A stretch of DNA of 58,926 nucleotides. Source: Candidatus Poribacteria bacterium. Its GTDB lineage: Bacteria; Poribacteria; WGA-4E; WGA-3G. The stretch's first letter is position 1. Each line of letters opens with the position of its first letter. The position numbers and the translations under genes were made by a program. The stretch is taken from assembly GCA_026706025.1 (NCBI GenBank), contig JAPOZO010000081.1:1-58926 (forward strand). The letters are read 5' to 3'. The notes beneath the pieces are model-generated. The model ran no database searches, was not told the origin of the DNA, and worked only from the letters and a program-made list of their open reading frames with translations. Shown piece by piece: positions 1-58,926 of the stretch.

Positions 1-702
1 TCAGCACAGTTTGGTGTCAAGACGACCGTCGTTGTACCGCATGGGAATAACCCTGAAAAGAATAGTGCGATGCAAGCGTTCGGAGCAGAACTGATTGAAC
101 ACGGTGCCGATTTTGACGAGGCACTTGTGTTGTGTGAAAAACTCCAAGTTGAACGTGGGCTTTACTATGTTCACCCTTGCATGGAACCAGCACTCTTCCA
201 CGGTGTCGGTACCTATTCGCTTGAGATTTTTGAAAGTCTACCGAATGTGGACGCGATTATCGTGCCGATCGGTGGTGGAAGCGGTTCTTGTGGTGCTATT
301 ACCGTTGCGAAGGCGATCAATCCGAAGGTCAAGGTCATTGGTGTACAAGCGGAAAATGCCCCCGCTATCTATCGCTCATGGCAAGCTGGACAGCGTATGG
401 AGACGGATTCTTGCGATACAATCGCAGATGGACTCGCGACGCGTGTGCCGTTCTCAATACCGTTTTCCATTATCAAAAAAGGCATTCACGACATGGTCTT
501 GCTCAGCGAGTCGGAAATTGCAGAGGGTATCCGTTCCGCGTTACGGTGGACGCACAACTTGGCGGAAGGTGCGGGAGCAGCACCACTTGCAGCTGCACAT
601 AAACTCACAGATAAATTAGCAGGGAAAAACGTCGTGATGGTGATGAGCGGTGCGAATCTGGACACAGAAACGCTCAAGAAAGTGCTTGCCTACCAGTTGT
701 GA
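1..702 (+). CDS. Threonine/serine dehydratase-like PLP enzyme, 3' part only
   Basis: The frame is open from the first base of the window, so the start lies upstream; 233 codons remain. The encoded part is the C-terminal two thirds of a fold-type II PLP enzyme that deaminates threonine or serine to a 2-oxoacid. It keeps the glycine-rich phosphate loop (GGGSGSCGA, near codon 92) and a late MSGANLD segment that matches this family. The lysine that binds PLP lies outside the window. No ACT regulatory domain follows, so it resembles the short catabolic type rather than IlvA. Its last 13 bases overlap the end of the convergent thiamine pyrophosphokinase gene. Substrate cannot be fixed from this part. 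Confidence 0.88.
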   Translation, partial: SAQFGVKTTVVVPHGNNPEKNSAMQAFGAELIEHGADFDEALVLCEKLQVERGLYYVHPCMEPALFHGVGTYSLEIFESLPNVDAIIVPIGGGSGSCGAITVAKAINPKVKVIGVQAENAPAIYRSWQAGQRMETDSCDTIADGLATRVPFSIPFSIIKKGIHDMVLLSESEIAEGIRSALRWTHNLAEGAGAAPLAAAHKLTDKLAGKNVVMVMSGANLDTETLKKVLAYQL

Positions 703-1415
703 ATCACGTAGACAGGAGTAGACCCTTCAACCAAGCGGAGGGATGCCCATTCCGCACCTTCCACGAACTCGTTGCGGAGCGCGTTTGTTAGGTCGGGGTG
801 GATATGTAGCGATGTCAAATCCCAACGCAAATTTTCGCTCTTTTCCACAATGACGTTTGGGACTTCAGCGATAAGCGAGACGCGTTGCAACGCACTATTT
901 TTTCGGGTTAATCGGAGGGTTGATAAGACATAGTGAATCGTCTGTTTCGGGTCTCGCATTTCGGCACTGTAATGTTCGTCTGTAGACACTCGGTAATGTC
1001 CGAAACGCATCAGTTTTAGGTTACCAAGAAACTGATCTGTTTCATATCCTTCCGGGCGCGGTAAACCCCCATAAATAATAATGTGTCGGCATCCGTATTC
1101 TGCCAAGGCATAGTCCACAGCAAGTTGTCCATCGGTATAGTCTTTGTCCGTTTGTCCAATCCATTCCTGAACAATCTGTTTTGCTTGTGGGAGGGGTTTG
1201 TGACCCCGATCATCAACCGAATCCATGTCTCCAATGAGGATATCTGGAACAAGCGGCGTGTCTACACCCCGATTTAATTCTTCAAATATACGGATTCCGC
1301 CATCGGCACAGATAAGCGGTAAACGGTCTTCCACCGCGGTTACAATCTCTTGACGGTAGAAGTCGAGATGCCGTGTGTCATAATAGCCGTTGAGAAAGAT
1401 GAGTGCCGATTTCAT
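690..1415 (-). CDS. thiN: Thiamine pyrophosphokinase
   Basis: Transfers pyrophosphate from ATP to thiamine, giving thiamine diphosphate in the cytoplasm. The 241-residue protein shows the family's ordered motifs: CADGG near residue 37, GDMDSVDD near 63, KDYTDGQLA near 91 and a GGLPRPEGYETDQFLGNL stretch near 117. These match the nucleotide and thiamine binding loops of the family. Length is normal. It is the last gene of a tight minus-strand run and starts 4 bases after the DUF2156 gene, whose final codons supply the AAGGAAAG ribosome site. It ends inside the last codons of the convergent dehydratase gene. Thiamine genes yjbQ and tenA lie elsewhere in the window, unlinked. Confidence 0.9.
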   Translation of the reverse strand: MKSALIFLNGYYDTRHLDFYRQEIVTAVEDRLPLICADGGIRIFEELNRGVDTPLVPDILIGDMDSVDDRGHKPLPQAKQIVQEWIGQTDKDYTDGQLAVDYALAEYGCRHIIIYGGLPRPEGYETDQFLGNLKLMRFGHYRVSTDEHYSAEMRDPKQTIHYVLSTLRLTRKNSALQRVSLIAEVPNVIVEKSENLRWDLTSLHIHPDLTNALRNEFVEGAEWASLRLVEGSTPVYVIHNW

Positions 1416-1419
1416 TTTT

Positions 1420-2346
1420 TTACTTTCCTTGCGGTTCGGTGAGGTGGATATTGTATGACAGAAGCAGTTGACAAGGATGATAGGAACGTTTAACGCGCTT
1501 TAGGTTCTCTAACCCAGAATCGTCCATGGCGTTAATCCATCTGTAAGTATCCATCAATTCCTTACAGAATTCGCGGTAAATAAACTGTGCCAACCCCTTT
1601 GTGCCGAGGTCAGTAATCTCAAACAGCACGCAGAACGTCTCCGCGTTTAGTGGATAGCCGAAGGTATAGCCTCTAATTTCCCCATCAATGCGGACAACTC
1701 TGCCAAGAAGTCCGAGCGCATTCGCACGTGAAATCCCAATTCGGTGCGCCGACTGTGAGTCGTCGAGCATCGCATTATAGATTGGATCGTCGGACTTTGC
1801 CGACCGCATCTCGCGCCATCTATTATACAGCGCGAGACACGCACCCTGATCGGCTGCGGTATACGGACGCAACTTTACTGACGGATATTTCGCTACGAAG
1901 CCGTTGTATGCGTGGCGTTGTTGTTTGTAGCGATCCCCTCGCAGCCCTGCAAGTGCCTCTGTTTCGTAGAGATATTCCGTCTCTTTCAAGGTGGCACGAA
2001 ACCCATTCTTTTGAAAGAAAACAATCATCTTTTGTGGCACATTTTCGATGCGAGTGATGTGCCGATTCCGATTGGATTTTAACATGAATTGGTATGCTTG
2101 GCAAATAACATTTAGGTAGGTAGGGTTTCCGGTCTCACACGGCATCGGCAGTATCGGCATGAAATAGTCGTCGCCCTGTTTTGCGAAGATACAGAGATAA
2201 TCCGAGAGCAGTGTCCAATAAAACTGAAAATGTTCTTGCCAGACATAAAGCGGTGCGAAGGCATAATGAGACAGACGCGTACAGGGGCGATGCGCGCGTA
2301 GGTCAAAAATCGGTGTGTCGTTAAGTGTAAGTGGTTGAAGTCGCAT
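1420..2346 (-). CDS. DUF2156 (PG lysyltransferase C-terminal-like) protein
   Basis: A 308-residue soluble protein resembling the DUF2156 family, the tandem GNAT-like fold found at the C-terminus of phosphatidylglycerol lysyltransferases (MprF). Segments supporting this are the N-terminal HYAFAPLYVWQEH region, a YLYETEALAGLRGDRYKQQRH segment in the middle, and an acetyltransferase-like half with GEIRGYTFGYPL near residue 229 and an NAMDDSGLENLKRVKRSYHP tail. No membrane segments precede the domain, so it is the stand-alone form. The substrate is unknown; an aminoacyl or acyl transfer role is inferred from the fold only. It sits between the YkgJ-type gene (3-base gap) and thiN (4-base gap), clearly in one transcript. 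Confidence 0.78.
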   Translation of the reverse strand: MRLQPLTLNDTPIFDLRAHRPCTRLSHYAFAPLYVWQEHFQFYWTLLSDYLCIFAKQGDDYFMPILPMPCETGNPTYLNVICQAYQFMLKSNRNRHITRIENVPQKMIVFFQKNGFRATLKETEYLYETEALAGLRGDRYKQQRHAYNGFVAKYPSVKLRPYTAADQGACLALYNRWREMRSAKSDDPIYNAMLDDSQSAHRIGISRANALGLLGRVVRIDGEIRGYTFGYPLNAETFCVLFEITDLGTKGLAQFIYREFCKELMDTYRWINAMDDSGLENLKRVKRSYHPCQLLLSYNIHLTEPQGK

Positions 2347-2349
2347 CTG

Positions 2350-2919
2350 TTAGTTTTTCTCAAACATCGCGACAAGGAGATCGCTTCTACCGAGTTTATG
2401 CACGATCGTCACAGTCTCTTGATAGTCACCGATAAGGCTCCAATTCGCTGTAATTTGTGCGGTAACCTCTTCGGATTCAATGTAATCAATGACATTGCGG
2501 ATCTGTTGCTGGAATGTTTCCGTTTCGAGGTGTTCCTCACCGAATGGGCAGAGCGTATCCACGCCGAGTACTACCTCACTTCCATCTTCGTTGAACATGA
2601 GCGCGAACGGATAGAGTTGGCAATCAAGCGGACGGATTGAGTAGATCGTGCAATGGCTTGTCTCTGGTTCAAAGAAAGCACAGATATAGAAATCGTTGTG
2701 GCGTTTGAGTTGGATTTGCGCACTTGCGCCATCTGCTTGCGGACGAAAGTGTGTTGGGTCGGCACCATGTGCTACGGCGTTCTCTTTCTCCATTTCGGTG
2801 AAGATAGGTGCGAGCGGACTGTCCGCCTCTAAGAACCTGCAACAGACATCACACGAGAAGCAGACCTCGGCGGGGATGATTTGGTAGAGTTTGGGGGCCG
2901 TAGGGATAGGTGTCTCCAT
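2350..2919 (-). CDS. YkgJ-type zinc/iron-chelating cysteine cluster protein
   Basis: A 189-residue protein of the YkgJ/CxxCxxCC family. Cysteines fall in the expected places: CFSCDVCC near residue 20, HCTIYSIRPLDCQLYP near the middle, and a later DTLCPF. The family is thought to bind a metal ion or Fe-S cluster; its biochemical role is not established. I chose the ATG at 2919. An upstream in-frame ATG at 3003 would overlap the end of the aminotransferase gene and would add a segment unlike the family. The gene is part of the aroQ-to-thiN run and ends 3 bases before the DUF2156 gene begins. Confidence 0.8.
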   Translation of the reverse strand: METPIPTAPKLYQIIPAEVCFSCDVCCRFLEADSPLAPIFTEMEKENAVAHGADPTHFRPQADGASAQIQLKRHNDFYICAFFEPETSHCTIYSIRPLDCQLYPFALMFNEDGSEVVLGVDTLCPFGEEHLETETFQQQIRNVIDYIESEEVTAQITANWSLIGDYQETVTIVHKLGRSDLLVAMFEKN

Positions 2920-2971
2920 CGTGTATCCAATGTGCGTGTTGAACCTTAGAATAGAAGATTCCGCTGCCCGA

Positions 2972-4117
2972 CTATGATGCCAAAGTTTTCCCGATTGTAT
3001 CAATCACAATGTGGATATCCTTCTCGGTTAACCCTGGATGAAGTGGGAGACTCACAACGCGTTCAAATGCCGCTTCAGCGTACGGGAAATCGCCGACACG
3101 GTAGCCGTACCGTTCCTGATAAAAATCGAAGAGGTGTAACGGAATATAGTGGACACTGCATTCGATGTTCGCCTCACGTAGGGCTTCCACGAATTCGTCT
3201 CGGTTGCCGGTGTTGAGCTGGATAATGTAGAGATGCCATGCATGCTCGCGCGAATCATTCGGTGCTACGGGGGTGCTTATCTCCGAAAATTTTGCCAGTT
3301 CCGTTTGATAGATCTGTGCGAAATTTCGGCGGCGTTCATGCTGTTTGTTGAGTTTCATGAGCTGACACAACCCCATCGCCGCTTGGATATCGGTCATGTT
3401 GTATTTATAACCTTCAGTCGCAATGTCGTAACGCCAAATATTGCGCTGCGATTGACGTGCCCAAGCGTCTTTATCAATTCCATGGAGCCGCATGGTGCGA
3501 AGCGGTTTAGCGAATGCGTCGCTGTTGGTGGTAATCATACCGCCTTCGCCTGTGGTGAGGTTTTTATTTGCATAAAAACTAAAGGCAGACAGGTCACCGA
3601 TAGCACCGATGTGCTGTCCTTTGTATTCAACTGGAATGGCGTGCGCGGCGTCGTCAATGAGCGTGAGATTGTGGTTTTGACTTATGTCCTGCAGCGCATC
3701 CATGTCGCACGGGATACCAGCGATGTGAACCGGAAGGATCGCCTTTGTACGGGGTGTTATCGCCTGCTCAATTTTACTTGTGTCGATGTTCAATGTATCC
3801 GGATGGATGTCCACAAACACGGGCTTTGCACCGACATATCGAATCGCTTCAGCAGTCGCGGTGAAAGTGTAAGGCGTTGTGATAACTTCGTCGCCGCTGC
3901 CAATACCGGCTACGACGAGGCTCAGATGCAACGCCGCGGTACAAGAACTGACAGCGATGGCGTGCTTGACACCGAGGTATTCGGCGAAGGCGCGTTCAAA
4001 TTCGCGGACTCTGTTTCCCGTGCTGATCCATTTCGAGGCGAGCACTTGGCTAACGGCTTCGATTTCAGTATCATCAATCCAAGGACGACTAAACGGTATG
4101 AATCGGTTATTTGCCAT
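2972..4117 (-). CDS. DegT/DnrJ/EryC1/StrS aminotransferase
   Basis: A PLP-dependent sugar aminotransferase of 381 residues, the usual length. Family motifs include SRPWIDDTEIEAV near the start, SSCTAALHLSL near residue 57, DDAAHAIP with the PLP-ring aspartate near 155, and the PLP lysine in FYANKNLTTGEGG near 184. Such enzymes aminate keto-sugar nucleotides for surface polysaccharide or modified sugars. The closest look is to the UDP-4-amino-4-deoxy-arabinose/perosamine group, but the substrate cannot be called. No dehydratase partner is adjacent. Its leader (4118-4169) closely matches the leader of trpF nearly 50 kb away, with the same CCGCAAGG block just before the ATG. Confidence 0.9.
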   Translation of the reverse strand: MANNRFIPFSRPWIDDTEIEAVSQVLASKWISTGNRVREFERAFAEYLGVKHAIAVSSCTAALHLSLVVAGIGSGDEVITTPYTFTATAEAIRYVGAKPVFVDIHPDTLNIDTSKIEQAITPRTKAILPVHIAGIPCDMDALQDISQNHNLTLIDDAAHAIPVEYKGQHIGAIGDLSAFSFYANKNLTTGEGGMITTNSDAFAKPLRTMRLHGIDKDAWARQSQRNIWRYDIATEGYKYNMTDIQAAMGLCQLMKLNKQHERRRNFAQIYQTELAKFSEISTPVAPNDSREHAWHLYIIQLNTGNRDEFVEALREANIECSVHYIPLHLFDFYQERYGYRVGDFPYAEAAFERVVSLPLHPGLTEKDIHIVIDTIGKTLAS

Positions 4118-4169
4118 ATTTTTAATTTTCCTTGCGGATAAACAACGAGGTTTGTACTTTGACGTTCTT
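4118..4169 (-). promoter_or_regulatory. Leader block shared with trpF
   Basis: Read on the minus strand, this leader carries AAGAACGTCAAAGT, then about 18 less similar bases, then CCGCAAGG and an A/T run directly before the degT ATG. The same two blocks occur at nearly the same spacing (32 versus 33 bases) before trpF at 52391-52443. The AAGG within the second block probably serves as the ribosome site. Function beyond that is unknown. Confidence 0.5.
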
Positions 4170-4275
4170 CGTATTCGAGTCGCCTTTCACTTCGTTTCAG
4201 GCTGCGTTTTTTGATTCTCCTTATCAGAGACTTTATGAATAAATGCGTAAGTTCTATTCCATAGAGACTTGGTGT

Positions 4276-4734
4276 TTAGGCTGATGGCTCCATTTTTAGT
4301 TGCAGGTTGTGGATCATGGCTTCAAGTGCCAGTTTGTAACTATGGGATCCGAAACCGCCAATCACACCGATTGCGATCGCCGAGATATAAGAATGATGCC
4401 GAAATGCCTCGCGGGCGTAAATGTTAGAGAGATGGATCTCGATGACAGGTACTGCGACAGTAGAGAGCGCGTCTCGGATGGCGACACTCGTGTGTGTATA
4501 GGCTGCCGGATTAATCAAGATACCGTCTGCCCAGTCGATATGGTCCCCAATGATGGAGACGAGTTCACCTTCGTGATTAGATTGAAACATTTTAAGAACG
4601 ACTGGGTGCGACGAGGCTGCGGCGTGCTGGTCGAGCATCGTATTGATGTCTGACAGGGTTTCGTGTCCATAGATCTCGGGTTGGCGTTTCCCCAAGAGAT
4701 GTAGATTCGGTCCGTGTAGGACGAGGATATTCAT
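4276..4734 (-). CDS. aroQ: Type II 3-dehydroquinate dehydratase
   Basis: Dehydrates 3-dehydroquinate to 3-dehydroshikimate in the shikimate pathway. The 152-residue length is typical of the dodecameric type II enzyme. Visible motifs are LHGPNLHLLGKRQPEIYG at the N-terminus (with the catalytic tyrosine and the arginine of the lid), FQSNHEGELV near residue 49, NPAAYTHTSVAIRDAL near 75, and EIHLSNIYAREAFRHHSYIS near 98 with the active-site histidine. ATG at 4734 is preceded by AAGGA. A good promoter lies at 4779-4807. A decayed second copy of the first half of this gene lies at 6496-6640. aroA is at 35225, not linked. Confidence 0.95.
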   Translation of the reverse strand: MNILVLHGPNLHLLGKRQPEIYGHETLSDINTMLDQHAAASSHPVVLKMFQSNHEGELVSIIGDHIDWADGILINPAAYTHTSVAIRDALSTVAVPVIEIHLSNIYAREAFRHHSYISAIAIGVIGGFGSHSYKLALEAMIHNLQLKMEPSA

Positions 4735-4778
4735 GCATCCGTTTCCTTTTGTCGCGAAATATTACTATTGCTATAGAG

Positions 4779-4807
4779 AGTATATAATCAATCGGAAAAA
4801 CTTTCAA
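4779..4807 (-). promoter_or_regulatory. Sigma70-type promoter for aroQ
   Basis: On the minus strand TTGAAA (4802-4807) and TATACT (4779-4784) are separated by 17 bases, 45 bases before the aroQ ATG. The match to the sigma70 consensus is close. It is divergent from the promoter at 4844. Confidence 0.6.
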
Positions 4808-4843
4808 GTTTTTTATCGCTCACTCCAAGGGTCACCCAAAAAC

Positions 4844-4872
4844 TTGACTCTTTTGAAAAAATGTGGTATCCT
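4844..4872 (+). promoter_or_regulatory. Sigma70-type promoter for the DUF2971 gene
   Basis: TTGACT (4844-4849) and TATCCT (4867-4872) are 17 bases apart. The predicted transcript would start near 4880 and carry the hairpin at 4886-4928 in its leader. Confidence 0.5.
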
Positions 4873-4885
4873 ATCGTTAGCCATC

Positions 4886-4928
4886 GGATAGGAATGCATT
4901 TACCTACTTCTTTGTAGGTATCCTATCC
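4886..4928 (+). repeat. Nested hairpin in the leader of the DUF2971 gene
   Basis: Outer arms GGATAGGA and TCCTATCC enclose inner arms ACCTAC and GTAGGT. The right arm region GGTATCCTATC (4917-4927) repeats the 11 bases around the -10 box (4865-4875). It may be a dispersed repeat of the GTAGG type, or a regulatory hairpin in the mRNA leader. Confidence 0.6.
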
Positions 4929-4992
4929 ACCCAAATGCAAGAATTGGATGTCCAAAACATCATTCACTCGTACATAAAGTAAAGTATACATA

Positions 4993-5952
4993 ATGCCCTA
5001 CAAAGACAGTCCTTGCTACTTTGAGACTCCATACCATACAAAACCTTTATGGCGATACATGCATATTGATAAGTTTTTGGCAATGCTCAATAGTAACACA
5101 CTTTATTTTCCGAACGTCTATTCATATAATGACAAATTTGAAGGAACACTATCAAATAAATCCTTAGATGAAATCTGCAAAATATCCTTATTAGATGAAA
5201 AGAACACACTAATATGTGACGATGAGGCATTCTACAGAACGAGAAAGTCGTTAAGGGAACTTGACCCAGAGCAGGAAAAAACGGAATCTGGTCGTGTATT
5301 TGAACAATTACTAAGGGACTTTTTAAGCCATCTCATGTATTGTAACTCATGGTTTCAGAGGGGAAAAGAAAGTCATTCGATGTGGGCAGAATATGGAGAC
5401 AAAAGTCCAACATCAATAGCGATTCAAACCACTGTAGGCGACCTCATCGAAAGTTTGGAATCTGATGAATACAATATCCATATAGGTAAGGTGAAATATA
5501 AGGATTATCTGACGGAGGATATTGGAGGTTATGAAGATTTTCCGTCAATAGACTTAAATGATCCTGATAACGTACTCAAATTATTTTATGCTCCCTTTTT
5601 GCACAAAAGGGATGTATATAAGGACGAACACGAAGTCAGAGCAATAATTTCATTTGAGGATGTCTGTGAAGAATTTTTGGGGCGTGTTTATACATCTGAA
5701 ATACCATTTTATAGTGACGAAATGTTCAGGACTGATGCCTCATTATTGCGAGATTACGAAAACCCAATAAATGGCGCACCTAAGGGAATCCCTATCAAAG
5801 TTAACTTACATACATTACTGAAAAAGATAGTAATATCCCCAACCGTCAATGATTATTTTAACATTCATTTTGAAGACCTAATAAAACGCTACGATATAAA
5901 TCCAAATATAATTAGCAGGTCTCAAATAGTCGATATTCAAGAGGAATCCTAA
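4993..5952 (+). CDS. DUF2971 domain protein
   Basis: A 319-residue protein with the DUF2971 pattern: LWRYMHIDKFLAMLNSNTLYFPNVYSYNDKFEG at the N-terminus, a CNSWFQRGKESHSMWAEYG segment near residue 118, and FLHKRDVYKDEHEVRAI near 204. The family has no assigned reaction; members often sit in accessory or defence-type regions. The gene is clearly more AT-rich than its neighbours and uses A/T-ending codons, which suggests a different origin. It is followed 91 bases later by a GIY-YIG-like gene on the same strand. No obvious ribosome site precedes the ATG beyond an AAAGTAAAG run. Confidence 0.8.
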   Translation: MPYKDSPCYFETPYHTKPLWRYMHIDKFLAMLNSNTLYFPNVYSYNDKFEGTLSNKSLDEICKISLLDEKNTLICDDEAFYRTRKSLRELDPEQEKTESGRVFEQLLRDFLSHLMYCNSWFQRGKESHSMWAEYGDKSPTSIAIQTTVGDLIESLESDEYNIHIGKVKYKDYLTEDIGGYEDFPSIDLNDPDNVLKLFYAPFLHKRDVYKDEHEVRAIISFEDVCEEFLGRVYTSEIPFYSDEMFRTDASLLRDYENPINGAPKGIPIKVNLHTLLKKIVISPTVNDYFNIHFEDLIKRYDINPNIISRSQIVDIQEES

Positions 5953-6043
5953 GTAAGTAACAATTTGACTCCTACGTTACTCGTCGGTCTGACTTCCCTT
6001 CCCCTATAACTGGGAATAGATATGTCGGGAAAAGGAAAATAAA

Positions 6044-6394
6044 ATGCCAAAAATTACAAATGTAGAATTTCAAGGAGCTTCTGGACGGAAGCATGTTTTT
6101 GAAGCCTATACACTTGGAACGGAAACATTCAACGATGTTGGTGGTGTTTACATTTTTACAAAGGAAGCACGTAATCAACAGGGTGATATAAAATATTATC
6201 CTTTATATATCGGTCAAACACAGTCACTTAGAAATAGACTTACTGCGAGCCACGAAAAATGGCCGTGTGCAGTTCAAAATAACGTGGATTGTTTATGTGT
6301 TTTGGTGGAAGAGAACACGTTTTCTCGTAGGGCGATCGAACTTGATCTTCTTAGTAAATACAACACACCTTGCAATAACGGGACTTACGCATAA
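6044..6394 (+). CDS. GIY-YIG-like small protein
   Basis: A 116-residue protein. GGVYIFT near residue 33 followed by YYPLYIGQTQSLRNRL near 53 fits the first two strands and helix of a GIY-YIG nuclease core, where the first tyrosine and the YIG tyrosine plus the following arginine would be catalytic. RAIELDLLSKYNTPCNN near the end carries a glutamate that could be the metal ligand, as in the family. It is short but compatible with a single-domain member. An AAGGAAAAT ribosome site precedes the ATG. It is AT-rich like the DUF2971 gene upstream and the two look like one imported cassette. Activity on DNA is inferred. Confidence 0.65.
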   Translation: MPKITNVEFQGASGRKHVFEAYTLGTETFNDVGGVYIFTKEARNQQGDIKYYPLYIGQTQSLRNRLTASHEKWPCAVQNNVDCLCVLVEENTFSRRAIELDLLSKYNTPCNNGTYA

Positions 6395-6495
6395 TAGAGA
6401 TATTGATGGGAAAAGCATGGAGGGAACAGATGGATGCTGGAATGTCCTCTAACTTCCAATCTCCGTATCTTCCAATTCCGCTGGCTCGATTTTTA

Positions 6496-6640
6496 GTCGA
6501 TGTGATCGCCGATGATGGTGACGAGTTCGCCTTCGTGGTTCGATTGAAGGATTTTGAGAATGACAGGGTGCGGCGTGCTGGTCAAGCGTCGTATTGATGT
6601 TTGCTAAGGTCTCGTGTCCGTCTTTTTGTCTATCCGAGTC
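6496..6640 (-). pseudogene. Decayed fragment of a second aroQ copy
   Basis: On the minus strand the stretch reads GHETLANINTTLDQHAA, then after a short deletion continues in another frame as VILKILQSNHEGELVTIIGDHID and stops. These match residues 24 to 69 of the intact AroQ at 4276-4734, and the DNA of the two is visibly similar. The 11-base deletion after the DQHAA codons shifts the frame, and everything beyond the GDHID segment is missing. The plus-strand open frame over the same bases is only the antisense of this remnant. Confidence 0.82.
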
Positions 6641-6918
6641 CCAAGGACGCGCGCGCCATAAACAATCGTCAGGAATATGATAAGACCGGAAAGGGTCCTG
6701 AAGTGCTCTTCATAGCTGCGCCATTTAAATTTCCAGAACCGAAAAGAAAAGAATTCATCCGCGAGTGCCTGCCACGCCAAAAAGATGATACCTCCGGAAA
6801 CACAGACCACCGTAAAGACGAAGGGTAAGAATCGCCTTGTCTCTTTGAAGCTGCACCAGATCAGTGCAGCACACCAGATTATCATCAGGATTAGAAGGAG
6901 TTGCACTGTTTGCCTCAC
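6604..6918 (-). CDS. Small three-helix membrane protein
   Basis: A 104-residue hydrophobic protein with likely membrane segments at residues 5-22, 29-51 and 76-92. The start is GTG at 6918; an ATG two bases further up is out of frame. I recognise no family. Its last dozen codons (VLGTRIDKK..) overlap the aroQ remnant and resemble LLGKRQPE of AroQ, so the natural C-terminus may have been replaced by remnant sequence. It starts 23 bases after the end of the oxidoreductase gene and could share its transcript. Confidence 0.5.
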   Translation of the reverse strand: MRQTVQLLLILMIIWCAALIWCSFKETRRFLPFVFTVVCVSGGIIFLAWQALADEFFSFRFWKFKWRSYEEHFRTLSGLIIFLTIVYGARVLGTRIDKKTDTRP

Positions 6919-6941
6919 ATTTTATCCGAAGAAATGGTTTG

Positions 6942-7982
6942 TTACGAAACGATGCCCACCTCTTCGCGCCAAGCGTCGAGCAACTGCATATTGCCGAGTG
7001 TGTCCTCCCAAGACATCGCCGGTGCCTGTCTATCAGCGACATGCGCTGCTACCGTATCCGCTTCGTAGGTAAATAGATCTCTGTCGGCAGGGACTATTAT
7101 TTCAGTTGTTTCTCGGTTTTGGGACGATTGAACGATCAGTTGTGTTGCGGGGAAGGTTGTATCTGATGGCAACGGCGTTCTCGCACCACGGCACGGCGAT
7201 GATGGCAGCCACGGATTCGGAATCGTTATCGTGCCTTCCGTGCCGTAAATAATGACGTTACTCCCATAATTGCATTCAACGGCACAAATGATCTCGGCGA
7301 TAATGTCATTTTCAAATTTCAGGGTCGCTGCCGCAATGTGGTCTACACCTGTCGGACCAATTTTACCGTTCCCTTTCACAGAAATCGGATCCAGAAAAAG
7401 TTTATTCGCCGCTGCACCCGCGACTTTCCGTGCCATTGAGGCGGTATAACACCCGATGTCAAGAATACCACCACCCCCCATTTCACGGTTGTAGAGACGG
7501 CTCTGAGGGTTGAAACCTGAACGGTAACCGAAAGTCGCACGAATGGCTTGGACATTACCGATTGTGCCATCTTGTATCAGTTCAACCATTTTGGCGATCT
7601 GTGGGTGGCACCGATACATAAAAGCCTCCATGAGGAAGACATCGTTTTCGCGTGCAGCGTCTACCATCGCGGCGGTTTCCGCATGGCTCATGCTGATCGG
7701 TTTTTCAACCAGTAGGTGTTTTCCCGCTTCGGCACATTTTATCGCCCACTCCGCGTGCAGCGGGTGAATCGTCGCGATATAGACAGCGTCAATATCGTCA
7801 TCTGTCAACAGATCGGCGTAATCGTTGTATTGGCGAGGGATGCCGAAATCGTTAGCGAGTCTGTCTAAGCGTTCCTGGGTGCGACTGGCAACTGCAAGAA
7901 TCTCTCCTGAGTCTGTGAAACGCATTCCGTTGCAAAAGACATAGGCGATACCGCCTGCCCCCATAACTCCCCAGTTTAACAT
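6942..7982 (-). CDS. Gfo/Idh/MocA family NAD(P)-dependent oxidoreductase
   Basis: A 346-residue dehydrogenase acting on a sugar or cyclitol. The N-terminal Rossmann fold begins VMGAGGIAYVF; a HPLHAEWAIKCAEAGKHLLVEKP segment near residue 78 contains the EKP motif with the conserved lysine. The second half has GGGILDIGCYTASMARK near 170, whose aspartate and histidine-like positions line the substrate pocket. This DIGCY pattern is seen in trans-1,2-dihydrobenzene-1,2-diol dehydrogenase-like members. Substrate is not determined. It lies 13 bases after the PhyH dioxygenase gene in the same direction, so the two probably act together or are at least co-transcribed. Confidence 0.9.
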   Translation of the reverse strand: MLNWGVMGAGGIAYVFCNGMRFTDSGEILAVASRTQERLDRLANDFGIPRQYNDYADLLTDDDIDAVYIATIHPLHAEWAIKCAEAGKHLLVEKPISMSHAETAAMVDAARENDVFLMEAFMYRCHPQIAKMVELIQDGTIGNVQAIRATFGYRSGFNPQSRLYNREMGGGGILDIGCYTASMARKVAGAAANKLFLDPISVKGNGKIGPTGVDHIAAATLKFENDIIAEIICAVECNYGSNVIIYGTEGTITIPNPWLPSSPCRGARTPLPSDTTFPATQLIVQSSQNRETTEIIVPADRDLFTYEADTVAAHVADRQAPAMSWEDTLGNMQLLDAWREEVGIVS

Positions 7983-7995
7983 CTGTTATCTCCTT

Positions 7996-9189
7996 CTATG
8001 ATTTCTTTGCGGCTTCGCGCTGGCTTGCCAGTGGGTGCATAATACCCGCACCTGGAGGCCAGACTCCGGGTTCAGCCTTGATCCAGTCGCACAATTTCTG
8101 AGCGTCCGGTGTCAGAGTTTCCCAAATTTCGTGAGGCATAATCCGACTGAAGCCGTGCTGTGTACGCCACGGTGCCATATACTCAACATTTGGGAGTGCC
8201 CGAATTTCTTTTGACAAATTTGGCGTTGCGCCGTGCCATGCCCGGTTATCTCGGAATACGCCGGAACCGGCAGTCGCACCAACGAGCGTTGAATGTTTCA
8301 TCCAATCCGGTTCGTCCCCGGGCGGCGGCGGGTTCTGTTGTAACGTGTGTGTTCCCGGAATTTGTCGAATCGGCCCGTTTTCCCAAGTGAGGTCGCACAT
8401 GATGAAGTTGATGGTAACCATCGGCGGCGTCATCTCCATAATCAATTTTTGGGACGGGACATCAAGATTACCGTTGTCATCTCTATGGAGTTGAACGCCG
8501 AGACGTTCCGCTTGGGCGATCCGTGCTTCGGAGAGGTGTTGTGGATCTCTACCGTCAAGATGCAGATGTTGGTACTCTATAGCACCGGGGAGACAGAGAT
8601 CGCCACCAGAGCCCCACACGCGATAATCTGAAGATCCGAAAATCTCTGTGACAATCGGCGTAGTTGTCGGTAGGTCAATCATGCTTGCCCAAGCCAGATG
8701 GTGCAACATCTGTCTCGAAGCGGAAGAGGTACCGTAGCTATACCGATGTGGCAACCGTCCGGTTTCAGCCACATATTTTCTACTACCAGATCCTGGTATA
8801 GAAAGGATGTCTCGGAGAGCCTCAGCGCAGCCGTCTCTCCAACGAGCGAGTTGCTCTGGCGTGAGCAGATCGCGCACCACAACGAACCCGTCCCGATGGA
8901 AGATACGAGCGGCTCTCTTGACTTCATGCGGATCGCAGATTTCAAGTCCGCGGATACCGTTGTGTTCGCGTAGTTTTTCACGGAGTGCCTCGACTTCCGG
9001 ATCATCGTAGACCCGACGTTTCGGAGAATCCGGATCCGCTACGCCAAACCCTCTGTGGTCCGGGGGTGGGTTTCCATCCGCATCAACGGTTTCATTGACA
9101 GGTGTGTGCGCATCCCATCCGACTCGTGTTTCCCCATAGACTTGCATCTCTTCGAGTTCTGCGGTTAAAATCCGTCCGTTGTTTTTCAT
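7996..9189 (-). CDS. Phytanoyl-CoA dioxygenase (PhyH) family protein
   Basis: A 397-residue Fe(II)/2-oxoglutarate-dependent oxygenase of the PhyH type. FHRDGFVVVRDLLTPEQLARW near residue 113 is the usual entry of the domain. The iron ligands are visible as HLD in YQHLHLDGRD and the distal histidine in DNRAWHGATPN. A long N-terminal extension (about 95 residues) precedes the domain and includes a WDAHTPVNE segment. Substrates for the many bacterial PhyH proteins are mostly unknown; true phytanoyl-CoA activity should not be assumed. First gene of a minus-strand pair with the Gfo/Idh oxidoreductase. Confidence 0.88.
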   Translation of the reverse strand: MKNNGRILTAELEEMQVYGETRVGWDAHTPVNETVDADGNPPPDHRGFGVADPDSPKRRVYDDPEVEALREKLREHNGIRGLEICDPHEVKRAARIFHRDGFVVVRDLLTPEQLARWRDGCAEALRDILSIPGSGSRKYVAETGRLPHRYSYGTSSASRQMLHHLAWASMIDLPTTTPIVTEIFGSSDYRVWGSGGDLCLPGAIEYQHLHLDGRDPQHLSEARIAQAERLGVQLHRDDNGNLDVPSQKLIMEMTPPMVTINFIMCDLTWENGPIRQIPGTHTLQQNPPPPGDEPDWMKHSTLVGATAGSGVFRDNRAWHGATPNLSKEIRALPNVEYMAPWRTQHGFSRIMPHEIWETLTPDAQKLCDWIKAEPGVWPPGAGIMHPLASQREAAKKS

Positions 9190-9282
9190 AGAGCTAACTC
9201 CTTATTTTCCGCAGTATTGCAATCGTCAAACATTAGTTTTAATCTATCACGTCCCTTTTTTTTTCGCAACGAATTAATTTGC

Positions 9283-9312
9283 TTGAAACGAGGTTTTCGT
9301 ATCTGCTATGAT
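9283..9312 (+). promoter_or_regulatory. Sigma70-type promoter for sbcDC
   Basis: TTGAAA (9283-9288) and TATGAT (9307-9312) are 18 bases apart, about 55 bases before the sbcD start. It lies in the 177-base divergent region between the PhyH gene and sbcD. Confidence 0.55.
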
Positions 9313-9366
9313 AATACATATTAGATCCTTACAACAATTTCCAAGGGATGGTAACCGCACGAAAAT

Positions 9367-10539
9367 ATGAGAATACTGCACACTGCCGATTGGCATATCG
9401 GTCAACGGCTCCACGAACGTCAACGCACTGATGAACACAAAGCGTTTCTGGATTGGCTTCTCGATACAATCCAAGAACATCAAGTTGAACTTCTCCTCGT
9501 TTCAGGCGACATCTTTGATACGGCACTCCCCTCATCGGAATCAACGAACCTCTATTACCGATTCCTCTACCGCCTCTTTAACGAGACCGATGCATACACA
9601 GTGATTACTGCTGGCAATCACGATTCCGCTCGACACTTAGAGGCACCACGGGAATTTCTCAAAATGGGCAAAATTTACGTCGTCGGACTTGTCACAGAAC
9701 CCGCGGAATGCGTTTTTCCCTTCCCACCTGACAACCCACGCGTCATGGTCGCTGCTGTTCCGTACCTTTATGAAACCGAGCTACCGCATGTCTCTTATGA
9801 AACGGAAATAGAAAAGAGCGAACGGTATCGTGAGAGGTTCAAAGCGTTGTATGCCGATTGCGTTGCTGCCATGCCTGTGGGACTCCCGAAGATTTTAATG
9901 GGGCACCTCTTCGTTCAAGGCGGAAAAATAAGCGACTCTGAACGGAATGTACAGATTGGTGGCGCGACCGCTGTCCACGCAAGTGATTTTCCTGAGGATG
10001 TGAGTTATGTTGCCCTCGGACACCTTCATAGACCACAGACGATCAAGGGTGCCAATTATCCGATCCGGTATTCAGGTTCGCCGGTTCCACTACGGTTCAA
10101 CGAAACGGGGTATCGCAAAAAGGTATATCTATTGGAGTTATCTGGTGATGCCACGCTCATCCGAGATGAAGAAATTGAGATTCCTATTTTCAAAGAATTA
10201 CGCACTGTAGAGGGTGATGAAGTCGCTGTTTTGTCACAAGCAATGACAGGCGAGTGGCGTGGACAGTATATCCAAGTCAAACTGAAATTAGATGCACCGA
10301 GGGTCGGTATCAGTGATGAAATTCGGAAAGCATTCAGTGACCGTGGCGGCGATGTCCTGAGCGTTGAAGTCGAGCTGCCAGAGACAAAGCAGGGACCGAC
10401 AATTCCCGTTGAGGATATGAAGCGTCCCGAGGAAATCTTCGAGCAATTTCACAGAGTAAACTACGATGGTAATCCACCCGATGAAATCTTGACGCAGACT
10501 TTCAGCGAATTAGTCCAGATGGTTGAGGAATCCGAATGA
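9367..10539 (+). CDS. sbcD: Exonuclease subunit SbcD (Mre11-like)
   Basis: The nuclease subunit of the SbcCD complex, which opens hairpins and trims DNA ends. The 390-residue protein has all metallophosphoesterase motifs in order: TADWHIG (residues 7-13), SGDIFD near 49, GNHD near 81, LMGHLF near 178 and LGHLHRP near 217. A C-terminal capping region follows. ATG at 9367 is preceded by a weak purine-rich site. The stop overlaps the sbcC start by 4 bases (ATGA), giving translational coupling. Confidence 0.95.
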   Translation: MRILHTADWHIGQRLHERQRTDEHKAFLDWLLDTIQEHQVELLLVSGDIFDTALPSSESTNLYYRFLYRLFNETDAYTVITAGNHDSARHLEAPREFLKMGKIYVVGLVTEPAECVFPFPPDNPRVMVAAVPYLYETELPHVSYETEIEKSERYRERFKALYADCVAAMPVGLPKILMGHLFVQGGKISDSERNVQIGGATAVHASDFPEDVSYVALGHLHRPQTIKGANYPIRYSGSPVPLRFNETGYRKKVYLLELSGDATLIRDEEIEIPIFKELRTVEGDEVAVLSQAMTGEWRGQYIQVKLKLDAPRVGISDEIRKAFSDRGGDVLSVEVELPETKQGPTIPVEDMKRPEEIFEQFHRVNYDGNPPDEILTQTFSELVQMVEESE

Positions 10540-13500
10540 AAATATGTAAATTGAAACTTAAGGGTCTAAATAGTTTTCGTGGAGAAGTTGAGATTGATTT
10601 TGAGAAGTCGCCGTTGGATGATGCTTCATTGGTGGCGATTACCGGTCCAACCGGTTCTGGGAAAACTACCCTGCTGGACGCTATGTGTGTCGCGCTCTAT
10701 GGTAAAACACCACGCCTGAGTGGAACTACAAACCAACATCCGAGGCATCTGATTAGCCATGGCGAAACGGAGGGTTTTGCTGAAGTATATTTTGAGGCGA
10801 ACAGCACGCGTTACCATGCAACGTGGTCTATTAAACGCAAAGGTTCTCCTAAAGGGCAATTGTTTGATGATTCCGACGAGTTAATCACCACCAAAGTCGC
10901 TCAGGAGGTAGAATCTATCTTAGGACTTGATTTTGATGCCTTCAGACGGTCCGTCATGTTGGCACAGGGAGAATTCGCGGCATTTCTGAAAGCAACTGAC
11001 GAAAAGAGACGCACAATTTTGGAGGCAACCGCAGGCATCAGTATCTACGATGTACTGAAAAAGGTTTTAAATGACAAAGTTAGCAAAGTTGAGGCAGCAA
11101 ACGCCGAAGTCTACGATAAATTAAATAAAATTCCAGAGGCCTCTCGCGAGCAGCTCATAGATGCTGAAGTCGAACTTGATAGACTACAAAAGGAAGCCAA
11201 ACAATTAGGCGAAGAGATTCAGCAGGCAAAAAAAGAAAAAGCCCGGGAAACAAAAAGGACGGAGGACTTTGAGAAACTCCAATCTTCAGAAAAGCGACAA
11301 GATGAGCTTTTAGCCCAGCAGGCGGAGATTGATGCAGTTCGGGTGGAACTCGAAAATGCGAATCTTGCCCAACGTCTTCTCCCAGAAAAACAGGCATTTG
11401 ATACTACGAAATCAGAACTTGAAAAGGCAACAGCGGCATTAAGTTCGGCTGAAACAGAGAAAATGGAGGCAGTGGAACAAGCTAAAACCGATCAAGCCGT
11501 TTTTGACGAAAAAGCGAAGATGTATCAGGATGCATCCACTGAGCGTGATCGGCGAGTGGAAATTTACACTGAAGCGAAGTCAGATGTAGAATGGGCAGAA
11601 GATCGGTTTACAGCGGCAGAGAAACGGACTCCAGACTTGGCGGATTTGGGCAAACAGATTGATACATTGGAAAGCGAATTAACCCAAAAGCAAACTGAGA
11701 AAATCCAATTGCAGGAACGGATTGACGAAGCACAAACCTTCTTACATGCAAATCGCCTGCCTACGAATAGCCCACAACGTCTTAACGATGCAACCGGTTT
11801 GCTGGCAGAATTGACAGCACATCAAAAGCAGTTGGAGACAGCATCGGCGAGCAAATTGCAGCAGGAAAAAAAAGTGTCGTCGTTAAAGCGTAAAATTGAA
11901 AAGTTGTCCGAAACTTGCGAAGAACGTCTCGCTGAAAAGACAGAGACAGAGGCTGCATTAGAAAACGCCAAAAATGATTTGAATAAACTACTCGCAACTG
12001 GTACCGACAAGAAATGGGCTGCCAGAAAGCAGCAAGCGGCTAAGGCACAACCCATCGCACAGAAATATGAAGCAGCGAAAAATGATTTGGCAGATACTGA
12101 AAACCAACTGAACGACTTAAATGAGACTGTAGAGACGTTGAATGCTGAACTCGAACAGATTGAGGCCGACTTAGCAAATCAAACCGAAGTGTGTCAGCAA
12201 GCCAATGAAGTCGTTCAACGTTGCGAAACGGAGCGGGAATCCCTGCTTTTAGCGAATCCAATCAATCAGCTCCGGCAACGCCTCCACGCTGGCGAACCGT
12301 GTCGGGTGTGTGGTGCTATGGAACATCCATATGCCGATGTTGTGGAAGATGAAAATGAAAACTTGCTACAAGATGCTGAAGCTGCATTAGCAGATGCAAA
12401 AACCGACGCGCAAACCGCGCAAGACCAAATGCAGGCTTTAACGACGAAACAGACGCAAACTAAACAGAATAGACATAACAATTCTGAACAAATTAAAAAT
12501 TGTGATACGGAAATAGAGGAACTCCGAAGTGAGATGGCACAACTTCTCACAGAGTGGCAGAAGATCTATCCGGACACTGATGTTTCGCCGGATTGGGCAA
12601 CTGAGCGGATTAACGAGGCAGATACCGCTATTGCAGACCTCGTAGAAGCCAAACAAACACATACGCAAGCGTCGCATGATTATCAAACGGCATTGCAACA
12701 ACTCGGAGTTTGTGAAAACAATATCGCTAATGAGAAGAAGGTCTTGAGCGAAACTGACAAGCAGTTAAAGGAAGTCAGTGATGACGTTAAGGATTTGGAA
12801 GCGGACATCAAATCTATCAAGACCCGTTTTTGGGAATTCCTGCCTGACACTTTTCATGGCGTTACGCCGAAGGAAGCTAAGGATCAGTTTCAAGATAAGA
12901 TTGAGACCGTTGAGGTGCGTAACGATGAGCGCGACACCTCTGAGGCGCAACTTCAGGTACTTAACATCAAAATTGAGTCAGGTCAGAGCAGTCTTGAGAG
13001 TCTACGGAAGTCTCACAAGGAGTTACAAGCCGAAATAGATGAGTATCAACGCGAAGCGGAAACGTTGTTGAATGCCGTTCGCGAGAAGACCGGTGGATTG
13101 GAAATAGGAACCGAAATCAATGAGGCTATTGACAAGTTAGAGGCAGAGTTACAGGCGAAAGAAACCGAGAGCGATCAAGCCGCGCAACGATTGCAGGACA
13201 GCCGAAGTTTATTCACCCAAAAGGAGACTGCTTACGAAATTTGTAAGAATCAGCGCGAGGAATCCGATCAAAAGTTTGAAGCGGCACGCCAAACCTATTT
13301 TGACAAGTTAAAAGACGCAGGGTTCGACTCACCAGAGGCGCATGACTGTGCATTTCGGGACGATGACCAGATACAGGAATTCACAGACCAAATTGATGCA
13401 CATGCAGCTGAAATCCAGCGACTCGCCTTAGAGATTACGGAGTTGCAAACTCGGTTTGAGGAAACACCATTTAATCCGGACGCACTGGGACAGATTGAGA

Positions 13501-14144
13501 CTCAACTAAAAGAAATCGAAGCGCAGCTTCAAGAGACACAGCAAGAGATTGGCGCGCAACAACAGAGTATTGACAACTTGAAAAAGGCACTAAAAGAACG
13601 TGAGGAACTCGGGATTGAAGTAGCGGAAGCTGAGACAGAATTGGCGCGTTGGAAAAGGTTACAGGAGACAATCCCTGCCAATGATTTACGCGATTTCGCA
13701 CTGGAGATTATGTTCAAGCAGATGGGCAGTTTAGCAAATGAACAGTTGAAATACCTCACCTCAGAGCGTTACCAACTTAAAGTTGAGGGTATCGGTAACT
13801 TGTCTGTCGTAGATCGCTGGAATGCGAATGAAGAACGTCCTGTTGAGACGCTCTCTGGCGGGGAATCGTTCCTGACGAGTCTCGCTTTGGCACTCGCACT
13901 TTCGGAACTCAGTCGTGGACGCGCACAGCTCAATTCACTGTTCCTTGATGAAGGGTTCGGTACGCTTGATGCCGAAACACTTGATACTGCCATTGGGGCA
14001 TTGGAAGGACTTCGCATGCAGGGTCGTAACATTTTTCTCATCAGCCACATTCAGGAATTAACGAGGCGTTTGCCTGTTAAAATTAACGTTAGGAAACGTG
14101 GAAACGGCAGTGCAAACAGTTCATCTATTGATATTCGAGGTTAA
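10536..14144 (+). CDS. sbcC: Exonuclease subunit SbcC (Rad50-like ATPase)
   Basis: The SMC-like ATPase partner of SbcD. The 1202-residue protein starts with an ATPase half carrying Walker A (GPTGSGKTT, near residue 38), then a very long coiled coil rich in E, K, Q and A. The zinc hook is CRVC, with cysteines at 589 and 592, followed by the HP pair normal for this protein. A second coil returns to the C-terminal half with the ABC signature ETLSGGES and Walker B LNSLFLDEGFG. It is somewhat longer than E. coli SbcC, mainly in the coils. The sbcDC pair is complete and looks functional. Acts in the cytoplasm at DNA ends. Confidence 0.95.
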   Translation: MKICKLKLKGLNSFRGEVEIDFEKSPLDDASLVAITGPTGSGKTTLLDAMCVALYGKTPRLSGTTNQHPRHLISHGETEGFAEVYFEANSTRYHATWSIKRKGSPKGQLFDDSDELITTKVAQEVESILGLDFDAFRRSVMLAQGEFAAFLKATDEKRRTILEATAGISIYDVLKKVLNDKVSKVEAANAEVYDKLNKIPEASREQLIDAEVELDRLQKEAKQLGEEIQQAKKEKARETKRTEDFEKLQSSEKRQDELLAQQAEIDAVRVELENANLAQRLLPEKQAFDTTKSELEKATAALSSAETEKMEAVEQAKTDQAVFDEKAKMYQDASTERDRRVEIYTEAKSDVEWAEDRFTAAEKRTPDLADLGKQIDTLESELTQKQTEKIQLQERIDEAQTFLHANRLPTNSPQRLNDATGLLAELTAHQKQLETASASKLQQEKKVSSLKRKIEKLSETCEERLAEKTETEAALENAKNDLNKLLATGTDKKWAARKQQAAKAQPIAQKYEAAKNDLADTENQLNDLNETVETLNAELEQIEADLANQTEVCQQANEVVQRCETERESLLLANPINQLRQRLHAGEPCRVCGAMEHPYADVVEDENENLLQDAEAALADAKTDAQTAQDQMQALTTKQTQTKQNRHNNSEQIKNCDTEIEELRSEMAQLLTEWQKIYPDTDVSPDWATERINEADTAIADLVEAKQTHTQASHDYQTALQQLGVCENNIANEKKVLSETDKQLKEVSDDVKDLEADIKSIKTRFWEFLPDTFHGVTPKEAKDQFQDKIETVEVRNDERDTSEAQLQVLNIKIESGQSSLESLRKSHKELQAEIDEYQREAETLLNAVREKTGGLEIGTEINEAIDKLEAELQAKETESDQAAQRLQDSRSLFTQKETAYEICKNQREESDQKFEAARQTYFDKLKDAGFDSPEAHDCAFRDDDQIQEFTDQIDAHAAEIQRLALEITELQTRFEETPFNPDALGQIETQLKEIEAQLQETQQEIGAQQQSIDNLKKALKEREELGIEVAEAETELARWKRLQETIPANDLRDFALEIMFKQMGSLANEQLKYLTSERYQLKVEGIGNLSVVDRWNANEERPVETLSGGESFLTSLALALALSELSRGRAQLNSLFLDEGFGTLDAETLDTAIGALEGLRMQGRNIFLISHIQELTRRLPVKINVRKRGNGSANSSSIDIRG

Positions 14145-14165
14145 CCTAAAAACTGGAGGTTTTAC

Positions 14166-14924
14166 ATGCAATTTGGATTTATGTCGTCTGTCTGTCCGCC
14201 CTTGACGTTGACGGAACTGATTGACAAAGCGAAACAGTATGACTACAAACACTTAGAACTCCGAGTCGAGTGGGATCATGGACACGGAGTCGAATTGGAT
14301 TCAACCGCACAACAACTTCGAGAGGTACGCGCCCAATTCGTTGATAGCGGGATTGATCTCTCCTGCATCGCAACCGGTGTCCGATTCATTGATCCAGACG
14401 CGAACAAACGCACCGAACAGGTTGAACTCCTCAAGCGTTACATCGAGCTTGCAGCAACCATGGGCGCGGCGAATATCCGTATCTTTGGGGATAGAGTGCC
14501 AAGCACGCCAGTTGAAGTTTCTCAAACTTTGGATTGGGAAGCGGATGGCATTCGCGAATGCGACGGATTGGCGGGCGACGCAGGCGTTGCACTCTGTTTG
14601 GAGACACACGGTAACCTCATCGGTAGTTACGTTGCGGAGACACTGCATCGCGCTGAAGCGCAAAACACTTATGTAAATTGGCATGCAGCACACCACGTCC
14701 GGCATGGAGAGCCGGTCGATGTGGCGTATGTCCATCTACGTGGCAAAGTCCGACACGCACACGTCAATTTCGGAGATGACGGTCCAATGCCAGATACCGA
14801 ACGGGATTCACTCACGCTTCTCGCAAAAGACGGATATAGCGGGTTTATCTCCATTGAGGTGATCAATCCACCGGATTCAGATGCCGTGCTGAAACGGCAT
14901 GCCGAACTCTATAGTACGTTATAG
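14166..14924 (+). CDS. Sugar phosphate isomerase/epimerase-like TIM barrel
   Basis: A 252-residue protein of the AP-endonuclease-2/xylose-isomerase-like TIM-barrel superfamily. Features seen are the N-terminal MQFGFMSSVCPPLTL strand, YDYKHLELRVEWDHG near residue 28, the CLETHGN strand near 141 with a metal-binding glutamate, and GYSGFISIEV near 225. Such enzymes isomerise or epimerise sugars and inositols using a divalent metal; the substrate is not predictable here. A clear GGAGG site precedes the ATG. It follows sbcC by 21 bases and is probably carried on the same transcript without a functional link. It is one of three such genes in the window. Confidence 0.85.
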   Translation: MQFGFMSSVCPPLTLTELIDKAKQYDYKHLELRVEWDHGHGVELDSTAQQLREVRAQFVDSGIDLSCIATGVRFIDPDANKRTEQVELLKRYIELAATMGAANIRIFGDRVPSTPVEVSQTLDWEADGIRECDGLAGDAGVALCLETHGNLIGSYVAETLHRAEAQNTYVNWHAAHHVRHGEPVDVAYVHLRGKVRHAHVNFGDDGPMPDTERDSLTLLAKDGYSGFISIEVINPPDSDAVLKRHAELYSTL

Positions 14925-14946
14925 TATACTCCGGCGCATTTAGAGA

Positions 14947-15357
14947 CTAATAATAGAGCGTTGCCGTTAGGTTTCGACTACCCCCGCGATTCCGAAATTC
15001 GCATAGATAAATACCTTGCCATATGCCTAAATTGAGGCGATGGTTCGTAATCGGAACGGAGACGGTGAAACCGACGAGCGACGCTTTAATATGTGCTGGC
15101 ATATCGTCGTCGCCTTCGATCGTGTGTTTATAGAAGGGTTCGCGCTCTTTGACGAGTTGATCAAAACTGTTGGCAAAGTCTTCGCGAACCGTCGGATCGT
15201 CGTTTTCGTTGATCGTCAATCCTGCTGAGGTGTGCTTGATGAATAGATGCAGGATACCTTCTCTCGGCAATTCGCCGAGCGATTTCATAATCTCATCTGT
15301 AACGAGATGAAAACCACGCGGGTATTCAGGTAAAGTTATTTCGATTTGCTGAATCAC
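14947..15357 (-). CDS. YjbQ family (UPF0047) protein
   Basis: A 136-residue single-domain protein with the complete YjbQ signature: GILHLFIKHTSAGLTINEND near residue 34, a conserved DDDMPAHIKASLVG near 83 and LGIWQGIYLCEFR near 109. The family is annotated as secondary thiamine phosphate synthase because E. coli YjbQ can supply that activity weakly when overproduced; its true role is not settled. The presence of thiN and tenA in the same window is compatible with a thiamine link, but the genes are not adjacent. It is convergent with the isomerase gene, 22 bases apart. Confidence 0.9.
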   Translation of the reverse strand: MIQQIEITLPEYPRGFHLVTDEIMKSLGELPREGILHLFIKHTSAGLTINENDDPTVREDFANSFDQLVKEREPFYKHTIEGDDDMPAHIKASLVGFTVSVPITNHRLNLGIWQGIYLCEFRNRGGSRNLTATLYY

Positions 15358-15430
15358 TTTTAGTGTACTCCAAGTCTACTGATTATACCGTTTATTATAT
15401 CTTGTCTACTCAATTTTTCAAGAGAATTGT

Positions 15431-15460
15431 TTGACAGCTGGTCTTCTTATACGATATAAT
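15431..15460 (+). promoter_or_regulatory. Consensus sigma70 promoter for the toxin-antitoxin pair
   Basis: Perfect TTGACA (15431-15436) and perfect TATAAT (15455-15460) with an 18-base spacer, ending 37 bases before the antitoxin ATG. This is one of the closest consensus matches in the window. Confidence 0.75.
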
Positions 15461-15497
15461 TGGATATATTTGAACTGCTATATAAAAGGAGTTACAC

Positions 15498-15809
15498 ATG
15501 AGTCAGGTTCATACTATTGAAGTCCATGAGGAGGGATTTGACGAAACCTATACAGTCCATATAGAGCAAAGCGTGGATGGATGGATTGGATGGATACAAG
15601 AACTTCCTGAGGTAAAGTGTCAGAGAAAGACGAAAAAAGAATTATTAAAAGTGTTAGAAATTGAACTTCACGAGCGCTTAGAGACATATAGGGTAGAAGC
15701 GGAAGTGTGGGATAAGCAATTTGAGGAAGACGCTAAGGCAGGGAAACTTGAACGATTCGCGGAGGAGGCACTCATTGATTTTCGAGCAGGTAAATGCGAA
15801 GATATATAA
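15498..15809 (+). CDS. HicB-like small antitoxin of a type II pair
   Basis: A 103-residue acidic protein. The N-terminal DETYTVHIEQSVDGWIGWIQELPEVKCQRKTKKELL resembles the HicB-type partial RNase H fold (a strand pair with GW.GW.PELPE, then a helix). The C-terminal part RFAEEALIDFRAGKCEDI looks like the tail found in antitoxins that pair with ParE/RelE-type toxins. A strong AAAGGAG site precedes the ATG. The stop overlaps the start of the toxin gene by 16 bases. The pairing with a ParE-like toxin rather than HicA is common in this kind of gene pair. Confidence 0.7.
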   Translation: MSQVHTIEVHEEGFDETYTVHIEQSVDGWIGWIQELPEVKCQRKTKKELLKVLEIELHERLETYRVEAEVWDKQFEEDAKAGKLERFAEEALIDFRAGKCEDI

Positions 15810-16062
15810 AACACGTAAAAACCCAGCGTTTTCGGAAACACTACCAGGACCTTCCTTATCATGTTCAGCAGCTCGCTGACAAAAGTTTTGCACTCCTAAA
15901 ACAGAACCCAGCGCATCCATCTTTAACCTTGAAGAAAGTTCGTAGTTATTGGTCGGCAAGGGTCGGGCCTAAGTATCGTACGCTTGCATCCGAAAGAGGG
16001 GCACTTTCTTCTGGTTTTGGATCGGAACACACGATGAATACGTGCGATTAATAAGTCAGTAA
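15794..16062 (+). pseudogene. ParE/RelE-type toxin with a C-terminal frameshift
   Basis: The frame from 15794 encodes TQRFRKHYQDLPYHVQQLADKSF and KVRSYWSARVGPKYRTLA, a normal ParE/RelE-like core. After SER it continues as nonsense and stops at 16051. Shifting by one base at the G run near 16000 gives GGTFFWFWIGTHDEYVRLIS and a stop at 16062, which is the expected end for this family. So one base, probably a G of the run, is missing relative to the ancestral gene. This may be true inactivation, a slippery-run frameshift, or an assembly error. The protein as written lacks its last strand. Confidence 0.75.
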
Positions 16063-16260
16063 CCCCACCCTAAAGGACGGGGCTTGTGCGAAGCGTATGC
16101 CAAACGTCCACGCCACGAGTTAAACCGCTGACTACAGGTCGTTTCTGCGTGGCGATATTAATAGCGCAGCGATGTTTGACAGGGGCATCGGTAGTCAAAA
16201 CCTGTCACTAACTAAAAAAGAGCGGTGTTTCATTCCCTCCCTAAAGACAGGGGTTTCCAC
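16061..16260 (+). mobile_element. Decayed IS200/IS605-type remnant
   Basis: Two imperfect hairpins of the IS200/IS605 type bracket this 200-base stretch: CCCCACCC-TAAA-GGACGGGG at 16063-16082 and CCCTCCCTAAAGACAGGGG at 16235-16253. From 16148 one frame reads RGDINSAAMFDRGIG, which resembles the C-terminal RDxNAA..I..RG of TnpB proteins. No transposase gene remains. It begins at the end of the frameshifted toxin gene. Confidence 0.55.
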
Positions 16261-16332
16261 ACCGAAAATTTTGATGATTGATCAGACGCTATAGTTCCTT
16301 GATGGTTTTTGGCTAAATAGAAAGGGGATTTG

Positions 16333-17127
16333 ATGGATATTATTTGTGCTTCTATCTGTTACCGTGGCTACGCCGAGGATGAGGTCGCCGCAACCTTAGA
16401 AAACGCGCCGGAAATCGGCTATCGCCTCATGGAAATTCATGGACCGCTTATCTGGAGCGTTGACGCTGCCCTCGCTTTTGACATAGACAGCATGAAAGCA
16501 AAAGTTGACGCATCCGGCATGAAGTGTGCCGGACTCTACCCACCCGGCTGGGGTGGGCAGGACAATACCGATGTTGACGCACGCGCAGGCGCAATCGCAA
16601 GATGTGTCGAAATCGCCGAAGGACTCGGGGCAACACATCTAACAACGAGTGGCGCGCAACGTAGGACAGATCCCGGTGCATTGGATAGGGTAACTGCTTG
16701 TGTGCGTGAGGTGTTGCAACGCATGCCAGCAGAGAGTCAGATCAAGTTAACGCTTGAACCGCATCATGGGAATGTCCTTGAACAAGCGGAGGATTTCCAA
16801 ACGGTTTTAGATGCTATTCCCGACGAACGGGTCGGTGTCTGCATCGATACTGGGCATTTCCACTCATCCGGTGTGGATACGCTTGCCGCGATTCGTCAAT
16901 TCGCGTCGCGCCTCTATGCAGTACACCTCAAGGATCATCTTGGTGCTGTATCCGTCGGTATCGGGCGCGGTGAACTCAACCTCAAAGAGATTATCGAGAC
17001 ACTCCAAGAGGTGGACTACCAAGGCGACCTGACTTTGGAGTTGGAGGTCGAAGACCCTGAGAACCTACCCCGTTATACTGAAGAGGCGTATTTCTATCTC
17101 AGCGGAATGCTCGGTTCACGGCTGTAG
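16333..17127 (+). CDS. Sugar phosphate isomerase/epimerase-like TIM barrel
   Basis: A 264-residue member of the AP-endonuclease-2/xylose-isomerase-like superfamily. It shows ASICYRGYAEDEVAATLE at the N-terminus, a GLGATHLTTSGA strand near residue 98, LTLEPHHGN near 140 and GVCIDTGHFHSSG near 172, whose acidic and histidine residues would hold the metal, plus LEVEDPEN near the end. The start is the ATG at 16333 with AAGGGG upstream; an in-frame TTG directly before it is not needed. The gene ends 12 bases inside the convergent PhyH gene. Substrate unknown. Confidence 0.85.
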   Translation: MDIICASICYRGYAEDEVAATLENAPEIGYRLMEIHGPLIWSVDAALAFDIDSMKAKVDASGMKCAGLYPPGWGGQDNTDVDARAGAIARCVEIAEGLGATHLTTSGAQRRTDPGALDRVTACVREVLQRMPAESQIKLTLEPHHGNVLEQAEDFQTVLDAIPDERVGVCIDTGHFHSSGVDTLAAIRQFASRLYAVHLKDHLGAVSVGIGRGELNLKEIIETLQEVDYQGDLTLELEVEDPENLPRYTEEAYFYLSGMLGSRL

Positions 17128-18342
17128 TTCCCATGTTTCAATGAAATCTGCAACACCGAAATTGGCAGGCATTTCATTGAAATAGTAGTGCATCGGACCG
17201 GATTGGAAACCCGGTAAGTACAACTCTTCGTCGGTCTTGAGAAGCGCGTCAAGTGGCTGAAAACGTTCCCACAAAATGGCCGCTTCTTTCTGTGTGAACC
17301 GTTCGGCGAACGGCGGTCCCCAATTAAGGGTAATGGCGTGAAAACCTTTGCCGCGGTTCTTAAGATCATCCGGAATGTCTGCAAGTTCATCTCCGTGCGC
17401 CATCGCAACGAAACAGGCGGCTTTGCAAAGAAAAACGGTTGAGAGCATCTTTCCTTTTTCGCCTCTGCCCGGATGCAAATTATTGAGTGCCGTGTGGTAA
17501 GCATCGGCGTTCTTGTTGATAGCTGCTCGGAGTGCATTTTCTGTCCATACTCGCATCTGTTCGCTGCGCGAATTCCACCGATGGAATTTGTCTTGCACTA
17601 CTGGCGACAGGTAATCTATGTAGTCAAATGCTTCGTAATAGGTGTGATTTGCAAATCCACCGTGGATCGTGCGCCGCATCTTCCGACTGTAGTTGCTGCC
17701 CCAATGCAAAATGGGCAGGATATAGACGACTCCGTCGCCTGCGTTAAGATGCGTCTGAACGGCACCCGGTAACGGGACTTTCGGATCTGCCAGCAATTGC
17801 TGATTTTCCGCTTCAGCGTTGACGCGCAGATGGCTGCCGGGGAGTACCCAAAGTACACTATCGTCATAAAGTGAAAGGTTCCACTGCACATAGCGTGGTC
17901 CCGTCTCCACAATATCGTCAATGTAGCCTTGTAGCGGTGCAGTATCAATTGGGTGATGGTCGCGATGCCAAGTGGCGGGTCCGCAGTCTTTAACTGGGCT
18001 GCACATGAGCATCATCTCGGTAACACCAGCATCTTCCTCGCCGAGCAGCTCAGTGCTGGCACCTTGCATGTTTTCGTGTGCCCAAATCTCGACAGTGTTT
18101 GCTGTTTTCTCGTCAACAAGTCCTGCCAGAGGATTGCGTCCGAGTAGTAAGCGCGGTTGTGGCGAAGTCTCCCATACGCCGCCGGGTGGATCGTTCGCTG
18201 CCCGTTCCTGCGCCCAGATCTCCCGCTGGCGTGATACCATCAGTTCATAACTCTCCCGAAGTGCATCCAGTTCTTCTGGTGGAACCACTCCCCGTAGAAC
18301 GAGATACCCTTCTTCCATGAATTGATCCCGATTCACTTTCAT
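17116..18342 (-). CDS. Phytanoyl-CoA dioxygenase (PhyH) family protein
   Basis: A second Fe(II)/2-oxoglutarate-type oxygenase, 408 residues, not closely similar to the one at 7996. The domain entry is QFMEEGYLVLRGVVPPEEL. The iron triad is visible as HRD in ATWHRDHHP and the histidine of LHWGSNYS, with RRTIHGGF supplying the 2-oxoglutarate arginine. The ATG at 18342 has GGAG eight bases upstream; the longer frame begins with TTG and would overlap the SDR gene. It lies 19 bases after the SDR gene in the same direction, suggesting a joint pathway of oxygenation followed by alcohol oxidation. Confidence 0.87.
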   Translation of the reverse strand: MKVNRDQFMEEGYLVLRGVVPPEELDALRESYELMVSRQREIWAQERAANDPPGGVWETSPQPRLLLGRNPLAGLVDEKTANTVEIWAHENMQGASTELLGEEDAGVTEMMLMCSPVKDCGPATWHRDHHPIDTAPLQGYIDDIVETGPRYVQWNLSLYDDSVLWVLPGSHLRVNAEAENQQLLADPKVPLPGAVQTHLNAGDGVVYILPILHWGSNYSRKMRRTIHGGFANHTYYEAFDYIDYLSPVVQDKFHRWNSRSEQMRVWTENALRAAINKNADAYHTALNNLHPGRGEKGKMLSTVFLCKAACFVAMAHGDELADIPDDLKNRGKGFHAITLNWGPPFAERFTQKEAAILWERFQPLDALLKTDEELYLPGFQSGPMHYYFNEMPANFGVADFIETWELQP

Positions 18343-18361
18343 GATTTTCTCCGGCTGCGTG

Positions 18362-19093
18362 TTATCCTCTACCAATATAGAGTTGACCGACCGGTAAGAC
18401 AGTTGCTTCTAACATATTTATATTCGGTGGAAGTGTTGCCATCAGAACGGCAGCTTGTGCGAGAGCGTCAACGTCCATCATCGGCTCGGTCGGTGCCTGT
18501 GGACGGTTCTGGATGCGTTCGACATAAGTGTTGCCGGGTTTCAAACAGCTCGCCGTAATCCCGTGCGGTCTGCCTTCAAGTGCTGTTACCTGTGTCAGAC
18601 CCCAGATACCGAATTTAGTGGCACTGTAGGGCGCAGTGAGCGGACGCACCCGATGCGACGAGATACTGCCAATGTTGATGATACGTCCACCTTCACCTTG
18701 TGCCTTCATAATCCCGAATGCCTCGCGCGTGCAGAGAAACGGCGCGCTGAGGTTCACAGCGACAACCCAATCCCACGCCTCTGTTGAGAGTTCATCTATG
18801 GGACCGGCATCGAATGCACCCGCATTGTTCACAAGGATGTCCAAACGCCGGTATTCCGCCATTGATTTTTCAAAGAGTGCTTTGATCTGTGCCTCGTCCG
18901 TTACATCGGTCGGCACAGCCAACACCTTTGTGCCGTTTGCCCGGAGTTCGTTAGCGGTTTCCTCAAGAAGTTCGGCATTCCTTGCAGCGATAGTCAAACT
19001 CGCACCTTCAGCGGCGAGACCTTTCGCAATCCCTTTACCGATGCCTCGGTTTCCACCCGTTACAATCGCAACTTTCCCATCTAATTGTCCCAT
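18362..19093 (-). CDS. Short-chain dehydrogenase/reductase
   Basis: A classical SDR of 243 residues that oxidises or reduces an alcohol/ketone with NAD(P). The cofactor motif TGGNRGIGKG is at residues 12-21, NNAG near 89, the catalytic serine is in INIGSISS near 141 and the YSATK tyrosine-lysine pair is near 156. The end, LPVGQLYIGRG, is usual. Substrate is not determined. It stands between the DUF2064 glycosyltransferase gene (18 bases) and the PhyH gene (19 bases), all in one direction. Confidence 0.92.
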   Translation of the reverse strand: MGQLDGKVAIVTGGNRGIGKGIAKGLAAEGASLTIAARNAELLEETANELRANGTKVLAVPTDVTDEAQIKALFEKSMAEYRRLDILVNNAGAFDAGPIDELSTEAWDWVVAVNLSAPFLCTREAFGIMKAQGEGGRIINIGSISSHRVRPLTAPYSATKFGIWGLTQVTALEGRPHGITASCLKPGNTYVERIQNRPQAPTEPMMDVDALAQAAVLMATLPPNINMLEATVLPVGQLYIGRG

Positions 19094-19111
19094 TATTGAG
19101 TTCCTTTCTTT

Positions 19112-19801
19112 TTATGAAAACAGTTCTGTCAATAAAGATTCTGTTCTGACTGCTTGGACGCTGTCGCCTGCAAGTCGCATCGCCGATACGTGGGTATGCA
19201 GAAATGCTAAATCCTCGGCTCTATCAATATCATACCACGGTGGTAGGAGTCCAAGAGTTGCCTCTGCTGCATGAATACGCGCCACTGTCTGTTGAAAAAC
19301 TTCCGCCGTACTCCATGCGATGTCCTCAAATACGTGCGGTATTGTGGTTGCCAAAGTCTCTACTGAAAAACCGATGAGGTAATAGCCGCCATCTGTGCTT
19401 GGTCCAATGACAGTATCCCGTGAATCGAGTAGTGTGATCGCTTGAGATATGTACGAAATCGGTAAAGTTGGACTATCGGATCCGACGAATAATATCTTTG
19501 TGTATCCTTGTTTAGCTGCCCACTGTGTTGCTGAAGTCAGTCGTTCCCCGAGGTCTGCTCCTATTTGTGGGATGTAGATAACATCATCTCCGATTAAGGC
19601 TTGTAAATCGGGTTGTGCCTCTGGTGGTGTATACGCGATGACGCGATCCACGTCAGGGAGGTCAGCAAGCGTCTCGCACCAATCTGTAAGGAACGCAGTA
19701 TAGAGTACTGCCGCTTGTTCTGGTGAAAGCGTCGGCACGAGTCGCGTTTTGACTTGGTTCGGCACTGGATTCTTAGCAAAAACGATAAGGCATATCTTCA
19801 C
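19112..19801 (-). CDS. DUF2064 / TIGR04282 glycosyltransferase
   Basis: A 229-residue GT-A-like nucleotidyl or glycosyl transferase of the TIGR04282 group. Motifs are FAKNPVPNQVKTRLVP at the start, GADLGERLTSA near 80, GSDSPTLP near 107 and GPSTDGGYYLIG near 133. Some members act in arsenosugar biosynthesis; that role needs partner genes, none of which are seen here. First gene of the minus-strand group ending with the PhyH gene. Confidence 0.85.
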   Translation of the reverse strand: MKICLIVFAKNPVPNQVKTRLVPTLSPEQAAVLYTAFLTDWCETLADLPDVDRVIAYTPPEAQPDLQALIGDDVIYIPQIGADLGERLTSATQWAAKQGYTKILFVGSDSPTLPISYISQAITLLDSRDTVIGPSTDGGYYLIGFSVETLATTIPHVFEDIAWSTAEVFQQTVARIHAAEATLGLLPPWYDIDRAEDLAFLHTHVSAMRLAGDSVQAVRTESLLTELFS

Positions 19802-19858
19802 CGGTATATTCCCTGTTTTCGTGGTTTTATTTTTATAATGGCAACAAAAATTCTATTT

Positions 19859-20110
19859 CTATAGGTGCAGTGCTTGACGTAGACGCGACAGCAATCTCCC
19901 CGCAAAGTGTTTTTGTGGTGGGTTCTCCGGTTCTTCCTGTGTCTCAATATAGAGTTCTACCATGTTTTCAAAGGCATCGCGCAACTCAGCGTCAGTATCA
20001 CCATGAAAACCTGATATCGCATCAATATTGACAATATGGCCGACAAAACATTCATCTTCATCGCTATAGATAATTTCTGCGGTATAGCCTTTGTACGTCA
20101 TCGTTTTCAT
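19859..20110 (-). CDS. hicB: HicB-type antitoxin
   Basis: An 83-residue antitoxin with the HicB fold: YKGYTAEIIYSDEDECFVGHIV, then GFHGDTDAELRDAFENMV. The C-terminal part RLLSRLRQALHL may be the DNA-binding or dimerising helix. It overlaps the hicA stop by 4 bases, so the pair is translated together in the order toxin-antitoxin typical of hicAB. A close paralogue without a toxin lies at 22636. Confidence 0.85.
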   Translation of the reverse strand: MKTMTYKGYTAEIIYSDEDECFVGHIVNIDAISGFHGDTDAELRDAFENMVELYIETQEEPENPPQKHFAGRLLSRLRQALHL

Positions 20111-20373
20111 GGTGTGATTCCTACCTGTTGTAAAAATTCTCTCGCTTTTCGGATGTGATATCGCTTTGCCTCTTTTTGAGGGTGAGGCCGATGAAAAAGG
20201 GCATCTTCATCTTTCAGTTTAAAAGTCACAATCGATCCGCCTCCTTCCTTTTTTGTAGCACCAAGTGCCATGAAAAGGGCTTCAATACGCCGCCATTGCA
20301 ACGTAGCAGGGACTTGTGTGCTAAAAATCGCCTCCAATGTCTTTTGATGCTTTTTGTTTAAGCGTACGTTCAT
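20107..20373 (-). CDS. hicA: HicA-type mRNA interferase toxin
   Basis: An 88-residue protein with a double-stranded-RNA-binding-like fold expected of HicA. QWRRIEALFMALGATKKEGGGSIVTFKL resembles the HicA helix and the strand with the conserved GS, and LFHRPHPQKEAKRYHIRKAREFLQQVGI carries the histidine region and the C-terminal helix. HicA cleaves mRNA on the ribosome or free; HicB blocks it. It lacks the exact GSH triad; the histidine may be supplied by the HRPHP segment. The product therefore may be active but this is not certain. Confidence 0.75.
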   Translation of the reverse strand: MNVRLNKKHQKTLEAIFSTQVPATLQWRRIEALFMALGATKKEGGGSIVTFKLKDEDALFHRPHPQKEAKRYHIRKAREFLQQVGITP

Positions 20374-20462
20374 ACTCTAACCGTGCGTGTGCTTCTTTAA
20401 CTCATAACACTACCATATACCCGCTGAAGTGTCAACTTAAAAATTCCAGTTCACCTACAACT

Positions 20463-22391
20463 TTAATACCAGACCCGATACACAGGTATCTCAAGAACTG
20501 CACCCACTAAACTCCAGAACGTTCCGGTCAAAAAGTCCCCCAAAACCAATCCGATAAAGAATGGAGCCGTTTTCCGGTAGGTTCGCAAGCTTCCGAATTT
20601 GAGCAAGATCGCTTTGATGAACCAACCGACACACACCGCGCTCCAGACCCACACCATCCCTGCGGATAAACCGAGCGCATAGCCCGCCGGATGAAAAGGA
20701 AACCAGATAAACTGTCTTCTCAGAAACATGAGGCCCAACGTGAACAGCGAGGCAAACGCCGTGAAACTCAAGCCAGTGCTGTCTGTAGCATGCGGTTGTT
20801 GCAACCACGGTAACAGCATCCGTTCAAAGGTTTCAAAGCCGATACCGATAATATATCCCTCTGTCCGAATCGCGCCGTGTTGATATATGAGATGCAAATA
20901 TGCCCAGAACGAAACGGGGGTGGCAACCAATAGCGCGATGATCATCGCAATCGCCATCTTTTTCTGGGAGATCGGCGCGCGTTCCGCAATTTTGAACCCT
21001 TCCAACTGGCTCGGCATCGGGTGCGAAACATTATCCCGAACATAAGGATACAAAAAAGACAGAAGAGTCAAGTTCGCCGCGCCAATCCGTCGAACCCCTA
21101 AAGCCGAGACGAGCATCAATTGGGGGTGCGTCCAAATCACCTCGTGATAAGGCACACCGACCGCCGCTCGCGCATAAGTTATAGCGATAGACATGAGAGA
21201 GTAGAGGGATAAAAAGGCGAGCAGAATTCCGACGGACATGCCAGCTTGCTGGAAAATGAAAACGAGAATCACAGTGCCTATCAAGATACCGAGCAGCGCA
21301 GTGCGATATTGAAACGGCTCGTTTGTGGAAGTCGAAGGTTTCAAAGCGAGCGTAAACACCGTTTTCAGGTGCTTGCGACTTACCCATAGGATGAGAATCC
21401 CAAGGGTCAGCCATGCACCGATGCCCTGTTGATTGTAGTAAGGGAAGCCCGGTAACGATTTCCAGCCACCGATGCTCCCTAAAATCAACTGGAATTTTGT
21501 AAACAGGAAAAAGAACCAGACCGAAAACGATAACTCAAGTGGCACAAAGAAGGTCAACCCAATAACCCAAGGGTAAAAGAAGAGCGGTAGCCAACCAATA
21601 GCACTCCAAGGTTTCGTCGTAAAGATTTTTGCGCCGAAGTCGGGTATTTTAAGAGGCACCCCGGGCACAAAAGGATAAAGGAAATGGAGTCCGTTGAGGA
21701 GTTCTACCGCCGCACAGATGCCGAATCCAAGCCATAACAATCTGCTTGAGAAAAACCGTGGCGTGGTCATCTCTATCGGGAGCTGTGCAATCGGGTAACT
21801 GAGCCGTTCCCGCTCACTCCACTGCAAACGCTGGATGCTATTGAAGCACATTAAGATGAAGAAGAGGACAAACGTAACAAACGACCACAGCAGCGTGGGA
21901 CCTATCCATGCGGAGAGGTGTTTTGCTGTGTATAAGGTTGAGTTGCCTTCAAAGAAACCGGAGAGCGCGCTTTTATCCTGAATTGTGAACCACGGTGGGA
22001 TATACCGATGAAAAAGGGCAGCGTATTCGTTTTCAAAGGTGGCGAACCAGAAGGGATGTGCGAGAATTCCCAAGATAAAGTCCATCGGGTTGTGTCCAGA
22101 GACAAGACAGAGCATAACCAGCATCTGATAGACGATGAGAAGTTGGGCGCGACGCAAAGCGAGTTGTGGATGAAATCGCTTTAGCAGTGTATTGAGTAAT
22201 ACGAGAAAAAAGAGGTTGACAATTGGGGTAATAAACAGGGAGGCGTAAGCAGGATTCAAGGAGTGGTGGATACCGCTGACCAATGCAATCCAGTAGGCAT
22301 TGAGCAGAATCAGCACTATACCGATGGCAAGCGGCAGCAGGAGCGAGGTCGTTTCAGTACCAATTTGAGGTTGATGGCTTTTTTCTGACAT
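20463..22391 (-). CDS. DUF6785-type multi-spanning membrane protein
   Basis: A 642-residue protein with about 14 hydrophobic segments through its length, starting LLLPLAIGIVLILLNAYWIAL near residue 17. Segments such as NPMDFILGILAHPFWFA near 100 and QLPIEMTTPRFFSSR near 210 match a family of unknown function found in uncultured soil and marine bacteria. No transport motif is recognised. It is flanked by two hicB genes and overlaps, by 38 bases, a short upstream gene that seems truncated. Cytoplasmic-membrane location is inferred. Confidence 0.65.
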   Translation of the reverse strand: MSEKSHQPQIGTETTSLLLPLAIGIVLILLNAYWIALVSGIHHSLNPAYASLFITPIVNLFFLVLLNTLLKRFHPQLALRRAQLLIVYQMLVMLCLVSGHNPMDFILGILAHPFWFATFENEYAALFHRYIPPWFTIQDKSALSGFFEGNSTLYTAKHLSAWIGPTLLWSFVTFVLFFILMCFNSIQRLQWSERERLSYPIAQLPIEMTTPRFFSSRLLWLGFGICAAVELLNGLHFLYPFVPGVPLKIPDFGAKIFTTKPWSAIGWLPLFFYPWVIGLTFFVPLELSFSVWFFFLFTKFQLILGSIGGWKSLPGFPYYNQQGIGAWLTLGILILWVSRKHLKTVFTLALKPSTSTNEPFQYRTALLGILIGTVILVFIFQQAGMSVGILLAFLSLYSLMSIAITYARAAVGVPYHEVIWTHPQLMLVSALGVRRIGAANLTLLSFLYPYVRDNVSHPMPSQLEGFKIAERAPISQKKMAIAMIIALLVATPVSFWAYLHLIYQHGAIRTEGYIIGIGFETFERMLLPWLQQPHATDSTGLSFTAFASLFTLGLMFLRRQFIWFPFHPAGYALGLSAGMVWVWSAVCVGWFIKAILLKFGSLRTYRKTAPFFIGLVLGDFLTGTFWSLVGAVLEIPVYRVWY

Positions 22392-22617
22392 GGCTGCCTT
22401 TCAACGCGAAAAAAGTGTAAACACTGTCTAAGGCGGTCTTCTCAATACCATCTTCATTAGGAAGCGGTTGTGTGGTGATTCGGGTCAACAACTCAATATA
22501 GCGATCCCACGCCGCGTTTTTATCAGTGACTGACAGATCGAATTCCATTTCCATCACCGGGGGGTCCACCTTTAAACCGGTAAGATTCCATTTCTCAAAT
22601 AGGTCTTGGAGACGCAT
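22354..22617 (-). pseudogene. Truncated gene with an AW..Y.ELLTRI..QPL signature
   Basis: An 87-residue frame. The N-terminal 70 residues (FEKWNLTGLKV, AAWDRYIELLTRITTQPL, DGIEKTALDSVYTFF) resemble the start of a longer family of unknown function (DUF6650-like) whose members continue well past this point. Here the resemblance stops at FFAL and a short unrelated tail, KGSHVRKKPSTSNWY, runs into the start of the membrane-protein gene. I read it as a gene cut by a rearrangement near 22400. It might still be expressed with the downstream gene. Confidence 0.5.
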
Positions 22618-22635
22618 TTTGTATGTCCTTAATTT

Positions 22636-22890
22636 CTATAGGTGGAGTGCTTGACGCAGGCGGGATAATAATCTGCCCGCGAGGTGTTTTTGCGGTGGAT
22701 TTTCGGGTTGCTCTTTGACTCTGATATGAAGATCCACTACGTTTTCAAAGGCAATACGCAATTCTTCATCGGTATCCCCGTGGAAACCTATGATATCATC
22801 GCCCGGGTCAACAACATGACCAACAAAACACTCATCTTCGTCACTATAGATAATTTCCGCTGTATATCCTCTGTAAGTCATTGTTTTCAT
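22636..22890 (-). CDS. Orphan HicB-type protein
   Basis: An 84-residue paralogue of the HicB at 19859, with the same start MKTMTYRGYTAEIIYSDED and the same end RLLSRLRQALHL, but a different middle (VVDPGDDIIGFHGDTDEELR). No HicA gene is adjacent: upstream are only about 50 bases before a DUF2007 gene, and downstream is the truncated gene. It could act as a free regulator or neutralise the HicA encoded at 20107. The two HicB genes differ throughout at the DNA level, so this is not a recent duplication. Confidence 0.78.
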   Translation of the reverse strand: MKTMTYRGYTAEIIYSDEDECFVGHVVDPGDDIIGFHGDTDEELRIAFENVVDLHIRVKEQPENPPQKHLAGRLLSRLRQALHL

Positions 22891-22940
22891 GATGTTATTC
22901 CTAATTTCTGAATATAAGCTGAACCAGAGCAGGCTTGTCT

Positions 22941-23960
22941 CTACCGATCCTCAACCATCTCACGGGCAGGTGGATTCGCTGGTTCCACCGGTTCCGGACG
23001 CTGCTCCAGCCACCACGCAAACGCAACGACAAGACACGCAAGCACCATCGCACTCAGTGCCATCGGGATACCTGTCGATTTCCCGTCACTCGCATCAATC
23101 TGAGATTTAGCAACAACCGCAGATACTATAGTAGCGATAGCCAGTACGAGGTTTACCGTCCACGGCACTTGGAAAAGCACTGCGATCAACGAAACGACCG
23201 CAACAGTCAGACTTAATTGCGCAAGCGGATGGTAAGGGGTCGCATCCTGTTCCTCAACATCGGAAGCACCTCCCTGCCTGTGAGAAACAGGCGTAGGCGC
23301 GCCTTCCTGATACGTCATCTCAATGAGTCGGATAAATTCTGCGAGCAACTTCTCCTCTTGAATCCACTCGAAAAGGTCAGGGTATTCGTGGCGGAGAAGG
23401 ATAACAAACTCTTGGCGTTGCGCACTGAAATCTGTGAATTCTTCCCAATCGTGCTCTGGCACAGTGACGTAAGGTTCAGGCCCGACACGGATTTCATATC
23501 CCTGTCCGGCAATATAGACGACACTCCCGATGTCTTCGCGCGCCGCCATTATGAGTTCTGATGAATCGCCGGATTCAGAATCTTGGGTTGTGTCCTCCTG
23601 CACAACAGCCATATCCCGTTGCTTCAGTGCCGCCGCTGCCTCTTCAGATTGCGCTGCCATTTCGCTATCCGTAACGGCTACACCGATACGGCTGACCAAT
23701 TCCAAGGCTGATACCTCATCTTCCGGATCCACGAGGAGTGCAGTTTGGCGTTCCTCTTTTAATTCAATCGGGCGGCATCGGATCTGTTGTGCATTCAAAG
23801 TGGTTTGAATCAGCTTCGCTTCCCATTCATCGCTGGTGCGATGGATTTCTATCCATTCACCGGTATCACCGATAGCTTCACCAAACAACTGCGATACCTG
23901 TCTTACTTGCCCTTGACTCGCTTGGGCACCCTGCGCTGGGCTGACTGTTTTTTCTCTCAT
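22941..23960 (-). CDS. DUF2007 protein with C-terminal membrane anchor
   Basis: A 339-residue protein. The region EWIEIHRTSDEWEAKLIQTTLNAQQIRCRPI near residue 35 followed by LLVDPEDEVSALELV fits the DUF2007 putative signal-transducing domain. A middle acidic segment and a helical part (EFVILLRHEYPDLFEWIQEEKLLAEFIRLI) follow. Near residue 248 HPLAQLSLTVAVVSLIAVLF and a second pair of hydrophobic stretches resemble a DUF4190-type membrane module. The last residues are proline-rich. Function is unknown; a membrane-bound sensor of small proteins is a guess. Confidence 0.6.
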   Translation of the reverse strand: MREKTVSPAQGAQASQGQVRQVSQLFGEAIGDTGEWIEIHRTSDEWEAKLIQTTLNAQQIRCRPIELKEERQTALLVDPEDEVSALELVSRIGVAVTDSEMAAQSEEAAAALKQRDMAVVQEDTTQDSESGDSSELIMAAREDIGSVVYIAGQGYEIRVGPEPYVTVPEHDWEEFTDFSAQRQEFVILLRHEYPDLFEWIQEEKLLAEFIRLIEMTYQEGAPTPVSHRQGGASDVEEQDATPYHPLAQLSLTVAVVSLIAVLFQVPWTVNLVLAIATIVSAVVAKSQIDASDGKSTGIPMALSAMVLACLVVAFAWWLEQRPEPVEPANPPAREMVEDR

Positions 23961-24106
23961 TATGATAACTCCTTTGGACCGTGAAGAAATCTCTTAATAT
24001 GTTTAGGTCTTACGCCAAATCCATTTATTTACCTACCGAATTGGAAGACTGGAAGATTGGAAGCGTCGGAAGATCCCTCCATCCTTCCTTTCCTTCCACC
24101 CTTTCA

Positions 24107-25309
24107 TCACTCAATATTCATTTTGCGCGTCCGTCTTGATGCTGTTAACAATTCTGTGTAGACTGTTTCTGTCAAAGCGGTATTCTTTTTACTGCTAAAT
24201 AGCTGCACGGCGCGATCGCGGGCAGCTTTTCTCATTGCTATCAATCGTCCTGGATCGGTTGCCAGCGTTGCGATAGCGTCAGCAATCGCTGATGCGTCTT
24301 CGGGTGGCACTAAAATCCCTGTCTCAGGTGTGACGAGTTCTTTGCTGCCACCGAGTGGCGTTGCGATAACCGGTTTACCGACCGCCATTGCCTCAATAAT
24401 GGTGCGCGGACATGCTTCCGGGATAATTGACGGCACCAACACAATGTCCAGTAGGCTTGTTACGATACGCGTATCCGACAAAAATCCGGTGAAGATAACT
24501 GAATCTTCAACGCCTAAGTCTGCAACCTCCTGTTTAAGTGTGTCCATATAGTCAATATCTTTTTGGAAATAGGGACCACCTACGATGAGCAATTTTGCAT
24601 TCGTCTGTTTTTTAAGTTCTCCCATTGCTCTGACTAAAAAATGGATGCCTTTTTCCGGTGTAATCCGGGTTACGACACCAACGAGGACTGCAGCATTGGG
24701 TTCATTGGAAAAGAGTTCTGTCCGAAGTGTTTCTACCTCTTCTGATGTTGCCTGAAATGCGTCTAAATCCACACCGTTATAGATGAGTGTCTGCTTTGCC
24801 GCGGGTGCGAAATCCCACCGTGTTGCCTCTGATACCAGAATCACGCGATGCAGGAGCCGTTCGCAGAACCGATCCAGAATCCCGTAAGAAGTTGCGTAGC
24901 GCTTATGCATCAAGATAGGAATCCGATTTATTCTTGCAACAATCCCACCAAGCAGTGCCACCGAAAGAGAGTTCGCATGGATCAGGTCTATCGCATGTCG
25001 CTTCACTATCCGATGAAGTTCAATGATGACTCGGAGTTGCCGAAAATCTTCAAGCAGGTCCCGGAAAGTGAACCGTTTCACTTTATCGGTTTTATTATGT
25101 GCGGCAGGCAGAGAGAGTGGAATCACATTCGCCGCTGTCTTTTCAATCTCTGCTGCAAAAGCACTATCACCGAGACATCCGACAAAAGGCGTAAAGCGTT
25201 CCTTATCTAATAGGTTTAGCAGCAGTAAAAGGCTCCGTTGCCCACCGCCAATGCCTGAGCCGCTATCGAGGTATAGGATATTGGATTTCGATGTGTCGGA
25301 TGTTTTCAT
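24107..25309 (-). CDS. Glycosyltransferase family 4 (GT-B)
   Basis: A 400-residue GT-B enzyme transferring a sugar from a nucleotide donor to a polysaccharide or lipid. The N-terminal loop SGSGIGGGQRSLLLLL is typical of GT4; the C-terminal half has GVVTRITPEKGIHFLVRAM near 215 and the EACPRTIIEAMAVGKPVIAT donor motif near 300. The ATG at 25309 was preferred over the one at 25348 because alignment to the family begins at SNILYLDSGSG. The 5' end overlaps the last 47 bases of tsaE, which implies coupling. Acceptor unknown. Confidence 0.87.
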   Translation of the reverse strand: MKTSDTSKSNILYLDSGSGIGGGQRSLLLLLNLLDKERFTPFVGCLGDSAFAAEIEKTAANVIPLSLPAAHNKTDKVKRFTFRDLLEDFRQLRVIIELHRIVKRHAIDLIHANSLSVALLGGIVARINRIPILMHKRYATSYGILDRFCERLLHRVILVSEATRWDFAPAAKQTLIYNGVDLDAFQATSEEVETLRTELFSNEPNAAVLVGVVTRITPEKGIHFLVRAMGELKKQTNAKLLIVGGPYFQKDIDYMDTLKQEVADLGVEDSVIFTGFLSDTRIVTSLLDIVLVPSIIPEACPRTIIEAMAVGKPVIATPLGGSKELVTPETGILVPPEDASAIADAIATLATDPGRLIAMRKAARDRAVQLFSSKKNTALTETVYTELLTASRRTRKMNIE

Positions 25310-25766
25310 CTTCAGGACTATCCAATAGTGATTCGGAAGTCTCATCATCGCCGTGTAAGGTATTCGCGTCGGCGAGCGTTATGTGGATTTTTATACAGGT
25401 ATCGGGCAGTACTTCTGCCATCCGCTCAGCCCACTCAACGATGCAAATTCCGTCGCCTTCCACATATTCACTGAGTCCGAGTTCCGCAATCTCTTCGCTG
25501 TTTTCGAGGCGATATAGATCAATGTGGTAAATAGGCACTTTCCCGTGATACTCGTTAATCAGGATATACGAAGGACTGCTAACAATCTCGTCAGGTGCGA
25601 TGCCTGCGCCGCGCGCGATGCCTTGGGTCAAACAGGTTTTACCGGTGCCAAGGTCACCGATGAGTGCAATGACATCTCCCCGTTTAAGCGTTTTGCCGAT
25701 TTTTTTCCCGAGTGCTTGCGTCTCCTCTGGACTTTCTGTTTTAAAGTTTTCGTTTCTGTATTCCAT
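25263..25766 (-). CDS. tsaE: tRNA threonylcarbamoyladenosine biosynthesis ATPase
   Basis: Works with TsaB and TsaD to make t6A37 in tRNAs that read ANN codons. The P-loop is GDLGTGKT near residue 37; SSPSYILINEY near 63, YHIDLYR near 79 and VEWAERM near 110 are family hallmarks. A charged C-terminal tail of about 35 residues is longer than usual. tsaB is at 42547, far away. The gene overlaps the glycosyltransferase at its end. Confidence 0.93.
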   Translation of the reverse strand: MEYRNENFKTESPEETQALGKKIGKTLKRGDVIALIGDLGTGKTCLTQGIARGAGIAPDEIVSSPSYILINEYHGKVPIYHIDLYRLENSEEIAELGLSEYVEGDGICIVEWAERMAEVLPDTCIKIHITLADANTLHGDDETSESLLDSPEDENIRHIEIQYPIPR

Positions 25767-25805
25767 TGTAGTTACGGTTTCCGAGAATTTGGGAATATAC
25801 AGTTC

Positions 25806-27395
25806 TCAAGCCCCAGCTGCACACCGCAAAATCTCCTCTTGCGTCAGGTTGTCGTTGGTAAATTCACCCGTGATTTTGCCTTCATGTAGCACCAAAACCC
25901 GGTCGCTCATACCCAAAATCTCCGGCAGTTCGGAGGATACAAACACAATCGCAACCCCCTCTTCAGCGAGTTTTGCCATCAACGCGTGTATCTCTGCTTT
26001 CGCTCCGACATCGATCCCGCGTGTTGGTTCATCAAGGAATAACACCTTCGGATGCGTCATCAGCCATTTACCGAGTACGACTTTCTGTTGATTTCCGCCA
26101 CTGAGGTGATTTACAGGTGCCTCCAACGAGGATGTCTTGATTTGGAGGGAATTCACGTAGTGTTCACTTTTTTCAGATGCCGCGTTGTGGTTAATTATCC
26201 CATAAGATGTGAGGTCTGCCGATAAACCGAGGCTCGCCAGCGTCATATTGTGGGTGACATCCACATCTAAGAGGAGTCCATAACGTTTCCGATCTTCACT
26301 GACGAGTGCCATCCCTTGTTGTATAGCCTCGCGCGGCGCGTGTATCTGAAGGCGTGTGCCTTCTATGAATATCTCTCCACTCCATTTACCGCTATAGGCT
26401 CCAAAGATAGTGCTAATCAGTTCCGTTCTACCCGCACCCATCAAGCCTGCGATACCGAGGATCTCCCCGCGTCGCACCTCAAAACTGACGTTTTCAAGTC
26501 GTGGTGGTTCCGATGGATAGGTGCTTAAATTTTCGACACGTAGTGCGATTTCCTCAGGGTTGGAGTGGTTTTCAGATGCCACATGCGCTCGCCGTTTCGG
26601 AAAAAAGGTCGTTAGTTCCCTGCCAACCATCTGCGAGATTAATAGGTCTTCGGTACATTCAGCGGATCTAACGGATTGCGTTGCAACCGTTTCACCGTCG
26701 CGTAGTACTGTTACCCGATCGGCGATTTGAAATATTTCCTTGAGTTTATGGGTGATGTAGATACATGCTACACCCTTTTCTCGGAGTTGCGTCAGAATTT
26801 GACGAAGAATGTCCACTTCGCTTTCCGTCAAAGCCGCCGTCGGTTCGTCAAGCACGAGCAATAAGGCGTTTCCAGATTGCCAGCTGCGTCGCTGCTCAAT
26901 ATGGGCTTGCAAACTACGCCCTAAGGCCTTCGCGATTTCTACGAGTTGCTGCTGTCCAATGCCGAGTTCATAGACGGATTTTTGTAGCGGGATTTCCAGC
27001 TCAAACTGCGACAGGAGTTCACCCGCCTCATGATAGAGACGCTGCCTATCAATGACTCCAAATCGCCGCGGTTCCCTACCGAGATAGATGTTCTCCGCAA
27101 CTGTCATCTCCGGGATGAGGGCTAATTCCTGATGAATAATAGCGATCCCCGCGCGTTCTGCATCGCGAACAGAGTGGAATTGATGCTCGGTGTCGTTGAT
27201 ACGCAAACTACCGGTATAGGTGCCGTACGGATAGATACCACCGAGAATCTTAATCAGTGTCGATTTACCAGCACCGTTTTCGCCGCAGAGCGCGTGGATT
27301 TCACCAGAACGCACCTCAAAAGAGGCATTGTCTAAGGCACGCACGCCGGGAAAATCTTTGGTGATTGCCTGCATCTGGAGGAGTGGTGCCGCCAT
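25806..27395 (-). CDS. Sugar ABC importer ATPase with two NBDs (XylG/MglA-like)
   Basis: A 529-residue duplicated ATPase of carbohydrate uptake (CUT2) transporters. NBD1 has Walker A GENGAGKST near residue 38 and Walker B LLLVLDEPTAAL; its signature is a degenerate LGIGQQQLVE. NBD2 has a degenerate Walker A (GLMGAGRTEL), a full signature LSGGNQQKV and Walker B VLFLDEPTRGID. This arrangement is standard for CUT2 ATPases. No permease or binding-protein gene is next to it in the window, so its partners lie elsewhere. An insertion around IEQRRSWQSGN before Walker B is seen in some XylG-like members. Confidence 0.9.
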   Translation of the reverse strand: MAAPLLQMQAITKDFPGVRALDNASFEVRSGEIHALCGENGAGKSTLIKILGGIYPYGTYTGSLRINDTEHQFHSVRDAERAGIAIIHQELALIPEMTVAENIYLGREPRRFGVIDRQRLYHEAGELLSQFELEIPLQKSVYELGIGQQQLVEIAKALGRSLQAHIEQRRSWQSGNALLLVLDEPTAALTESEVDILRQILTQLREKGVACIYITHKLKEIFQIADRVTVLRDGETVATQSVRSAECTEDLLISQMVGRELTTFFPKRRAHVASENHSNPEEIALRVENLSTYPSEPPRLENVSFEVRRGEILGIAGLMGAGRTELISTIFGAYSGKWSGEIFIEGTRLQIHAPREAIQQGMALVSEDRKRYGLLLDVDVTHNMTLASLGLSADLTSYGIINHNAASEKSEHYVNSLQIKTSSLEAPVNHLSGGNQQKVVLGKWLMTHPKVLFLDEPTRGIDVGAKAEIHALMAKLAEEGVAIVFVSSELPEILGMSDRVLVLHEGKITGEFTNDNLTQEEILRCAAGA

Positions 27396-27660
27396 GGTTC
27401 ATCAATACTCCGGTACTGAATTTACTGTTATTGTAGCAGAATTGGGGATGTAAATCAAGTTTTCCAGTAAAAATAAGTTTGCTTTCCTATGTTATATATG
27501 TTATTATATGTAATGTAAATTTGAATTAAGAATATAGGCGAGTTGAACGCGTGTCAGTAGAAAGTTAAACTTTCCCTGGTATATTTTTTTTCGCAGCAGA
27601 AATATACAAAAAACACAGATAAACCTATACAGTGACTGAGTTTGTAATCACATTTAAAAA

Positions 27661-27740
27661 GGTACCAAAAAACCAAAAAAGATACCATTTGGTATCTTTT
27701 GAAGACGAGTGGTATCTTTTTAGGAAAAATGGTATGAAAA
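27661..27740. repeat. 20-bp periodic TACCA/TGGTAT array with a perfect palindrome
   Basis: TACCA occurs at 27663 and 27683; TGGTAT at 27690, 27710 and 27730, each step exactly 20 bases. The sequence 27677-27700 is a perfect inverted repeat (arms AAAAGATACCA and TGGTATCTTTT, two-base centre). The steps match two helical turns, so bound proteins would align on one DNA face. A further TGGTAT (27869) overlaps the -10 box of the promoter. Confidence 0.6.
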
Positions 27741-27793
27741 TTTTTCAGATAAAAACACTACACAACGTGCGCCAACTATTTTGCTAAACACTT

Positions 27794-27826
27794 CTTGCTG
27801 AATGCTAACGGCTGATGGCTGAATGC
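27794..27826 (+). repeat. CTGA-rich degenerate repeat upstream of a promoter
   Basis: A short run with GCTGAATGC, GGCTGATGG and GCTGAATGC, 23 bases before the -35 box at 27849. Similar runs occur at 34108 and 44885, also just upstream of consensus promoters and in the same orientation. Confidence 0.5.
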
Positions 27827-27848
27827 TTCTATTGTATGAATAACGATG

Positions 27849-27877
27849 TTTGACAAATCAGGTATAAAATGGTATGA
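27849..27877 (+). promoter_or_regulatory. Sigma70-type promoter for the 27945 gene
   Basis: Perfect TTGACA (27849-27854) and TATGAT (27872-27877) with a 17-base spacer. It lies about 68 bases before the ATG. Confidence 0.65.
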
Positions 27878-27944
27878 TAAAATAAACCGCTTGGGCATAA
27901 CGGGCATCTAAATGTCGCGCGGATTCTTAATCTCGGAGGATATT

Positions 27945-28790
27945 ATGGCTGAAGAAAAAAAGGAAGAGATGGTCCCAGTTACTGCTGAGTATGAGGTCGT
28001 TGATCAAGTCGATGATCAGGCTATCATTGAGTTGATGACTGGACAGACGATTCAGGATTATGTCTACTCTTTTAAACAGGGTGGACGCACCGTTGAAGGG
28101 CTGACCTTAGCCGGTATTAACGAAGCTGCCAACCGCCGCGGCGGTATCCAAGTTGAAGAAGTTAAATACGAGGAGCAGGAGAACTCTTGGATTGCAACTG
28201 CCAAGGCAGTTGATACGATTACCGGTTCATCTCGCTACGGTGCGTATGAACAACCGAAGATGAGTGGTGGGCGCCCCGATCCGTTCGCGTTCACGAAAGC
28301 AATTCACAAAGCACAACGGAATGCAATTAAACAGTTGATACCTGTACCCGTAATCCGTGAAGTCCTAAACTTCTATCTGCATCGAAAGGCAGGAACTGGA
28401 AATTCAGCACCACAACATCAGATACCGCAGGCTGCCGGAAATATCGCACAGGCGCAAAAAGCCGCTTTCGCAATCGCGAGTAATCTCGCAGAGCCTCTTG
28501 AAAAGAAAGGGATCACAAAAGCAGCGCTCTGGGATTACATCAAACGTAAATATAGTGTAGAGTCCCGAAACGATATGACCGAGCTGCAATGGACGCAGCT
28601 TTCGGCGGAACTCAAAGCCGCGGAAACAACACCGCAGCTACTAAATGACTTATGTGAGCGTATCAAACAATTAACAGCAGCCGCCCAAGAGAGCGATGTC
28701 CCCACACCTGAAGAATCCGCAGATCAAGAGACAGCAGCCTCCGATGAAACAGAGGGAAAAACCGGAGAAGCCCAAGGTACACCTTTTTAG
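27945..28790 (+). CDS. Conserved protein of unknown function
   Basis: A 281-residue soluble protein. The ATG at 27945 follows CGGAGGATATT; an in-frame ATG at 27912 lacks such a site. The N-terminal 150 residues look ordered: VPVTAEYEVVDQ, IIELMTGQTIQDYVYSF, GRTVEGLTLAGINEAANRRGG and FTKAIHKAQRNAIKQLIPVPVI. The last pattern (helix with repeated A and a K/R-rich AQRNA..) recalls single-strand annealing or phage recombination proteins of the Rad52/RecT type, but the resemblance is weak. Residues 250-281 are acidic and low complexity (EESADQETAASDETE), as in SSB-like tails. No neighbour clarifies the role. Confidence 0.6.
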   Translation: MAEEKKEEMVPVTAEYEVVDQVDDQAIIELMTGQTIQDYVYSFKQGGRTVEGLTLAGINEAANRRGGIQVEEVKYEEQENSWIATAKAVDTITGSSRYGAYEQPKMSGGRPDPFAFTKAIHKAQRNAIKQLIPVPVIREVLNFYLHRKAGTGNSAPQHQIPQAAGNIAQAQKAAFAIASNLAEPLEKKGITKAALWDYIKRKYSVESRNDMTELQWTQLSAELKAAETTPQLLNDLCERIKQLTAAAQESDVPTPEESADQETAASDETEGKTGEAQGTPF

Positions 28791-28840
28791 TCTGATATGA
28801 TGCAGTATCCGTGCTTCGTTATTTTTTCTCGATTGCCACT

Positions 28841-29728
28841 TTAGCAGCTCAGCAGATATGCTCGACTCCGCAGGGCATCTTGCAAAGAATGGGCAGTCGG
28901 TGTGTTTTCGAGGAGCAGATCGCCGGTGTAGTGCTGTGTTTTCAAGTGTTCCGCAATCGCACGGAAGTTGACATAACCGTCGCCTACTTCTGAAAGGACC
29001 CCGACTTCTGTTTTCTGTTTGAAATGCACCGACGTGAGGTCTGTCATCTTAACAGCACGCCAGAATTCGGCTGGCGGATTTACCGTTGTGCCATCAGCGC
29101 GGTAGGTGTTCGTCTCGTCGTACGTGAGTTTCGCACCGCCTGCGACTGCTAACTCAAGGGTTAGTGTGGCGGTTTGGCGAGCGTTCTCTACGGCGAAAAT
29201 CATCGGATAGTCCGGTAGAAGCGCAGCGTAGTGTTTTAAGTTAGTGATCGCAGCGGACTCGTCAATATCGCCTTCCGTGTCAAGGTCAACGAGACGGAGT
29301 CTCGGTCTCTCTGGACAGAGCAGATATGCTAACTTTTTTGACTTGATGATCTGTTGTGTGTCCGCCTCGCTGTCAGTTGGCTGTGAAAGCCACGGGTGAG
29401 ACATGGCGTAACTCAGGGTGAGTCCGGCTGCTTTCTCGGTAAAGGCGGCAATCGCCTTGAAAAGCGCGGCGTGCTTGGATTCATAAGGTTGTTCAGTCCA
29501 GACAGCATCACAGATACCTCTGAATTCAGCATCGGTGTACGCAGGCATCGCGGCTTCGAGTTCTTGAATCAGTTGCCCGAGGTCGGAGTTCCGGAGGTAG
29601 TCGCCTTCGCGGACCTCCATATCCTTGAATTCGTTCGCGCCGAATTCCACCATGAGGTCATCAAAGCGCGCACCATTTTCTATCTCTTCAGCCCAGATGT
29701 TGGTTACAATTCCGAGTTTTTCAAACAT
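28841..29728 (-). CDS. Sugar phosphate isomerase/epimerase-like TIM barrel
   Basis: A 295-residue protein of the AP-endonuclease-2/xylose-isomerase-like superfamily, more divergent than the other two in the window. It begins KLGIVTNIWAEEIENGARF, has FGANEFKDMEVREGDY near residue 30, MIFAVENARQTATL near 175 and TDLTSVHFKQKTEVG near 230, with a final TGDLLLENTPT strand. The glutamate and histidine positions are compatible with metal binding. Substrate unknown. It is divergent from tenA, 77 bases apart. Confidence 0.75.
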   Translation of the reverse strand: MFEKLGIVTNIWAEEIENGARFDDLMVEFGANEFKDMEVREGDYLRNSDLGQLIQELEAAMPAYTDAEFRGICDAVWTEQPYESKHAALFKAIAAFTEKAAGLTLSYAMSHPWLSQPTDSEADTQQIIKSKKLAYLLCPERPRLRLVDLDTEGDIDESAAITNLKHYAALLPDYPMIFAVENARQTATLTLELAVAGGAKLTYDETNTYRADGTTVNPPAEFWRAVKMTDLTSVHFKQKTEVGVLSEVGDGYVNFRAIAEHLKTQHYTGDLLLENTPTAHSLQDALRSRAYLLSC

Positions 29729-29805
29729 TGATGTTTCCTTTTCTTACTAAGGTGTGATATACAAAAAACATTATAGCATATTTTTTTAGGAGTTTGACAA
29801 TACGT

Positions 29806-30483
29806 ATGGCACAAAATGAGAAATTTACCGATGAACTCAGGCGCGCTGCTGCACCGATTTGGGAAGCGGATCTTAAACATCCGTTTGTCCGCGGTATGGC
29901 TGATGGTAGTCTCCCGACAGAGAAGTTTAAATTCTATCTGATTCAGGATTATCTGTTCTTACTCGACTATAGCCGCGTGTTCGCGTATGGTGTTATCAAG
30001 GCACATGACGAGGCGACGATGGCGATGTTTTCGCAGCTGGTCAACGAGACGTTGAACACTGAAATGGACTTACATCGTGGATATTGCGAAAAATTTGGTA
30101 TCACTGCCGCAGAGATGGAAGCCGCACCGATGGCACCTACAACACATGCATATACGCGACATGTACTCAACGTAGCGGAAATCGGCACTTTGGCGGATCT
30201 CGTCGCCGGTGTTCTGCCGTGTCAGTGGGGCTACGCCGAAATCGGCACAACGCTTGCCCAACAGGGTGGTTCACCGGAACCGCTCTATCAGGAATGGATC
30301 GACATGTACGCCTCTTCTGAATTTCTGTCGTTAGGTGAGTGGTTACGCGGTTTACTCAACGACCTTGCAGCGGAGTATAGTGTTTCTGAGAAAGAACGGA
30401 TTAAAAACTACTTTTTCCAGAGTAGTCGTTATGAATACCTCTTTTGGGAGATGGCTTACACACAAGAAGTCTGGAAAATTTAG
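29806..30483 (+). CDS. tenA: TenA/thiaminase II family aminopyrimidine aminohydrolase
   Basis: Hydrolyses aminopyrimidine breakdown products of thiamine so that the pyrimidine can be reused. The 225-residue all-helical protein matches TenA along its length: HPFVRGMADGSLPTEKFKFYLIQDYLFL near residue 24, the active cysteine at 139 in LPCQWGYAEIG, and YASSEF near 170. The ATG at 29806 with TAGGAG upstream is better than the earlier in-frame TTG. It stands alone on the plus strand; no TPP riboswitch elements are visible in the 77-base leader. Confidence 0.93.
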   Translation: MAQNEKFTDELRRAAAPIWEADLKHPFVRGMADGSLPTEKFKFYLIQDYLFLLDYSRVFAYGVIKAHDEATMAMFSQLVNETLNTEMDLHRGYCEKFGITAAEMEAAPMAPTTHAYTRHVLNVAEIGTLADLVAGVLPCQWGYAEIGTTLAQQGGSPEPLYQEWIDMYASSEFLSLGEWLRGLLNDLAAEYSVSEKERIKNYFFQSSRYEYLFWEMAYTQEVWKI

Positions 30484-30536
30484 CGCACTCAGCACCCAAG
30501 TTCCGTTACCTGAAGAATTAGTAAATAGCGTCAAAT

Positions 30537-31163
30537 CTACGCTTTCTCTCTGGTTCCAAAGACGATTCTAAACTCGACTTCATTGCCTTTGACATCAGCA
30601 ACTTTACAGACAATAACATAAGTGGTGTTGTGTCTGAGCTCTCTACCCTTGACAAGTTCGAGGATCCCTTTCGTACCTTCAACTTTTCCAAGCCATCCGA
30701 GGTCTTCGCCAGATCCGGTTTGAAGTACAATGTAGTAGCCCGTTACTTCTTCATCGAACTGAATCTCAATCTTCCCAGCACTGTTGATAGCATCCGGATC
30801 AACATCCATCTCCCCGTCTCTGACCGATCCACCCGTAACTTCAGGTGGTACGGGACAACAGGAAGAAACAAGGTAGGTAAGCGTCGTGCTACCACCCGCC
30901 CAATACACCATAAGTGAGAGAGGACCTCGCTTGAAGGGGCCTGTGATGGTTGCTGTTTTGCCAGAAGGGATGATTATAGCGTTCCTTATCCTAACATCAG
31001 TAGGCGGGTTGTCAAAGGTAAGGGTGATAACCATATTAGGGGTAATCGTCGCACCAATCGGCGGATTGGCACTCACAACAACAGGCGCAACGTCTTTGAG
31101 GCTGTCATCGTCGCCACCGCAGCCAGCGAGTATGAAAACAGCTATTATTAGCCAAAATCGCAT
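30537..31163 (-). CDS. Lipoprotein with Ig-like (Big_5-type) domains
   Basis: A 208-residue exported lipoprotein. The signal peptide MRFWLIIAVFILAGCGG contains the lipobox LAGC, with the cysteine at residue 15. Two beta-rich domains follow: VVVSANPPIGATITPNMVITLTFDN and MDVDPDAINSAGKIEIQFDEEV, each in the style of the Big_5 domain that is common in surface proteins. Cysteines SCCP near residue 100 could form a disulfide. Function unknown; it is probably on the outer or cytoplasmic membrane facing the periplasm. Confidence 0.72.
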   Translation of the reverse strand: MRFWLIIAVFILAGCGGDDDSLKDVAPVVVSANPPIGATITPNMVITLTFDNPPTDVRIRNAIIIPSGKTATITGPFKRGPLSLMVYWAGGSTTLTYLVSSCCPVPPEVTGGSVRDGEMDVDPDAINSAGKIEIQFDEEVTGYYIVLQTGSGEDLGWLGKVEGTKGILELVKGRELRHNTTYVIVCKVADVKGNEVEFRIVFGTREKA

Positions 31164-31295
31164 GTCAAGACTCCTAAAGATAAACTTCTGAAAACATTAG
31201 AAATTAACTTGATACACGTATTAGAGAAATTGACTTGATAATTCCTTCGGAATTTATGGCAATACTGTTGATTTCCTGAGTTGCAATACTGCCCA

Positions 31296-32039
31296 CTATG
31301 GTGCGTCTTGTTCCGACTCGGCAGTCGTTCCCAACGTTGACTGCGCACAACGAAAGCCATAATCGTAGATTGTGTTTGTCGGTGAAAGCAGTAAGCGATG
31401 GGTGACGCAGATACCTTTTTCGGTGGCACTCCAACCCCCACCGCGTAACGCCCTTATAGGGATCGTTTCAATGTCTGTGAAATTGGCTGTCAACCAACCA
31501 ATCTCATTCGTTCCTGCGCGCGGATTCTTGCGAGGTGTGGCGAAGAAAAAATCATCGTCGTAAAGGTCAAGACACCATTCCCAAATGTTGCCAGTTATAT
31601 CATACAAGCCGTAGCCGTTAGGTGAATACTTACCCACAGGGGTGGTATCTCCTACTTTTCTATCATAGTTCGCTTTGGTAGTATCGCTCGTATCACCCCA
31701 CGGATGGTTCTGATTCGCAAGCCCGCCGCGTGCAGCGTATTCCCATTCAGCTTCTGTAGGGAGCCGTTTCCCCGCCCACAAAGCGTAAGCCATCGCCGCA
31801 AACCAACTGACGTAGACAACAGGGTGATTCGCTTTTCCTTCGGGATAGGTATTGCCATCCCAATGCTTTAGGTAGTCCCCGTCGTGAAACCTATCTTTAA
31901 TATGCGATTTTTGCCACTGTGGATTTTCAACAAGAAACTGCTGGTATTCAAGATTTCTCACGGGGTGTGTGTCAATATAAAAAGCGTTGACGCTTCCGAT
32001 CTCAAGGTTGCCAGCGGGGATTAACACCATGTTTTTCAT
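31296..32039 (-). CDS. SUMF1 (formylglycine-generating enzyme-like) domain protein
   Basis: A 247-residue SUMF1/FGE-sulfatase fold protein: MVLIPAGNLEIGSVNAFYID at the start, HPVRNLEYQQFL near 37, HPVVYVSWFAAMAYALWAGKRLPTEAEWEYA near 75, YDITGNIWEWCLD near 148 and RALRGGGW near 200. At the FGE active site the region GICVTHRLLLSP has only the first of two cysteines, so it is unlikely to be a formylglycine synthase. The ATG at 32039 has AAGGA upstream; an upstream in-frame TTG is less likely. It lies 12 bases after the histidine kinase gene and is probably translated from the same mRNA. Confidence 0.85.
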   Translation of the reverse strand: MKNMVLIPAGNLEIGSVNAFYIDTHPVRNLEYQQFLVENPQWQKSHIKDRFHDGDYLKHWDGNTYPEGKANHPVVYVSWFAAMAYALWAGKRLPTEAEWEYAARGGLANQNHPWGDTSDTTKANYDRKVGDTTPVGKYSPNGYGLYDITGNIWEWCLDLYDDDFFFATPRKNPRAGTNEIGWLTANFTDIETIPIRALRGGGWSATEKGICVTHRLLLSPTNTIYDYGFRCAQSTLGTTAESEQDAP

Positions 32040-32051
32040 CAAAAACAATCC

Positions 32052-33863
32052 TTATAACGGAATAGCAACGTGAAATACGCTACCTTCCCCTAAAGTGCTT
32101 TCCAGCCAAATCCGTCCGTTGTGGCGGAGCACGATATGTTTGGCGATTGCCAGTCCTAATCCTGTGCCTCCCATTTCGCGGGCACGCCCTTTATCCACAC
32201 GATAGAACCGCTCAAATACACGCGGTTGAGATTCCATTGGGATACCGATACCTGTATCTTTTATATCCATGATAATTTCTGCCGCGGTTATATTGGATCC
32301 TTCAAATGCTTCACTCGTCCGGAGCTCTGCTGAAACCGTGATTGTACCGCTATCGGGTGTATATTTAATCGCGTTGTCAATCAGATTTACAAGCACCTGC
32401 ATGAAAAGTTGGTGATCTACGCTAACCTTAGGCAGACTTTCAGGCACCTCCCATTTTAAAACCAATTCGGATTCCTCTAATATAGGTTCAAACACGTCTA
32501 AAATCGGTTCATAAAAGGTATTGAGGTGGCACGGTGTCCGTTTCAATTCAACATCACCAGACTCAAGCCGAGAGAGTTCGAGCAGATCCGAGACTAATCT
32601 TGAGAGCCGAGACGCATGATTAAGGATTTTCACGATAAACTGCTCTTGGGTCTTGGTGCGTGTGGCATCTTCACTCAATAAGGTCTCGGCGTAACCTCGG
32701 ATTGTTGTGAGCGGTGTCCGAAGTTCGTGCGAGACATTCGCCACGAAATCTGCGCGAATCCGCTCTAACTGCCGTTCCTTACTCACATCGTGGATGACGA
32801 CAACGTATTCTTCGCCGGTGGCGACAGGCACAACCGTGACCTCTGCTTCCGGTTCTGTTAGGTTCCCGAGACGGATCTCTGCAAATGCGGCGGTTTCCGT
32901 CCGTTCTGCTACCTGCAGCAGTGTTTGTAACTCGGGGATCCGATTGATTTCGATCAGTGCTTTTCCGACATAAGCCTTCGGAAGTGACAACATAGAAATA
33001 GCCATAGGGTTAGCATAAGTGATTTCAAACGCACCGTTGACGAGCAGCACGCCTTCACCCATATCGGTCAAGATGGTTTCCAAACGCCGATGTTCTTCGG
33101 AAATTTGATCAATCTGTTCCTGGACCCTGTCTGCCATGAGGTTGAAAATCCGTGAGAGTTGCCCGAGTTCATTCTTAGAATCGACCGGGACGCGCGAGGC
33201 TATCTTTCCAGCGGCAAGAGATTGGGTCATCTGTGTTAATTTTTCAATTGGTTTTGTGATGATCTTGGTAGAAAAAACGCTAAACACAATCGTGAGGATT
33301 AAACCCGCCACACTTGCAAGCAGAACCATCCGGCGTAGGTTACCGATTGCTGTATTAACGGCTTCCATCGGGAGCGCGACGCGACAAATACCTATCAGGG
33401 TGCCTTCGCCATTTTGTGAAGTTTGCTTGTATATTGGCATCGCGTAGTAACGGAATTCTGTCTGGGTTGTATTGCTGTATCTGTCCCGGATTCCGCTGCC
33501 GAATAGGAGGGCATCTTGTACCTCTGGACGTTTAAGGTGATTATCCATCGCGCGTAGTGCTGCGCCATCGCGTTCTGTATCACCCCAGACAACACCTTCT
33601 AAGTCGATGAAGGTCACCCGCGCCTTTCCGGTCTTTCCGAGTCTATTGATAAGCGGATCTATCGCGGCGTAGGTAAAGTTGTCTTTAGCAGGGAGTTTTT
33701 CAATGAGGAATTCCCGAGTTAATGCCGCCTGAATTTCCAATTCGCTGGTAATCCGAGTACTCATCGAATCTTTGAGCATTGTAGCAAGAAAGAAATACAT
33801 AGCAAGCAACACTACAAGTACAATGCCTATGTACCTGAGCGTCAGTTGTGTGCGGATATTCAT
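32052..33863 (-). CDS. Membrane sensor histidine kinase (PhoR/VicK-like)
   Basis: A 603-residue kinase. Two membrane segments (residues 11-31 and 180-198) flank a periplasmic sensor domain. HAMP follows (about 200-252), then a PAS domain (about 258-365), the HisKA dimer domain with His-379 in VSHELRTPL, and HATPase_c with DNAIKYTP (N box) and GGTGLGLAIAK (G2 box). Autophosphorylates and passes phosphate to a response regulator. No response regulator gene is found nearby. The gene is immediately followed by the SUMF1-domain gene (12 bases). Confidence 0.9.
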   Translation of the reverse strand: MNIRTQLTLRYIGIVLVVLLAMYFFLATMLKDSMSTRITSELEIQAALTREFLIEKLPAKDNFTYAAIDPLINRLGKTGKARVTFIDLEGVVWGDTERDGAALRAMDNHLKRPEVQDALLFGSGIRDRYSNTTQTEFRYYAMPIYKQTSQNGEGTLIGICRVALPMEAVNTAIGNLRRMVLLASVAGLILTIVFSVFSTKIITKPIEKLTQMTQSLAAGKIASRVPVDSKNELGQLSRIFNLMADRVQEQIDQISEEHRRLETILTDMGEGVLLVNGAFEITYANPMAISMLSLPKAYVGKALIEINRIPELQTLLQVAERTETAAFAEIRLGNLTEPEAEVTVVPVATGEEYVVVIHDVSKERQLERIRADFVANVSHELRTPLTTIRGYAETLLSEDATRTKTQEQFIVKILNHASRLSRLVSDLLELSRLESGDVELKRTPCHLNTFYEPILDVFEPILEESELVLKWEVPESLPKVSVDHQLFMQVLVNLIDNAIKYTPDSGTITVSAELRTSEAFEGSNITAAEIIMDIKDTGIGIPMESQPRVFERFYRVDKGRAREMGGTGLGLAIAKHIVLRHNGRIWLESTLGEGSVFHVAIPL

Positions 33864-34107
33864 CTGTGCCTTGTCCTTCGGTGTTTGACGCTATTTGACC
33901 GCTAACCGTTTAGAATCCGTTATCTGTTGCGGAACGTGCCGCACAAACCTATACTGTTACACGGGGTAAGTTTAACGTAATGATAGCACAATTTCGGCAT
34001 AACGTGCAAGCCAAAATTGGTAGAAAACCATTCCGTTCTTCCTTAATGTTCACCTTCCGCAGATAGGTTCTTGCTGTAGGAGCGATCTTCCGGTAGCGAC
34101 ACTCACG

Positions 34108-34190
34108 ACTCGCTGATAATTAATTGTTGTTTTTTCACTGCTGACCACTGACAAATGCTAATTGAGAACCAATAACTGAATACCGCTGAA
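34108..34190 (+). repeat. CTGA-rich degenerate repeat upstream of a promoter
   Basis: Run containing CGCTGATAATT, CACTGCTGACCACTGAC, TAACTGAATACCGCTGAAC. It ends 16 bases before the -35 box at 34206. The same type of run is seen at 27794 and 44885. Confidence 0.5.
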
Positions 34191-34205
34191 CCCTTTTTTC
34201 GGTGC

Positions 34206-34234
34206 TTGACATCTGAATCAGATCATGCTAAACT
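34206..34234 (+). promoter_or_regulatory. Sigma70-type promoter for the dapA-like/aroA pair
   Basis: Perfect TTGACA (34206-34211) and TAAACT (34229-34234) with a 17-base spacer, 95 bases before the ATG. Confidence 0.5.
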
Positions 34235-34328
34235 TGAAACCAGAATCTGAACCGATTGGTTTGTAAGGTCTTGCTTGCAAGCCCGTACTCTAAAGAAAGG
34301 TTGCGACTACTCCTTATAGGGAACACTC

Positions 34329-35228
34329 ATGAATATCCAATTTGAAGGCATTTTTACACCGACAGTAACACCACTTGACGAAAAAGAGCGCGTCGATGAA
34401 CGCGGGTTCGTCAATCAACTTAACCGCCTGATTAACAACGGTGTTCACGGTATCTATCTACTCGGAAGTTCCGGCGAATTTACGACGTTAACAAATACAG
34501 AGCGCGAGCGGACAATGGATATCGCTCTCAAAGCAATTGCGGGTCGCGTCCCGGTTATCTGTTGTGTAATGGATACAAGTGCCCAACGCGTTATCCAAAA
34601 CATTGAAATCGCCGAGCAGTTCGGCGTTGATGCAGTCGCTGCGACACCGGGATACTATTATCCCTCCACCGCTGATGCGGATCTGATCGAATTCTATCAG
34701 ACGGTCGCCGCGAGTACAGAACTCCCTGTTTTCATCTATAATATCCCTTCCACCGTTAAAACCTTCATTAAGCCGCAGGTTGTCGTCGAACTCTCAGAAA
34801 CCTGTGAGAATATCGTTGGAATTAAGGACAGCACCGGTGATTGGACGAACTCCCTCAATCTCATAGCACTGCTCGGTGAGCGGACGGACTTTTCTATCTT
34901 TCTCGGTTCACATGTCGCACTCGGTGCAGCGCTCCTATTCGGCGCGGATGGTGGGGTTGTCTCAATTGCAAACGTCGCCCCGAAAGAATCTGTCGCGCTC
35001 TACAACGCTGCGAAGGCACGTGATATTGATGAAGTCCATCGGTTACAAAAATGGATGCTCCAGCTCAGTAAAATGTATACCTACGGACAGGGTGTCAGCG
35101 GTATGAAAGCGTGTCTGGAAATTTTGGGGGTCTGCAGCGCACGCACGACGAACCCCCTACTACCGCTCACTGATGCTGAGAAAGCGGAACTCCGCGAATT
35201 GCTGACAGAATTGGGAGTGCGTGAATGA
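34329..35228 (+). CDS. Dihydrodipicolinate synthase/N-acetylneuraminate lyase family aldolase
   Basis: A 299-residue class I aldolase of the DapA family. Visible features are GSSGEFTTLT near residue 47, the conserved tyrosine in PVFIYNIPS near 138, the Schiff-base lysine in VGIKDSTGDW near 167 and GADGGVVSIANV near 203. In true DapA the loop reads GTTGE; here it is GSSGE, so other pyruvate-dependent aldolases are possible. It precedes aroA and overlaps it by 4 bases (ATGA), so the pair is translationally coupled. Confidence 0.88.
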   Translation: MNIQFEGIFTPTVTPLDEKERVDERGFVNQLNRLINNGVHGIYLLGSSGEFTTLTNTERERTMDIALKAIAGRVPVICCVMDTSAQRVIQNIEIAEQFGVDAVAATPGYYYPSTADADLIEFYQTVAASTELPVFIYNIPSTVKTFIKPQVVVELSETCENIVGIKDSTGDWTNSLNLIALLGERTDFSIFLGSHVALGAALLFGADGGVVSIANVAPKESVALYNAAKARDIDEVHRLQKWMLQLSKMYTYGQGVSGMKACLEILGVCSARTTNPLLPLTDAEKAELRELLTELGVRE

Positions 35229-36496
35229 TTGAGATACAACCGATCCACAAATCCCTTGATGCTACGATAGCGGTACCCGGTTCTAAGAGTTATACCAACC
35301 GAGCGTTACTGGTCGCTGCAATGGCACGTGGTGTTTCAACGTTGACAGGTGCACTCTTTAGCGACGATACACGTTATATGTCTGCGGCGCTGCGAAAACT
35401 CGGGGTCAAAATTGATGCCGATGAAAAACAAGCAAGGTTTGATATCCATGGAAACGGTGGCGTGATACCGGTTTCCAGCGCGGACCTCTATATCGGGAAC
35501 TCAGGCACCACTTCACGTTCACTTACCGCCTACGTTTCACTCGGACATGGAAAATTCGTCATTGATGGCGATGAACCGATGCGTCACGGTCGTCCTATTG
35601 CTGATCTACTCGACGCACTCAGGCAAATTGGGGGCTCGGCGCGCACCGAATTTGAGAACGGACATCTCCCTGTTATTATTCAAGCAGATGGACTTGTCGG
35701 TGGAAAGACCCGCCTTGATGTCAGTAAGAGCAGTCAGTTCTTAACGGCGCTGCTCCTCATCGCACCCTACGCAAAAAACGGCATGGAGATTGAGGTGGTC
35801 GGTAACCGCGAAATGCCTTATGTTGACATCACACGATCTGTCATGGCAGCGTTTGGTGTACAGGTTATGAGCGAAGACTACAAGTTTTTTCGGATTGAAG
35901 GTGGACAGCAGTATCAGCCGCGGGCCTATAACATAGAACCGGATGCCTCTAACGCCTCTTACTTCTTTGCTGCCGCTGCACTCACTGGTGGACGTGTCAC
36001 TGTCCAACACCTAAATTTAGATTCCGCACAAGGTGATCTCCAGTTTGTACATATCTTAGAACAGATGGGCTGTCGCACTACCGTTTCCGATACAGGTATT
36101 ACTGTTACCGGACCGCGCGAATTAAAAGGGATTGATGTCGATATGCGGACGATTTCGGATACTGCCTTGACCCTCGCGGCGATTGCGCCCTTCGCTGATA
36201 GCAAAGTAACCATCCGAAATATTGAGCATACGCGTTGGCAAGAGACTGATCGGATTCATGCGATGGTGACTGAGCTTCGGAAATTAGGCGTGCCAGTCGT
36301 TGAACACCAAGACGGGCTCGAAATCTCACCCGCACTTATCACTCCTGCAGCGATTGATACCTACGAAGACCACCGCGTGGCGATGGCATTTTCGCTCATT
36401 GGCTTAAAAACACCGGGGATCCAGATTAATAATCCAGAGTGCGTCAGCAAAACGTTCCCTAATTATTTTGAGGTGTTTGAAAGACTATACGCTTGA
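35225..36496 (+). CDS. aroA: 3-phosphoshikimate 1-carboxyvinyltransferase (EPSP synthase)
   Basis: Joins shikimate-3-phosphate and phosphoenolpyruvate, the sixth step of the shikimate pathway. The 423-residue protein shows PGSKSYTNRALLVAA near residue 19, the phosphate loop LYIGNSGTTSRSLTAYVSLG near 87, RHGRPIADLLDALRQIG near 120, the DISSDTALT-like region RTISDTALTLAAIA near 308, and EDHRVAMAFS near 380. Length and order are normal. It is coupled to the dapA-like gene; aroQ is separately located at 4276. Confidence 0.95.
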   Translation: MIEIQPIHKSLDATIAVPGSKSYTNRALLVAAMARGVSTLTGALFSDDTRYMSAALRKLGVKIDADEKQARFDIHGNGGVIPVSSADLYIGNSGTTSRSLTAYVSLGHGKFVIDGDEPMRHGRPIADLLDALRQIGGSARTEFENGHLPVIIQADGLVGGKTRLDVSKSSQFLTALLLIAPYAKNGMEIEVVGNREMPYVDITRSVMAAFGVQVMSEDYKFFRIEGGQQYQPRAYNIEPDASNASYFFAAAALTGGRVTVQHLNLDSAQGDLQFVHILEQMGCRTTVSDTGITVTGPRELKGIDVDMRTISDTALTLAAIAPFADSKVTIRNIEHTRWQETDRIHAMVTELRKLGVPVVEHQDGLEISPALITPAAIDTYEDHRVAMAFSLIGLKTPGIQINNPECVSKTFPNYFEVFERLYA

Positions 36497-36563
36497 AAGT
36501 ATCTTTCTTACGAAAGTTGGCAATTATAGTAAAATCGGAAAATGTGTTTACACTTCGCATCTT

Positions 36564-36591
36564 CGTAGGGCTGGGTAACCCAGCCCCTACG
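36564..36591. repeat. GTAGG-type palindrome
   Basis: CGTAGGG-CTGGGT is followed by AACCCAGCCCCTACG, an almost perfect palindrome with one base bulged. It belongs to a small family of GTAGG-framed hairpins in this window (50958, 52291, 53200, 48399). Confidence 0.65.
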
Positions 36592-36711
36592 AGTTACCGT
36601 GTGTGCAAATAATTATGGGATTTACTATAAGGTATTTTTGTGCTATCCTTAAATCACTGTATTTTGGGTGCCAGTTGTAAGATGAATGTATTGTTTAAGG
36701 AGAACTCACAC

Positions 36712-36954
36712 ATGGAATTTGATGAACAAACAAGGCAAACAGTTAACAACCTCATTACCTGTAACACGCGAATCATGAGTGGCACGCCTGTTTTCAAAAA
36801 CACGCGTGTTCCCATCAAAAACCTCATTGATTATTTAGAAGCAGGTGATAGCTTAGACGAGTTTTTAGAGGATTTTCCTTCTGTCAGTCGGGCACAGGCT
36901 ATGCAGGCTTTGGAGTTAGCAAAGGAGATGTTACTCACACAAACCTATGCATAA
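36712..36954 (+). CDS. DUF433 domain protein
   Basis: An 80-residue protein with the DUF433 fold, a winged helix-like domain found in VapB45-type antitoxins. The typical core is TCNTRIMSGTPVFKNTRVPIKNLIDYLEAGDSLDEFLEDFPSVSRAQAMQALELA. The ATG at 36712 follows AAGGAG at a normal distance; upstream in-frame starts lack it. The usual partner, a DUF5615/PIN toxin, is not found downstream, where a large secreted protein begins, so this looks solitary. Confidence 0.83.
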   Translation: MEFDEQTRQTVNNLITCNTRIMSGTPVFKNTRVPIKNLIDYLEAGDSLDEFLEDFPSVSRAQAMQALELAKEMLLTQTYA

Positions 36955-37004
36955 ATTTTTGAGGTGCTGGTGGGGTTGTATGTTTGAATTTAGAAGGGGA
37001 CAGT

Positions 37005-40000
37005 ATGAGACTTTGTGCCATAACTATTCTGAGTGGGATCTTTTGTATACTTTATTCTCAAATGGCATTGTCTGCCGAAATTACGGTTACTGGCAATAAG
37101 GTCTTTGTTGAAACAGATACTTGTGAAGTCCAGTTTATAGATGGCGTTATCACTCAACTCTCCAACAGACTGACAGACGAAGTCTATACATTACCGCTCG
37201 GCATCGGTGATATACCTACAGGCATTAGCGGACGTAGCGGGTTATTGCGGCGAAATAACGACTCTCTTTGGACAGACCAAGCGACGCTAATAGAAGCAAG
37301 AAAAATCGCGCCCCTCAAAGCAGAAATCATATTTGGGCAGGGACAAAACGAGATTCGACTGTTCATAGCTGTCGATGAAAACACGAACGACCTCCTGATT
37401 GAACAAGAGGGCGTTTCCGACACAGCAGGTGTCTATGGAATCCAATGGGGGTGTGGGAATTTAGACACAAGAAATCTTGACCTCATTTTACCGGCGCAAG
37501 GTGGGCAAATCATTGATGCCGCGTCTCCAACCACTTCCGGGAGTTTCGACTATCCTGAACATTGGGAGGCACAACTCGCAATTATTCAATCAGAGCAAGG
37601 CGGTTTTTATATTCGCGGGACAGATGAAACCTTTCAGTTTAAAGTGCTCCACTACGAAAAAGATATAGAGAGTTTGGCACTCAATTTTGAAACCCAAAAT
37701 CAAGCACCTTTCGATGCCCTTACCTCGGCACAGTCTGTCGTGTGGCGATTGAATACATACGCAGGTGATTGGCGTGTCCCTGCCCGACACTATCGAGACT
37801 GGATGGAAGAGACCTTCAATCCGAGAAGATTAACAGAGATACCTGCATGGGTTTCCGAAATCGGTTTGGTTGTTATCTATCACGGTTCGGATACGAACCT
37901 GCTGGAGAGCTTAGCAGAACAGATTGATCCGACAAAAACGTTGCTGTATCTAACACAATGGCGGAAAGACGACTACGATACGAATTATCCAGATTATACA
38001 GCATCCGAGAACTTCAGTAGTTTTCTTGAAGCTGCGCATCAGCACGGATTTCGGGTGATGCTCCACACCAATTTCCCTGGGATCGCGCCCTATCATCCGC
38101 GCTACGCTGAACTTCAGAAGTATCAATTTCGGGACCGATGGAGTGGCAACCCAATCGGTTGGTTTTGGGATCGGCTTGAAGAACCTGGGCGACACGCTTT
38201 TATTAATCCTGCGAGTCCTGAATTTAGGAAAATCCTCGTTCACCAATTAATAGACGTATCGGAGAAATATCAGGTTGATGCTTTCCATCTGGATGTTAGC
38301 CTTATTGCTAAAAATGACGCAAACGGTTTGATAGAAGGATTGAATTCGGCACAAGGGAACGTCCAACTGCATACGGAATTGACGGAAGCCATGCCGCAGG
38401 TCGTTTTCGGTGGTGAAGGACTTCACGAGGTCACCTTCTTCCGTGAGAGTTTTGCACAACGCCTGATATACTCGCTGGATATTAAACCGCACCCTATCAG
38501 CACATTCTTATTTTCTCCTCATACTTTGCTCTATGGACATTTGGGATTGCCAAACCCGGATATCGGTCCCGAGCTCTATCAAGAATACCTAAGTTTGTAT
38601 GAGAATTGGGGTGTTTTGCCGACGCTTCGTCTCTGGTCAACTGAACAGTTGGAGAAAGATCATCTCGGAACACAGCAGTTACTCTCGCTCGCCAGGGCTT
38701 GGCAAAAGTTCGGTTTCAAGCCTGATTTTGAAATGGATTGGGGAACAGGAACGCTTTTTCAATATATAGGCAAAGGCGGTGAAGTCGCAACACTTCAAAA
38801 AACGGACGGACGGGTTACGTTCGTTCTACCAGAGGATGGCATCGGGTATGAAAGAATCTTTGGGGTAGCACAGGTGGAAACCGAGCGAAGTCTTCTACAT
38901 TGGCATGCTTACAATCAGACAACGCTCCTTGGATTAAATCCTAAAAAACCTTATTTTTTAAATGATGCCTCCCGCGATTTTTCGCAAGTGCATATTAATG
39001 CCTTACCAGAAGATGTTTCTCTAACAGCATCGCGTGTGACCGAAAATGCTGCCCTCTTTCGTCTTGAAAGAACGAATGCCTCTCACGAAATCGATTTGTT
39101 GTCACAGTTTCATCTCGTGCGGACGGGCATTGTCTTGAATTCGGAAGAATTGTCACGACAGAGAGGTGCCACTTTCCAACCTGCTGAGGCTTCTGTCGCT
39201 GGGGTTCACAAAACCGCGATCCACGCCCATCCGCCGTATCAAGGTATCAGCGGGGATGCATTCGGGGAATGGACCCTTTCACTACCGGATAGTCCTGATA
39301 TCCGTTTAGAATTTGACATCGGGTTGCGGGACGGTTCTGAAGGTTCCGATGGCGTAACATTCATTGTCTCCATCCAGGGCGATGAGGTTTTTCGTAAACA
39401 TTATAACGAACAGAGATGGGAACATATCACTCTTGATTTGTCATCTTATCGGAATCAACAAGTTACGCTCCGATTTACCACGACACCCGGTCCCGTTGGA
39501 AATGGCGCGTGGGATTGGGCGATGTGGGGCGTACCCAAAATCGTTTCCGAACCTTCAAACGCACCTGCGAAAGTAGGATTTTTCTTAACCAATGAACCGA
39601 TAAAAAATTTTCCTGATACGCTTGAGTATCAAGGAGATAGTCAATATTCTCTTGATACCGAGCTGCCTGCACAGGTATTCTTTTTCTTCAATACGCCACA
39701 ACAAGTGGATGGAGTCTATAACCTGACGGATGCCCAATTTGTTGCTGGGCTCCAGTATAATGGTATATTCCGACTCGGAAGTGTTTGGGGTTCAGGTCAA
39801 CGAATGAAATTGACTGCTGCTGGCGTGAGTAAAAACACGATTTCAGCACATCCACCCCCGAATGGACAAACCGTTCTCCAGTTCTTACTGTCTCTGCCAC
39901 ATGTCCAAGAATTGACCTTCGATTTTTCAATGGGGCTGCCCGATAGAAGTTGTAGCCTTGATGGATTGTTCTTTAAAGTGTTTCTGAACGGAGAAAAGCG

Positions 40001-40193
40001 GTTTGAACACTTCGCATTCAACACACCGGGTTGGGTGGACGCGCAAGTCTCTCTTTCTGAGTTTGCCGGTGAAGTTGTGTTATTGGAGTTGGTGACCGAC
40101 TCCGTCGAAAGTGCAACCTGTGACTGGGCGCATTGGGCAAATTTAATGATTACTCCTAAAGACTTTAAACCCCGTGGTGATGCCAGCAATTAG
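37005..40193 (+). CDS. Large secreted glycosidase-like protein (DUF6259-like)
   Basis: A 1062-residue exported protein with a signal peptide (MRLCAITILSGIFCILYSQMALSA). The ATG at 37005 follows GAAGGGG. An N-terminal beta domain precedes a TIM-barrel-like core (residues about 270-600): TKTLLYLTQWRKDDYD, GFRVMLHTNFPG, ASPEFRKILVHQLIDVSEKYQVDAFHLDVS, VVFGGEGLHE. The HLD and GGEGL residues are placed like the acids of GH-type barrels, so a glycoside hydrolase role is likely but unproven. Two related C-terminal jelly-roll-like modules share a motif pattern: GVHKTAIHAHPPYQG.. and GVSKNTISAHPPPNG.., each ending in a W-rich WAMWG / WAHWA strand. Confidence 0.7.
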   Translation: MRLCAITILSGIFCILYSQMALSAEITVTGNKVFVETDTCEVQFIDGVITQLSNRLTDEVYTLPLGIGDIPTGISGRSGLLRRNNDSLWTDQATLIEARKIAPLKAEIIFGQGQNEIRLFIAVDENTNDLLIEQEGVSDTAGVYGIQWGCGNLDTRNLDLILPAQGGQIIDAASPTTSGSFDYPEHWEAQLAIIQSEQGGFYIRGTDETFQFKVLHYEKDIESLALNFETQNQAPFDALTSAQSVVWRLNTYAGDWRVPARHYRDWMEETFNPRRLTEIPAWVSEIGLVVIYHGSDTNLLESLAEQIDPTKTLLYLTQWRKDDYDTNYPDYTASENFSSFLEAAHQHGFRVMLHTNFPGIAPYHPRYAELQKYQFRDRWSGNPIGWFWDRLEEPGRHAFINPASPEFRKILVHQLIDVSEKYQVDAFHLDVSLIAKNDANGLIEGLNSAQGNVQLHTELTEAMPQVVFGGEGLHEVTFFRESFAQRLIYSLDIKPHPISTFLFSPHTLLYGHLGLPNPDIGPELYQEYLSLYENWGVLPTLRLWSTEQLEKDHLGTQQLLSLARAWQKFGFKPDFEMDWGTGTLFQYIGKGGEVATLQKTDGRVTFVLPEDGIGYERIFGVAQVETERSLLHWHAYNQTTLLGLNPKKPYFLNDASRDFSQVHINALPEDVSLTASRVTENAALFRLERTNASHEIDLLSQFHLVRTGIVLNSEELSRQRGATFQPAEASVAGVHKTAIHAHPPYQGISGDAFGEWTLSLPDSPDIRLEFDIGLRDGSEGSDGVTFIVSIQGDEVFRKHYNEQRWEHITLDLSSYRNQQVTLRFTTTPGPVGNGAWDWAMWGVPKIVSEPSNAPAKVGFFLTNEPIKNFPDTLEYQGDSQYSLDTELPAQVFFFFNTPQQVDGVYNLTDAQFVAGLQYNGIFRLGSVWGSGQRMKLTAAGVSKNTISAHPPPNGQTVLQFLLSLPHVQELTFDFSMGLPDRSCSLDGLFFKVFLNGEKRFEHFAFNTPGWVDAQVSLSEFAGEVVLLELVTDSVESATCDWAHWANLMITPKDFKPRGDASN

Positions 40194-40210
40194 GCTTTAA
40201 ACACCAAAGG

Positions 40211-41641
40211 CTAATCAAACCTAAATCTTGACCGGAATTCGCCTAAAACGGCGATCCCCCCACCATAAAACAGCACCGCCAACGGGATCAACACCCAAAC
40301 CGACAAAAATCCTTTCAACAACACCAAACCGATACCCATCACAGCAGAGAGGCAGACGGCTTTCAAAAGTGTTGGTATTATGGGAAATGTTTCGCGGAAT
40401 GTGACTATATTTCTTGAGATATAGCCAATCCCAACCACAAGCACGTATGCTTCGCTGATGACCATCGCGATCGCTGCACCGACATGGCTGAAACGCGGAA
40501 TCAGGTATAAATTCAGGCAGATGTTCAAGAATGCTGTCGTCCCCATGAGAACTGAGAAGGCACGCCGTTTATCTGTTGCGCGTAGGACTGCCAGCACTGC
40601 GGTCGTTACGAAGAGGAGTCCACCTGCCCAACTGAGCCACTGAAGTGCTGTTGCCACTTTATCTACTTGCGCCGATGTGTAAGTCGGAAATAATACTGCC
40701 GTAATTTCGGATGATAATATTGAAAGTCCAATCGCGAACGGAAATCCGCATAGGACCATCCATCGCATACCGAAAGTGTATGCGCCCGGGAATCTCCCCT
40801 TTTCTCTCTCCCATGCACGCGACAGCACTGGAAACATCGCACCCATCATGAACGCACCCGGCAGGATTGTAAAGGCGTTGACAATGGTATACGCCAACCC
40901 GTACCACGTGTTAGCATCTACACCTTCTGAACTTAACTTTGACAGCATGATCGCATCTACACGGAAATAGAGCAAGTTGAAGAGATTACCGATAGCAAAG
41001 GGAAGTGCCTGCTGCATCAGCACTTTTACTGTCTTTCGACTTGGTTGGAAACGGAGTGGCGTGAAGTGGAATCGGGTGAACCCAACACTGAAAATAAGGT
41101 TAATGCAACCCGCTGCTAACATGACTTGACAGACAGTCACCAATCCATATCCAAAGAGGATCGCCCCGCCGCTGACGAAAAGAAAAACGCCACGCTCGGC
41201 AATCACAGTGAGTGCCTCATATTTCATCTCCTCGTATGCACGGAAGACGCACCGGTACAGCTGCGCAATGGAATTGGTGATCTCTGCTAACCCTAAGAAA
41301 ATTATCATCTCTACAATTATGGGGGTGTAGAAGAAGATACCGCTGATAAGCATGATGCTGTATGCAATGATTGACAGAATACAGCGAACGATGAGCGCGT
41401 TCCCGAGATAGTGTCGTGTCTGATGGAGATGTAGCGTCATCTCTCGGATGAGTGGGTTTTGTATGCCGAGTTCTGTTAGGATCGCAATCAGATTGGTAAG
41501 CGCAATTGCAACAAAATAGCCGCCAAGTTCACTTTCGGTGAAATAACGTGGCATCAGCCAGACTGTTATCACCAGTGAGCCGAGGCGACCGATAAGGTGC
41601 GCACTAAAGAGACTGGACGTGTTTTTAAGGATACGGTTCAT
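40211..41641 (-). CDS. Oligosaccharide flippase / Wzx-like membrane protein
   Basis: A 476-residue protein with about 12-14 membrane helices of the MOP/MATE superfamily (polysaccharide biosynthesis protein). It starts LKNTSSLFSAHLIGRLGSLVITVWL and has typical FRVDAIMLSKLSSEGVDANTWYGLAYTIVNAFTILPGAFM near 230. It moves lipid-linked sugars across the cytoplasmic membrane. Its ATG overlaps the final UGA of the redoxin frame (ATGA), implying coupling to full-length redoxin translation. No other polysaccharide genes are adjacent. Confidence 0.87.
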   Translation of the reverse strand: MNRILKNTSSLFSAHLIGRLGSLVITVWLMPRYFTESELGGYFVAIALTNLIAILTELGIQNPLIREMTLHLHQTRHYLGNALIVRCILSIIAYSIMLISGIFFYTPIIVEMIIFLGLAEITNSIAQLYRCVFRAYEEMKYEALTVIAERGVFLFVSGGAILFGYGLVTVCQVMLAAGCINLIFSVGFTRFHFTPLRFQPSRKTVKVLMQQALPFAIGNLFNLLYFRVDAIMLSKLSSEGVDANTWYGLAYTIVNAFTILPGAFMMGAMFPVLSRAWEREKGRFPGAYTFGMRWMVLCGFPFAIGLSILSSEITAVLFPTYTSAQVDKVATALQWLSWAGGLLFVTTAVLAVLRATDKRRAFSVLMGTTAFLNICLNLYLIPRFSHVGAAIAMVISEAYVLVVGIGYISRNIVTFRETFPIIPTLLKAVCLSAVMGIGLVLLKGFLSVWVLIPLAVLFYGGGIAVLGEFRSRFRFD

Positions 41642-42522
41642 CTATGCTGCAGCTGCGAGAGTTGTTCAAGAATCAGGTCCCGAGCGGGACGATCCGAATT
41701 TCGCTTGCCGATATAGAGCCATTTCAGGGTACCCGCTTTATCCACTAAGAACGTTGCTGGCAGGTACATATCCCGACGGTGGAAGTGATAAGGTTTAACG
41801 ATGCCATAAGCCTCATGGACAGAGGAACCCGGATCCGCAAGCAACGGGATGTCCATTGTTTCGGTGTCCTTAAATTTCGTTATGACTGAGATCGGTTCCG
41901 GTTTAATCGTTACAACGACGGTATCGTATTTTTCGTCGAATAGTTTTTGATGGGTCGCAAACTGCGCCGTATAATTAGCACAGACCGGTCAGTAAGTTTG
42001 AAGCAGCAAACTAACAAGTACATTCTTTTTTCCCTTATAATCAGAGAGTCTGAATGCCGTTTCTCCGTCTGCTTCGGTGAGGTTAAAATCCGGGGCAGGT
42101 GAGCCGATAGGTAAAGGCGTGTTACGCTTGAGTTTGGCGAATTCTGTTGTCAACGCGTCTATTGTTAGATTTGTTGTTTCATCGGTGTGCTTCCAGCGCA
42201 CGTATCCCGATTTATCAATAATGAACAGTGCTGTTTCTTCATCCTCGGCTGCTTGCCGCCACGCGACCCTTATGTTATATTTTGTCTTAAATTCCTCAAG
42301 TATTGGCGGAGGATACAACTTTAAGATAGGTGGCACATAATTTATGACGTATACATTGGCTTTGCCGTGACAATGCTCAGCGAAGCCGATATCTATCGCA
42401 AGTTGAGAACCGAACACGCGATCGCCGACTTCTAAACTGTGTGCAGCGGCAACAACGCCTGCCAAGAGCATCACAACGAGAAGCACGGTGTGTAAGTATC
42501 TATGAAAATGTGAAAATGGCAT
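41638..42522 (-). CDS. Probable selenoprotein: tandem-domain redoxin, Sec at residue 178
   Basis: The frame is open for 294 codons apart from one UGA at 41989-41991 (codon 178). Reading it as selenocysteine gives LLQTY-U-PVCANYT, so U replaces the first cysteine of a CxxC redox motif. Downstream sequence stays in frame and ends as a redoxin: MYLPATFLVDKAGTLKWLYIG near 252. The protein begins with a signal/anchor segment (HTVLLVVMLLAGVVAAAHSL). A first thioredoxin-like domain (about 30-140) keeps the C-terminal FIIDKSGYVRWKH strand but has no CxxC. A second begins PIGSPAPDFNL near 148. AAGGAG precedes the ATG, 24 bases after tsaB. The natural stop is also UGA and overlaps the flippase start. 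A nonsense mutation is the main alternative. Confidence 0.8.
41953..41986 (-). promoter_or_regulatory. Possible bacterial SECIS hairpin after the in-frame UGA
   Basis: Five bases or so after the UGA the mRNA can pair CUGUGC with GCGCAG (41962-41983) around a 10-base loop, UAAUUAUACG, one U-G pair included. GGU and ACC further out could add three pairs beyond a bulge. Position suits a bacterial SECIS, but the loop lacks the G/U arrangement of E. coli fdhF, so the call is tentative. Confidence 0.35.
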
Positions 42523-42546
42523 GGTGAATCTCCTTAAGTGTTGCCG

Positions 42547-43227
42547 TCAATAGAGTCCAACCCTAACGTAGTTCGGCACTAATGTCCAGTAGTCGTCAAC
42601 ATCGTCGTTTTGTAAACGTTGCCTGCCGAGATGCGCGATCGTTGCACCGCGTGGAACATTGAAAATAGCATCAGCAAAGTCGGCACGCTTGCCGAGCCTT
42701 TCACGGACTGCGTCTCCATACGTCAACAATCCATCACCAGCGAAGTTAATAGTGTGCTCTGGAGAAGTGTGTGTATCAAGACGATCAAGGAAAGCATCAA
42801 GTGATAGGCAGAGATCCTCGCTGAGACGTTGCCATTCCGTGCCGCCTTGAAAAATAGCACCGTAGACTTCACTCCGGCGAGCATCGAGAAGCGGGCAAAT
42901 GATGCCGTTTGTCCATCGGAGGTTGTACGCGACCGCTTCCAATGTTGAGACACCGACGATCGGTTTGTCGAGGGCATAACAGAGCGATTTAATCGTCGCA
43001 ACGCCGATACGGATGCCCGTAAACGATCCGGGCCCGATGCCGACAGCGCATCCGTCTAAGTCGTCTGTTGTAATGTCGCTCCACTTTAAGACCGTGTCGA
43101 TCGCAGGCATGAGTCTGGAAGAGTGTGCTTGGACGATATTGAGTGTATGTTCAGCGGCTAAGTTATCGCCGTCTATTAAGGCGACGCTGCCAATTGGCGT
43201 TGAAGTATCAATACCTAAGATTTTCAT
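42547..43227 (-). CDS. tsaB: tRNA threonylcarbamoyladenosine biosynthesis protein TsaB
   Basis: Scaffold partner of TsaD and TsaE in t6A37 tRNA modification. The 226-residue protein starts KILGIDTSTPIGSVAL, has HSSRLMPAIDTVL near 37, and the family hallmark GIGPGSFTGIRIGVATIKSL near residue 66, followed by ICPLLDARRSEVYGAIF near 111. The ATG at 43227 is chosen over an in-frame TTG one codon upstream. It ends 24 bases before the redoxin gene in the same direction. tsaE is at 25263; tsaD is not in the window. Confidence 0.93.
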   Translation of the reverse strand: MKILGIDTSTPIGSVALIDGDNLAAEHTLNIVQAHSSRLMPAIDTVLKWSDITTDDLDGCAVGIGPGSFTGIRIGVATIKSLCYALDKPIVGVSTLEAVAYNLRWTNGIICPLLDARRSEVYGAIFQGGTEWQRLSEDLCLSLDAFLDRLDTHTSPEHTINFAGDGLLTYGDAVRERLGKRADFADAIFNVPRGATIAHLGRQRLQNDDVDDYWTLVPNYVRVGLY

Positions 43228-43313
43228 CAATTATATCTAAAAAGAGCCTTAATGAAGTTAAATAATTTAGAACTTATGACATTGCTTCATAAATTCCTCT
43301 AATAATTTTTAAT

Positions 43314-44150
43314 TTAATTCAGACGAGAAAGCAGTTTTTGGAGATGTTGTATATTTTGCTCGACCGCTGCGGTGTCCGGTGTTTTCCCCGCAAGTTGAAG
43401 ATATGTCTCAAAAGCGGTGATACTCTCGCCATACGCATGATTCTTGTAATATAAGTAACCGAGTGTACGGTAATCACCCGCAGCTTTGGGCGACAGCCAT
43501 GTGATGCGCTCAGCCGCTGTGAGGGCTTTGTCATACTGCTCAAGGAGTGTATAGGCACGTGTCAGGTTCCGCAAAATACGTGCTAAAATTTCCTTATCCG
43601 TGGTTTCCGCTAACATATTCCGTTCTAATAGTACCTCTTCACCGAAGTTCGCTTGGAGTTTTGCATGGAGTCTATCGTCGTCCATGAACATCCCATTTTC
43701 AAACACGTCAAGCAGAATATCTAAATGTTCACGTTGATATTTAACAAGAAAATGACTTGGAAAATTTACACCAACGAGCGGGAGTCCGGCGCGCCTGCCG
43801 ACTTCAATGTAGACAACGCCTAACGTAATCGGGATACCTGTCTTCTTTTTTAACACAACATTAAGAAAATTATTTCCTAAAGCGTAGTAGTTATCAATAT
43901 TTCCTGTGAACCCTATTTCTTCAAAGAGGTAGCGATTGAGTTCAGCGATGTGCTGCTCCGGCAGCGTTGCGCCTTGGATCTGTTCCCGAACAGCCTCTGC
44001 CATTTTATCTAATTGGCGGAGGCACGTCTCAATGTTGAGGTCGGGATACTCGCTTTGGGCGATAAGGAGCGCGCCTGTCGCAAGCTGTATTTCATCATTA
44101 TCAAGGTGCGCGAAGGAGAAAAATGGATCGCTTTTCGGGTTTTTCGTCAT
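43314..44150 (-). CDS. SirB1-type transglutaminase-like protein with TPR tail
   Basis: A 278-residue protein. The N-terminal two thirds match the SirB1/transglutaminase-like family: RYLFEEIGFTGNIDNYYALGNNFLNVVLKKKTGIPITLGVVYIEVGRRAGLPLVGVNFPSHFLVKY, split here only by its own helices. The catalytic cysteine of transglutaminases is not apparent, as is common in this group. Residues about 200-275 form tetratricopeptide-like helices. I chose the ATG at 44150; the longer frame starts with TTG. Function is unknown. Confidence 0.82.
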   Translation of the reverse strand: MTKNPKSDPFFSFAHLDNDEIQLATGALLIAQSEYPDLNIETCLRQLDKMAEAVREQIQGATLPEQHIAELNRYLFEEIGFTGNIDNYYALGNNFLNVVLKKKTGIPITLGVVYIEVGRRAGLPLVGVNFPSHFLVKYQREHLDILLDVFENGMFMDDDRLHAKLQANFGEEVLLERNMLAETTDKEILARILRNLTRAYTLLEQYDKALTAAERITWLSPKAAGDYRTLGYLYYKNHAYGESITAFETYLQLAGKTPDTAAVEQNIQHLQKLLSRLN

Positions 44151-44175
44151 TTTTCTAAAAAAAGGCAAATTTTTC

Positions 44176-44204
44176 TTGCATTTCTCGGAAATGTGTAGTA
44201 TAAT
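44176..44204 (+). promoter_or_regulatory. Promoter for tRNA-Ala
   Basis: TTGCAT (44176-44181) and perfect TATAAT (44199-44204) are 17 bases apart, ending 17 bases before the tRNA. Confidence 0.7.
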
Positions 44205-44221
44205 TAAAGCATCTTGAGTGT

Positions 44222-44294
<73 letters not shown>

Positions 44295-44299
44295 CTTTT

Positions 44300-44788
44300 T
44301 TATTTTCCCTGCTCGGACGTTGTCTCTGTTTTCTTGCTGGTTTGCGACTTCGTTATTCTGCGTGGGACACCGTTATCCAAGATGCCGAAAAGCGTTAAAT
44401 GGAGTTGAGCTTGCGTCGGCAATGTCTGGAGCAATTCTTCCTCGATCTTCTCGATTTGTTCCTGTGCTTCTTTGCGTTTCGCCCGAAATGCGTCCAGAGT
44501 GTCTTGAATCTCCGCATCTTCAACAAGTGAATCTTTTGCGAAGCGGTTTAAGGTTTTCAAGTCTTTGACTGACTGAATCTCTTTTTGACGTTTTAACTCC
44601 CATAACGCTTCAAGTTGGGTCTGATGTGTCGATGTTACGCCAAGGTCCGCCCAAGTTCTTGCCTGCTCATTTTTATTTTCACTCTTTTGTGCCGAGGCGA
44701 TAACAGTGCAGAGGGCAGCGCATACCAATATCCCAACGGCGCGCTGGGTCCAAATGTGTCGCTTTTGTATCCGTTTACCGTCTTGCAT
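44300..44788 (-). CDS. Small exported helical protein (Spy/CpxP-like in style)
   Basis: A 162-residue protein with an N-terminal hydrophobic segment, AVGILVCAALCTVIASA, likely a signal peptide after a long positively charged start. The mature part is helical and charged: TQLEALWELKRQKEIQSVKDLKTLNRFAKDSL and AEIQDTLDAFRAKRKEAQEQIEKIEEELLQTLPTQAQLHLTLFGIL, in two stretches. The pattern recalls Spy/CpxP or metal-sensing periplasmic proteins with LTxxQ, but the match is weak. GGAGGAAAA precedes the ATG. The end nearly meets the tRNA-Ala gene, convergently. Confidence 0.6.
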   Translation of the reverse strand: MQDGKRIQKRHIWTQRAVGILVCAALCTVIASAQKSENKNEQARTWADLGVTSTHQTQLEALWELKRQKEIQSVKDLKTLNRFAKDSLVEDAEIQDTLDAFRAKRKEAQEQIEKIEEELLQTLPTQAQLHLTLFGILDNGVPRRITKSQTSKKTETTSEQGK

Positions 44789-44884
44789 GATTTTCCTCCG
44801 ACTTTAAATATGGAACATGCTCTGAATCTACCTATATCATGATAACACGGCAGTTAGAGGATGTCAAGACAAAACCTAAAGAAC

Positions 44885-44976
44885 CATGCTCACTGACAAC
44901 TCATGGAAACTGACGACTAATACTCTGACAACTATTCTCACCGATAACTGTCCGTCTGATCGCTGACTGCTGATGG
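44885..44976 (+). repeat. CTGA-rich degenerate repeat upstream of a promoter
   Basis: The longest of three such runs: CACTGACAACTC, AAACTGACGACTAATA, CTCTGACAACTA, CCGATAACTG, GATCGCTGACTGCTGATGG. It ends 32 bases before the -35 box at 45009. Confidence 0.55.
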
Positions 44977-45008
44977 TTTCCGACTCCCAAAATAAAAACA
45001 ATTTCCCC

Positions 45009-45037
45009 TTGACAAAAAACGCTGTATCTATTAAAAT
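45009..45037 (+). promoter_or_regulatory. Sigma70-type promoter for the helicase gene
   Basis: Perfect TTGACA (45009-45014) and TAAAAT (45032-45037) with a 17-base spacer. Confidence 0.65.
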
Positions 45038-45108
45038 TACTTATAATATTACGCCTCAAACGGCTTGGACATTACACGGAGAGGCTCTCGAATGCAAGGA
45101 AGGACTGA

Positions 45109-47574
45109 ATGCGCTACAAAGGGTTAGAATTGGATCGGTTTCAGGAGGAAGCGATCGCGGCAATTAATCGGGATACTTCGGTTATTGTCACTGCTCCTAC
45201 AGGAGCTGGCAAAACTGTTATCGCAGAGTACGCTGTCGAAAAGTGCCTTCAAGAAAACCGCCGTGTTATTTATACCGCACCGATCAAAGCCCTCAGCAAC
45301 CAAAAATATCGGGACTTTTATGCTGAATACGGCGACAAAATTGGCATTGTTACAGGCGATGTGGTGCTAAATCCGTATGCCCAAGTCCTATTGATGACGA
45401 CCGAAATTTTCCGAAATACCATCTTTGATGACATTGAACGGTTACAGGATGTCTCCTACGTCATTTTTGACGAAATCCACTATATTAACGATATTGAGCG
45501 TGGCACTGTTTGGGAAGAGAGCATCATCTTCGCACCCCAACATATTAAATTTGTCTGCCTGAGTGCCACGATTCCGAACATTAAGCCCTTCGCGGAGTGG
45601 ATGCAGAGCGTCCGAGATATTGATATTGAGATCGTGGAGGAATTAGAGCGTCCTGTCCCCTTGGAACATCACCTCTATTTTAAAGGTTACGGTATTGGTG
45701 GTATAAAGCATATCACTACGCTTCGCAACAGAGCGCACCGCGAAACGCGTAAACGAAGACCCGATCTGCCTGACGATAAACCTATAAAGCCGCTTCCGAC
45801 TGATTTTACGGAGACACGGCTTATTCCATATCTCCATCAAGAGAAGCAGCTGCCATGCCTCTATTTCTGTTTTAGCCGAAAAGGGTGTGAGGAAAACGCA
45901 TCCGCATTGGTATTCGGATCGCAGGTAGCGTTGCTTAATAAAAAGCAGAAAGCGGAGATTGTAAAGCAATTTGACGAACTTTGCGTTCAGTTTGACATCG
46001 CTGCAGAAAAAAAGGTCGCAGAGTTTCGTAAGTTGGTCAGCTGCGGGATCGCCTATCATCATGCGGGGATGTTACCCACGCTCAAAGAGGTCGTAGAACG
46101 GCTATTTACTTCTGGATTGATTCAACTCCTCTTTACTACAGAGACATTTGCTGTTGGTATTAATATGCCCGCTTGCTCTGTTGTTTTTGATAGCCTTGAA
46201 AAATTTGATGGTATCGGTTTTCGCTATCTCAAGGCGCGTGAGTATCACCAAATGTCAGGACGTGCAGGCAGACGCGGTATTGACACGATCGGTTACGTCT
46301 ACTCCCAAATTGTTCCTGCTTACGCTGATACAGCTGAGATTAAAGCCGTTGTCGCTGATAAGGTCGAGCCGATTGAGAGCCAATTTAATCTCTCCTATTC
46401 CAGTATTCTTAATCTTTATCAGAAATATGGTGATGATATTTACGATGTTTACACGATGAGTTTAAGCAACCACCAAAATCGTGTACGTGTGACGAAACTC
46501 AACAAGCAGATTGAGGATAAAACTGAGAAACTACAAATACTACCGGAGCCCGAATGCATTCACGACGGTATTGATGGGACTGAACAAATTCAGAAGCATT
46601 ATCGGCAAAAGCGGAAGCGAGAGAAAAATCTCCAGCGTTTGCATGTAGAGATGTCACAAATCAAATCGCAGACAAGGGGAAAGAAACGAAAAAAGGAGCG
46701 CGTAAGGAGATTAAAAGTTGTTCACCGGGAGATAAATCGTTTACGGACGGGTGGCGATCAGAGCATTTGTGAAGAATGTCAGCACTTGCAAACATGCACA
46801 AGCAGATATAAGATTATCCGCAAAGAGGAAGAGCGACTTCAGAAACTTAAAAAGAGATCCACATTTATTGAAAATGATCCGAGGCAGCAAATAGCCGCAC
46901 GTCTTAAAGTCCTTGAAGAATTGGGCTATACTGAAGCGCAGACGCTTCTGCCACGTGGGAGCACCGCCGCGCATATTTATGGGTATGAAGTCCAGTTGAC
47001 CCAATTGCTGTTTAGCGGTTTTTTTGAAAAACTTACGGAAGACGAAATTAACTGCCTCATGGTAGCGATCGTCTCTGAACCGCGTAAGGACGGTTACTTT
47101 AAGCCACTCAAGAATGAACGTTTATTAGAGATACTCTATGCTGTCAATTCTGAAATTTCATTTATCCAGTATTTAGAGGTTAAGCATAACGTGACAGAAG
47201 TTACACCGATGCTGGAACTTCGCCTTTGTACTGCGATGCTGGCGTGGAGTCGCGGTTGTGAATTTGATAGATTAGAAAAATATGCCCGTTTGGATGCTGG
47301 TGACTTTGTCCGAACCTTCCGACTCGTTATTGATCAACTCCGTCAAATTCGCCGTGCTATGGCTGGACATACGGCTCTCGTTGATAAACTCAACCGATGC
47401 ATCGGAAAAATTAACAGAGATGTTGTTGATGCCGAGCGACAATTGCGAATCGGGCAGGAAAATCTCGATGAAGTGAGGGCAGCAGACGTTGTTGATGTCA
47501 ATGCGTCGCCGTCTGTAGTCCGTGAGGATCTGGATAATACTGAAGTGGAAGATGAGATATTGCCTTCTTTGTAA
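45109..47574 (+). CDS. Ski2/Mtr4-like DExH RNA helicase
   Basis: An 821-residue superfamily 2 helicase of the Ski2-like group. Motifs in order: the Q-like LDRFQEEAIAA, Walker A APTGAGKT near residue 29, motif II DEIHY near 122, motif III SAT near 149, and motif VI QMSGRAGRRGID near 384. A region rich in lysine and arginine (about 480-560) carries four cysteines in CEECQHLQTC plus flanks, possibly a zinc site. The C-terminal part is helical, as in DUF3516/DSHCT-type tails. It probably unwinds structured RNA; bacterial members are poorly studied. Preceded by AAGGAAGGA. Confidence 0.9.
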   Translation: MRYKGLELDRFQEEAIAAINRDTSVIVTAPTGAGKTVIAEYAVEKCLQENRRVIYTAPIKALSNQKYRDFYAEYGDKIGIVTGDVVLNPYAQVLLMTTEIFRNTIFDDIERLQDVSYVIFDEIHYINDIERGTVWEESIIFAPQHIKFVCLSATIPNIKPFAEWMQSVRDIDIEIVEELERPVPLEHHLYFKGYGIGGIKHITTLRNRAHRETRKRRPDLPDDKPIKPLPTDFTETRLIPYLHQEKQLPCLYFCFSRKGCEENASALVFGSQVALLNKKQKAEIVKQFDELCVQFDIAAEKKVAEFRKLVSCGIAYHHAGMLPTLKEVVERLFTSGLIQLLFTTETFAVGINMPACSVVFDSLEKFDGIGFRYLKAREYHQMSGRAGRRGIDTIGYVYSQIVPAYADTAEIKAVVADKVEPIESQFNLSYSSILNLYQKYGDDIYDVYTMSLSNHQNRVRVTKLNKQIEDKTEKLQILPEPECIHDGIDGTEQIQKHYRQKRKREKNLQRLHVEMSQIKSQTRGKKRKKERVRRLKVVHREINRLRTGGDQSICEECQHLQTCTSRYKIIRKEEERLQKLKKRSTFIENDPRQQIAARLKVLEELGYTEAQTLLPRGSTAAHIYGYEVQLTQLLFSGFFEKLTEDEINCLMVAIVSEPRKDGYFKPLKNERLLEILYAVNSEISFIQYLEVKHNVTEVTPMLELRLCTAMLAWSRGCEFDRLEKYARLDAGDFVRTFRLVIDQLRQIRRAMAGHTALVDKLNRCIGKINRDVVDAERQLRIGQENLDEVRAADVVDVNASPSVVREDLDNTEVEDEILPSL

Positions 47575-47811
47575 GTCTGTTTTCAGATGGTAGTGTGTTG
47601 GAAACAGAACTTGCACACCCCGTTTCGCTGGAGAGGTTGCCAACCTCAACAACCGACAGTTGGTAACTGAGTGCCTCTAAGAAAATACTTGTAGTATAAG
47701 ATAATCTGTAGTAAGATGGTTCGATAACATATATAGATGCCGGATATGCAGATGTCCTGCCATACAGGGTCTGGAGATATCGGCAGCCTGATAAAAACAA
47801 AGGAGAGTTAC

Positions 47812-48366
47812 ATGGCAAATCAAGACTTCAATCTGGCTGGTGCCCTTAAAGTGCGATCGGCTGAAAAAGAAGATGCAACGCATTTACACTCATATTGTTT
47901 CCCTGAAAAAACCAAGACGCAGGTTACGAAAGAATTGGATGCAGATTTGGCGGAGGAGAGTCAAACACACCGACTTGTTGCGGAGGTCGGCGGGTACCCG
48001 ATTGGACAAATTTCCATAACGCGAGATGCCGTTGATCCTGAAGTCGCAGAAGTAGGTGGTCTTGCTGTGTCTGCGCCTTTCCGTCCATTGGGGGTAGCTG
48101 ACCACCTCATAGCGGCTGCTGAGGTCACAGCAGCAGAAAATGGTGTGAAAACGCTCGAAATTGAACTTCCGTCTTCCGAGACATCTGTTATAGAGAGGTA
48201 TAAGGATTGGGGTTTCACTGAAAAACCCCTTGTTGTTCTTCAGAAGGCACTTGACTCGGCACCGGAAGCAGATGATGGTGAAGATGAAGAAGCAACAGCC
48301 GAAAATGGAGAGGAAAACGAAGCTGTCGACGCAGGTGGTGAGCAGCAAGAGCTGCTTGATACTTAA
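47812..48366 (+). CDS. GNAT family N-acetyltransferase
   Basis: A 184-residue protein. The acetyl-CoA binding strand-loop region is LAVSAPFRPLGVADHLIAAAEVTAAENGVKTLEIELP, read in two pieces around residue 85 and 105, followed by ERYKDWGFTEKPLVVLQK. The C-terminal 40 residues are acidic and low complexity (EDEEATAENGEENEA). An AAAGGAGAG site precedes the ATG at 47812; upstream in-frame ATGs lack one. The substrate is unknown. Confidence 0.78.
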   Translation: MANQDFNLAGALKVRSAEKEDATHLHSYCFPEKTKTQVTKELDADLAEESQTHRLVAEVGGYPIGQISITRDAVDPEVAEVGGLAVSAPFRPLGVADHLIAAAEVTAAENGVKTLEIELPSSETSVIERYKDWGFTEKPLVVLQKALDSAPEADDGEDEEATAENGEENEAVDAGGEQQELLDT

Positions 48367-48398
48367 GAATGTTAGAAGAACTTAAGCATCTCGCTTCG

Positions 48399-48463
48399 TT
48401 GTAGGCACACTTTGTGAAACACACTCGCTTTAGAAGGCACTCACCCGCACATTGTGCCTACAA
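48399..48463. repeat. Inverted repeat with GTAGG arms
   Basis: TTGTAGGCACA (48399-48409) and TGTGCCTACAA (48453-48463) are perfectly complementary and enclose 43 bases. It lies in the leader region of the HEAT-repeat lipoprotein gene. Confidence 0.6.
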
Positions 48464-48562
48464 ACCGGAGAATTTGCAAAAACCTTCAGTGGGAATTGCG
48501 GGACAGTTGTCTCTACAAACTTTCTAATTAAGCGAAGTTTGAACCGCGTAGGGGAATTGAAT

Positions 48563-49447
48563 ATGAAAAGAATCTGGTTCGCTTTTGTACTCGTTCTTTT
48601 TAGTGTTGGATGCGGCACGCAGAACGAAAATCTCGCGAAGGGCAAAGAATTGATTAAGTCGGATAAACGGCGGAAAGAAGAACGCGCTGTCCGAGAATTT
48701 AAACTCGCGCTGCAGCAACCGACGGATAACGCTGAAGCACATTATCTGCTCGGGCTTTATAACTCTCAGGAGTTTTACGAGCCGAATACACCTGATTGGG
48801 AGACGGCATCGATCGCTGAGCGTGGTAAACAGATGTTCCTTGCCTATGAAGAAGAAAAAGGTAAATACCTTGAGAGACTTGTTTTTGAGACGCTGCGCGA
48901 TGATGATCTGGATATCCAAAACGCTGCGCTTGACGCGCTAAAACGTGTCTATAAGCAAGGTGATAGGAAACGGCTCCTCAGCCAGCTCCAAAAAGCGATT
49001 AAGTCCAGTGATAATCGCGATAGACACAATGCGCATTGGGTCCTCGGGCATCTTGGCAAAGATGACCCCAGCACGATTGTGCCTATTTTGGTGAAACTTC
49101 TGGAACACGGACGCACGGAGACCCGCTTGAATGCTGTCAAGGCACTTGGGGAGGTCGGTAGTGAAGACGCTATCCCCGCACTCGCTGTACTTATTGAATC
49201 CGGTTCCGCTAAGTGGAAACGCGACCGAGAAGAACCTGAGGTCCGACAACTCGCTGTGGAAGCCCTTGGGAAAATCGGTGGGACTGCTGTGCCTGTGTTA
49301 GTCAAAATTGTGGAAAACAAAGGGTCATCGCTGCGCGTTGATGCGATCCGCGCATTGGCGGTACTCGGCGACGAGAAAGTTGTGGAACCGCTCTTAGATG
49401 CTTTGAAAGAACAGAGCAGTCGAGATGTTGCTATTCCTCTTAATTGA
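48563..49447 (+). CDS. HEAT-repeat lipoprotein
   Basis: A 294-residue exported lipoprotein. The signal MKRIWFAFVLVLFSVGCG has a lipobox-like FSVGC. A TPR-like start (AVREFKLALQQPTDNAEAHYLLGLYNS) is followed by HEAT repeats: DIQNAALDALKRV, DRHNAHWVLGHLGKDD, TRLNAVKALGEVGSEDAIPAL, VRQLAVEALGKIG, LRVDAIRALAVLG. The last repeat ends abruptly after EQSSRDVAIPLN, so the C-terminus may be shortened. The ATG at 48563 has AGGGGAA upstream. It pairs with the PDZ/HEAT lipoprotein gene that begins 56 bases later. Confidence 0.78.
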   Translation: MKRIWFAFVLVLFSVGCGTQNENLAKGKELIKSDKRRKEERAVREFKLALQQPTDNAEAHYLLGLYNSQEFYEPNTPDWETASIAERGKQMFLAYEEEKGKYLERLVFETLRDDDLDIQNAALDALKRVYKQGDRKRLLSQLQKAIKSSDNRDRHNAHWVLGHLGKDDPSTIVPILVKLLEHGRTETRLNAVKALGEVGSEDAIPALAVLIESGSAKWKRDREEPEVRQLAVEALGKIGGTAVPVLVKIVENKGSSLRVDAIRALAVLGDEKVVEPLLDALKEQSSRDVAIPLN

Positions 49448-49503
49448 ATCGCGAGTCGCAGCTTGCAAGTCGAAACATGCTTTTAAATTGGAAGGAAGCC
49501 TGT

Positions 49504-50949
49504 ATGCTAAAAAGAATAACAAGGTTCGACAAACCCCGATACTTGATGTTTAGCGTGCCACTTTTCCTACTCATAGTAGGACTCGGTTGTGAAAATCAGT
49601 ATTACGATGAACGTCTGCAAATGCAGTTACAGCAGTTAGATAGCGACCTCAAAGACCGTTGGTCGACAAGCGGGGTCGTTGTTTTAGAAACCACCCCGAA
49701 TGGTCCTGCACATCAAGCCCAACTTGAGAGAGGCGAACTGATCTCTTATGTGATTGCCGAATATCCTATCCGAAGCACCAGCGACTTTAACAGCGCACTG
49801 AAAAAGGGATTGGAAGAAGACAATAACCTTATTCTTCATCTGAAAGATAAACCGCCGCTCCGCATTGCCCTCCGTAGACGCGGAGATAAGGTCGGATTAA
49901 GTGTTGAAGGAAATGGCACCCTGCGCGTCAAACAAATTCAGCCCGGGACTCCCGCTGCAAACGCCGATATTCAGGTCGGAGACGTTGTCGAAAAAATTGT
50001 TGATGAACGAAAAATTTATAGCCTTAATGATTATAAGGAAACGGTTGGTAAACTCTCTAAACAGCAAGTTACTTTCCGAACCACTGAATTAATAGGTGTG
50101 AAAATTGCCTCTGTAAACGCGCTTGGTGAATTGGGTGATACCCGCGCTATTGAACCACTTGTCGATATTTTTAGGAATAGCACTGAGCTCTCTCTCAGAA
50201 AATCCTCAATTAGCAGCTTACAACGTCTCGTCGAATTGAGTGTTCTCAACGATCTCTTTCAGCAATTTCAGCGCGCGAATGTGAACCAACTCCCTGCCGA
50301 TAGTCTTCAGGCGCAGCAAATGGAATCTGCTGCGATCCTTGGCTTGCTTACCGTAGACCGAGCCGAAAATACTGCTACCCTCAAAGCACCTTTCGGAACC
50401 CAGTTCAGACACAGATCCGAGGCACTCTACCAGAAAATTAACGAAGGACAGCTCTCAGAACTCGCTCAGGAATACATCCAAATTACGGTGGAACCCGAAC
50501 AGGAAATTCGGCGCGCTTGCCTCGCTATACTCGGAATCCTTAAACCTGTTTCTGCGATTAATCCACTCGTGGCTGTTCTCGAAAATTCGGCAGAAATTCC
50601 GGGCATCCGTTTCCAAGCGGGTGTAGCACTCAGACAGATAGGTGAACCTGCTGTTGATGCACTCATTACTGCTTTTGAAAGTGAGGATACCAGCACGAAA
50701 GACATTACGGCTTCCGCACTCGGCGGTATCGGCGGCGTTAAGGCACGGGACCGTCTGATTAAGGCGTTGGAAACTACCAGCGAACCCGCGATCCAACTCA
50801 CACTTGTTGATGCAATTGCTAAGATCGGCGATGCCCCTTCAATGCAGGCACTGGAACGCCAGCGTCAGCAGTACCAAGGTGATGCTGACAGCGGTATCCG
50901 CATCTTTTTGGACGAGGTCTTCAAAAACTTAACACAGGAATCAATGTAA
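49504..50949 (+). CDS. PDZ and HEAT-repeat lipoprotein
   Basis: A 481-residue lipoprotein. The signal PRYLMFSVPLFLLIVGLGCE ends in a lipobox with cysteine. Two PDZ domains follow: GVVVLETTPNGPAHQAQLERGE near 57 and LRVKQIQPGTPAANADIQVGDVVEKI near 140. HEAT-type helices make up the rest (VNALGELGDTRAIEPLVDIF, QEIRRACLAILGILKP, FQAGVALRQIGEPAVDALI, ASALGGIGG). GGAAGGAAG precedes the ATG at 49504. The mix suggests a peptide-binding scaffold in the periplasm, possibly acting with the preceding gene. Confidence 0.78.
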   Translation: MLKRITRFDKPRYLMFSVPLFLLIVGLGCENQYYDERLQMQLQQLDSDLKDRWSTSGVVVLETTPNGPAHQAQLERGELISYVIAEYPIRSTSDFNSALKKGLEEDNNLILHLKDKPPLRIALRRRGDKVGLSVEGNGTLRVKQIQPGTPAANADIQVGDVVEKIVDERKIYSLNDYKETVGKLSKQQVTFRTTELIGVKIASVNALGELGDTRAIEPLVDIFRNSTELSLRKSSISSLQRLVELSVLNDLFQQFQRANVNQLPADSLQAQQMESAAILGLLTVDRAENTATLKAPFGTQFRHRSEALYQKINEGQLSELAQEYIQITVEPEQEIRRACLAILGILKPVSAINPLVAVLENSAEIPGIRFQAGVALRQIGEPAVDALITAFESEDTSTKDITASALGGIGGVKARDRLIKALETTSEPAIQLTLVDAIAKIGDAPSMQALERQRQQYQGDADSGIRIFLDEVFKNLTQESM

Positions 50950-50957
50950 TTCAATTT

Positions 50958-50988
50958 GTAGGAGCGATCTCCGAATCGCGACTGCTCC
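50958..50988. repeat. GTAGG-type hairpin
   Basis: GGAGC..GAT at the left pairs with ATC..GC and GCTCC at the right, inside the gap after the PDZ/HEAT gene. Same family as 36564 and 52291. Confidence 0.5.
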
Positions 50989-51051
50989 GATAAAATTGAC
51001 GAAAATTCAAAAACTGAATGGTTCTGTTTTATAACACCGTGTGAGCTGCTA

Positions 51052-51888
51052 ATGAAAATTGGACTCATTTCAGATTTGCACACAGACGTTACGCCTTTGA
51101 ACAGAGCAATCCTTCCACATCTTATTGACGCGGTGAAGGCGGCACAACTTGATGTATTAGTGCTTGCGGGCGATATTGCCCGCCATTTAGTTCAACTTTC
51201 TGAAACACTTAACGCATTTCAACTTGCAGATTTAGCGTGTAAGAAATTATTTGTCCCCGGCAACCATGACATCTGGGCAATTGAGACACCTGATGTCACA
51301 AGCGAACGGAAATGTGAGATTATTTCAACACTCTGTTATGAGTGTGGGTTTCACCCGCTCATGGATGAACCTTTTGTCAATGAACAGATCGGTTTCTGTG
51401 GGACTATCGGTTGGTACGATTATAGTTTCGCACCAGACGGGTATGACTTCTCCGATGCCCAATATGCCGAGAAAGAATTGATGGGGGCAGTCTGGAACGA
51501 TAAACGCTATGCCAAGTGGTCAGGGACGGATTGTGTTGTTGCTCGACGTTTTGAGGCAGAACTGAAGGCGCAGATTACCGCCGTTCGAGGCGATGTGTCA
51601 CGGATTATTGTTGTTACACACCATGTTCCGTTCCAAGAGTGTATCCAGTACCGTGGCGAATTGCCGTGGGATTTCTTTCGCGCATTCATGGGAAGTCAAC
51701 ACTTGGGGATGCTCTGTTTGGAAGAACCGCGGGTCACGCATGTCCTCTTCGGGCATACGCATCAGGCACTTGATATGCAAATTCGCAATCTGCGAGCTAT
51801 TTGTGCACCTGTCGGCTATCTTCAAGAAGAACCGACGGTAGGATTGCAGGATTATGCAACGCAATGTTTAGCTTGTTTCGAGGTATGA
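51052..51888 (+). CDS. Calcineurin-like metallophosphoesterase
   Basis: A 278-residue phosphoesterase. Metal ligands are in order: ISDLHTD (residues 6-12), LAGDIA near 41, GNHD near 72, VTHH near 188 and GHTHQ near 236. Similar bacterial proteins cleave phosphodiesters or phosphomonoesters of unknown identity. It is 278 residues, compatible with a stand-alone domain. Followed 30 bases later by a cupin gene on the same strand. Confidence 0.9.
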   Translation: MKIGLISDLHTDVTPLNRAILPHLIDAVKAAQLDVLVLAGDIARHLVQLSETLNAFQLADLACKKLFVPGNHDIWAIETPDVTSERKCEIISTLCYECGFHPLMDEPFVNEQIGFCGTIGWYDYSFAPDGYDFSDAQYAEKELMGAVWNDKRYAKWSGTDCVVARRFEAELKAQITAVRGDVSRIIVVTHHVPFQECIQYRGELPWDFFRAFMGSQHLGMLCLEEPRVTHVLFGHTHQALDMQIRNLRAICAPVGYLQEEPTVGLQDYATQCLACFEV

Positions 51889-51918
51889 TTAAATTCGGGA
51901 GATAGAAAGGAAGTCGTT

Positions 51919-52278
51919 ATGGAAATAACCTTAACTAATAGCAACGAGGCAGGTGCCCTCGAATTCCCTTGGGGAGCGATTAAATGGCTCTGCAATGACC
52001 AAATTGACCCAGAAGCCGAGATGACTTTCGGAGTCGTCTACATTAACGCTGGCGAAGGGAATCCTACCCACTACCATCCGAACTGTGAGGAACTCATCTA
52101 TGTACTCTCCGGTGAGTGCGACCACAAGCTCGGAGATGAAGTTATTCCGCTCAGACCTGGCATGATGTTGCGTATTCCGCGCAATGTCAAACATAATGCT
52201 GTCAACACCGGTTGGCAACCTGTGACGATGATCATCTGCTATTCGGATGCTGACCGACAAACCATCTTTGAAGAGTAA
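51919..52278 (+). CDS. Single-domain cupin protein
   Basis: A 119-residue beta-barrel protein. The two cupin motifs are visible: GNPTHYHPNCEELIYVLSGE near residue 51, with two histidines and a glutamate for the metal, and MMLRIPRNVKHNAVN near 88 with the last histidine. Small cupins of this type bind sugars or sense metabolites; no more can be said. AAAGGAAG precedes the ATG. Confidence 0.85.
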   Translation: MEITLTNSNEAGALEFPWGAIKWLCNDQIDPEAEMTFGVVYINAGEGNPTHYHPNCEELIYVLSGECDHKLGDEVIPLRPGMMLRIPRNVKHNAVNTGWQPVTMIICYSDADRQTIFEE

Positions 52279-52290
52279 GAACATGTATTT

Positions 52291-52324
52291 GTAGGAGGGA
52301 TTTGTAATCCCGATCCTATCCTAC
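52291..52324. repeat. GTAGG-type nested hairpin
   Basis: Outer arms GTAGGA and TCCTAC, inner arms GGGATT and AATCCC with a three-base loop. It directly precedes the duplicated leader of trpF. Confidence 0.65.
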
Positions 52325-52366
52325 GCAAGGAATAATTAAAAGATGTCCAAAGCGCGTAGCTCGTAA
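52322..52366 (+). promoter_or_regulatory. Duplicated mini-leader and eight-codon open frame before trpF
   Basis: GCAAGGAATAATTAAAAG is followed by ATG TCC AAA and a stop at 52366 (peptide MSKARSS). The real trpF start is GCAAGGTAAAATTAAAAA then ATG TCT AAG (MSKESR). The two starts look like copies of one sequence. The peptide has no tryptophan, so a trp-type attenuator is unlikely. Confidence 0.45.
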
Positions 52367-52390
52367 TGAAATGGAGAGCGAGTTTGAGAA

Positions 52391-52443
52391 AAGAACGTCA
52401 AAGTTCCAGTCCACTCCGCTTAACCGCAAGGTAAAATTAAAAA
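52391..52443 (+). promoter_or_regulatory. Leader block shared with degT
   Basis: AAGAACGTCAAAGT, then CCGCAAGG and an A/T run end directly before the trpF ATG, as in the degT leader at 4118-4169. The AAGG is the likely ribosome site. Confidence 0.5.
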
Positions 52444-53133
52444 ATGTCTAAGGAATCCCGCTGCAGTGTCAAAATCTGTGGCATAACCTCTATCCATGAT
52501 GCTCGACTTGCCGCTGACGCGGGCGCGGATTATGCCGGTGTGTTAGTTGATGTTGCCGTATCTGAACGGACACGCGCCACTGCCGAAGCCGTCGAAATCG
52601 CAAGCGAGAGCCCTATCCCAACCGTTCTTTTACTATACAATCGTACGACATCCGACATCCAAGCGGTGGTGTCGCAGGTTCACCCGTTCGCCGTTCAACT
52701 TCTTGGGCAAGAGTCGCCACAACAGGTTGAAGCACTTAAAAATACTGTGGCATGTCAACTCTGGAAGTCGGTTTATCTACCTGCAGGGAGTCCTGAGAAT
52801 GTGGATATGCCTGCTGTCCGTGCTGAGATGCAAGCCTATAGGGATGCCGGTGCTGACTTCCTTTTATTTGATAGTGTTGACATGAGTCTGGAGAAACCGA
52901 GATATGGTGGTACCGGCAAAACTTGTGATTGGAATATCGCCGCTGAACTCATCGCGGAAAGTCCGTTACCGGTCTTCTTTGCAGGTGGGATTCGTCCAGA
53001 GAACGTCAAGACCGCGATTGAGACGATCCGTCCGCACGGTATAGATCTCTGTTCCGGTGTTGAAGCCTCGAAAGGGGTCAAAGACCCGCAAAAATTGGTA
53101 CAACTGATGGAACAGGTCGAGCGAGCATCTTAG
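52444..53133 (+). CDS. trpF: Phosphoribosylanthranilate isomerase
   Basis: Converts phosphoribosylanthranilate to CdRP in tryptophan synthesis. The 229-residue TIM barrel has the VKICGI strand with the catalytic cysteine at the start, QLLGQE near 78, a DFLLFDS strand near 137 with the catalytic aspartate, GGTGKTCDWNIA near 156, FFAGGIRPENV near 178 and DLCSGVEASKGVKDP near 200. Length is normal. It stands alone: no other trp genes are near. The leader is unusual (52291-52443). Confidence 0.93.
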   Translation: MSKESRCSVKICGITSIHDARLAADAGADYAGVLVDVAVSERTRATAEAVEIASESPIPTVLLLYNRTTSDIQAVVSQVHPFAVQLLGQESPQQVEALKNTVACQLWKSVYLPAGSPENVDMPAVRAEMQAYRDAGADFLLFDSVDMSLEKPRYGGTGKTCDWNIAAELIAESPLPVFFAGGIRPENVKTAIETIRPHGIDLCSGVEASKGVKDPQKLVQLMEQVERAS

Positions 53134-53199
53134 CCACTCATATATAGCAAAGCTGATGATAACCTATATACCTATGTCATAACAGACAAGCGTTCGTAG

Positions 53200-53220
53200 T
53201 AGGGCGCTTCATCGCCCCTA
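53200..53220. repeat. GTAGG-type hairpin
   Basis: TAGGGCG and CGCCCCTA face each other around a six-base loop with one bulged base. Confidence 0.5.
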
Positions 53221-53475
53221 TATTTGCGCCAAAATTTTCCTACCTACCTATTGCTATCCTCCCATATTTCCCAATTTGTTATCTGTGGTATCAAATTAGA
53301 CACCATAAATAACATATCTGTTTTCGTCTTGATATTTGTTGCTTATGCGATTTTCGCCTAATTATTTCTATATTTTCATGTGGTAGACTCCTCAAAACAT
53401 TATGTGACAACAGACTTATTGCATCAGACTTAATAAAAAGATTCTACTTGTTACATATATGCAGCACAATTGCTT

Positions 53476-53503
53476 TTGGTTATGGCATGTTTTTTGCTAC
53501 AAT
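53476..53503 (+). promoter_or_regulatory. Possible promoter for the BMP importer operon
   Basis: TTGGTT (53476-53481) and TACAAT (53498-53503) with a 16-base spacer, 81 bases before the first ATG. Confidence 0.4.
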
Positions 53504-53583
53504 ATGGACAGTGTAAAAATTAAAATATAGATGTGCTTGAGATTTTGATGAATTGCTGGAAAATGCTGGTTGGAGTAAAGTAA

Positions 53584-55269
53584 ATGAACCGTGTTAAACC
53601 GCAAACAATTATAAAAGAAACGCCACGTGAATCCCATGTAATGGAGTTTAACGGTAAGGAATTACCACATGTTAAGAAAACGGTTATCTCCATTAGTGAA
53701 ATGAGCGTTCGTCTTCTAAACATAACCAAGCAATTTCCCGGCGGAGTCATCGCCAATCAGGGAATCACTTGTGAAGCAAAGGCGGGTGAAATTCATGCTA
53801 TTCTGGGTGAGAATGGGGCAGGGAAGACTACTTTGATGAAAATACTCGCTGGTTTCCACACTCCAAATACCGGACGGATTGAAATTGATGGTCAAGAAAT
53901 GGTATTTCATAGTCCTAAGGATGCTAAATTAGCTGGCATCGGTATGGTACATCAACACTTTTCGTTGATTCCGGCGTTGACTGTTGGTGAAAACCTTGCC
54001 TTAGGTTCCTCCAGTACACCTTGGGTTTTGAAGTCAAAACAGTGGAACCAGCATCTTATGGATTCAGCAGATCATTTAGGTTTTGATATTCGCCCAGATG
54101 TGAATGTTTCACAACTTTCTATGGGTGAGCGGCAGCGCGTTGAGATTTTCCGATTGCTATTGGAAGGTGCAAAGGTCCTAGTCTTAGATGAACCGACCTC
54201 TATTCTCGCCCCAAAAGAAGCTGAACGTCTCTTTGTACATCTGCAAGAGTTTGCCGAGTCTGGACACACTATATTCCTTGTCACTCACAAAATTGACCAT
54301 GTGAAAGCAATCGCTGACAGAGTCACCGTTCTGCGGCGTGGCCAAGTTGTCGCGACACAAGAAGCAGCCGAACTAAGCGAAGCAGATTTGGCGGAACTTA
54401 TGGTCGGTCGTCCCTTTGAAATAGGTGTGCCTGATCGTCGAAAGAAGAATGATAGGTACGAAAGCGAGCTCGCCTTAGAGGTTCGGAACCTTACGGTTGC
54501 CCCAATATCTTGTCCAGCCGGGCTGACTGATGCCTCCTTCAAAATCCAAGCTGGTGAAATTCTAGGTGTTGCTGGAATTAGCAGCAATGGACAAGACGAA
54601 CTGGTTGCCGCTTTAACAGGAACAACTCAATTTGATGGGGATCTCCATTTACCGCCAACCCAAGACCACCGAATTGGATTTATACCAGGGGATCGTCGAG
54701 GCGTTGGAGTCGCGCTGCCCCTTACTGTTGAAGAAAATCTGAACATGCGTGATTTTCGACAGGACGGTTTCTCATTCGGGCCACTAATGAACAAGCCTCG
54801 ATTAGAATCCGAAGCGAAAAAAAAGATTGAAAAATTCGGCATCCAACCATCTGATCCTAACGTCAAAACTTCGACGCTTTCTGGCGGCAACATTCAAAAA
54901 ATATTGCTCGCTCGCGAGTTGGCGAATCACCCCAATCTTATTATCGCAGTAAATCCCACCGCGGGCCTAGACGTTGCGACTGTAGATTTTGTGCATCGAG
55001 AGATAACACAGCAAGCAGACGCAGGTGCCGCTGTCCTTCTCGTATCAGAAGATTTGGATGAACTACTTGTCTTATGCGATAGAATTGCTGTGCTATTTGA
55101 GGGACATATCGTGGGGACCTTTAACGCTGCCCTTGATGTCCGAAATTCAATTGGTCTTGCAATGAGCGGAATAGACACGTTCTCTAAACAAGGGGCCTTG
55201 CCAGGACAACCAAAACCTATCATGGAGTTTCAGAATGCAACCGAGTGGCTGGATAAATCGTTGGGATAG
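53584..55269 (+). CDS. BMP-type importer ATPase with two NBDs
   Basis: A 561-residue ABC ATPase of the nucleoside/simple sugar type that pairs with BMP-family binding proteins. NBD1: Walker A GENGAGKTT, signature LSMGERQRVE, Walker B VLVLDEPTSIL. NBD2: a degenerate Walker A (GISSNGQDEL), signature LSGGNIQKI and Walker B LIIAVNPTAGLD, in which asparagine replaces the usual catalytic glutamate. The ATG at 53584 follows GGAG; the first 40 residues are an extension before the domain. It overlaps the first permease gene by 35 bases. Energises uptake of a nucleoside or related compound. Confidence 0.9.
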   Translation: MNRVKPQTIIKETPRESHVMEFNGKELPHVKKTVISISEMSVRLLNITKQFPGGVIANQGITCEAKAGEIHAILGENGAGKTTLMKILAGFHTPNTGRIEIDGQEMVFHSPKDAKLAGIGMVHQHFSLIPALTVGENLALGSSSTPWVLKSKQWNQHLMDSADHLGFDIRPDVNVSQLSMGERQRVEIFRLLLEGAKVLVLDEPTSILAPKEAERLFVHLQEFAESGHTIFLVTHKIDHVKAIADRVTVLRRGQVVATQEAAELSEADLAELMVGRPFEIGVPDRRKKNDRYESELALEVRNLTVAPISCPAGLTDASFKIQAGEILGVAGISSNGQDELVAALTGTTQFDGDLHLPPTQDHRIGFIPGDRRGVGVALPLTVEENLNMRDFRQDGFSFGPLMNKPRLESEAKKKIEKFGIQPSDPNVKTSTLSGGNIQKILLARELANHPNLIIAVNPTAGLDVATVDFVHREITQQADAGAAVLLVSEDLDELLVLCDRIAVLFEGHIVGTFNAALDVRNSIGLAMSGIDTFSKQGALPGQPKPIMEFQNATEWLDKSLG

Positions 55270-56290
55270 GCAGCGGGTTTTTACGATAGTTTCGTTGCTG
55301 GTAGCTCCGTTGTTGATGGCCATCCTACTTCGTGCAGTAGGCAAGAATCCTGTTTCTATCTTCTGGGCAGTTATCGTAAGCGGCTTCGGTAATCCCCTCG
55401 GACTTACAGAAGCAATTACACGAATGACACCGATTTTCTTGTGTGCTTTAGCAGTCGCTATTCCAACAAGAGCGGGACTTTATAATATTGGTGGTGAAGG
55501 TCAACTCCATTGCGGTGCCATCGCGGCTACTGCTTTAGTCCTTTATGCCCCATGGTTGCCGCATGTTATGATGATTCCTTTCATTATAATAGCCGCAATG
55601 GTTGGAGGAGCGTTGTGGGGGATGATTCCCGGACTCCTGCGGGCCCGTTTTCAAGTCAATGAAATTCTGGTTAGCCTGATGCTAAACTACGTAGCAATCT
55701 TTTTTGTTGAACACTTGGTTCACGGGCCGTGGAAAGATCCCAATGCCTTTGGCTGGCCCTATTCTGCACCTTTCCCCGAGTGGGCAGTACTCCCAACCTT
55801 TGGTAAATCAAACATCCATCTCGGTATTTTGCTAGGCTTCGTTGCAGTGGGTATCGTTTATTTTATTTGGCAATATACCACTTGGGGGAGATCCATCCGT
55901 TTGATTGAAGCAAATCCAAGAACAGCAAGATACGCGCACATTAATGCAGCGAAATATATCGTAGTACTCATGGCAGTTGGCGGAGCGATGGCAGCACTCG
56001 CGGGACTCGGTGAAGTGTCTGTCGTTCAAAATCGCCTACGTCCTGGAATTTCCCCTGGCTATGGTTATACAGGGTTTCTGGTGGCGTGGTTGGCAAGAAA
56101 TAACCCTATAGTTATCATACCGGTGGCTTTCTTTGTAGGAGGGCTCTATTCAGGAGCTGATGCGTTGCAACTCACTGCTGGTCTTCCGTCATCAACAGTG
56201 GACATCTTTGTAGGTTTAGCTTTCCTGACCTTTCTTGTCGGTGAGTCTTTCTGGCGAACCAAAAGAACGTTTGCAGAGGAGGCGAGATGA
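55235..56290 (+). CDS. BMP-type ABC importer permease 1
   Basis: A 351-residue inner-membrane permease with about 8-10 hydrophobic segments. NIGGEGQLHCGAIAATALVL near residue 85 and QVNEILVSLMLNYVAI near 140 are typical of NupP/YufP-type subunits. It overlaps the ATPase gene at its start and the second permease gene at its end (4 bases), so all three are coupled. Forms the channel with the second permease. Confidence 0.9.
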   Translation: MQPSGWINRWDRQRVFTIVSLLVAPLLMAILLRAVGKNPVSIFWAVIVSGFGNPLGLTEAITRMTPIFLCALAVAIPTRAGLYNIGGEGQLHCGAIAATALVLYAPWLPHVMMIPFIIIAAMVGGALWGMIPGLLRARFQVNEILVSLMLNYVAIFFVEHLVHGPWKDPNAFGWPYSAPFPEWAVLPTFGKSNIHLGILLGFVAVGIVYFIWQYTTWGRSIRLIEANPRTARYAHINAAKYIVVLMAVGGAMAALAGLGEVSVVQNRLRPGISPGYGYTGFLVAWLARNNPIVIIPVAFFVGGLYSGADALQLTAGLPSSTVDIFVGLAFLTFLVGESFWRTKRTFAEEAR

Positions 56291-57222
56291 ACGATCAGAT
56301 CGCATGGGGCGGCTTATTGTTGGCAGTACTCGCTGGTGCTATTCGTAGCGGCACACCAATCGCTTTTGCTGCGATTGGGGAAACGCTTTCAGAGCGATCC
56401 GGGGTAATGAACCTTGGGGTTGAAGGAATGATGCTGATGGGGGCAATGGTCGGTGTAGTGGTACAAGTGAAAACCGGGATTCCGGCACTCGCCTTACTTG
56501 CCGCCGGACTCGCAGCATCTACACTCGCAGCAGTTCACGCTTTCATAACGATCTATCTCAATGGAAATCAGCTTGTCAGCGGTATCGGACTGTCCATCGT
56601 GGGAACGGGGCTCTCCGGCTTCCTCGGTCGTCCCTATGTGGGTGTCCGTTTTTCCGGAATAGACAACTGGGGTATCCCATTCCTTAAAGATCTACCTGTT
56701 TTAGGCAAGGTGCTCTTTCAGCATGATATCCTTGTGTATCTGACAGTATTTGTTGCTGCTGCGGTGTGGTTCCTACTTTACAAGACTCGTTTTGGTCTAC
56801 AGGTTCGGGCAGTCGGTGAAGAACCCAACGCAGCCTATGCTCAGGGTGTCCCCGTTCAACGAAGCCGAACCCTTGCAGTTATCCTAGGTGGTTTTCTCGC
56901 GGGGATAGGCGGTGCACACCTTTCCTTAGCCTATACACAACTATGGGCTGAAAGGATGACTGCTGGCCAAGGTCTGATTGCCATAGGTTTAGTGATTGTT
57001 GCCGGATGGCATCCTTTACGTGTGCTATTGACGACGTATCTCTTTGGTATGTTAATTGTGCTGCACCTCAATCTACAGGCTTCAGGGATTACAATCTCGC
57101 CTTATATTTTGGCAGCTTTGCCTTATATTTTTGCGGTACTGGCTTTAACCTTTGTAACGTTTATTGATAAAAGACGAGGCATGCCAGCTGCACTTGCTAA
57201 GGAATTTAATATGCTCCAGTGA
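56287..57222 (+). CDS. BMP-type ABC importer permease 2
   Basis: A 311-residue permease of the NupQ/YufQ type. GTPIAFAAIGETLSERSGVMNLGVEGMMLMGAM near the start, split around residue 35, is the family hallmark, and GEEPNAAYAQGVPVQRSRTLAVILGGFLAGIGGAH near 177 holds the coupling-loop region that contacts the ATPase. About 9 hydrophobic segments. It ends 319 bases before the binding-protein gene. Confidence 0.9.
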   Translation: MNDQIAWGGLLLAVLAGAIRSGTPIAFAAIGETLSERSGVMNLGVEGMMLMGAMVGVVVQVKTGIPALALLAAGLAASTLAAVHAFITIYLNGNQLVSGIGLSIVGTGLSGFLGRPYVGVRFSGIDNWGIPFLKDLPVLGKVLFQHDILVYLTVFVAAAVWFLLYKTRFGLQVRAVGEEPNAAYAQGVPVQRSRTLAVILGGFLAGIGGAHLSLAYTQLWAERMTAGQGLIAIGLVIVAGWHPLRVLLTTYLFGMLIVLHLNLQASGITISPYILAALPYIFAVLALTFVTFIDKRRGMPAALAKEFNMLQ

Positions 57223-57541
57223 TTAAACTAAAGTTTGGACAATTTTAAAAGAGACCAAGGGGCCGCTTGGATACCCTCTTCCGTAGCATAGATTGTTAGT
57301 CTGTGCATCTGTAGCAGAGCTTGTTATATTTTTCTCAGGGTTTGCTCTGGATATGGAACTCGTAGAAAAATATCGAGTCACTTGAAAACGCTACAAACAC
57401 AAACGAATTGTCCAAAATTTGGTGATTAACGCAAGAACACTACCAGGGCGATTGACGTTCCCTTCATTAATACCAATCGGCCAAAATCTAAATGTGCGAA
57501 ACTCTCGTACATATTTGTAATTTCCAAGGGAGGTTTTTATT
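57223..57541. other. Intergenic region with an inverted repeat
   Basis: A 319-base gap between permease 2 and the binding-protein gene. It carries TTTGGACAATT (57234-57244) and its complement AATTGTCCAAA (57406-57416), plus partial flanking agreement. An AAGGGAGG ribosome site ends it. No gene is seen. Confidence 0.5.
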
Positions 57542-58720
57542 GTGGCTCAAACAACACCATCAAGCGATCGATCCGGATCGCGTATCCTAACCAACATACT
57601 GGTAATCATTATCGTTGCAGCGATTGCCGGTGTCCTTGTATGGACGTTGAAACCAACCCCTGAGCCTGTCCCAGGTCCCAGTGCTCCAAGTTTTGGATTT
57701 GACAAAGAATCAGACAAACTCCAAGTTGGATTTGTTCTGGTGGGACCAACGTCAGATTGGGGCTTTAATTACCAGCACAACCAAGGGAGGCTTGCTATGG
57801 AAGCGAGACTCCGACATAAGGTTCACACCGTGGTTGCTGAGAACATCCCCGAGACTGCAGAAGCAGAGCGAATCATGCAGCGTATGATCGACGAAGGGGC
57901 GGAGCTCATCTACGCAACTTCCTACGGTTACCTTGAGTCAGCTTTACGAGTGGCAGAGAAGAATCCGAGCGTGACATTTATGCACTGTTTGGGCGGTAAA
58001 CAGGCCACAAATCTTGGAACCTATGGTTCTAACATGTGGGAGGTAGCGTATGTCGCCGGTGTTGCCGCCGCCATGACATCAAAGGAAAATACCCAATTCG
58101 GCTTTGTAACATCGCATCCGATTCCGCCAGTGCTTTGGATAATTAATGCCTTTGCATTAGGAGCGCAGAGTGTCAACAAGGATATCACTGTTGACACGAT
58201 TTTCACCAATAGTTGGTACAATCCAGCTGCTGAAACTGAAGCGGTAAATGGTCTTGTCAGTAAAGGCATCGGATTAGTCTATATCTTGGTCGACAGTGGA
58301 ATTGCTGGAGTCCAAGCTTCTGAACGGGCTGGCATCTACTCTCTTTCACAACATGCTGATCTCTCAAGTTTTGCGCCAAAAGGATGGATAACCGGGTCTG
58401 TTTGGGGTTGGACAAATCTCTACGAGAATGTTACAAGATCGGTCATTGACAAAACTTGGAAAAGCGGTCATATTAGTGGTGGATTAAAAGAGGGCTATGC
58501 TGAATTAGCCCCCTTCGGACCTGCTGTCAGTGGTGAAGCACAGCAACGGGCTCGTGAACTGTCAGCAAAAATCGCGGCAAGAGAACTAGAAGTCTTTGCC
58601 GGTCCTATTTACGACACAAATGGGACAGAGCGAGTACCCGCAGGTGAATCTTTGCCTGTAGACCAAGTGCTTTCTATGGATTGGGGCGTTCAGGGAGTCC
58701 GCGGTTTACCAAATCGTTAG
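57542..58720 (+). CDS. BMP-family ABC transporter substrate-binding protein
   Basis: A 392-residue periplasmic binding protein. The start is GTG at 57542 with AAGGGAGG upstream. Residues 17-35 form a membrane signal anchor (NILVIIIVAAIAGVLVWTL); no lipobox is seen, unlike the lipoproteins usual for this family. The BMP core begins LQVGFVLVGPTSDWGFNYQHNQG near 60, with YATSYGYLESALRVAEKNP near 123 and MHCLGGKQATNLGTYGSNMWEVAYVAGVAA near 148, written here in parts. BMP proteins bind nucleosides or purines; a sugar or nucleoside ligand is inferred. Completes the importer with the three preceding genes. Confidence 0.92.
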   Translation: MAQTTPSSDRSGSRILTNILVIIIVAAIAGVLVWTLKPTPEPVPGPSAPSFGFDKESDKLQVGFVLVGPTSDWGFNYQHNQGRLAMEARLRHKVHTVVAENIPETAEAERIMQRMIDEGAELIYATSYGYLESALRVAEKNPSVTFMHCLGGKQATNLGTYGSNMWEVAYVAGVAAAMTSKENTQFGFVTSHPIPPVLWIINAFALGAQSVNKDITVDTIFTNSWYNPAAETEAVNGLVSKGIGLVYILVDSGIAGVQASERAGIYSLSQHADLSSFAPKGWITGSVWGWTNLYENVTRSVIDKTWKSGHISGGLKEGYAELAPFGPAVSGEAQQRARELSAKIAARELEVFAGPIYDTNGTERVPAGESLPVDQVLSMDWGVQGVRGLPNR

Positions 58721-58782
58721 CGAAGCACAATTCGCGTTAAGCACGGAGGTCAGAACCATTCGGGTCTCCTTCTGAACCAGTT

Positions 58783-58813
58783 CTGGCATCCAAGAACCGT
58801 TGTTGGATGCCAG
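58783..58813 (+). terminator. Strong hairpin after the importer operon
   Basis: CTGGCATCCAA (58783-58793) pairs perfectly with TTGGATGCCAG (58803-58813) around nine bases. No T run follows, so it may act as a Rho-type stop, an mRNA end protector or a dispersed repeat. Confidence 0.45.
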
Positions 58814-58926
58814 GGCTTCTTGGGTACAACGCACTTCGTTGGAACCGGAAAATCTGTTCAAAAACCGAAACTATGGTGAACCCAATAAATAAGTATACAT
58901 TTTCTGATATTTTAGGTATACTCTCG

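Follow-up and report, generated by a model that had tools for sequence, protein, structure and literature searches.

The window, that is the whole stretch of 58,926 nucleotides that was analysed, belongs to a Candidatus Poribacteria MAG with a size of 6.27 Mb and a completeness of 96%. On its minus strand, a redoxin gene is flanked by a tsaB-like gene and by that of a polysaccharide flippase (Table 1). Retranslation of the redoxin gene gives 294 residues and a terminal stop, and the sole internal stop is a TGA as codon 178 (41991-41989), within LLLQTY-*-PVC, in agreement with the preliminary description, where the frame was said to be intact over its 294 codons but for one UGA. When this UGA is read as selenocysteine (Sec), the surroundings of residue 178 become NVLVSLLLQTY-U-PVCANYTAQFATHQK, and the UxxC motif is U178-P-V-C181. 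The terminal TGA of the redoxin gene shares the sequence ATGA (41641-41638) with the ATG of the flippase gene.

Table 1. Genes and features at the redoxin locus (positions in the window)
Feature	Position	Strand	Description
Redoxin gene, very probably encoding a selenoprotein	41638..42522	(-)	294 codons, ATG start, terminal TGA
In-frame UGA	41989..41991	(-)	Residue 178, first position of the UxxC motif U-P-V-C
Cys181 codon (TGT)	41980..41982	(-)	Second member of the UxxC pair with Sec178; in the alignment, at the place of the peroxidatic Cys of classical peroxiredoxins
Putative bacterial SECIS hairpin	41953..41968	(-)	Stem GGCGCA / UGCG(A)CC, one bulged A
Apical loop GUU of the hairpin	41962-41960	(-)	26 nt after the UGA
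N-terminal hydrophobic segment	42439..42522	(-)	Probable signal peptide or membrane anchor; by-eye reading of the sequence
Degenerate N-terminal redoxin-like domain	42127..42432	(-)	About residues 31-132; no catalytic U/C
C-terminal AhpC-TSA/Redoxin domain	41719..42108	(-)	Residues 139-268, with Sec178; Pfam PF00578, E 1.9e-23
Shine-Dalgarno-like AAGGAG	42530..42535	(-)	7 nt before the redoxin ATG
Polysaccharide flippase gene, downstream	40211..41641	(-)	Start overlaps the redoxin stop (ATGA)
TsaD-domain protein gene (tsaB-like), upstream	42547..43230	(-)	24 nt upstream of the redoxin start

Two Pfam families match residues 139-276, AhpC-TSA with an E value of 1.9e-23 and Redoxin with an E value of 9.1e-21, and the matches are unbroken across the UGA; the score for PF00578 is 83.1 bits, to be compared with a gathering score of 26. 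The earlier statement that undisturbed redoxin sequence lies on both sides of the UGA is correct in that the Pfam domain spans the UGA, but Pfam sees only the C-terminal half of the protein, and the N-terminal half is redoxin-like in degenerate form. In one orthologue (L118), the N-terminal half is matched by the C-terminal half of the window's redoxin with an E value of 2e-16, and Gln (CAA) stands in the Sec column. Judged by such sequence comparison, the N-terminal half is taken up by a redoxin domain in degenerate form that has lost its catalytic residues. An AlphaFold model based on an alignment of eight sequences is weak (pLDDT 59.8); it has a beta-alpha-beta order in the N-terminal domain and puts residue 178 where a helix begins behind a core strand, which is the arrangement in active sites of the thioredoxin fold. 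A Foldseek search with this weak model returned peroxiredoxins, suggesting a peroxiredoxin-like fold. The hydrophobic N-terminal segment is, by inspection, seen also in the orthologues, and the redoxin is probably exported.

The UGA had been described as the first position of a CxxC-type motif, and in the alignment Sec178 does correspond to the first Cys of CxxC motifs of the thioredoxin/TlpA type, with Cys181 in the position of the peroxidatic Cys of ordinary peroxiredoxins. The role that homology predicts, with somewhat better than even odds, is that of a Prx-like thiol:disulfide oxidoreductase or peroxidase.

Full-length orthologues of the redoxin, with identities from about 50 to 100%, are present in 19 of 85 Poribacteria genomes. 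Codon 178 is UGA in all 19, and among these full-length orthologues UAA, UAG or Cys is never found at this codon. UGA also stands at this codon in the eight full-length Poribacteria loci sampled from close relatives, a sample that overlaps with the set of 19. Candidatus Poribacteria MAGs are the source of all its close relatives, and searches of viral contigs and of plasmids gave no relatives. Cys181 is invariant in the 19 orthologues, while the two residues between Sec178 and Cys181 vary (PV, PI, PY, PS, PH, IF), which is what a functional pair would be expected to show.

A bacterial SECIS element (bSECIS) is a stem-loop just past the UGA with an apical loop of 3-9 nt and an upper stem of 4-16 bp, in which a G occurs within the first two loop positions, the loop lies 16-37 nt from the UGA and the energy is -7.5 kcal/mol or lower (PMC13188914). 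A search for such an element after the UGA had been proposed in the preliminary description, and a SECIS-like hairpin with conserved synonymous sites is found there. The hairpin was identified from the synonymous-site conservation itself: among 46 four-fold degenerate sites compared over the orthologue set of 19, conservation is highest at the two in codons +7 and +11 after the UGA, and the third positions of codons +4 to +6 vary freely. Codons +7 to +12 contain the window sequence GGCGCA-GUU-UGCG-A-CC (41968-41953), located 23-38 nt downstream of the UGA, and its GUU loop, its stem of 6 bp with one bulge and its spacing of 26 nt conform to the bSECIS geometry. The mean folding energy of the 18-nt hairpin block is -6.96 kcal/mol, compared with -1.23 kcal/mol for synonymous redraws, of which 0 out of 500 were as low, and it is the lowest among the 159 offsets examined.

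A local hairpin at or below -7.5 kcal/mol occurs in 11 of the 19 orthologues. The hairpin of the window is weaker than that of many orthologues, with -5.2 to -6.0 kcal/mol when taken alone and -7.3 kcal/mol with flanks, which is narrowly above -7.5. Covariation is slight, with one double change from G-C to A-U (in L118) and several changes from U-A to U-G, because most stem positions are invariant. In the window's genus, a competing fold over 60 nt is predicted to be more stable (-12.1 for the window's own sequence), and the other genera have no conserved version of it. The RNAalifold consensus over 45-60 nt was a different and weak structure, owing to a UGUGC/GCGCA pairing that is preferred in the window's genus but not common to the other genera, and this consensus was not retained. 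The local hairpin is a putative bacterial SECIS, the exact structure of which may differ in the window's genus, where the longer fold is predicted to compete.

The genes selA, selB, selC and selD, which the preliminary description had suggested should be sought in the same genome, are all present in the window's assembly. The tRNA-Sec is found as one strong match with anticodon UCA (78.1 bits, compared with a cut-off of 47 bits), and selB (352.8 bits, cut-off 242) ends 15 nt before selC. The scores of selA and selD are 604 and 359.8 bits, respectively, and selD has UGA at its own catalytic position (KCAG-U), so that this gene (G000:C56:238667-239590 (-), locus L017, KCAG-U-ASK) is a selenoprotein gene itself. 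Over the phylum, selA is above the cut-off in 72 of the 85 Poribacteria genomes, including 17 of the 19 that carry the redoxin orthologue. A full selA match is absent from the two remaining orthologue-bearing MAGs, G049 (81% complete) and G015; G015 has selB above the cut-off, and G049 has a C-terminal fragment of SelB at a contig edge. Two genomes of one family (G003 and G004) have no selA match, no selB above the cut-off and no redoxin match. An elongation-factor-like match to the SelB model at G000:C40:27448-28662 has one TAA inside and is possibly just the end of a tuf gene.

UGA is also found in other redox genes. Among the 22 AhpC/TSA domains of the window's assembly, seven have a UGA, each at an active-site position, and the motifs are FTGG-U and FGRG-U (peroxidatic position), W-U-PFC, T-U-GFC, W-U-PNS, W-U-GC and, in the redoxin studied here, Y-U-PVC. 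A tandem two-domain peroxiredoxin (G000:C63:293682-294503 (-), L134 and L136) reads with an in-frame UGA in each of its two domains (FTGG-U and FGRG-U) and is likely a double-Sec protein. The redoxin genes at C89:165140-165514 (-), C30:86652-87023 (+), C66:21282-21668 (-) and C63:260717-261055 (+) of G000 have the active-site motifs GGW-U-PFC, GT-U-GFC, GTW-U-PNS and GSW-U-GC, respectively, and a clear GCAACUC/GAGUUGC hairpin follows the UGA in the first two. A SelW-like gene (G000:C72:18161-18379 (-), locus L155) contains C-T-S-U, a classical CxxU. Outside the phylum, distant redoxins have UGA in the Sec178 column in Planctomycetota (L046, W-U-PFC) and in Dehalococcoidia (L051, T-U-PYC), and these two are likely selenoproteins.

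The same column is occupied by Cys in CxxC redoxins of the window's own genome, and two redoxins of one subfamily from other Poribacteria, 53% identical to each other, have U (from UGA) and C there. The alternation of C and U that an alignment of homologues had been expected to reveal at residue 178 is, in other words, found between neighbouring redoxin subfamilies, but the exact two-domain orthologues have UGA only.

Three other ways to account for the UGA have to be weighed. Consider first the case where UGA 178 is a real stop, so that the product is an N-terminal protein of 177 residues and the remainder is separate or conditional. Bacterial decoding of UGA as Sec is incomplete, with an efficiency in vivo reported as 30-40% (PMC4513850), and on that figure a truncated product is probably also made. 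As a full account of the gene a real stop is nevertheless very improbable: a chain that ended there would have its redoxin domain broken off at the active site, no start codon immediately past the UGA was seen to be conserved, and the conserved hairpin together with the machinery favours readthrough.

Even less credible is a nonsense mutation or an assembly error in an ordinary Cys redoxin, which would make the gene a pseudogene. A UGA seen in a single MAG might be an error, and a decayed remnant without the middle of the gene does exist in the same genus: in a complete genome of one contig (G084, locus L122), what stands between tsaB and the flippase is only the two ends of the redoxin (residues 1-57 in one frame and 242-294 in another), the selenoprotein gene having been lost by internal deletion. 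Against this stands the fact that the same UGA is found in 19 separately assembled orthologues, down to an identity of about 50%, with a Cys codon in none, and this bears out the earlier argument that a chance nonsense mutation is not to be expected at this residue. Selection is, furthermore, purifying past the UGA, with dN of 0.02-0.09 and dS of 0.33-1.14, and the nucleotide changes there (334/132/770) are mostly at third positions. Constraint at the level of the protein persists beyond the UGA. The order of tsaB-like gene, redoxin and flippase is kept in the window's family, and the neighbours are others in another family of the order. Since the neighbours differ between families while the UGA is kept, the UGA has outlived its genomic context. 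It follows also that the earlier argument from the flippase overlap, according to which the whole frame must be translated, holds in the window's genus but is not general.

There is as little to be said for a general reassignment of UGA (e.g., to Trp or Gly) or for a nonsense suppressor tRNA that reads it. Locally, another code would leave a frame that looks just as open, but TGA ends 13 of the window's 45 longer ORFs (one of them the 177-codon stub of the redoxin gene), the redoxin frame itself closes with TGA both in the window and in 13 of the 19 orthologues, the tRNA with anticodon UCA passes the tRNA-Sec model and has selB adjoining, and relatives have Cys, not Trp or Gly, at the UGA columns of these redoxins.

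Insertion of Sec at UGA 178 is accordingly the reading we infer, with a probability of roughly 96%, and the earlier proposal that the organism decodes UGA as Sec here finds support in the machinery genes, in the 19 UGA codons out of 19 and in the conserved hairpin. In the mechanism proposed, tRNA-Sec(UCA) would be charged via SelA with selenophosphate from SelD. SelB would recognise the hairpin downstream and bring tRNA-Sec to UGA 178, which the ribosome would pass and then continue to the terminal UGA. The product would be a probably exported redoxin of two domains, with a Sec-Pro-Val-Cys centre in the C-terminal AhpC/TSA domain, where the selenolate of Sec178 would react and Cys181 would resolve the Se-S bond.

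The preliminary description had called UxxC forms of thioredoxin-like and peroxiredoxin-like proteins recurrent bacterial selenoproteins, and related kinds have been catalogued: Prx-like thiol:disulfide oxidoreductases (PF00578, UxxC/UxxU) and redoxin-family proteins (PF08534, UxxC) are listed in PMC13188914, and 'Prx-like 1' and 'Prx-like 3' in the GOS survey (PMC2398784). The window's redoxin shares with the UxxC selenoproteins of PF00578 and PF08534 the AhpC/TSA-redoxin domain, the Sec of UxxC, a SECIS-like hairpin downstream and the bacterial Sec machinery, but differs from them by its tandem arrangement with a degenerate N-terminal domain, its LLLQTY-U motif and the occurrence of Sec only in the 19 orthologues. 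None of the curated NCBIfam models reaches its cut-off on this protein. With PrxU (TxxU) it has fold and Pfam family in common, along with a weak match to NF040737; in PrxU, however, Sec replaces the peroxidatic Cys, whereas the window's redoxin keeps Cys181 and has Sec three residues earlier, in the position where classical peroxiredoxins have Thr/Ser before the peroxidatic Cys/Sec. Genes of the TGGU type are also present in its genome. As for TlpA/ResA (WCxxC), both CxxC cysteines stand opposite Sec178 and Cys181 in the alignment, and ResA is the best NCBIfam match, far below the cut-off; unlike these proteins, the window's redoxin has Sec for the first Cys, another flanking motif and a second redoxin-like domain. 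The SelL-related model NF040769 has a Prx-like domain in common with it (37.5 bits, below the cut-off of 120 bits), but the window's redoxin has one Sec with a Cys partner.

The Poribacteria are marine bacteria, sponge symbionts among them. In a study of symbiont bins from sponges, belonging to various phyla, SelA and SelB were noted in most (PMC5649159). No paper on both Poribacteria and selenoproteins was found in the open literature searched. What is apparently new is the two-domain architecture, the lack of a Cys form within the phylum (85 genomes) and the evidence for a wide use of Sec in Poribacteria. The orthologues may, on a modest balance of probability, represent a Poribacteria-wide and apparently Sec-only lineage of exported tandem redoxins, with an inactive N-terminal and a Sec-active domain, in a phylum rich in selenoproteins.

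A standard reading ends the gene at the UGA, and the protein is therefore likely to be missing or split in annotated Poribacteria records. Sec coding in Poribacteria spans several redox families at once, and the 19 orthologues with one hairpin provide a clean case for SelB-SECIS recognition. A family that is apparently Sec-only bears, finally, on why some lineages do not revert to Cys.
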